A stretch of 33,170 nt of DNA, taken from assembly GCA_947455515.1 (NCBI GenBank), contig CANGOF010000021.1, forward strand, positions 1 to 33,170, written 5' to 3'. The translations under genes and the position numbers were made by a program. Below are positions 1-33,170 of this stretch, piece by piece; position 1 is the first letter of the stretch; every line of letters starts with the position of its first letter. Under the pieces are notes generated by a model that saw nothing but the letters and a program-made list of their open reading frames with translations, made no database searches and was not told where the DNA came from. This DNA is from Flavobacteriia bacterium. Its GTDB lineage: Bacteria > Bacteroidota > Bacteroidia > Flavobacteriales_D > Crocinitomicaceae.

Positions 1-103
1 ATCTTCTTTTTTCATAATTGTGTGTTTAAATTACTAAAAAGTTATTTCCGAAAATTATTTTTAGGCCTTTTTGGAGGAGGCCAAAATATTTTCAGAATAA
101 CTT

Positions 104-871
104 TTAGCAGGGTTTACACACTTTATGGGATACTACCTGTTCACTATCTATGATGAAGGTTGTACTTGGACGATTTAACAGATTGTTTTTTTTCCATTTG
201 ACATGAATTTTTTTATTTTCAAAATTCCACATACCTAAAATTTCACTTCGTTGTTCATTTTCATTGATAGTATCCAGTTTGACATACATTCGGTAGCTAC
301 AAAGTCCGTCATTAAAGAAATATAATTTTCCATAATTATCTTGATTTGTATATTCATAATTTAAATGATCAGCAATGTTCTTTTTTGTTAATCTAAATAA
401 AAGTCGCTTATTGTATGCATCATAATCTTCAGATTCATCGTAATTTATATTTAATTTTTCAGGAGTTATATCAATAAAAGAGATTGCTTCGTATTGGTTC
501 ACTTGACTGCTCATTTGTTTGTAAACATATACTTTCTTTGTTGTCTTGCTATATTCAATTCGATAGTATAATTTTTCTTTCGGAGAGTAAATATTCGAAA
601 ATACCACATCTTTATTTTCTTCTAATTTTGAATGAAAATTTTCTTGAACACAATCACGTAGAAAGTAGCCTACCAGATTTTTTCTACCTGAATACTTGAT
701 AGATAAAATGGTGTTACTACTTGGTATCTGATAAATTCCAAACGTAGAGTCAGGAACAAATTTCAGCGTTGAATCAGATGAATAAATCAGTTTGTTTTCC
801 TTTTTCTCAGAACACGAAACTTGAAAAAATAACACAATAATGAAAAATGTAAAGGCTAAAATTTTAGGCAT
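104..871 (-). CDS. hypothetical lipoprotein
   Basis: 255 aa ORF; N-terminal signal with lipobox-like ...FFQVSCSEKK; no recognised domain. Confidence 0.7.
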   Translation of the reverse strand: MPKILAFTFFIIVLFFQVSCSEKKENKLIYSSDSTLKFVPDSTFGIYQIPSSNTILSIKYSGRKNLVGYFLRDCVQENFHSKLEENKDVVFSNIYSPKEKLYYRIEYSKTTKKVYVYKQMSSQVNQYEAISFIDITPEKLNINYDESEDYDAYNKRLLFRLTKKNIADHLNYEYTNQDNYGKLYFFNDGLCSYRMYVKLDTINENEQRSEILGMWNFENKKIHVKWKKNNLLNRPSTTFIIDSEQVVSHKVCKPC

Positions 872-1016
872 GTAAAATAAATTCTCTGTTCTAAATAATT
901 GAGGTAAAAATAATAGAAATAAAATGATTTCGAATCAGAGGGTAAGTAATTCAGTTTTATAATGTACAAATGGAAAATAATCGTGGATTATTTCGACGTT
1001 CAAACGCTTCATAATA

Positions 1017-1202
1017 ATGTTTAAATTTGATGAATATCTGAATAACATGGCGAAGCAAAAAAATACTGAAAACAAAAAGCTCCATTCAAAGTTGTTGGGA
1101 CAAAAAAAGAATAAAAAACAAAGTCAGAAGGAAGCAAATAAAGCGCGAATTCGTCTGATGAATCAGATGGCGAATAAACAAACTGATTTAACCGCCGAGT
1201 AA
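1017..1202 (+). CDS. small Lys/Gln-rich basic hypothetical protein (possible internal start at 1047, MAKQKN...)
   Basis: 61 aa ORF with highly charged, low-complexity composition; competes with an antisense ORF at 1021..1206. Confidence 0.45.
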   Translation: MFKFDEYLNNMAKQKNTENKKLHSKLLGQKKNKKQSQKEANKARIRLMNQMANKQTDLTAE

Positions 1203-1484
1203 ACATTTAAAACACATGACTGAACGAAATGTATATCCCCAATAAAGTAAGGTTATTACATAAAGTAAAACGATTGTCGATAAAAGTAAGTTTCTATTCT
1301 TTCTAAATTGAAAAAGACCATATAGTAGTATTCCTCCTCCAATCAAATAAAATATCATTCCAAAGAATGGACCTGAATTCATATGAGAATTAGCATCCTG
1401 TTGGACGTAGGGTAGGAGAAATGAATGGCAAAATATATTTTGAAGTAGTATAGAAAGAATAAAAAAAATAATTCTTTTTGTCAT
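1188..1484 (-). CDS. small membrane protein, hypothetical
   Basis: ORF track 1188..1505; ATG at 1484 (MTKRIIFFILSILL) is a more plausible start; signal peptide plus hydrophobic segments. Confidence 0.5.
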   Translation of the reverse strand: MTKRIIFFILSILLQNIFCHSFLLPYVQQDANSHMNSGPFFGMIFYLIGGGILLYGLFQFRKNRNLLLSTIVLLYVITLLYWGYTFRSVMCFKCLLGG

Positions 1485-1486
1485 GC

Positions 1487-1894
1487 TTAATCTGTAAAAA
1501 CACATTGTTTATTTGATAACCAGAGATATTCTATATTATTTATTTTTAGAATGTTACTATTTGTTGTTTTTGTTAAGATTGCTCCTTTTTCAACTTTAGA
1601 GAATATTTCAGAATTTACTACAATCTCCAATGTATCTTGACTTAATTGATGATAAAAAGACGAATGAATTAAAAATAAATCAAAATTAGATAGTTTAATT
1701 CGGATTATTTTAGAGCGTTTTTTTTCAATACAAACACCTTCAAACCTAACATTATTAAGTGAGTATTTAGTTTGTTCAGTTTTTTTGCAACCATCTTCTT
1801 GAACTCCTTTGGCAAAATCAATAAGCCCACAGCTTGGAAGAATATAAATTAAAAGTATACTTAATATTACTTTTCTACTAATTTTATATTTCAC
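1487..1894 (-). CDS. hypothetical lipoprotein
   Basis: 135 aa; signal with LPSCG lipobox; GTG start. Confidence 0.55.
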   Translation of the reverse strand: MKYKISRKVILSILLIYILPSCGLIDFAKGVQEDGCKKTEQTKYSLNNVRFEGVCIEKKRSKIIRIKLSNFDLFLIHSSFYHQLSQDTLEIVVNSEIFSKVEKGAILTKTTNSNILKINNIEYLWLSNKQCVFTD

Positions 1895-1919
1895 AAGTCG
1901 AACGAAGAAAAAGCAATTT
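1895..1919 (-). repeat. dispersed repeat copy A (core)
   Basis: Minus strand AAATTGCTTTTTCTTCGTTCGACTT, shares TGCTTTTTCTTCGTTYRACTT core with copies B and C. Confidence 0.65.
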
Positions 1920-1928
1920 ATAGATACA

Positions 1929-2543
1929 TTAGAATAATCCGTTTATCTCTGCATCAATCGCATTAATAATCTTCCCTAAATCCTCTTGGTTTTCCGGGAA
2001 ACGGTTGTTGTCAATGTCGATGATCAATAATTTTCCTTTGTCGTACGTAGAAATCCAAGCTTCGTAACGCTCGTTCAAACGTTTCAAGTAATCAATACGG
2101 ATACTTTCTTCATAATCCCTTCCGCGTAATTGAATTTGGTGAACCAAAGTAGGGACACTTGCGCGTAAATAAATTAATAAGTCTGGTGCAGAAACGAAGG
2201 ATTCAATTAAGTTAAATAAGGAGAAATAATTCTCGAAATCACGTGTAGTCATTAAGCCCATTGAATGTAAATTCGGCGCGAAAATGAATGCATCTTCGTA
2301 AATCGTACGGTCTTGAATCACCATCGCATTCGTTTTCTTAATCTCTTGGATTTGTGTGAAACGACTGTTTAGGTAATAAATCTGTAAATTGAACGACCAA
2401 CGTTGCATATCTTCGTAGAAATCATTTAAATACGGATTTTGTTCTACATCTTCGAAGTGTGTTTCCCAACCATAATGTTTGGCCAACATCTGTGTCAAAG
2501 TCGTTTTACCTGCTCCGATATTTCCTGCTACTGCTATATGCAT
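1929..2543 (-). CDS. deoxynucleoside kinase family protein
   Basis: P-loop GNIGAGKTTL at the N-terminus, QDRTIYEDAFIF and RGRDYEESI lid-like motif typical of dNK. Confidence 0.9.
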   Translation of the reverse strand: MHIAVAGNIGAGKTTLTQMLAKHYGWETHFEDVEQNPYLNDFYEDMQRWSFNLQIYYLNSRFTQIQEIKKTNAMVIQDRTIYEDAFIFAPNLHSMGLMTTRDFENYFSLFNLIESFVSAPDLLIYLRASVPTLVHQIQLRGRDYEESIRIDYLKRLNERYEAWISTYDKGKLLIIDIDNNRFPENQEDLGKIINAIDAEINGLF

Positions 2544-2601
2544 TGTTTCTGATTTTAAAATTGTACGAACATCAAATATAGGAAATCTAATGTGTACTTT
2601 T

Positions 2602-3453
2602 TTATTTCTTAAAAGAAAATTTTGAAAGTTTATTTTTTTCTAGAAAATAGAAATAAGCACCTTGTTTTTTGAATTGAAGAATGTCTGTTCTGGGTAAAAA
2701 CAGTTCCATTGGCATAGGTTCTTTTTCGCTATAAGCGTATAGGATATTCCCGCACAATACATAGATTACATTTTTCTCTACACTAATATAACTGCCTATT
2801 TTTATTGAAATAAAATCAATCAAATTCCCATAATTATCCAATTTGTACACTCCTTTTGTTTTATCATAGAGAAATAAGAAATTTCCTTCTTCAATTAATT
2901 GTGTAACTTCATTGAAGCCAAGTAAACTCTTCAAATTCTCAATCTTTACACTTTGTTGGTTGTTGGTGGATAGTAATTCTAATTTGGAATTATCTTGGTC
3001 GTATACCCAAAATTTATTATTTTGAAAAGAGGACGAAAAGGCTTGTGCATAACTTAATCCATAGGTGCTTAAATCAAAGTTTTCTCCTTGAAAAGTCAAG
3101 CTGTTATCTAATGTGCCTACCAATTGTTGTTCTTCCGAAAAAAACAAAACTTTCATAGGGTTGCGTGCATCCAGCTTTGTAATATTTCCAACCGTTTTAC
3201 TGCTTTGTGCAAAAAGTAAATTGCCCTTTACATCGTATTTTTTTAGTTGGTTAGCTTGTACAATAATGGTATTTCCTAATTCGTCTACATCCCAAGCACT
3301 AACATTATTTACTACAATTTCCGCTCCACAAAGTAATAGCGTATCATGCCGTTCGGGCGAGTCATGAATCGTCCAGTCGCGACTCGTCCAAACGTGATTC
3401 GCATGAACCATTTCCATACATAAAAACACAAAAAAGTATATCCCTTTTTTCAT
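2602..3453 (-). CDS. hypothetical secreted protein, possibly beta-propeller-like
   Basis: 283 aa with signal peptide; 4-nt overlap with upstream GH3 gene indicates an operon. Confidence 0.7.
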   Translation of the reverse strand: MKKGIYFFVFLCMEMVHANHVWTSRDWTIHDSPERHDTLLLCGAEIVVNNVSAWDVDELGNTIIVQANQLKKYDVKGNLLFAQSSKTVGNITKLDARNPMKVLFFSEEQQLVGTLDNSLTFQGENFDLSTYGLSYAQAFSSSFQNNKFWVYDQDNSKLELLSTNNQQSVKIENLKSLLGFNEVTQLIEEGNFLFLYDKTKGVYKLDNYGNLIDFISIKIGSYISVEKNVIYVLCGNILYAYSEKEPMPMELFLPRTDILQFKKQGAYFYFLEKNKLSKFSFKK

Positions 3454-4964
3454 AACAGAATTGTAGATAATATTTCTTCTAAAATCGTTCTATTGTTACT
3501 TAATCGTGGCACTTTATTTTGTCCTCCTAATTTCCCTTTTGCTTGTAGCCAGCGATCAAATGTTCCGTTAGGAACAAGGTGAACAATAGGCATTTCCAAT
3601 GCTAAATCTTTTGTTCGTTTTGTATCATAATCTGAGTTTGTGTCACGGAGTTTCGTGTCCAAAATCACATTGAATTCCATCAGGTCTTTTGGTTCGGAAA
3701 TAAATTCGATGACCCATTCATGCGCACCTTTAGCATTGTCTGACATAAATTTTGGGGCAACCGTATATTCTTTAAGAATAGAATTCGTTTTTTTGCATGC
3801 TTCATATATTGCTTTTTCCGCATTGTCCACAATAACTTCTTCTCCAAAACAATTGATGAAACTTTGTGTACGTCCTGTAATTTTAAATTTGTAGGGAAGG
3901 AGGGAAGTGAATGAAATTGTGTCCCCCAAAATGTATCTCCACAAACCGCCATTGGTTGAAATTACTAAGGCATAGTTCGTGTTGAGTTCCACTTCAGAAA
4001 GGGTAATAACTTCTTTACTTTTTACCCCATCGAAACTGGACATTGGAATGAATTCATAGAAAATTCCGTAGTCCAACATAAGTAATAAATCGTCGCTATT
4101 AGGATCGTCTTGAATTCCGAAAAATCCTTCGGAAGCGTTGTAAGTCTCGATATAATGCATCGAAGAATCAGGGATTAAACGCTCAAATTCTTTTTTGTAT
4201 GGAAGAAAACTAACCCCTCCGTGCATAAATAGTTCCAGATTTGGCCAAACTTCCTTTAGGTTCTTTTTACCTGTGATTTCTAAAATTCGATTACATAATA
4301 CTAAGGTCCAACTAGGTACGCCGGCTATGATACAAACATCTTGTTTGATGGTTTGTTTTGCCATTTTATCCAGCTTTTTTTCCCAATCATCCATTAATGC
4401 AATTTCTCTGGAAGGCGTACGACGTATTTCGGCCCACCAAGGTAAGTTCTTGACAATAATTGCAGAAAGGTCACCTAAATAAGAATTCACTCCAATAGGG
4501 TTGATTTTGGCACTTCCTCCAATGATGAGGTGTTTTGCGTTGTATAATTTTCTATCAGGATAATTTGTGTAGTATAATGCCAATAAATCTTTACCTCCTT
4601 TGTAATGGCATTCAAACAAAGAGTCTTTAGTTACTGGGATAAACTTACTTCGGTGAGAAGTTGTTCCGGAAGACTTGGCAAACCAACTTGTTGTTCCAGG
4701 CCAAAGTAGATTCTTTTCTCCAGCAATAAGTTGATCAACATCTTTTTTTAATCCTTCATAAGTTTGTAAAGGAACTTTTTGTTTAAACTCGGAATAGATT
4801 TTGATATGATTAAAATCGTGTGCTTTTCCAAATGAAGTATGAGCTGCAGTTTTAAGCATACGACGAAATAGCTCCTCCTGAACTTCAAGTGGAAATTTTC
4901 GAAATAAATCGATTTGATGTATCCTTTTTTTGATTACCCACGAGAATAAAGCATTAAAAGGCAT
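3450..4964 (-). CDS. GH3 auxin-responsive promoter family protein (acyl-adenylating enzyme superfamily)
   Basis: 504 aa; SSGTTSHRSKFIPVT, YNASEGFFGIQ and GDTISFTS motifs of the GH3 family. Confidence 0.88.
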   Translation of the reverse strand: MPFNALFSWVIKKRIHQIDLFRKFPLEVQEELFRRMLKTAAHTSFGKAHDFNHIKIYSEFKQKVPLQTYEGLKKDVDQLIAGEKNLLWPGTTSWFAKSSGTTSHRSKFIPVTKDSLFECHYKGGKDLLALYYTNYPDRKLYNAKHLIIGGSAKINPIGVNSYLGDLSAIIVKNLPWWAEIRRTPSREIALMDDWEKKLDKMAKQTIKQDVCIIAGVPSWTLVLCNRILEITGKKNLKEVWPNLELFMHGGVSFLPYKKEFERLIPDSSMHYIETYNASEGFFGIQDDPNSDDLLLMLDYGIFYEFIPMSSFDGVKSKEVITLSEVELNTNYALVISTNGGLWRYILGDTISFTSLLPYKFKITGRTQSFINCFGEEVIVDNAEKAIYEACKKTNSILKEYTVAPKFMSDNAKGAHEWVIEFISEPKDLMEFNVILDTKLRDTNSDYDTKRTKDLALEMPIVHLVPNGTFDRWLQAKGKLGGQNKVPRLSNNRTILEEILSTILL

Positions 4965-5002
4965 ACAAGAAGTACGTTAAATAAATAAACGAAAAGAGTG
5001 GA

Positions 5003-5107
5003 TTATCCCCAGATGAAAATAGATGCTAAAACACCTAAAACAACGATAGTATAAATAAATCCAACAGCTTGTGTTTGTTTATCGAAAAAATTATCAGGAT
5101 TTGACAT
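5003..5107 (-). CDS. 34-aa single-TM small protein (MSNPDNFFDKQTQAVGFIYTIVVLGVLASIFIWG), absent from ORF track
   Basis: Complete ATG..TAA reading frame read by hand; one hydrophobic helix; preceded by a TTG-N19-TATCTTTG promoter match at 5125..5154. Confidence 0.65.
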   Translation of the reverse strand: MSNPDNFFDKQTQAVGFIYTIVVLGVLASIFIWG

Positions 5108-5124
5108 AACTTTTATTTTTTTTA

Positions 5125-5154
5125 CAAAGATAGCTTTTTTTGAGAAATTGACAA
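5125..5154 (-). promoter_or_regulatory. Bacteroidota-type promoter (-33 TTG, N19, -7 TATCTTTG) for the smORF/GH3 operon
   Basis: Minus strand reads TTG-TCAATTTCTCAAAAAAAGC-TATCTTTG; about 18 nt from the -7 box to the smORF ATG. Confidence 0.6.
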
Positions 5155-5193
5155 TTTACAATTTATATTTATTTGTAACCCAATATTCATTAC

Positions 5194-5235
5194 AATTGTC
5201 CATTGTCCATTGTTCATTGTTCATTGTCCATTGTT
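5194..5235. repeat. degenerate 7-nt tandem repeat (consensus CATTGTY)
   Basis: AATTGTC CATTGTC CATTGTT CATTGTT CATTGTC CATTGTT. Confidence 0.9.
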
Positions 5236-5240
5236 AATTA

Positions 5241-5756
5241 TCACTCCTTCATTTTTTTTACAATTCCAGTAGTAGAATAACCATCAACTAAATCGATAAC
5301 CTCAACATTTCCTCCATTTGCTCGAACTGCATCTGAACCTACAATGTATTTCTTGGATTTTTTATCTATTTCATTTGGATCGTAGTCAGCTCCTTTTACC
5401 AATACATCAGGTTGAAGCTTCGAAATTAAATCTTCAGGTGTATCTCCATCAAATAAAACTACTAAGTCTACAAAAGTTAGTGAGGCAAGTATCGTTTGTC
5501 GCGCATCCTCTGGATTTATTGGTCGTTCATCTCCTTTTCCTTGTCTTTTGACGGACGCGTCAGAATTTAGTCCAACAACTAAACGATTCCCTAAGTCAGC
5601 TGCTTTTGCTAAATAGGTAACATGACCTTTGTGTAGAATGTCAAAGCAACCATTAGTGAAAACAATCGATTCCCCTTTCATTTTCCAAATGCCAATTTTA
5701 CGTTGTGCATCTTCCACGGTAACAATGCGGGACTTTACAAAATCATTTTTTGACAT
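5241..5756 (-). CDS. rfaE2: D-glycero-beta-D-manno-heptose 1-phosphate adenylyltransferase
   Basis: FTNGCFDILHKGHVTYL nucleotidyltransferase motif, LVKGADY, VIDLVDGYSTTGIV C-terminus. Confidence 0.92.
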   Translation of the reverse strand: MSKNDFVKSRIVTVEDAQRKIGIWKMKGESIVFTNGCFDILHKGHVTYLAKAADLGNRLVVGLNSDASVKRQGKGDERPINPEDARQTILASLTFVDLVVLFDGDTPEDLISKLQPDVLVKGADYDPNEIDKKSKKYIVGSDAVRANGGNVEVIDLVDGYSTTGIVKKMKE

Positions 5757-6765
5757 CTTCTTTAGAAAAGTTTTTAGGTAAAAAGATAAAAGAGAGTAAT
5801 CCTAAAATGACTAACAATATGGTTTGTGAAGCCCAAATAATCATTCCTAAGGCGTTTCCAATCGCCAAAGCATTTGGAGTTTTGTCGTGAAGTATTAAGT
5901 TAACAACTAAGCCGATTAACAAAGGGAAAACTCCTAATCCTCCATTTGTGAAAATTATTCCAAGCGAGCCAGCTATAAATCCTAATAAAACACCACTCAG
6001 CGGAAAATCTTTTGTCTCTTCCAATGAGAAAAATGCTACTCCAAAGTATGCGATATAAGCAACCCAGATAAAAAGTGTGTGCAGTATGTATCCGGAAGGA
6101 TTTTTAGTTTTGAATATGGAAAGTAGACCTTCAAAAATATCTTTTACAAATCCAATTAATTTAATACGTAATGCTGGTTTGAGTTTTAATAGTATCAATA
6201 ATCCAATAAATCCTATTCCTATTGTGGAATAAACAACCATTTTCCAAGGAAATGCGTTTGGATCTGTACTTGTTTTGCCACCAAATTTTGCGGATATTTC
6301 ATGAAATATTTTAAAGAAATTATCCATCCCCAATAGCGCAGTTATTCCAGCAACTAATAGTAGCATGACAAAATCGACTGCTCTTTCTGCAATGATAGTT
6401 CCAAAAGACTTTGTAAAAGGAACGCCTTCTGATCGGTATAGCATCGCTGATCGTGCGGCTTCGCCAGAACGAGGTATGGTAAGATTGAGTATGTACCCTA
6501 TCATCATCGAATGGTAACGGTTCCAAAAAGTGGTTTTATAACCAATTGGCTCAAGCATGTATTTCCATCTATAAGCACGTGATGCAAAAGCAAAAAAGGC
6601 TAAGATTACAGAAAGAATTATCCATCTGTAGTCGGCTTTGTCAATTGCTTGATAAAAGATTTCTTTCTCATTTTCTCCCATTTTGGTGAAAATGCTATAC
6701 ATAACATAAGATCCGAAGGCTAATGGAAGAACGGTTTTTAGCGCTTTTATCAGGAATGATTTCAT
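5743..6765 (-). CDS. lysylphosphatidylglycerol synthase TM region/UPF0104 (YbhN-like) membrane protein
   Basis: 340 aa polytopic protein; PRSGEAARSAMLYRSEGVPFTKSFGTIIAERAVD motif. Confidence 0.85.
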   Translation of the reverse strand: MKSFLIKALKTVLPLAFGSYVMYSIFTKMGENEKEIFYQAIDKADYRWIILSVILAFFAFASRAYRWKYMLEPIGYKTTFWNRYHSMMIGYILNLTIPRSGEAARSAMLYRSEGVPFTKSFGTIIAERAVDFVMLLLVAGITALLGMDNFFKIFHEISAKFGGKTSTDPNAFPWKMVVYSTIGIGFIGLLILLKLKPALRIKLIGFVKDIFEGLLSIFKTKNPSGYILHTLFIWVAYIAYFGVAFFSLEETKDFPLSGVLLGFIAGSLGIIFTNGGLGVFPLLIGLVVNLILHDKTPNALAIGNALGMIIWASQTILLVILGLLSFIFLPKNFSKEDVKK

Positions 6766-6769
6766 CGTT

Positions 6770-7120
6770 TTAAACGATCAAGTTTGTTTGCTCATTTGGA
6801 AATACTAAAGAAGGTTTAAATTTTTTAGCTTCTTCAAACTCCATATAACCATAGCCGATTATTATTATCGGGTCGTTTACAGCTACTCTTCGAGCTGCAG
6901 GGCCATTCAAACAGATGGTTCCAGTGTGAGGGTCACCTTTGATTACATAGGTTTCAAAACGTTCACCATTATTAATGTTAACGATTTGCACTTTTTCGCC
7001 TTCAATAATATTTGCTGCGTCCATCAATGCTTCGTCAATGGTGATACTTCCAATGTAATTCAGGTCCGCTTGCGTTACGCGAACTCGGTGTATTTTAGAT
7101 TTTACAACTTCAATCAACAT
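6770..7120 (-). CDS. panD: aspartate 1-decarboxylase (pyruvoyl proenzyme)
   Basis: [29 protein letters not shown] with Gly-Ser self-cleavage site; [17 protein letters not shown]. Confidence 0.96.
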
Positions 7121-7181
7121 AATTTTTTCTATTGCGACGCAAATTTACAATAATTACCAGGAGTTAATCATAAAACTTAAA

Positions 7182-8024
7182 TTATTCTCTGATTTCCATA
7201 TTGTCTATGAGTCGTACCTCGCCTGCGTAGGCTACAATACACATTCTTGCGTGTTCACACCAAGTTTCTTTTAAATTTTCCAAGGTGGTTGGATTTACAA
7301 TTTCTATGTATTCTAATTTTAATTTACTCTGACTTATGGATTCTTCTGCCTTTCTTTTTACTTCGCTTGGCTTCATTTCTCGAGTATTCTTTCTTGCTTC
7401 AATCAATGTATTGAATAAAATCAATGCTTCGATTTTTTGTTCTTCGGTTAGCCTCAGATTCCTGCTGCTTAAGGCTAATCCGGATTCGTTTCTACAGGTT
7501 TCGCAAGGGATAATTTCAATAGGTAAATTAAAATGTTTTACCATAAATTGAATTACAGAAACTTGTTGAAAATCTTTGAGTCCAAAAAACGCTTTGTTAG
7601 GTTTAGTTAACTCAAATAAACGATATACCACTTGGCAGACACCTTGAAAATGCCCAGGGCGAGAATTCCCTTCCATGGTTTGATCCAAAAAACCAAGTTC
7701 TATTCCTGGAAAGTGATAGTCTTTTGTGTATATCTCTGAGGCATTTGGAAAGAATACAAGGTCGCAACCGAGAGAATTTAATAATGCAATATCATGGTTT
7801 TCTGTTTTGGGATAATTTATAAGATCGTCTTGATTTGTAAACTGAGTAGGATTAATAAATACTGAGGTAATCACGAAGTTACATGATTTTTTAGCGGTCG
7901 TAACCAATGATGCGTGTCCTTCATGTAGCGCCCCCATAGTAGGTACTAAGCCTATTGAAAGATTCTCGGATAGTGGTTCTTTAAGTGCAGTAAATAATTC
8001 TGCGAGAGAATATGCTTTAATCAC
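7182..8024 (-). CDS. panC: pantoate--beta-alanine ligase
   Basis: VPTMGALHEGHASLV, FINPTQF, FFGLKDFQQ and SSRN motifs. Confidence 0.96.
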   Translation of the reverse strand: MIKAYSLAELFTALKEPLSENLSIGLVPTMGALHEGHASLVTTAKKSCNFVITSVFINPTQFTNQDDLINYPKTENHDIALLNSLGCDLVFFPNASEIYTKDYHFPGIELGFLDQTMEGNSRPGHFQGVCQVVYRLFELTKPNKAFFGLKDFQQVSVIQFMVKHFNLPIEIIPCETCRNESGLALSSRNLRLTEEQKIEALILFNTLIEARKNTREMKPSEVKRKAEESISQSKLKLEYIEIVNPTTLENLKETWCEHARMCIVAYAGEVRLIDNMEIRE

Positions 8025-8125
8025 GAAGCGTTTTGTTAGTGTTAATCAAGGACAAAACTATTCTTTTTTAATAAGATTTGGTATTTTTTTTGTAATTTTA
8101 CATACTTATACTATTTATACTTCCT

Positions 8126-8947
8126 ATGGAGAAAAAAAGAATACTTTTTGTATCGCAAGAAATCACCCCGTTTTTACCAAAAACAGAATTGTCTCACACT
8201 GCACGAAAATTACCTCAGGGAATTCAAGATGCAGGGAAAGAAATTCGTGTTTTTACTCCAAAATTTGGTAGTATAAATGAACGTAGACATCAGTTACATG
8301 AAGTGATACGTTTGTCTGGAATGAATTTGATAATTGATGATAAAGATCATCCTTTAATTATTAAAGTTGCGTCAATACCTGCAGCAAGGATGCAAGTTTA
8401 TTTTATTGATAATGAGGAGTATTTTAAACGGAAAAACACTTTAACGGAAGAAGATGGTAGTATGTATGCCGATAACGATGAGCGTTCTATGTTTTTCTGT
8501 AGAGGGGTATTAGAAACTGTAAAGAAATTAGGTTGGCAGCCAGATGTGATTCATTGTCATGGTTGGATGGCTTCATTAATGCCTTTATACATTAAGAAAA
8601 ATTACAATAAAGACCCTCATTTTGCAGACACAAAAGTAGTAGTGAGTTTGTATAATAATGGTTTTGACACATCTTGGGATTCTCGTTTTGCAGATAAATT
8701 AGCATTTGAAGGTTTTGAATCTGATGTAACGGATGGAGTAAAAGATCCTTCTTATTTTAACGTGATGCAAACCTCATTAAAATTTGCGGATGGGGTTACG
8801 ATCGGTAGTGAAGTATTGGATGATAATTCTAAAAAATTATTCGAAGATGCTACCTGCATGAAGTTAGATTATTCTCCTGAAGAACAGCAAGTAAAGGCTC
8901 TTTCTGAGTTTTTTGATCGTGTTATTGAAGACGAAGTTTTAGTGTAA
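8126..8947 (+). CDS. standalone glycogen/starch synthase N-terminal (GT5-like) domain protein
   Basis: 273 aa; FVSQEITPFLPKTE...DVIHCHGWMASLMPLYIKK resembles the N-terminal half of GlgA; no C-terminal GT1 half. Confidence 0.8.
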   Translation: MEKKRILFVSQEITPFLPKTELSHTARKLPQGIQDAGKEIRVFTPKFGSINERRHQLHEVIRLSGMNLIIDDKDHPLIIKVASIPAARMQVYFIDNEEYFKRKNTLTEEDGSMYADNDERSMFFCRGVLETVKKLGWQPDVIHCHGWMASLMPLYIKKNYNKDPHFADTKVVVSLYNNGFDTSWDSRFADKLAFEGFESDVTDGVKDPSYFNVMQTSLKFADGVTIGSEVLDDNSKKLFEDATCMKLDYSPEEQQVKALSEFFDRVIEDEVLV

Positions 8948-8960
8948 TTTTTAAAGTAAG

Positions 8961-10232
8961 TTGAAACATTTAGTTCTTTTTATAGCCTTTCTGCTTTTGT
9001 TGGTTACTTCTTGTAAAAAAGAGGTGTCAAATGCTGGTCTTTCTATATTAAATAAAGATCAAGATGCTTTCGGAAGTGTAGATACATTTTCCTTACGTGT
9101 CGGATCTTTGTACGTCGACACGGTTACTACGACAAATCCCTCTTATTTACTATTAGGGTCTTACGTTGATTCTATATTTGGTAAATACGATGCAAGTTTT
9201 TATGCACAGGTTAGAATTTCAGCATTGAATCCAGATTTTGGTGATTTAACAAAAATCACTATCGATTCATTAGTTTTAGGTATGCGATTTGCGGATTATT
9301 ATGGTAAATTAGATGAGCAAACATTTGAAGTATACGAAATTACAGAAGATTTATTATCAACTAATTCCTATAATACAAAATCTACCGTTTCGGTGAAGTC
9401 AACTAATTTGGTTTTGTCTAACTCATCTAAAATTACACCAAAACCGTTTGGGTATAAATTTCCTGAATTTGTTACTGATACCGTCAGAGATAACGTTCGT
9501 ATTCAATTGAATAAAGATTTAGCGCAACGTTTCATTACCGATTCGAAGACAAATCCTGAAAATTTTGCCTCTATGGATGCTTTTTTAGCATATTTTAAAG
9601 GTTTCCAAGTTAAAGTAAACAATGCCAATCAACAAATTGGAGAAGGAGGCGTGATGTCCTTTGCTTATCCTCCTCAATTAACGATGTATTATAAGTTGGA
9701 TGGCGTTGCAAAGAAATTTTATTTTGAATTAAATTCAAGCGGTGTACGTTTTAATCATGTAGAAACAAATTATGCTGGTACAGAAGTTGAGAAATTAGTT
9801 TTAGGATTAACAACAAATCAAAAAGATTTTTACGCGCAAGCAAATCATGTGAGGGGTACAGTTAGTCTACCTACGATTACTTCAATCCCTTCTAATTCTG
9901 TAATTCATTATGCAAAATTAATTTTACCAGTAGATTATACTAATACTAATCTTTATGCATTGAGTTCAGAGTTATTTGTTTCCATTCCAAATACATTAAC
10001 GGATCCAAATCTTAGGTATATTACCAATGCAGTTTTAGATACTGCATCCCATGGTTATATAGTGGATGTAAGAGATCATTTACAACAAGTCATAACTGGA
10101 AAAAGATTAAATTATAATTTAGTTTTTTCTCCAAAATTTTTCAGCTTAAGTGCTGAAAGAGTACATTTTCTTGGTCCAAATACTACGGGTGATTTCAAGC
10201 CAAGGTTATTAATTAAATATTCAACTTTTTAA
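8961..10232 (+). CDS. DUF4270 family lipoprotein (TTG start)
   Basis: 423 aa; lipobox LLVTSCKKE; position between GT5-like gene and glmS is a familiar Bacteroidota arrangement. Confidence 0.8.
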   Translation: MKHLVLFIAFLLLLVTSCKKEVSNAGLSILNKDQDAFGSVDTFSLRVGSLYVDTVTTTNPSYLLLGSYVDSIFGKYDASFYAQVRISALNPDFGDLTKITIDSLVLGMRFADYYGKLDEQTFEVYEITEDLLSTNSYNTKSTVSVKSTNLVLSNSSKITPKPFGYKFPEFVTDTVRDNVRIQLNKDLAQRFITDSKTNPENFASMDAFLAYFKGFQVKVNNANQQIGEGGVMSFAYPPQLTMYYKLDGVAKKFYFELNSSGVRFNHVETNYAGTEVEKLVLGLTTNQKDFYAQANHVRGTVSLPTITSIPSNSVIHYAKLILPVDYTNTNLYALSSELFVSIPNTLTDPNLRYITNAVLDTASHGYIVDVRDHLQQVITGKRLNYNLVFSPKFFSLSAERVHFLGPNTTGDFKPRLLIKYSTF

Positions 10233-10244
10233 ATTTCAAATAGT

Positions 10245-12089
10245 ATGTGTGGAATTGTTGCTTATATCGGAAAAAAAGATGCTTACCCTGTGTTAATTAA
10301 GGGATTGTCACGTTTAGAATACAGAGGATATGATAGTGCAGGTATTGCTTTATTAAATGGGACGGATCTTAATTTATATAAAAAACAAGGTAAAGTTGCA
10401 AATTTAGTAGCTTTTGCAGAAGATAAAAATACGAATGGTCACGTTGGAATTGGTCATACTCGTTGGGCAACACATGGCGAACCAAATGATGTGAATTCTC
10501 ATCCTCACTTTTCAATGGATAAACGTATAGCGGTAATTCATAATGGGATTATTGAAAATTACGATACAATAAAAGAAGAACTGATGAATAGAGGATACGT
10601 TTTTCAAAGTGAGACGGACACGGAGGTGTTGGTTCATTTGATTGATGATATTCAAAAAACAGAAAAGACAAGTTTATTTGAGTCTGTTCGTCAAGCTTTG
10701 CAAAGTGTTGTGGGAGCATATGCCTTAGTAGTAATTTCTATTGACAACCCAACCCAATTAATCGCTGCCAGAAAAAGCAGTCCATTAGTTGTTGGTATAG
10801 GGGAAGATAATGAGTTTTTTTTAGCTTCGGATGCGACACCAATAGTTGAATATACCAATCAAGTGGTTTATTTAAATGATGAAGAAATTGCGGTAGTGGA
10901 TGTGAATGAAGGATTGCGAATTACGAATATCAATAATCAAGAGAAAACGCCTTATATTCAAGAATTAGAGATGCATTTGGAAGCCTTAGAAAAAGGTGGA
11001 TATGAGCATTTTATGATGAAAGAAATTTTTGAACAGCCACGTTCAATTCACGATTGTTTTAGAGGTCGATTAAATGCTGCTGAAGGTTTTGTTCAGCTTG
11101 GTGGTTTGAAAGATTTTGAAAATCGTATGTTGAATGCAAGACGTATTGTGTTTGTTGCTTGTGGAACTTCATGGCATGCTTGTCAAGTAGGAGAGTATCT
11201 TATTGAAGATTTGGCACGAATAAACGTAGAAGTTGAATATGCAAGTGAATTTAGATATAGAAATCCAATCATTGGAGAAGGAGATGTAGTTATTGCAGTT
11301 TCTCAGTCTGGAGAAACAGCAGATACATTAGCAGCATTGGAATTAGCAAAATCAAGAGGTGCTACAATATTCGGTATTTGTAATGTAGTAGGATCTTCGA
11401 TTTCTCGTATAACGGATGCCGGTTCTTATACGCATGCTGGGCCAGAAATAGGGGTAGCCTCTACAAAAGCATTTACTGCCCAGGTAACTGTATTGACTCT
11501 TTTAGCTTTACGATTAGCTTCTAAAAAAGATTCTCTAAGCAGAATTAGATTTAGAACTTTACTTTCAGAATTAGAAGCAATTCCAGAGAAAATAAAGCGA
11601 GTACTGGAGAAAAATGAATTAATAAAAGAAATTGCATCGCATTATAAAGATTCAGCAAATGCATTATATTTAGGAAGAGGAAGCTCATTTCCTGTTGCTT
11701 TAGAAGGTGCTTTGAAATTAAAAGAGATTTCTTACATTCACGCAGAAGGTTATCCAGCTGCAGAAATGAAGCATGGACCAATCGCCTTAATTGATGCTGA
11801 AATGCCTGTTTTTGTTATTGCAACTAAAGGAACATCTTACGAAAAAGTAGTGAGTAATATCCAAGAAGTAAAAGCACGTAAAGGTAAAATTGTGGCTATC
11901 GTTACAGAAGGTGATGTTCAAGTAAAAGGTATGGCTGATCACGTGATTGAAATTCCAGATACAGATGAACATTTAGTTCCATTGTTAGCAACAGTACCAT
12001 TACAATTACTTTCATATCATATTGCAGTTATGAGAGGGTGTAATGTGGACCAACCAAGAAATTTAGCGAAATCGGTTACGGTTGAGTAA
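10245..12089 (+). CDS. glmS: glutamine--fructose-6-phosphate aminotransferase (isomerizing)
   Basis: MCGIVAYIGKKDAYPVLIKGLSRLEYRGYDSAG; SIS domains; C-terminal DQPRNLAKSVTVE. Confidence 0.98.
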   Translation: MCGIVAYIGKKDAYPVLIKGLSRLEYRGYDSAGIALLNGTDLNLYKKQGKVANLVAFAEDKNTNGHVGIGHTRWATHGEPNDVNSHPHFSMDKRIAVIHNGIIENYDTIKEELMNRGYVFQSETDTEVLVHLIDDIQKTEKTSLFESVRQALQSVVGAYALVVISIDNPTQLIAARKSSPLVVGIGEDNEFFLASDATPIVEYTNQVVYLNDEEIAVVDVNEGLRITNINNQEKTPYIQELEMHLEALEKGGYEHFMMKEIFEQPRSIHDCFRGRLNAAEGFVQLGGLKDFENRMLNARRIVFVACGTSWHACQVGEYLIEDLARINVEVEYASEFRYRNPIIGEGDVVIAVSQSGETADTLAALELAKSRGATIFGICNVVGSSISRITDAGSYTHAGPEIGVASTKAFTAQVTVLTLLALRLASKKDSLSRIRFRTLLSELEAIPEKIKRVLEKNELIKEIASHYKDSANALYLGRGSSFPVALEGALKLKEISYIHAEGYPAAEMKHGPIALIDAEMPVFVIATKGTSYEKVVSNIQEVKARKGKIVAIVTEGDVQVKGMADHVIEIPDTDEHLVPLLATVPLQLLSYHIAVMRGCNVDQPRNLAKSVTVE

Positions 12090-12095
12090 AAAAAT

Positions 12096-12150
12096 ATTCT
12101 TAAAACAAAAAAAAGGAGCGAATTTCGCTCCTTTTTTTTGTTTTAAGAAT
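12096..12150. terminator. bidirectional intrinsic terminator between convergent glmS and phaC
   Basis: Perfect 27-nt inverted arms around T12123: ATTCTTAAAACAAAAAAAAGGAGCGAA / TTCGCTCCTTTTTTTTGTTTTAAGAAT. Confidence 0.92.
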
Positions 12151-12164
12151 TTAACTATTTAATA

Positions 12165-13220
12165 TTAATCTCGTTCTTTTAGCCAAGCTGTAACCGCAGG
12201 TGAAAGTTCTTTTTGCGATTTTCCTCCGACAAATACACCAATGTGACCACCCTCAAATTTGTATATCGTTTTGTCTTTTGATCCTACATAATCATTTAGA
12301 GGAATTGTAGCTGATGGCGGTACAAGATGATCGTGAACTGCGTATATATTTAATAAAGGCATTGTTAAATTTTTAAGATCTACTTCTTTATCTCCAATTC
12401 TTAATTCTCCTTTAATTAATTTGTTGTTTTGGTATAAGTCTTCCATAAATTGTAAAAAACATGCTCCAGCTTGGTCTGGACTTTCTGAAATCCACTTCTC
12501 CATACGTAGAAAGTTTAACAATTTAGTTTTGTCTTCCATGGAATTTATTAAACCTGTTGACTTTTGAATTTTCATCATCGGTTTTAACATATCAAAACCA
12601 TCATTTAAAAAGGATCCTGGTATTAAACCATCGTACCCATCCACTAATTTTTTGAAATCCATGTCCTTACTCCATCTGAATAATAACCCTTCATTAATGG
12701 AAAAGTCAATAGGGGTAACATGTGTAACTAAATTTTTTACTTTCTCAGGATGTATAGATGAATAGATAACACTAAACGTACCACCTTGACAAATGCTCAA
12801 AATATTGATTTTATCTACCTTATTTTCTTTTCTAACTACATCCACACAATTATTTATATATCCATTTATATAGTCATCCATTGTAAGAAACTTATCCATT
12901 TTTGTAGGTTTTCCCCAATCAATTAGGTATACATCCAATCCAGCTTCCAACAAGTTTTTAATGTAACTTCTGTCAGGTTGTAAATCTAACATTTGGTAAG
13001 TGTTTACTAAAGCATAAACTATCAAAACAGGAGTTTTGTAGGTTGATTTTGAGTCTCTATTATAACGATATAGTGTTAATTTGTCCTCATTATATACAAC
13101 ATGTTTTGGAGTAGAAGCGATATCTACTTCGTTTATTTCAGCAAGATTTTCAAATCCTTTTAGAAACTTTGTGGTAGTTGTAGTTAATTCTTGTAGTAAA
13201 TTGGCTTGATTTAAGTCCAT
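12165..13220 (-). CDS. phaC: class III poly(R)-hydroxyalkanoate synthase subunit PhaC
   Basis: 351 aa; VYLIDWGKP; nucleophile elbow LSICQGG (Cys144); VHDHLVPP Asp; GGHIGVFVGG His. Confidence 0.93.
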   Translation of the reverse strand: MDLNQANLLQELTTTTTKFLKGFENLAEINEVDIASTPKHVVYNEDKLTLYRYNRDSKSTYKTPVLIVYALVNTYQMLDLQPDRSYIKNLLEAGLDVYLIDWGKPTKMDKFLTMDDYINGYINNCVDVVRKENKVDKINILSICQGGTFSVIYSSIHPEKVKNLVTHVTPIDFSINEGLLFRWSKDMDFKKLVDGYDGLIPGSFLNDGFDMLKPMMKIQKSTGLINSMEDKTKLLNFLRMEKWISESPDQAGACFLQFMEDLYQNNKLIKGELRIGDKEVDLKNLTMPLLNIYAVHDHLVPPSATIPLNDYVGSKDKTIYKFEGGHIGVFVGGKSQKELSPAVTAWLKERD

Positions 13221-13235
13221 ATAAAAAAATGGGAT

Positions 13236-13265
13236 AAAAAAAGGGAAATCTAAATTTCCCTTTTT
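13236..13265 (-). terminator. intrinsic terminator/attenuator-like hairpin between phaE and phaC
   Basis: Minus strand: AAAAAGGGAAAT-TTAG-ATTTCCCTTTTT followed by further T; 12-bp stem, 4-nt loop. Confidence 0.75.
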
Positions 13266-13284
13266 ATTAATTTATATTAATGAT

Positions 13285-14643
13285 TTAGACAGTCGCTGTT
13301 TTACGAGTTGTCGTTTTTGCAGGAGCTGGTTTTTCAATAGAAGTTAATTTGCCTTCTAAAGTTTTTACCGTTTTCTTCAAATCGTGAATTGTTTGGTATA
13401 ATTCATTCATTTCAGATTTTACAACTAATGGTAAAGCCTCAATTTTGTTTTCAAATTGAAATTCTAAATTTTTTTTAATATCCAAAGACAAAGTCGTTAA
13501 TTCAGCTTTTAATTTTGAAAATTCATCTGTAGCGAATAGTTGTGTGTAATGTTTTTCATTGATAGCAACCCATTCGTTGAAAAACGGTTGAAAAGTAGAA
13601 GTAAACGTTGTATCTTTTGCTTTTTCAGTTAATAGATTTGCAGCTTCTTTAGAAACATTTTGACCAGTTGTATACAATAAGTACTGCATTTCTGCTAATT
13701 TCATACTATAAACAGAAGCTTTGTCAATGGAAGCTATCGCTAATTCAACATTTTCTTTTTCTTTAGAATCAGTCACTAATTTCATTAATGGAGCAAAAGA
13801 TTCAGTAAAAGAATGTTGTGTGTTTTTAAATGCGTCTGTCAACTTTCCAAAATCACCTGAGAACAATGTTGGAAATTTCTCTGTAAATGTACTCCAATAA
13901 GCTTGAAAATCTTTATTTGTGTTTTTTTGTGTTGTAAAGAAATCTTGCACAAATTTTGTATTGTTTTCTAACAAACTATTTAAGTTGTTTGCAGGAAAAA
14001 ATTGTTGGAATAATTCTTCAGTAATTTTTTTGTACTGAGAAGGATCAAACATGTTTTTTAGAGTATCAGCAGAGAAATTGTTTGATTTGAATGCTGTGAA
14101 GAATGGTTGGTAAAATTCTTGAAGCTTAAAATACAAATTATTCGTGTTGAAAGCATTTGTAAATAAGTCGGATTTAAACATGTTTTTAGGCATAGTTTTG
14201 TTTAGCGACTCAAACGTAGAATTTAATGTGTTTGTCCAAGATTCAAATAAGGTATTCCAAGTAGAATTCATATTTAAAATGTTAGCACTTGTTTCTGTAG
14301 CTGGTTTTCCAAAACTGGATAACGAATTGTACATGTTTAAATTAAAATCAGTCGCTTTTTTGATTGCATCTAATTGTGAAGTGTAAATATTTTTATAAAA
14401 ATCTTCTGTTTTTTCAGTTGTAAAAGCGTCCTTAAATGGAACGTCTATTTTACTATCTGAGGCGATATTTTTAAAAATAGATAGCTGAGATTCCCACCAA
14501 TTTTTATACACTTCTGAAGATTTTTCAAAAGCATTTTCTGATTTCAAAGCTTCTTGCAATTTATTAGCTGTTTCAACAAAAGAATTAATTGCTTTTGTTT
14601 GGGTTTCAACTACTGTATCTAATATTTCTTTGGTATTATTCAT
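13285..14643 (-). CDS. phaE: class III PHA synthase PhaE-like/phasin-like subunit (ORF track starts at 14688; MNNTKEIL at 14643 is a likely start)
   Basis: Helical, coiled protein; C-terminal region YSMKLAEMQYLLYTTGQ..FNEWVAINEKHYTQLFATDEFSKLKAELT..SEMNELYQTIHDLKKTVKTLEGKL resembles PhaE; adjacent to class III phaC. Confidence 0.75.
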   Translation of the reverse strand: MNNTKEILDTVVETQTKAINSFVETANKLQEALKSENAFEKSSEVYKNWWESQLSIFKNIASDSKIDVPFKDAFTTEKTEDFYKNIYTSQLDAIKKATDFNLNMYNSLSSFGKPATETSANILNMNSTWNTLFESWTNTLNSTFESLNKTMPKNMFKSDLFTNAFNTNNLYFKLQEFYQPFFTAFKSNNFSADTLKNMFDPSQYKKITEELFQQFFPANNLNSLLENNTKFVQDFFTTQKNTNKDFQAYWSTFTEKFPTLFSGDFGKLTDAFKNTQHSFTESFAPLMKLVTDSKEKENVELAIASIDKASVYSMKLAEMQYLLYTTGQNVSKEAANLLTEKAKDTTFTSTFQPFFNEWVAINEKHYTQLFATDEFSKLKAELTTLSLDIKKNLEFQFENKIEALPLVVKSEMNELYQTIHDLKKTVKTLEGKLTSIEKPAPAKTTTRKTATV

Positions 14644-14745
14644 GTTTTTTATAACTTTTAATTTTATTGCATTACAAATTTCAAGCAATTTATTGGATTT
14701 ACCAAATAAAAATATAGTATTTAGAAAAAATGTTCATAACATAAT

Positions 14746-15489
14746 TTACATGTATAATCCACCATTGATATTTAAACATTGTCCAGTCATATAAGTTGCT
14801 TTAATTAAATAGGATACGCCATTTGCAATATCCTCTGTTTCTCCCAGTTTTGCAGCTGGAATTTTCGCTTTTATACCATCTAATACTTGGATTGGCATTT
14901 CTGCAACCATTTCAGTATTTATAAATCCGGGACAGATACAGTTTACTGTTACTCCATGTTTTGCTGTTTCAAGTGCTAAAGATTTTGAAAATCCAATCAA
15001 CCCAGCTTTTGCAGCAGCATAATTTGTTTGTCCAAAACCGCCTGTTTGACCAATGACCGAGCTAATGTTTATTATTCTACCATACTTTTGTTCAATCATG
15101 TGTGGGATAGCTAATTGACATGTATTAAACACGCTGGATAAATTAGTATCTATCACTTCACTCCACTCCGAAAGTTGCATTTTCCGAAAGGATTTATCTC
15201 TTGTAATACCAGCGTTATTAATTAAAATATCAACGGGGCCAAAATGCTTTATAATTTTATCAAATAACCCTTCGCATTCATTTTTATTCGCAATATTTGA
15301 CTGAATAGCAATGGCGTTACCTCCATTTGAAATAATCTTATTTACTATTTTATTTGCCTCTTCATTATTGCGATTGTAATTTACGACCACATTAAAATTC
15401 GAGTTGCCAAGTTCTAATGAAATGGCAGCACCTATACCTCTCGATCCTCCGGTTACAAGAACGGTTTTTTTTGTCGTTGGATTATTCAT
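14746..15489 (-). CDS. phaB: SDR family acetoacetyl-CoA reductase (PhaB-like)
   Basis: TGGSRGIG, NNAGITRD, YAAAKAG motifs; ends in GGLYM as in PhaB; upstream of phaE-phaC. Confidence 0.85.
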   Translation of the reverse strand: MNNPTTKKTVLVTGGSRGIGAAISLELGNSNFNVVVNYNRNNEEANKIVNKIISNGGNAIAIQSNIANKNECEGLFDKIIKHFGPVDILINNAGITRDKSFRKMQLSEWSEVIDTNLSSVFNTCQLAIPHMIEQKYGRIINISSVIGQTGGFGQTNYAAAKAGLIGFSKSLALETAKHGVTVNCICPGFINTEMVAEMPIQVLDGIKAKIPAAKLGETEDIANGVSYLIKATYMTGQCLNINGGLYM

Positions 15490-15618
15490 AGTGCTTTTTA
15501 TTAATTAATGAAACATTAGTTTTGTGTCCCTAAAAATTACGTATAAATATTAAAATAGAAGGGTTATAATTCTAATTTTTTTATTTGTATCTTTCGGTTT
15601 TGTATAAGGAATAAATTA

Positions 15619-16029
15619 ATGAATAATCAGATGGAACTTAATCAAAAATATCACCACGAATTTTTATTTACTCAACAAGATGTGATAGATTTCGCTCGGG
15701 TTACTGGAGATAATAATCCTGTGCATTTGGATGAGGATTTTGCCGCTAAAACTATATTTAAAACACGAGTGATGCATGGTATGTTGGGCGCATGTATTTT
15801 TTCAAAAGTATTTGGGACATTATTCCCAGGTGATGGCACTATTTATTTGAGCCAAACGGTTAATTTTTTAAAACCAATGTATGTGGATACAACGTATATA
15901 GCTCAATTCGAAGTATTAGAAATACAAGATAAAAATCGCGCTAAAATCTTGACTAACATCGTAAATTCGGAAGGAAAAAAAATAGTTGTTGGTGAGGCAA
16001 TAATAATGAATATTGAAAAAATCGCATAA
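15619..16029 (+). CDS. phaJ: MaoC-like (R)-specific enoyl-CoA hydratase (PhaJ-like)
   Basis: FARVTGDNNPVHLDEDFA hydratase 2 motif; VMHGMLGACIFSKVFG. Confidence 0.82.
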   Translation: MNNQMELNQKYHHEFLFTQQDVIDFARVTGDNNPVHLDEDFAAKTIFKTRVMHGMLGACIFSKVFGTLFPGDGTIYLSQTVNFLKPMYVDTTYIAQFEVLEIQDKNRAKILTNIVNSEGKKIVVGEAIIMNIEKIA

Positions 16030-16823
16030 TGTTTATTAAAACGGAAGATAATAAGTCATTGTTTGTTGAGGTTCAAGGAAATTTGACTTCCTCTAAAACG
16101 ATTGTTTTTTTAAATGGCTTATCTCAATCTACCATTGCTTGGGGATTTGTAGTTCCGTATTTTGCTTTAGACTTTAAAATTGTTTTACTTGATTTTATTT
16201 TTCAAGGGGATTCAGATAAAACAGGAGAGGTTAGGGATTTTGATCAACACGCTAAGGATGTGATTTCAGTAATTGATGCATTAAAAATTGATAAAGCATA
16301 TTTTGTTGGACTGTCTTACGGAAGTATTGTTGCGCAACATATAGGAGTTAATTATACAAATCGTATCGAAAAGTTAATTTTGCTTTCCACATTTGCGCAT
16401 AAAACACCATATTATGAAGCGATTGAATTGTCGTGGAGAAGAGCGCTGGATTTTGGCGGGTATTCTTTAATGTTAGACGTTATGCTTCCTTTTGTTTTAA
16501 GTAATTCTTATTTTGCCCAACCAATAATTCCAATTGAAATAATGAAGTCTGCAAGAAAAGACTTGGTAGATGCAACTTCGTTACATAAACTAATGGATGC
16601 GACTCATGCCAGAAAAGATTATAGAGAGAATCTCAAAAGTATAACCGCTGCAACTTTAGTCATTCATGGTAGACAAGATACTTTGTTTAGTGTTGATTTA
16701 GGTAAAGCGGTTGCGGATAATATTCCTGATAGTGAGTTTGTAATAATTGAGAACGCTGGACATACATTAAATTTAGAAGGCGTAGAATTTGTTGTTGAAT
16801 TGATTATGAAATTTATAAATTAA
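16029..16823 (+). CDS. alpha/beta hydrolase
   Basis: GLSYGS nucleophile elbow, HGRQDTLF Asp, AGHTLNLE His; ATG overlaps phaJ TAA by 1 nt (TAATG). Confidence 0.88.
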   Translation: MFIKTEDNKSLFVEVQGNLTSSKTIVFLNGLSQSTIAWGFVVPYFALDFKIVLLDFIFQGDSDKTGEVRDFDQHAKDVISVIDALKIDKAYFVGLSYGSIVAQHIGVNYTNRIEKLILLSTFAHKTPYYEAIELSWRRALDFGGYSLMLDVMLPFVLSNSYFAQPIIPIEIMKSARKDLVDATSLHKLMDATHARKDYRENLKSITAATLVIHGRQDTLFSVDLGKAVADNIPDSEFVIIENAGHTLNLEGVEFVVELIMKFIN

Positions 16824-16826
16824 GAA

Positions 16827-17594
16827 ATGAAGGTTGCTTTAATAACTGGTAGTACCAGTGGAATCGGTTTAGGTATTGCGAAAGAATTTGCAAGAGAAGG
16901 ATATGCGATTGCTTTTAATGGTTTAGAAGCGAATGGAGCTGAAATTGCGGATCAAGTAGGAAAAGAATTTGGAGTTAAAACTCGTTTTTTTGGAGCAAAT
17001 CTTCAAGATCCGAATCAAATTATAGGAATGGTTGAAGAGGCAGAAGGCTTGTTTGGTACTATTGATATTTTAGTTAATAATGCAGGAATTCAATTTGTTT
17101 CTCCAATTGAAGATTTTCCTATAGAAAAATGGAATGCAATCATGGATATTAATTTAAATTCTGTTTTTCACGCGTCAAAAAGTGTTTGGAAAGGTATGAA
17201 AAACAGAAGATTTGGAAGGATTATTAATATTGCTTCTGCACATGGTTTAGTAGCTTCTCCTTTTAAATCTGCTTATGTTACTGCGAAACATGGCGTGGTG
17301 GGTATGACAAAAACACTCGCCTTAGAAGGTGCTGCCTTTGGTATTACGGTTAATGCTATTTGTCCAGGGTATGTGAAAACTCCATTAGTAGAAAAACAAA
17401 TTAAAGAACAGGCATTAGCCCACGGTATACCGGAGGATGAAGTAATTTCTAAAATTATGTTAGAAAAACATGCAGTCAAAGAATTTGTAACCGTAGAAGC
17501 ATTGGGTAAATTAGCAGTTTTCCTTGCATCTGAATCAGGAAGTTTAATTACTGGAATTGCTCTACCAGTAGATGGTGGATGGACAGCTCAATAA
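16827..17594 (+). CDS. bdhA: 3-hydroxybutyrate dehydrogenase (SDR)
   Basis: TGSTSGIGLGIA; NNAGIQFVSPIEDFP; ASAHGLVASPFKSAYVTAKHG; NAICPGYVKTPLVEKQI. Confidence 0.93.
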   Translation: MKVALITGSTSGIGLGIAKEFAREGYAIAFNGLEANGAEIADQVGKEFGVKTRFFGANLQDPNQIIGMVEEAEGLFGTIDILVNNAGIQFVSPIEDFPIEKWNAIMDINLNSVFHASKSVWKGMKNRRFGRIINIASAHGLVASPFKSAYVTAKHGVVGMTKTLALEGAAFGITVNAICPGYVKTPLVEKQIKEQALAHGIPEDEVISKIMLEKHAVKEFVTVEALGKLAVFLASESGSLITGIALPVDGGWTAQ

Positions 17595-17600
17595 TAAAAT

Positions 17601-18626
17601 ATGAAAGAAAAACACGTTGGAGTAGCATTGCAAGGCGGAGGGGCACATGGTGCGTTCACTTGGGGTGTATTGGATCGTTTGTTAGAAGTAGATGAGATTG
17701 TTGCTGATGGAATGGTAGGAACAAGTGCTGGAGCAATAAATGCTGTAGTATGTGCTTATGGACTTCATATTGGCGGTAAATCAAAGGCAAAAGAGTTGTT
17801 GGATCGCTTATGGAAAGATATTGCTCTATCAGGAAATGTAATGTTCAAACCTTCATTTATGGATTCACTTTTTTCAAGTGGGGATATGCATAACACACCT
17901 GGATATATGATGTTTAATGCAATGACACAGTTTTTGTCGCCTTATCAAATGAATCCAGCGAATATCAACCCGTTAAGAGAAATACTAAATAATTTAGTAG
18001 ATTTTGAAGAACTTAGACACTACAATAAAAAAAGACTATTTGTATGCGCTACGAATGTAAAAACGAATCGAGCAAGGGTTTTTTCCAATGAGGAAATGAC
18101 AGTAGAAGCTGTTTTGGCATCTGCATGTTTACCTTATTTATTTCAAGCGGTTGAAATAGATGGAGAACATTATTGGGATGGTGGATATATGGGGAACCCA
18201 CCTTTATTTCCATTGATAGAAAATACAGATATTCACGATTTATTATTAGTTAAAATTAATTCTATTAATATTGAGGAAGTTCCAACGTCAGCCAGAGATA
18301 TACAAGATAGAATTACTGAAATTTGTTTCAATAGTAGCTTGATTAATGAAATGAAATTAATTCATTACCGAAATGAATTGGTTAGAAAAGGAGTGGATGT
18401 ACAAGACGGAAAACTTTCACGTGAAATTTTTGTTCATTCCATATCAGCGCATGAAGCTTTAGGTCATATGAAACATTCGAGTAAAATGAATACTTCTTGG
18501 GAGTTTTTATTAGATCTAAAACAAAAAGGTCGAGTTTATGCAGAGAAATGGTTACAAGAAGAATATCATAAGGTTGGTGTGAAGTCGACCTTTGATATTG
18601 AAAAACATTTCTTTGATAAGAATTAA
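17601..18626 (+). CDS. patatin-like phospholipase family protein
   Basis: GGGAHGAF oxyanion motif, GTSAG serine elbow, DGGYMGNPP Asp motif. Confidence 0.92.
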   Translation: MKEKHVGVALQGGGAHGAFTWGVLDRLLEVDEIVADGMVGTSAGAINAVVCAYGLHIGGKSKAKELLDRLWKDIALSGNVMFKPSFMDSLFSSGDMHNTPGYMMFNAMTQFLSPYQMNPANINPLREILNNLVDFEELRHYNKKRLFVCATNVKTNRARVFSNEEMTVEAVLASACLPYLFQAVEIDGEHYWDGGYMGNPPLFPLIENTDIHDLLLVKINSINIEEVPTSARDIQDRITEICFNSSLINEMKLIHYRNELVRKGVDVQDGKLSREIFVHSISAHEALGHMKHSSKMNTSWEFLLDLKQKGRVYAEKWLQEEYHKVGVKSTFDIEKHFFDKN

Positions 18627-18636
18627 TGGAATAGGA

Positions 18637-19311
18637 ATGAGAAAAACGCTTAGAAATCTTTTAAAATTGATTTTGTTTCTAATTGTATTTATTGTTTTAT
18701 ATTTTGCAACAGCATTTACTTTTTCTCGTATTTCTGTGAATGGGGATTTATCTAAAAACGGACCTATTTCTATTTATATAAAATCAAATGGTGTGCATAC
18801 GGATATAGTGGTTCCTGTAAAAACAAAACAAATTAATTGGTCGAAAATTTTTCCATATAAAAACACAAAAGATAAAGATTCAAGTTCCCAATATTTAGCT
18901 ATGGGTTGGGGAGATAAAGGTTTTTATTTGAATACACCAACATGGGGAGATTTGACTGCTAAAACTGCTATTAAAGCTATGTTCGGTTTGAGCACATCTG
19001 CTTTACATACAACATATTTAGATTCAATAGTGTTATCCTCAACTTGTAAAAAGATTACAATGACCGAGGGGGAATACAAATTATTAATTCGATATATCCA
19101 ACGTTCAATTTTGAGAGGAAAAACCAAAAAAGCGATATTTATTCCAACGAATGCTGTGTATGGCACTAATGATGCATTTTATGAAGCCTCTGGTAGTTAC
19201 CATATGTATAGTACTTGTAATACCTGGACAAATCGTGCATTAAAATTTTCTAATAAGAAAGCTTGTTTATGGACTCCCTTTGATTCTGGTATTTTAAAAC
19301 AATATCCATAA
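18637..19311 (+). CDS. TIGR02117/DUF2459 family protein, membrane-anchored
   Basis: ORF track starts at 18592; ATG at 18637 (MRKTLRNLL) fits better and follows the patatin stop; SNGVHTDIVVPV...MGWGDKGFY...YSTCNTWTNRALK motifs. Confidence 0.78.
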   Translation: MRKTLRNLLKLILFLIVFIVLYFATAFTFSRISVNGDLSKNGPISIYIKSNGVHTDIVVPVKTKQINWSKIFPYKNTKDKDSSSQYLAMGWGDKGFYLNTPTWGDLTAKTAIKAMFGLSTSALHTTYLDSIVLSSTCKKITMTEGEYKLLIRYIQRSILRGKTKKAIFIPTNAVYGTNDAFYEASGSYHMYSTCNTWTNRALKFSNKKACLWTPFDSGILKQYP

Positions 19312-19387
19312 CAGGGTTGACCAAACAATATTTTTAATATCTTAGTTGATTAGTCTAAATAGACTTCAAAAAATTAAAGTAAAACAC

Positions 19388-20248
19388 ATGAAAGGAATCA
19401 TTTTAGCAGGAGGTTCGGGTACACGTTTACACCCATTGACATTGGCGATTAGTAAGCAGTTGATGCCAATTTATGATAAACCAATGATTTATTACCCTTT
19501 ATCCGTATTGATGGGGGCAGGGATAAAAGAAATATTAATTATTTCGACACCTCACGACTTACCTCACTTTAAGCGTTTGTTAGGTGATGGAAGTAAACTT
19601 GGATGTACTTTTGAGTATGCGGAACAACCTGAGCCTAATGGTTTAGCTCAAGCATTTGTTATTGGTGAAAAATTTATAGGTTCAGATAGCGTTGCTCTTA
19701 TTTTAGGAGATAATATTTTCTATGGCGCTGGAATGCATGAATTATTGAGAGAAAACTTAAATCCAGATGGAGGGATAGTTTATGCTTATCATGTTAGTGA
19801 TCCAGAGAGATATGGAGTTGTTGAGTTTGATGAAAATATGAATGCACTTTCCATTGAAGAAAAACCCGAGCAGCCACGTTCTAATTATGCGGTCCCAGGT
19901 TTGTACTTCTATGATAACTCGGTAATAGAAATTGCAAAAGCGTTAAAACCTTCCCCAAGAGGTGAATATGAAATAACGGATGTGAATTCTGAATATTTAC
20001 GTCGTAAGAAATTAAAAGTATCTATGCTAAGTAGAGGAACTGCTTGGTTAGATACCGGGACTTTCCCATCCTTAATGCAAGCGGGTCAATTTGTACAAGT
20101 TATCGAAGAGCGTCAAGCCTTAAAAATTGGATGCATTGAAGAAATCGCTTTTAGAAATGGATTTATTTCGAAAGAACAACTAATTGAAATTGCTAAACCT
20201 TTAGTGAAAAGTGGATATGGTACGTATTTAATGACTTTAGTGTCCTAA
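19388..20248 (+). CDS. rfbA: glucose-1-phosphate thymidylyltransferase
   Basis: [42 protein letters not shown] track start 19346 is TTG, ATG is at 19388. Confidence 0.96.
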
Positions 20249-21216
20249 TGAATCCTATCCAACCATTTTCCGATTTTTTTGAAGAAGAAATAAATTCGTA
20301 TACTTTTCCAATTACGCCAATCAATTTATACGATCCACTTACCTATTTTTTGTCATTAGGAGGAAAACGTATTAGACCATTATTGACGTTGATGTCTGCT
20401 GAATTATTTAATTCGACAAAAAGAGAAGCAATACATGCTTCTATGGCAGTTGAATTTTTTCATAATTTTTCGTTGATTCATGATGATATAATGGATAAAG
20501 CACCATTACGTAGAGGAAAAGAAACGGTCCATTTAAAATGGAATGATGATATTGCTATCTTATCTGGCGATGTATTATTGATAAAAGCGTATCAAGAATT
20601 AGCCAAACAAAATGCAGTTCATATTCCAGCTTTACTCACTTTATTTAATCAAACCGCAGTAGAAGTTTGTGAAGGTCAACAAATGGATATGGATTTTGAG
20701 AGTGTTGAGCAGGTTTCGATTTCTGAATATATTGAAATGATACGTTTGAAAACTTCTGTTTTACTTGGTTGTGCATTAGAATTTGGAGCGATTATTGCAA
20801 ATGCAGATGAAAGCGATCGAAAACACATTTATTCTTTCGGTCAAAATTTAGGGGTTGCTTTTCAGATTCAAGATGATATTTTAGATTTATATGGTGATCC
20901 CGAAAAATTCGGGAAGCAAATTGGCGGAGATATTTTGTCGAATAAAAAGACGATCTTATTATTAAAAGCCAAAGAAGCAGCAATTAATATTAACTCTAAT
21001 TCAATACAAGAATTATTGAAAATGACAGATTCTGAAAATAAAATTGCAACTGCTAAACAATTGTTTGAGGAATTTGGTGTTGTTTCTTTTGCAAAAGAAA
21101 CGATGAGAGAATTCCAACGAAATGCATTAGAATCTTTGCATAGGATTTCTGTTCCACAAGAACAAAAGCAAACTTTAATAGCTCTTGCTGAGCTTTTATT
21201 GATTAGAGAAATATAA
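20248..21216 (+). CDS. polyprenyl synthetase family protein (trans-isoprenyl diphosphate synthase)
   Basis: FSLIHDDIMD first Asp-rich motif and FQIQDDILD second motif; GGKRIRP. Confidence 0.94.
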   Translation: MNPIQPFSDFFEEEINSYTFPITPINLYDPLTYFLSLGGKRIRPLLTLMSAELFNSTKREAIHASMAVEFFHNFSLIHDDIMDKAPLRRGKETVHLKWNDDIAILSGDVLLIKAYQELAKQNAVHIPALLTLFNQTAVEVCEGQQMDMDFESVEQVSISEYIEMIRLKTSVLLGCALEFGAIIANADESDRKHIYSFGQNLGVAFQIQDDILDLYGDPEKFGKQIGGDILSNKKTILLLKAKEAAININSNSIQELLKMTDSENKIATAKQLFEEFGVVSFAKETMREFQRNALESLHRISVPQEQKQTLIALAELLLIREI

Positions 21217-21230
21217 TAAAAACATCCTTT

Positions 21231-21617
21231 ATGAAAAAAGTAATTGATCAAGTTGAGATTTTTCATGACTCATTTGGAATTTCAAATAATTATAGTCCTA
21301 CAACCAATTTATCGAAAGATGAAATCATGTTACGTTATAATTTGATGAAAGAAGAGAATGAAGAATATTTAGAAGCTGCAAATAATAATGATTTAGTTGA
21401 AGTAGCAGATGCTTTAGGAGATCAATTGTATATTCTTTGTGGTACGATTTTAAAGCACGGTCTACAACATAAGATAGAAGAAGTATTTGAAGAGATACAG
21501 CGTTCTAATATGAGTAAATTAGACGCGCAAGGAAAGCCTATTTTTCGTGAAGATGGTAAAATATTAAAATCGGAGTTATATTTTAAGCCGAATATAAAAT
21601 CTGTTCTGGATAAATAA
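21231..21617 (+). CDS. MazG-like nucleoside triphosphate pyrophosphohydrolase
   Basis: RYNLMKEENEEYLEA..LVEVADALGDQLYILCGT (EExxE/ExxD pattern). Confidence 0.85.
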   Translation: MKKVIDQVEIFHDSFGISNNYSPTTNLSKDEIMLRYNLMKEENEEYLEAANNNDLVEVADALGDQLYILCGTILKHGLQHKIEEVFEEIQRSNMSKLDAQGKPIFREDGKILKSELYFKPNIKSVLDK

Positions 21618-21637
21618 TACAAAGATTTAGTTCAAAC

Positions 21638-21675
21638 AAAAAGGGTGGTTATCATATGATAACCACCCTTTTTGC
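21638..21675. terminator. bidirectional terminator between convergent mazG-like and M43 protease genes
   Basis: Perfect 38-nt palindrome CAAAAAGGGTGGTTATCAT/ATGATAACCACCCTTTTTG. Confidence 0.92.
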
Positions 21676-21693
21676 ATTTAGTAGTAGTTGTTT

Positions 21694-24483
21694 TTATAAA
21701 ACAACTACTTTATACGTTGATGTAAATGTTCCTTGTGTTGCTTTTATAAAATAACAACCAGCATCTAATTTATTAGTGTTTAATGAATGATTTACACTTG
21801 AGTTTTTCGTTGTATTTACTTCCTTTGTAATTGTTTTTCCTTGTACATCGATTAATTCAAATGTCACATTTTCATTATTAGCGTTGTAACTAATTACAAT
21901 TCCTTCGTTTGAAGAAGTTGGATTAGGATATACATTCACATTCATTTTTGTAATTGGACTTTCTTCGATTTGTAAAGTTCCGTTAATGTTAACATTATCA
22001 ATATAGAAATTGTTAGCATATTGAGAAGGAACGAATTCAAATTTAATACGAGTCTTCGAGTCCAATTCGTTTACCGAAATTGGGAAAGATATGTTTTTCC
22101 ATAATATATCTGACTCAGGTAAGAATTCAGAACCACTGGAATTTCCAGCTGTAACTAATGTATTTCCAGTGATTGAATTCGTCGAAATCTTTGGACCTCC
22201 GATTACTTTTTTAACTGTCCAGTTTTCTCCACAATCTTTAGATATATAAACATTTAATTGATCTGTAATCAAAGAATCATAATAAGCATCCGTTGCAAAA
22301 GCATAATCAAAAGAAACCGTTACATTCTTAGTAGTAGTCAAGTTAATTGCAGGAGTAATAATCGAATGCTTCGTCCCTGCTAATTTTGAGTAATACGAGA
22401 ATCCGTCTTGGTAGTATTGGAATTTAGTTACGTCACGATAATTATTCAGTTTTAAACATTTACTTTTTCCTTTTCCATTTGCGGATGCAAAACCAAATTT
22501 TGAAGAATTTATATTATTATCCTCAATTCTCCAATCCCAAGAATAACCAGAATTGAAGTTTTCCGTTAGATACCCTATTTCAGAAGAGAAAGTCGTAACA
22601 CATGCGTAATTTTTAATATACAATGTATCTGTACCACGATCATTTGAAACAATTAAGGTAACATCATGACAACCCGCAGAGCTAAATGTTACTTCCGGAT
22701 TAGCATCTGTTGATGAGGCAGGAACCCCCCCTTCGAAAATCCATTTTCTTGAATTAACAACGCCATTCGTAGAAATATCATGAAATACTACAGCGTCAGA
22801 TGCGCAAATATTGGTTTCAACATTTGTGTTATCTTTTTTCAAATTCATGTAAAAATTAGCACTTGGTTTACATGTTATTGGAGCATCCAAGTTTTTTACA
22901 CCAGTAGCAATTAAGTTAGAGTCCGACCATAAGTTTTTACGTGAACTAAAATTGCTTTCAAGGCTCAAGCGCATTGATTTAGCTTGTTCATTCGTAAACA
23001 TATTTGAACAATAAGAGTATTCCATGTAATTTTCAATGTTTTCAATAGCTCCTGAACGAGCATATACAGTAACGGAGTCTATTCCAAAAGTACCATTGTT
23101 CTTTTCTGCATTCCAAGCATATACTCTGAAAGTAACTTTTTCATTTGTTTTTAAGTTAGCAAAAGCAGTATCGGTTGTTTTTATAGAGGTAACGAACCAT
23201 TTGGTTGTATCTCTAAGTATATAGACTTCGTTGTTTTTAACTCGCGCAATTACAAGATTAGAAACTGTTATAGGCAAATTAGCAGTATAATTATCAACAC
23301 TCGATTTTACCACAAACGATTTGATTCCATTGGTATCTCTAAATGTTTTTAGTTTTAATTGATCTATTGTCAATAGTCCATTTTTCTTTGGAGAAATTGA
23401 AAATTCGTAATATTTAGTAGGGTCTAAAGTTCCAGTTTGATTAGCATAGGTAGTATCTTTATTTACTCCACCTAAAGGCCAAGAAGAAAAGCTAAATGCT
23501 TTAGCGATTGTAGAATTTGCAGAAACACCATTTGCTTTAAATGAGGTGAATGTTGCAGAGTCAATTTTAGAAAGGGGAGTAGGGTCTGTTGTTCCTGAGT
23601 TAACTTTAACACTATCCATCTTGTATTGAAAGAATATATCAGTACTACACGTTTGATTATTTCCAATTGACGATTTTGTACAACTTTTATGTCCTTTAGT
23701 CATTGGCGTGTCGCTAATTCCATCATCTCCACATCCTACTTCTGGATCATTTGTATTTCCCCAAACGTGAGGTAGTCCAAAATAATGTCCAATTTCGTGC
23801 GTTAAAGCTCTTGATCTATATGGTGATGCAGTGCCAATAGATCCGATATAATTATGAAGAATAATTACTCCGTCAGCCTTGAAATTAGCTCCTTGTGCAC
23901 CAGTTGGAAATAATGCATATCCTGCTACACCTGACATTCCGATTGTTTTAACTACCCAAACATTTAAATATTGTGCTCTATTCCATTGGTTAATTTTAGA
24001 TTCTTCTCCAGCATTATTCGTTAGACTTGTAAAATAATGATTGATACCATTTGTACAATTCCCTTTCGGGTCTTTTTGTGCTAAACGAAATTCAAAATTA
24101 CAATTTGCAATAATTTCTTTAAATTCAGGTTGAACATCTGCGGTATCAGCATTTAATTTATTATAATCTCTGTTTAATATTTTAATTTGATCAAACACTT
24201 GTGCATCTGAAATGTTTTCAAGTCCATTTTCGTGAAGAATATGGAAAACGATAGGAATGATGTATTTTTTTGTCCCTCTTTTTTTATCCAATTCGAATTC
24301 GAAATTCGTTAGGTTTTTCAGAATATTCTCATAATCTAGTTTTGCTTGAGGATTTTCTTTCCAATATTTTTGTTGCATTTCTGAATGTCCACAAGAAAAT
24401 CCTGTTTCTGTTTCTTGAGCGAAAATGCTAGTGAAACCAGCAGTTAGCACTACGATTAACATAAAAATATTACGTAATTTCAT
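21694..24483 (-). CDS. secreted M43 (pappalysin-like) zinc metalloprotease with PKD domain and T9SS type A sorting domain
   Basis: HEIGHYFGLPH zinc motif; PKD-like ICASDAVVFHDIS..SSAGCHDVTLIVSN; C-terminal VNVYPNPTSSNEG...GCYFIKATQGTFTSTYKVVVL. Confidence 0.92.
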   Translation of the reverse strand: MKLRNIFMLIVVLTAGFTSIFAQETETGFSCGHSEMQQKYWKENPQAKLDYENILKNLTNFEFELDKKRGTKKYIIPIVFHILHENGLENISDAQVFDQIKILNRDYNKLNADTADVQPEFKEIIANCNFEFRLAQKDPKGNCTNGINHYFTSLTNNAGEESKINQWNRAQYLNVWVVKTIGMSGVAGYALFPTGAQGANFKADGVIILHNYIGSIGTASPYRSRALTHEIGHYFGLPHVWGNTNDPEVGCGDDGISDTPMTKGHKSCTKSSIGNNQTCSTDIFFQYKMDSVKVNSGTTDPTPLSKIDSATFTSFKANGVSANSTIAKAFSFSSWPLGGVNKDTTYANQTGTLDPTKYYEFSISPKKNGLLTIDQLKLKTFRDTNGIKSFVVKSSVDNYTANLPITVSNLVIARVKNNEVYILRDTTKWFVTSIKTTDTAFANLKTNEKVTFRVYAWNAEKNNGTFGIDSVTVYARSGAIENIENYMEYSYCSNMFTNEQAKSMRLSLESNFSSRKNLWSDSNLIATGVKNLDAPITCKPSANFYMNLKKDNTNVETNICASDAVVFHDISTNGVVNSRKWIFEGGVPASSTDANPEVTFSSAGCHDVTLIVSNDRGTDTLYIKNYACVTTFSSEIGYLTENFNSGYSWDWRIEDNNINSSKFGFASANGKGKSKCLKLNNYRDVTKFQYYQDGFSYYSKLAGTKHSIITPAINLTTTKNVTVSFDYAFATDAYYDSLITDQLNVYISKDCGENWTVKKVIGGPKISTNSITGNTLVTAGNSSGSEFLPESDILWKNISFPISVNELDSKTRIKFEFVPSQYANNFYIDNVNINGTLQIEESPITKMNVNVYPNPTSSNEGIVISYNANNENVTFELIDVQGKTITKEVNTTKNSSVNHSLNTNKLDAGCYFIKATQGTFTSTYKVVVL

Positions 24484-24594
24484 GGTGTTTGAGTTTTAAT
24501 TAAACCTTTATAAAATCTAAAATTGACTACAAAGAAACAATTTTTTAACAAATAATTTATGCTTTTGTAGTTTATATCATTAATAAGACGCAGA

Positions 24595-25404
24595 TTATAT
24601 TGCGACGTTGTGTTCTCTTAGTACATCATTTAAAGAAGTTTTTAAATCAGTACTTTCTTTTCTTTTCCCAATAATCAATGCGCAAGGTACTTGAAATTCT
24701 CCAGCTGGGAATTTTTTCGTGTAATTTCCAGGTATAACTACACTTCTTTCAGGAATGTAACCGATTGTTTCAATAGGCGTTTCTCCTGTTACATCAATTA
24801 TTTTTGTCGATTTAGTAATGCAAACATTTGCTCCAATTACCGCTTCTTTTCCCACGCGTACACCTTCAACTATGATACTTCTTGATCCAATAAATGCATT
24901 ATCTTCAATAATAACTGGACTTGCTTGAAGTGGTTCAAGCACTCCGCCAATTCCAACGCCACCACTTAAGTGAACATTTTTACCGATTTGCGCGCAAGAC
25001 CCTACGGTTGCCCATGTATCGACCATTGTACCTTCATCTACATAGGCTCCAATATTTACATAAGATGGCATTAATATTACATTGCGTGATATGTATGCTC
25101 CATAACGAGCCACAGCTTGCGGAACTACACGTACACCTAATTCTTTATATCCCTTTTTGAGTAACATTTTATCATGAAATTCAAATGGTCCAACTTCAAT
25201 TGTTTCCATCTGACGTATTGGGAAATATAAAATTACAGCTTTTTTAACCCATTCATTGGTAATCCATTCGCCGGTGTCTGTTGGTTCGGCAACTCGAATA
25301 ATTCCTCTATCTAATTCTTCAATAACGTGTTCTATAGCTTTGATAGTTGTTTTATCTGCAAGAAGTGAACGATCTTCCCACGCTTTTTCGATGATTGATC
25401 TCAT
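24595..25404 (-). CDS. dapD: 2,3,4,5-tetrahydropyridine-2,6-dicarboxylate N-succinyltransferase
   Basis: Left-handed beta-helix hexapeptides; VRVVPQAVARYGAYI; GTMVDTWATVGSCAQIGKNVHLSGGVGIGGVLEPLQA. Confidence 0.96.
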   Translation of the reverse strand: MRSIIEKAWEDRSLLADKTTIKAIEHVIEELDRGIIRVAEPTDTGEWITNEWVKKAVILYFPIRQMETIEVGPFEFHDKMLLKKGYKELGVRVVPQAVARYGAYISRNVILMPSYVNIGAYVDEGTMVDTWATVGSCAQIGKNVHLSGGVGIGGVLEPLQASPVIIEDNAFIGSRSIIVEGVRVGKEAVIGANVCITKSTKIIDVTGETPIETIGYIPERSVVIPGNYTKKFPAGEFQVPCALIIGKRKESTDLKTSLNDVLREHNVAI

Positions 25405-25444
25405 TGTTTATTTTTTTAACAAATATACATAGGTAAGAACTAAA

Positions 25445-25476
25445 AAATGCTTTTTCTTCGTTCAACTTCAAAATTT
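25445..25476 (+). repeat. dispersed repeat copy B
   Basis: AAATGCTTTTTCTTCGTTCAACTTCAAAATTT, nearly identical to 27776..27806. Confidence 0.8.
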
Positions 25477-25622
25477 ATTTAGCAGAGTTGTTACTTTGTG
25501 TTTTCATTTTTTAATGTAATTCCGAATGTTATCTGGAGTAGAACCATTTTTTTTGGATCGAAGTAACTAATATTATTGATCACCTTAATCAAGCTCGGTT
25601 TCTTTAGCTTTCAAAATCTACC

Positions 25623-25630
25623 TATCTTTG
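25623..25630 (+). promoter_or_regulatory. -7 element TATCTTTG upstream of ruvX
   Basis: Exact TAnnTTTG; ATG follows 9 nt downstream; -33 element not a clean match. Confidence 0.5.
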
Positions 25631-25638
25631 CGTAACTT

Positions 25639-26067
25639 ATGAATGTAAAAAAAAGAATTGTAGCGTTAGATTTTGGTTTGAAACGAACCGGTTTGGCTAT
25701 CACAGATGAAAATAATATCATTGCAAGTGGTTTAAAAACAGTAGTTAGTAATCAATTAATTATAGAACTAAAAAAGCTTGTTGACACAAAAAATGTAGGT
25801 GTTATTGTTTTAGGGGAGCCTAAACGTTTAAATAATGAACCAACACATATTACAGAAAATGTCCATCTCCTTTTTTGTGTATTGAAAAAAGAATTTCCTA
25901 TGTTAGAAGTGGTTTTGTACGATGAGCGTTTTACATCTAAAATGGCCAGTCAAGCTATTTCTATGTCTGGTTTATCTAAGAATAAAAAACAAGATAAAAG
26001 TTTGATCGACGAGGTCAGTGCAACTATTTTATTGCAATCTTACATGAGTTCTATCCAAAACTTTTGA
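25639..26067 (+). CDS. ruvX: Holliday junction resolvase RuvX/YqgF
   Basis: IVALDFGLKRTGLAITDE; VLGEPKRLN; YDERFTSKMA. Confidence 0.92.
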   Translation: MNVKKRIVALDFGLKRTGLAITDENNIIASGLKTVVSNQLIIELKKLVDTKNVGVIVLGEPKRLNNEPTHITENVHLLFCVLKKEFPMLEVVLYDERFTSKMASQAISMSGLSKNKKQDKSLIDEVSATILLQSYMSSIQNF

Positions 26068-26082
26068 AATGCATTTTTTTAA

Positions 26083-26124
26083 CTTTTGACTTTCTACTTG
26101 ATTCTTTCTACTTTTGACTTTTAA
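26083..26124. repeat. degenerate 7-nt tandem repeat (CTTnnnn)
   Basis: CTTTTGA CTTTCTA CTTGATT CTTTCTA CTTTTGA CTTTTAA. Confidence 0.85.
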
Positions 26125-26135
26125 AATAAAAAACT

Positions 26136-26738
26136 ATGATATTACCTGTTGTTGCTTATGGTGACCCAGTTTTAAAAAAAGAAGCAGTTGAAATTGACCA
26201 ATCTTTTGAGGGCTTAAGTGTATTGGTTGAAAATATGTTTGAAACTATGTATAACGCACAAGGTGTAGGACTTGCAGCTCCTCAAATTGGACAATCGATT
26301 CGCTTATTTGTTGTGGATGGGAGTCCTTTTTTAGAGGAGGATGAAGAAGAAAATGAAAAAGACCCAAGAACAATTGGTTTAGAGGGATTTAAAAAGGTAT
26401 TTATCAATCCGATTATTGAAGACGAAATAGGCGAAGAATGGGGGTTTAATGAAGGATGTTTAAGTATACCTAAAATTAGAGAAGAGGTTTATCGCAAAGA
26501 AAAAGTGGTAATTTCTTATTATGATGAAAATTGGGTATTTCATAAAAAAGAGACTTTCGATGGGTATGCGGCTCGTATAATTCAACATGAATATGACCAT
26601 GTTCAAGGGATTTTATTTACGGATCATTTATCCGTATTGAAACGTAAATTATTGACTAAAAAGTTGGGTAATATTTCTAAAGGAATCGTAATTGTGGATT
26701 ATCGTATGCGATTTCCAGCGATTAAAAAAGGGAAATAG
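26136..26738 (+). CDS. def: peptide deformylase
   Basis: GVGLAAPQIG, EGCLSIP, QHEYDHVQG motifs. Confidence 0.97.
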   Translation: MILPVVAYGDPVLKKEAVEIDQSFEGLSVLVENMFETMYNAQGVGLAAPQIGQSIRLFVVDGSPFLEEDEEENEKDPRTIGLEGFKKVFINPIIEDEIGEEWGFNEGCLSIPKIREEVYRKEKVVISYYDENWVFHKKETFDGYAARIIQHEYDHVQGILFTDHLSVLKRKLLTKKLGNISKGIVIVDYRMRFPAIKKGK

Positions 26739-27254
26739 ATGAAAATGTATTTTCTAATTTTCAGTTTTTGTATCCTTCTTATAGGGTGTAACCGTACAAA
26801 AAAACACACAGTAGTTGGCTTGTCTAATTATGTACTTGTTGAAAAAAAGATATCGATTTTAGAAGATACTTTACATTATGCATTCACACAGTTGATGGAT
26901 AATAAAGTAGATACTTTACCCTATAACACGATACATTTACTTGAAAGGTATTATAAACGTGCTTTTAAATTAGGTGAATCTAAAGAAATGACTTCTGTGT
27001 ACTTGGATAAGTTGCAGCAGTTATATATGCAAGAAAAAAAATATGCTTTGTCCATTGCTTGGACAGATACTTTATTAGCTTATTTCCCACAATACAAACA
27101 AAAAGCAGCTTTATTATTAAATGCTGCAACAACATCGGAGGTGTTTTTGAAAGATAGACAAAAAACACACTATTATTATCGATTATTGAATGAGCATCCT
27201 AAATTAAAGAAAGAGATTGTTGAGATGGTTAAAATGCGACTGGGGAAATCATAA
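26739..27254 (+). CDS. hypothetical lipoprotein, possibly helical-repeat
   Basis: 171 aa; lipobox LLIGCNRT; starts directly after def stop. Confidence 0.75.
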   Translation: MKMYFLIFSFCILLIGCNRTKKHTVVGLSNYVLVEKKISILEDTLHYAFTQLMDNKVDTLPYNTIHLLERYYKRAFKLGESKEMTSVYLDKLQQLYMQEKKYALSIAWTDTLLAYFPQYKQKAALLLNAATTSEVFLKDRQKTHYYYRLLNEHPKLKKEIVEMVKMRLGKS

Positions 27255-27292
27255 GAAATCATAAAAAAAAATAAATTTTAACATTTTATCTT

Positions 27293-27300
27293 TATATTTG
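27293..27300 (+). promoter_or_regulatory. -7 element TATATTTG upstream of DUF1573 gene
   Basis: Exact TAnnTTTG 28 nt before ATG 27328; -33 weak. Confidence 0.45.
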
Positions 27301-27327
27301 AGTAACTAATTTTTGAAACCAATACTT

Positions 27328-27762
27328 ATGAAAAATAGAATTTTATTTCTTCCACTTTTATTAGTAGGATTATTTTTTACATTAACTTCTTTGATGCAAT
27401 TAGGAGGTGCACAAATTGAATTTAAGAAAGAGGTTCACGATTATGGTACTATAAAATATGGTAGTAATGGCGAATGTACGTTTGAGTTTACTAACACAGG
27501 TACAGCTCCATTGATTATTACTAAGGCTACAGCCCCTTGTAATTGTACTGTTCCATCGCACACGAAAGAACCTATACCTCCAGGTGGAAAAGGAGTAATT
27601 ACAGTTAAGTACAACACTAAAATTTCGGGTCCGATAAATAAGAGTATTACTATTTTGTCGAATGCTACAAATGACCCGACAAAAATTATCCGAATTAAAG
27701 GAAATGTGAATCCAGCACCGGATGGAGATGCGCCGGTCAATACCGGAGGACCTCGTAATTAG
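27328..27762 (+). CDS. DUF1573 domain-containing protein
   Basis: FKKEVHDYGTIKYGSNGECTFEFTNTGTAPLIITKATAPCNCTVP; ORF track start 27313 is TTG, ATG is at 27328. Confidence 0.9.
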   Translation: MKNRILFLPLLLVGLFFTLTSLMQLGGAQIEFKKEVHDYGTIKYGSNGECTFEFTNTGTAPLIITKATAPCNCTVPSHTKEPIPPGGKGVITVKYNTKISGPINKSITILSNATNDPTKIIRIKGNVNPAPDGDAPVNTGGPRN

Positions 27763-27775
27763 TCGATCGAAAAGA

Positions 27776-27806
27776 AAATGCTTTTTCTTCGTTTAACTTC
27801 AAAATT
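27776..27806 (+). repeat. dispersed repeat copy C
   Basis: AAATGCTTTTTCTTCGTTTAACTTCAAAATT; one mismatch to copy B over the shared segment. Confidence 0.8.
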
Positions 27807-27899
27807 AAATCCCTCATTTACTAATGTTAACTGCGGATTTAATTTTTTGTTAGTCTCGAAAAATCTATTCTCTTTTTCATTCTTTTATTAAAATATTTT

Positions 27900-27930
27900 A
27901 AGGTTATTTCATTGTGAGATAACCTTTTTT
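27900..27930 (+). terminator. terminator-like hairpin before pabB
   Basis: AAGGTTAT-11 nt-ATAACCTT followed by T tract; ends 7 nt before pabB ATG. Confidence 0.7.
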
Positions 27931-27936
27931 AGTTGT

Positions 27937-29130
27937 ATGCAGACACAAGAAGAGTTTATTTATTTTCCAGACAAGCAATTGATCGGTTTTGGTTCGGGTG
28001 AGCGTTTTGTCATGTTGGAAGGAGCTGATTTTTCGCAATTTCAGGCGTTTTTGGATGAGCGTATTGGGAAGTATATTTTCACTTGTCTGTCGTATGATTT
28101 GAAAAATGAGATGGAAGATTTGAAAAGTAATAATCCAGATCACATTGAATTTCCTATTGTAGTTTTATGGTCACCTGATTATGTTGTGGACTTTACAAAC
28201 GGGAATTTCGTTCAAGGTCAAGAAACAATAGAATTACGAAATTATGTAAGCCAATTGTATGCTAAGATTACGGATAAAGGTTCATTCTCATTACCACAAT
28301 CTATCGAGTTTCAAAATCGAATCACGCGTGATGAATATATAACTTCGGTTAATAAAGTCAAGGCGGAGATTCAATATGGAAATTGTTATGAATTAAATTT
28401 TTGTCAGGAGTTTTATGCTGAAAATGTATCGAAATTAGATACTATTTCATTATTTCGTTCTATTCATGAACAAACCAAAGCACCGTTTTCTGTTTTAATG
28501 CATTTTGAGGATTGGTCCGTATTGTGTTTTAGTCCTGAACGCTATATTGAAAAGGTTGGTTCGCGTCTCTTATCGCAGCCGATAAAAGGTACAATACGTA
28601 GAGGTAAAGACGAAATAGAAGACGATCAACTTAAAAAATCGCTACAGGGGGATAGGAAAGAAGTGTCTGAAAATGTTATGATTACGGATTTAGTTCGGAA
28701 TGACTTTTCAAGAATTGCTAAAAAAGGAAGTGTTCAAGTAGCGCATTTATGTGAATTACAAACTTTTGAGACATTACATCATTTGGTTTCTACGATAGTT
28801 TGTGAGGTGGAAGAAAATCTTTCTTTGGAAGCAATTTTGAGAGCAAGTTTTCCTATGGGGTCAATGACGGGAGCGCCAAAAGTAAGTGTGATGCAGATAA
28901 TTGAAAAATTAGAATTTTTCCGAAGAGGCTTGTATTCGGGTTCTATAGGAATTATTTTTCCTGATGGTGATTTTGATTTAAATGTGGTAATTCGATCTTT
29001 GCTTTATAATAATAAAAAGAATGTACTTTCATGTTCTGTTGGTAGTGCAATAACTATGAAATCTGATCCAGAAAAAGAGTACGAGGAATGTTTAGTTAAG
29101 GTGAATAAAATTCTGAAATTTTTCAGTTAA
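27937..29130 (+). CDS. pabB: chorismate-binding protein, aminodeoxychorismate/anthranilate synthase component I
   Basis: GNCYELNFCQEF, FSPERYIE, QPIKGTIRRG, GSMTGAPKVSVMQIIE motifs. Confidence 0.9.
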   Translation: MQTQEEFIYFPDKQLIGFGSGERFVMLEGADFSQFQAFLDERIGKYIFTCLSYDLKNEMEDLKSNNPDHIEFPIVVLWSPDYVVDFTNGNFVQGQETIELRNYVSQLYAKITDKGSFSLPQSIEFQNRITRDEYITSVNKVKAEIQYGNCYELNFCQEFYAENVSKLDTISLFRSIHEQTKAPFSVLMHFEDWSVLCFSPERYIEKVGSRLLSQPIKGTIRRGKDEIEDDQLKKSLQGDRKEVSENVMITDLVRNDFSRIAKKGSVQVAHLCELQTFETLHHLVSTIVCEVEENLSLEAILRASFPMGSMTGAPKVSVMQIIEKLEFFRRGLYSGSIGIIFPDGDFDLNVVIRSLLYNNKKNVLSCSVGSAITMKSDPEKEYEECLVKVNKILKFFS

Positions 29131-30378
29131 ATGGATCTAAAGCAATTTCAATCGGTGTGGGGATTTTTAGCTGCAAAAAAGGTTTTTGTTGCTTGTAGCG
29201 GTGGAGTTGATTCGGTAGTATTGTTACATTTTTTTAAAATTCTTTGTGTAGATATTGAAGTGATTCATGTAAATTATTGCTTACGTGGTGAAGAATCGAA
29301 TAAAGATGAGCAGTTTGTTCGGGATTTATGTAATCAGTTGAATGTTCCAATAGTTGTGAAAAAAATCAACACAAAGGAAATTCTTTCCAAAATGGGAGGG
29401 AATTTACAAGAAGTTGCGAGGAATATTCGGTACGATTTTTTTCAAGAGCAATTACAAAAGTATCCGGGAAGTTATGTTGCTTTAGGGCAGCATGCAGATG
29501 ATCAAGTAGAAACATTTTTTCAGCATATAGCGCGCAAGTCTGGAGTTTTGGGAATGGCAGGTATGTTACCGATTCACCAGTGTTATGTTCGACCATTTCT
29601 AAAAACCACAAAAGAAGAATTGTTACATTATGCTATAAATAATCGTATATTTTGGAGAGAGGATAGTTCAAACCAACAAAATAAATATACGAGAAATAAA
29701 TTAAGGAATGTTTGTTTACCGCTTGTTGAAAAAGAAATTCCAGATTTAGTTTCCTCTGTTTTGCTATTGGTTGATGCTTTTCAAGAAACACAGAAACATA
29801 TTGAAGTTAGTGCTGATAAAATAATGGAAGACATCCTAGCTAATCAATATTGGGGTGGGGATATTTTTGATCAAATTTCCAAGGAGGTTAAGATTGAGGT
29901 TATTCGTCAATTAGGAGGAGGGCATGAAGTTTTGGAACAGCTAGAAAAGATTCGTTTTTCACAGAAAGGTAAAATGATTTCTTGTGGCGACTTCCAATTT
30001 TTCAAGGAGAAAGAGGGTTTTAGTTTAAAAAATACATTCGAGCGCAAAGAGTTTGAGTTATTGATTAGTGAGACGAATCAATTACCCACAGTTTTTTCAA
30101 AAGAGGTGATTTATATAGATAAATCTAAAATAAGTGGAGTTTTAAAGGTTCGGCCTTGGAAGATTGGTGATCGAATTGCTCCTATTGGAATGAAAGGAAC
30201 CAAGTTGATATCAGACGTGTTGACAGAAGCAAAAATTGAATCGTCTATTCGAAATCGATGTTTGGTTGTAGAAGATGAAAATGAGATTGTGTGGTGCGTT
30301 GGATTTAAAATTTCTAGAAAATCAGTTGCTGATCATACAACTAAATCTATTTTAAAAGTGCAGATTGTTGAAAAATAG
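29131..30378 (+). CDS. tilS: tRNA(Ile)-lysidine synthetase
   Basis: PP-loop VACSGGVDSVVLLHFF; GQHADDQVETF; C-terminal VRPWKIGDRIAPIGMKGTKLISD. Confidence 0.94.
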   Translation: MDLKQFQSVWGFLAAKKVFVACSGGVDSVVLLHFFKILCVDIEVIHVNYCLRGEESNKDEQFVRDLCNQLNVPIVVKKINTKEILSKMGGNLQEVARNIRYDFFQEQLQKYPGSYVALGQHADDQVETFFQHIARKSGVLGMAGMLPIHQCYVRPFLKTTKEELLHYAINNRIFWREDSSNQQNKYTRNKLRNVCLPLVEKEIPDLVSSVLLLVDAFQETQKHIEVSADKIMEDILANQYWGGDIFDQISKEVKIEVIRQLGGGHEVLEQLEKIRFSQKGKMISCGDFQFFKEKEGFSLKNTFERKEFELLISETNQLPTVFSKEVIYIDKSKISGVLKVRPWKIGDRIAPIGMKGTKLISDVLTEAKIESSIRNRCLVVEDENEIVWCVGFKISRKSVADHTTKSILKVQIVEK

Positions 30379-30423
30379 GCTTTAATTTTAACAGAACCCC
30401 TTAAATATTCTCCTAAATTTTCC

Positions 30424-30431
30424 TATTTTTG
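30424..30431 (+). promoter_or_regulatory. -7 element TATTTTTG upstream of 30484 gene
   Basis: Exact TAnnTTTG 52 nt before ATG; -33 not clear. Confidence 0.4.
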
Positions 30432-30483
30432 TCAAATATCTTAGGGTATTGGGAATTAATAGATAGAATTAAAACACACGGAT

Positions 30484-30762
30484 ATGGAAATTTCGGCATA
30501 CAAAACAATCGAGAAAGAGGAGGTTTCAAAGATGTCATTTCAGAATGACATGAATGTTGAACAACATGAAGAGTTAAGACAACAATTGGAACAAGCAACG
30601 CGTTTAGGGAATGGATACCATTCTAAAGTGTCTATTTATTTCCATGATGACGAGGGGCCAAAAAGAGTAGAGACTACCATTTGGGCAACTGGAGCTAAAT
30701 ATATTTGTTTGAAAGGTGGGGTTTGGATTCCTATTGATCATATTGTAGAAGTTAAATTTTAA
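30484..30762 (+). CDS. conserved hypothetical protein, 92 aa
   Basis: Free-standing ORF with -7 element upstream and terminator downstream. Confidence 0.75.
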   Translation: MEISAYKTIEKEEVSKMSFQNDMNVEQHEELRQQLEQATRLGNGYHSKVSIYFHDDEGPKRVETTIWATGAKYICLKGGVWIPIDHIVEVKF

Positions 30763-30770
30763 TAAAATTT

Positions 30771-30796
30771 ATCAGGTTTTTTTCCTGATGTTTTTC
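30771..30796 (+). terminator. intrinsic terminator after 30484 gene
   Basis: ATCAGG-TTTTTTT-CCTGAT then GTTTTTC. Confidence 0.65.
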
Positions 30797-30800
30797 TTAG

Positions 30801-30847
30801 AATCCGTTTTGTAGTAGATTTGTTCTATGTTCAAAACGGATTTTTTT
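30801..30847 (+). terminator. second terminator-like hairpin overlapping the ORF-track dsbD start
   Basis: AATCCGTTTTG ... CAAAACGGATT followed by T5; 11-bp stem, 20-nt loop. Confidence 0.65.
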
Positions 30848-30871
30848 CGTTATTACATTAAACAATTTCTT

Positions 30872-32947
30872 ATGATAGTTCGTTTATTTTATTTTTTACT
30901 TTTTTTTCTCGTTTTACTAGGTAGTAATAGTGTATTTGCTCAGCCAAATGAAAGTTTTTCAGATTATATAGACTGGAGTTTTAGTTTGGAGAAGAAAGAT
31001 GCTTCGCATGCATATGTGGTTGCAAAGGCAAATATTGTAAAAGATTGGCACATTTATTCCATACATCATAATCCTGAGAAAGCTAGTTTTACTGGTATTC
31101 CTACGAGTTTTGTGTTTAAAACGTCAAAATTATATCGAACGGTAGGTACTTTGATTGAAGGGAAAAAGGCGATTACACACAAAGATGATTTAGGTATATC
31201 GCTTTATATTGAAAATTCAGTTGTTTACAAACAAGAGATTGAATTTTTGAGTAATCTACCGGTGGAAATAAAATTCAATTATAATTTTCAGTTGTGCGCG
31301 GTACAATGTTTGATGCCGACGGAGCAAGAAGGAAGTGTAAAAGCGACTGGATATGTAGGGGTGACGAGAGACGAGTTAAAGGTGACGGAAGATATTGTTA
31401 CATTTAAGACAGGAGATAGTGTTGTTAAAGAGAAGGTGATTAATAGTCAGGATGGTATAGCAACAAAAAATGGCAATCATAAAAAAGCGGTTGTAAAGGC
31501 TTCAAAACCGAAAGATGCACTTTGGATTGTGTTTTTCAAAGGTTTTGGAGGAGGATTGATCGCTTTGTTGACGCCTTGTGTTTTTCCAATGATTCCGATG
31601 ACGGTTACTTTCTTTACGAAACGGTCTAAGACACGTATGAAAGGGATATTCAATGCTTTGTTGTATGGGTTTTCCATCATTGTTATTTATGTGAGTTTAG
31701 GATTAATAATTACTGCTTTATTAGGTCCTACAGGATTGAATGATTTGTCGACCAACGTTTGGATGAATCTTATTTTCTTTGGGATATTTATCTTTTTCGC
31801 AGTTTCTTTTTTAGGTGCATTTGAAATTAGAATGCCAAATTCATGGGTAAACAAAGCGGATGGGAATGCCGATAAAGGCGGATTGATAGGAATCTTTTTT
31901 ATGGCATTTACCTTAAGCTTGGTTTCGTTTTCTTGTACAGGACCGATCATTGGAACATTGTTAGTAGATTCTGCAGCTGACGGAGCGTTATTGGCTCCAG
32001 CGATAGGGATGGGAGGATTTGCGATTGCTTTAGCCTTACCATTTACGTTGTTTGCAATCTTTCCAGGATGGTTAAATAGTTTACCACAATCTGGTGGGTG
32101 GTTAAATTCTGTAAAAGTTGTTCTTGGATTGTTGGAATTAGCATTGGCATTGAAATTTCTATCAGGAGTTGATTTAGCCTACCATTGGGGTATTTTAACG
32201 CGTGAATTGTTTGTTGCGGTTTGGATTGTTATTTTCTTTATCATTGGTTTTTACTTGTTAGGTAAATTGAAATTCTCACATGATTCGAACGTTGAACGTT
32301 TGTCTGTTACACGTTTTATGTTTGCTTTATCAGCGTTTATTTTTGCTGTATATCTTTTACCCGGAATGTGGGGCGCACCATTGCGTTTGATAGATGGAGT
32401 TGCACCTCCAAGAACGCATAGTGAAGATAATTTCCGATTTGTAAAAGGGGATACAGGAAGTTCTATAGCTAATGAAAGCGAGAATTTTAAGAAGTTCCGT
32501 CCATACATGCATGAGGTTGCAGATGGAAGTTTATTGACTTTTCATGATTTGGAAAAAGCAAAAGAGTATGCACGTTTGGAAGGCAAACCTATATTATTAG
32601 ATTTTACTGGACACAATTGTCCAAATTGTCGACGTACCGAGTCTACAGTATGGCTGAGTGAGGCTGTACATCCAATTTTAAAGGACGAGGTTGTAATTGT
32701 ATCATTGTATGTGGATGACCGTGAAAAATTACCTAAGTCGCAATGGAAGTACTCCAAAGCGATTCAAGGGATGATTAAAACGGTAGGGAATAAATGGTCG
32801 GATTATCAAGTAACACATTATGGACAGCTTTCACAGCCATTATATGTGATGATTGATGCAGAAGGGAATGATTTGACGGAGGCGATAGGGTATGAACCTA
32901 ATGTAGAAGTGTATAAACAGTTTTTGAAAAAGGGGTTGAACAAATAA
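30872..32947 (+). CDS. dsbD: thiol:disulfide interchange protein DsbD
   Basis: Signal peptide MIVRLFYFLLFFLVLLGSNSVFA; GGLIALLTPCVFPMIPMTVTFF; C-terminal thioredoxin-like DFTGHNCPNCRRTE; ORF track start 30827 lies inside a terminator-like hairpin. Confidence 0.9.
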   Translation: MIVRLFYFLLFFLVLLGSNSVFAQPNESFSDYIDWSFSLEKKDASHAYVVAKANIVKDWHIYSIHHNPEKASFTGIPTSFVFKTSKLYRTVGTLIEGKKAITHKDDLGISLYIENSVVYKQEIEFLSNLPVEIKFNYNFQLCAVQCLMPTEQEGSVKATGYVGVTRDELKVTEDIVTFKTGDSVVKEKVINSQDGIATKNGNHKKAVVKASKPKDALWIVFFKGFGGGLIALLTPCVFPMIPMTVTFFTKRSKTRMKGIFNALLYGFSIIVIYVSLGLIITALLGPTGLNDLSTNVWMNLIFFGIFIFFAVSFLGAFEIRMPNSWVNKADGNADKGGLIGIFFMAFTLSLVSFSCTGPIIGTLLVDSAADGALLAPAIGMGGFAIALALPFTLFAIFPGWLNSLPQSGGWLNSVKVVLGLLELALALKFLSGVDLAYHWGILTRELFVAVWIVIFFIIGFYLLGKLKFSHDSNVERLSVTRFMFALSAFIFAVYLLPGMWGAPLRLIDGVAPPRTHSEDNFRFVKGDTGSSIANESENFKKFRPYMHEVADGSLLTFHDLEKAKEYARLEGKPILLDFTGHNCPNCRRTESTVWLSEAVHPILKDEVVIVSLYVDDREKLPKSQWKYSKAIQGMIKTVGNKWSDYQVTHYGQLSQPLYVMIDAEGNDLTEAIGYEPNVEVYKQFLKKGLNK

Positions 32948-33029
32948 ATCATTTTTTAAGAATAAATTTTTTCATAGTCTTTCTAAATTCCTGTTATTAA
33001 ATGGTTATTACTATTTAATTTTTTTGGTT

Positions 33030-33170
33030 CTATATGGAATACTGTGGGTAGTTAAACTTTAGCTTCCCTGCCACAAAGTAAATCATATTAATGAAGTTTT
33101 CAATGTTTCGATATCCTCTTGCTCTTTTTTTAGCCAACTGTATCTTCGAATTTATCCCCTCTAATATTCC
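33030..33170 (-). mobile_element. C-terminal fragment of ISL3-like transposase, continues past window edge
   Basis: Minus-strand frame reads GILEGINSKIQLAKKRARGYRNIENFINMIYFVAGKLKFNYPQYSI*, the characteristic ISL3 transposase C-terminus. Confidence 0.85.

Follow-up and report, generated by a model that had tools for sequence, protein, structure and literature searches.

Does the divergent gene cluster in this genome form one unit for making and breaking poly-3-hydroxybutyrate (PHB), and how did it come to lie there? In the 33,170-nt stretch of DNA analysed (the window), all eight ORFs proposed in an earlier, sequence-only reading and the 129-nt divergent gap at 15490-15618 were confirmed at their coordinates. 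The family calls held for PhaC, PhaE (by PF09712 but not by TIGR01834), the SDR, the MaoC protein, the hydrolase, BdhA, the patatin and the DUF2459 protein. Between phaE and phaC lies a terminator-like hairpin that this reading had missed. The window harbours a seven-gene module, phaC-phaE-phaB on one strand and phaJ-ABH-bdhA-patatin on the other:

12165-13220, minus strand: phaC, class III PHA synthase catalytic subunit, 351 aa (TIGR01836, catalytic triad)
13238-13265, minus strand: intrinsic-terminator-like hairpin, putative attenuator; stem AAAAAGGGAAAT/ATTTCCCTTTTT, then a T-run
13285-14643, minus strand: phaE, class III synthase second subunit, 452 aa from the conserved ATG (PF09712)
14746-15489, minus strand: phaB, SDR of acetoacetyl-CoA reductase type (passes NF009464; FGQTNYAAAK active-site region)
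15490-15618, no strand: divergent intergenic region, 129 nt, read directly; presumed promoters for both arms
15619-16029, plus strand: phaJ, MaoC domain hydratase (dyad D31/H36)
16029-16823, plus strand: alpha/beta hydrolase (ABH), candidate PHB depolymerase or oligomer hydrolase (S96 in GLSYG, D217, H245)
16827-17594, plus strand: bdhA, (R)-3-hydroxybutyrate dehydrogenase (TIGR01963)
17601-18626, plus strand: patatin-like hydrolase, candidate intracellular PHB depolymerase, PhaZh1-like (PF01734, 92.6 bits)

PhaC scores 452.5 bits against the class III model TIGR01836 (cut-off 365.3), its residues C144, D297 and H326 are invariant across 12 Bacteroidota PhaC, and its PhaC box reads S-I-C-Q-G-G. 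PhaE, whose most likely start is the conserved ATG at 14643 and not the TTG at 14688, reaches about 71.4 bits against PF09712 (PHA_synth_III_E; cut-off 25.7) but only 54 bits against the narrower TIGR01834 (cut-off 154.95). All 15 Bacteroidota PhaE tested match PF09712 and also match TIGR01834 significantly (best E 1.8e-17), and PhaE has a C-terminal region conserved around SE-(x)3-LY-x-TI-x-DLKK. Because class III membership rests on PhaC and PF09712, the miss on TIGR01834 qualifies the assignment without excluding it, and we read the window protein as a divergent PhaE branch. The proposed class III two-subunit synthase thus stands, and PhaC and PhaE are predicted to polymerise (R)-3-hydroxyacyl-CoA as a complex. 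The structure that AlphaFold predicts for PhaE is all helical, with a mean pLDDT of 44, and was unusable; no PhaE relative was found among solved structures. Among the closest known systems are the class III PhaC-PhaE of the Allochromatium vinosum type and haloarchaeal PhaEC. With these the window synthase shares two subunits, phaE upstream of phaC and a Cys-Asp-His triad; it differs in a PhaE of about 450 aa that stays under the TIGR01834 cut-off, in Ser instead of Gly at the first position of the PhaC box, in the hairpin between phaE and phaC, and in having phaB in the putative operon. PhaB itself belongs to the SDRs of acetoacetyl-CoA/3-oxoacyl reductase type; it passes NF009464 and falls just under the cut-off of TIGR01829 (286.8 versus 302.1 bits).

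On the opposite strand, PhaJ carries the hydratase 2 motif DNNPVHLD with an Asp-His dyad numbered as in Aeromonas caviae PhaJ (Asp31/His36; PMC4823750), and its nearest solved proteins, 5cpg and 1iq6, are (R)-specific enoyl-CoA hydratases. BdhA exceeds the TIGR01963 cut-off of 307 with 347 bits and best matches the solved 3HB dehydrogenases 3v2h, 5yss and 1wmb. The ABH protein reaches the cut-off of none of the NCBIfam models shown, and its gene adjoins bdhA or PHA genes in several other Bacteroidota lineages. The patatin, one of two found in the genome, is the most conserved module protein within the genus (mean 88%) and displays the motifs GGG, GTSAG (S42) and DGG (D193); with its patatin domain, GxSxG box, DGG/DGA motif and a gene beside bdhA it has the features of the PhaZh1-like type and is a candidate depolymerase. 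Patatins are functionally diverse, and no depolymerase model exists specifically for that of the window. Its position next to bdhA matches the published bdhA-phaZh1 pair of Haloferax (PMC7137286), in which, in Haloferax mediterranei, bdhA likewise lies immediately upstream of a patatin with a GTSxG box. This species also has phaJ near phaEC and a class III synthase, in the order phaJ1(maoC)-phaR-phaP-phaE-phaC (PMC7137286, PMC4823750); the window differs in its single seven-gene divergent module, its additional ABH and the lack of a recognised phaR or phaP in it. A plasmid-borne haloarchaeal patatin of the PhaZh1-like type is 33% identical to the window patatin, and several related plasmid patatins do not adjoin bdhA. 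Rhizobium also has a 3HB dehydrogenase gene followed by a patatin gene (45-47% identity over the full length) but, unlike the window, the stretches examined contain no gene for a PHA synthase.

On the basis of these gene families and motifs, we propose that the module very probably encodes a two-armed PHB cycle. In the synthesis arm, the minus-strand operon phaB-phaE-phaC, acetoacetyl-CoA would be supplied by a thiolase encoded elsewhere and converted through PhaB to (R)-3-hydroxybutyryl-CoA, which the class III PhaC-PhaE would polymerise. The plus-strand operon phaJ-ABH-bdhA-patatin would mobilise the store: the patatin, the ABH protein or both may cut polymer and oligomers to 3-hydroxybutyrate, roles that could be reversed between the two, BdhA would oxidise this product to acetoacetate, and SCOT and thiolase would return it to acetyl-CoA. 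As had been pointed out, the window has no thiolase, but the genome encodes three elsewhere together with both SCOT subunits (A/B), which would complete the cycle. PhaJ may connect, in either direction, (R)-3-hydroxybutyryl-CoA to crotonyl-CoA and beta-oxidation. The suggested pairing of synthesis genes with genes for breakdown and re-use is therefore supported, whereas phaJ need not serve monomer supply: it is the first gene on the strand of the breakdown genes, and PhaJ1 of the Haloferax PHA cluster has a role in mobilisation (PMC4823750). We infer enzyme activities, polymer accumulation, the direction of flux through PhaJ and operon structure from the genes.

The hairpin between phaE and phaC occurs in all 14 module copies examined, each time with a strong stem and a full T-run, whereas the phaB-phaE gap, taken as a control, has such a hairpin in none of the 14. 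Three of the ten stem pairs have changed on both sides with pairing kept. The structure may stop a fraction of transcripts, and PhaE would therefore be predicted in excess over PhaC. We found no earlier report of a terminator hairpin at this position in the literature. The divergent phaB/phaJ layout is likewise present in all copies that have both genes, but the gap between them retains sequence similarity among close relatives only, and a search across copies for a shared operator gave none outside these. A sigma-70 scan was uninformative (29 matches against 37 expected), an Rfam scan of 12000-19500 gave no match, and no PHA regulator was recognised among the part of the window's ORFs that was scanned.

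Twelve of 13 congeners carry the seven-gene module, in identical order wherever the contig is unbroken. As had been anticipated, gene order is also conserved in further relatives: the loci L075 and L076 keep it in other surroundings, and the module occupies several unrelated chromosomal sites. The DUF2459 gene, more likely starting at the ATG at 18637, had been counted into the unit, which was not borne out. It does not travel with the module, being absent from L075, L076, L061 and L063 and on a separate contig in genome G246, and among 249 genomes of the order 92 have it, nearly all of which lack a PHA synthase; its predicted model resembles no solved structure convincingly (best E 0.08). In another order, genome G742 encodes six of the seven module genes before its contig ends. 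For this copy the identity of PhaC (83%) exceeds that of the core protein GlmS (73%), which suggests transfer within Bacteroidota; for transfer between orders, the evidence is one fragmented genome bin. Misbinning is unsupported as a cause, since a neighbouring LptF-like gene shares no more than about 42% identity with that of the window's genus, scarcely closer than to other genera of the same family, and the G742 glmS block lies elsewhere, without the module. The module has thus probably moved between lineages of the phylum. We tentatively entertain, at somewhat less than even probability, a broader model of a mobile PHB-cycle module of the Bacteroidota's own: synthesis and patatin-based breakdown would be co-inherited as divergent operons, and a conserved intercistronic terminator would set PhaE:PhaC stoichiometry. 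This would be an as yet undescribed way of controlling granule formation, and it would recur phylum-wide with unrelated hairpin sequences.

Several rival readings were considered. Instead of attenuating, the hairpin might stabilise the 3' end of the mRNA or end a transcription unit, with phaC on a promoter of its own. Its strength and the full T-run behind it in every copy would suit such an end, yet in the window phaC starts a mere 17-25 nt or so after the T-run, too close for a usual promoter, which would have to overlap the hairpin or sit within phaE; we consider this rather unlikely. Slightly less probable still is a PHA-type polymer made mainly from beta-oxidation intermediates through PhaJ (a C4-C6 copolymer), with phaB secondary. 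The short-chain (R)-hydratases closest to PhaJ, a thiolase adjoining a FadB-like gene in the genome, and phaJ divergent from phaE-phaC, the element of the layout that is spread most widely in Bacteroidota, often without phaB, are in its favour; however, phaB sits in the synthase operon here, phaJ belongs to an operon-like run with bdhA and hydrolases, and BdhA implies a C4 product.

A patatin acting as membrane phospholipase or defence-type lipase, a chance neighbour of bdhA unrelated to PHB, appears improbable. A weak similarity to CBASS phospholipase models (41 bits against a cut-off of 200) speaks for it, but neither a cyclase nor another CBASS gene was seen nearby. Genes for BdhA and a patatin lie directly side by side in several Bacteroidota families (about 10 of 28 BdhA loci outside the window) as well as in Rhizobium and haloarchaea, and hydrolysis of PHA granules in vitro is known for a haloarchaeal patatin adjoining bdhA (PMC7137286). 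Against a depolymerase role, deletion of phaZh1 in Haloferax did not significantly affect intracellular mobilisation (PMC4823750). Recent import of the cluster from Pseudomonadota or Nitrospirota is very improbable. The next-nearest PhaC from outside the phylum, at about 60% identity, do come from Nitrospirota and Betaproteobacteria, but the window PhaC lies deep in a 65-row clade (SH-aLRT 92) that is Bacteroidota save a few bins with unreliable titles, which argues against such an import, and the base composition of the module resembles that of the remaining window. Phage matches to PhaC are distant (25-29%), and a phage origin was rejected. By this tree PhaC is a long-standing resident of Bacteroidota, and the suspicion of an acquired module applies to movement inside the phylum, not to entry into it.

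PHA synthesis had been called untypical of the phylum. This is true of the window's order, where a synthase occurs in four of 249 genomes, all of the same genus, and less so of the class, where a sample even by family gave 71 of 395 genomes, 38 with class III. In that sample 44 of 46 genomes with BdhA have a PHA synthase compared with 27 of 349 without (Fisher p 5e-37, overstated since the genomes are related). The suspicion that the trait is under-described is supported: a 2020 study of PHA-accumulating sludge noted that no accumulator was on record among the Bacteroidetes (PMC7048717), and a large genome survey counted PhaC of class III in just 13 Bacteroidetes and of class I in 12 (PMC8312272). 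The locus thus appears to hold a compact, conserved set of genes, apparently mobile, through which PHB could be made and broken down, in a phylum seldom credited with its storage. If the hairpin acts as we read it, it would provide a testable rule for the subunit ratio of the synthase; if the polymer is made, uncultured Bacteroidota would have an overlooked form of carbon storage, and the patatin would gain genomic support as a depolymerase.

Seven genes form two divergent arms, a minus-strand arm assigned to synthesis and a plus-strand arm assigned to breakdown of poly-3-hydroxybutyrate (PHB), in a window of 33% GC from a 2.9-Mb assembly that is 86.5% complete.

Genes of the module (window position, strand, assignment)
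12165-13220, minus: phaC, TIGR class III synthase model
13285-14643, minus: phaE, PF09712
14746-15489, minus: phaB, SDR
15619-16029, plus: phaJ, dyad D31/H36
16029-16823, plus: alpha/beta hydrolase (ABH), S96/D217/H245
16827-17594, plus: bdhA, 3HB dehydrogenase model
17601-18626, plus: patatin, S42/D193

The sequence-only reading had called a class III two-subunit synthase. PhaC bears this out with 452.5 bits (cut-off 365.3), whereas PhaE passes PF09712 but scores 54 against TIGR01834, under the cut-off of 155. Because all 15 Bacteroidota PhaE proteins tested match both models at E < 0.001, the window PhaE reads as a member of a divergent PhaE branch. BdhA passes its model (347, cut-off 307). 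The PhaC active-site residues C144/D297/H326 are present, as are the catalytic residues of PhaJ, ABH and patatin, and the SDR proteins keep their Y/K pairs. The nearest solved structures of BdhA and PhaJ are proteins with exactly those functions.

PhaC is present in 12 of 13 genomes of the genus, the single exception being only 74% complete. Comparison of gene order among relatives, as the sequence-only reading had suggested, found all seven genes in identical order in every congener whose contig is unbroken there. Loci L075 and L076 carry the seven genes at 58-80% identity in different surroundings. In the congener G246 the module is not near glmS and adjoins LuxE-like and TauE genes; similar-looking genes also come after phaC in L075. 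Three public bins that carry the module (L074, L075, L076) go by the names Chitinophaga pinensis, Actinomyces viscosus and Chryseobacterium gleum, titles that look wrong at least for L074.

Downstream of patatin come a DUF2459 gene, then rmlA, then a gene for a prenyl synthase. DUF2459, previously counted with the module, proved not to belong to it: in L061, L063, L075 and L076 the module ends without this gene, in G246 the gene lies on a separate contig, and it occurs in 92 of the order's 249 sampled genomes, nearly all without a PHA synthase. Its protein (18637-19311) is predicted to comprise an N-terminal helix and a mixed alpha/beta domain (pLDDT 83) with a conserved NGVHTD motif; structure comparison of this model found no solved relative. 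Two congeners have instead a large membrane protein gene after patatin (L061:15852-18494, L289:36-2660), of the MMPL family where scanned.

Between phaE and phaC, a GGGAAA...TTTCCC stem with a T-run occurs in 14/14 module copies compared, including that from another order, and no terminator-like hairpin was found in the 14 phaB-phaE gaps. Three of ten consensus pairs changed on both sides with pairing kept, in an imperfect alignment. Across all loci, 28 of 78 phaE-phaC gaps, a set that includes several duplicates and close relatives, hold a terminator-like hairpin (0.2 expected from mononucleotide shuffling), and in some distant Bacteroidota the hairpin sequences are unrelated. We propose that the hairpin causes partial termination, which would leave PhaE in excess over PhaC; alternatively, phaC may have a separate promoter, or the hairpin may serve 3'-end stabilisation. 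In contrast to many Bacteroidota, class III pairs of Nitrospirota and Gallionellaceae/Methylophilaceae (L104-L123) have very short phaE-phaC gaps (~11-32 nt) with no hairpin. A strong palindromic terminator-like hairpin of 20 pairs also lies where glmS and phaC converge (12100-12146). In several Bacteroidota a ~600-aa gene lies between phaE and phaC (L077:8121-9926, L078:7721-9538, L079:8141-9955, L081:8137-9945, L088:3500-5287); the two copies scanned matched no Pfam family.

Within the order sample, PhaC was confined to the window's genus (4/249 genomes above cut-off). Class III PhaC was found in 8/396 genomes of the phylum sample and 38/395 of the class sample, which was drawn evenly by family and in which 71 genomes gave any PHA synthase match; many of those not passing the class III cut-off have frames of 550-640 aa, class I size. 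In the PhaC tree, built by a quick method, 65 rows form one clade with SH-aLRT support of 92; its members are Bacteroidota save a few bins whose titles are unreliable, Nitrospirota and Pseudomonadota lie next to it, and a divergent phaJ opposite phaE-phaC recurs across it. The copy in another order, G742, comprises the first six module genes and then the contig end. Its PhaC is 83% identical to the window's, within the 81-91% of the genus's deeper members, and its GlmS 73%, against at least 81% among congeners; a concatenated module-protein tree did not settle its position among the genus lineages. Misbinned DNA of the window's genus is an unlikely source, because a neighbouring LptF-like gene shows ~42% identity to that genus, against 38-41% for the family's other genera. 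This single fragmented bin thus suggests transfer of the module within Bacteroidota.

Synthesis would proceed from a biosynthetic-type thiolase, encoded in the genome at L001 (TIGR01930, 462 bits), through PhaB to PhaC-PhaE, and breakdown from patatin and/or ABH through BdhA and SCOT A/B to thiolase. BdhA occurs in 46 class-sample genomes, 44 of which have a PHA synthase (two-by-two table 44, 27, 2, 322; shared ancestry inflates the test). The bdhA-patatin pair recurs at ~10 of 28 other BdhA loci of this sample and on Rhizobium plasmids; all three haloarchaeal plasmid patatins examined are preceded by an SDR gene whose best models are 3HB dehydrogenases, at scores below cut-offs. As in the window, bdhA lies directly beside patatin in Haloferax, upstream of the patatin-type depolymerase gene phaZh1 (PMC7137286). 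Because Haloferax PhaJ1 mattered for mobilisation while deletion of phaZh1 had no significant effect (PMC4823750), the window PhaJ may, by analogy, serve mobilisation as well as supply.
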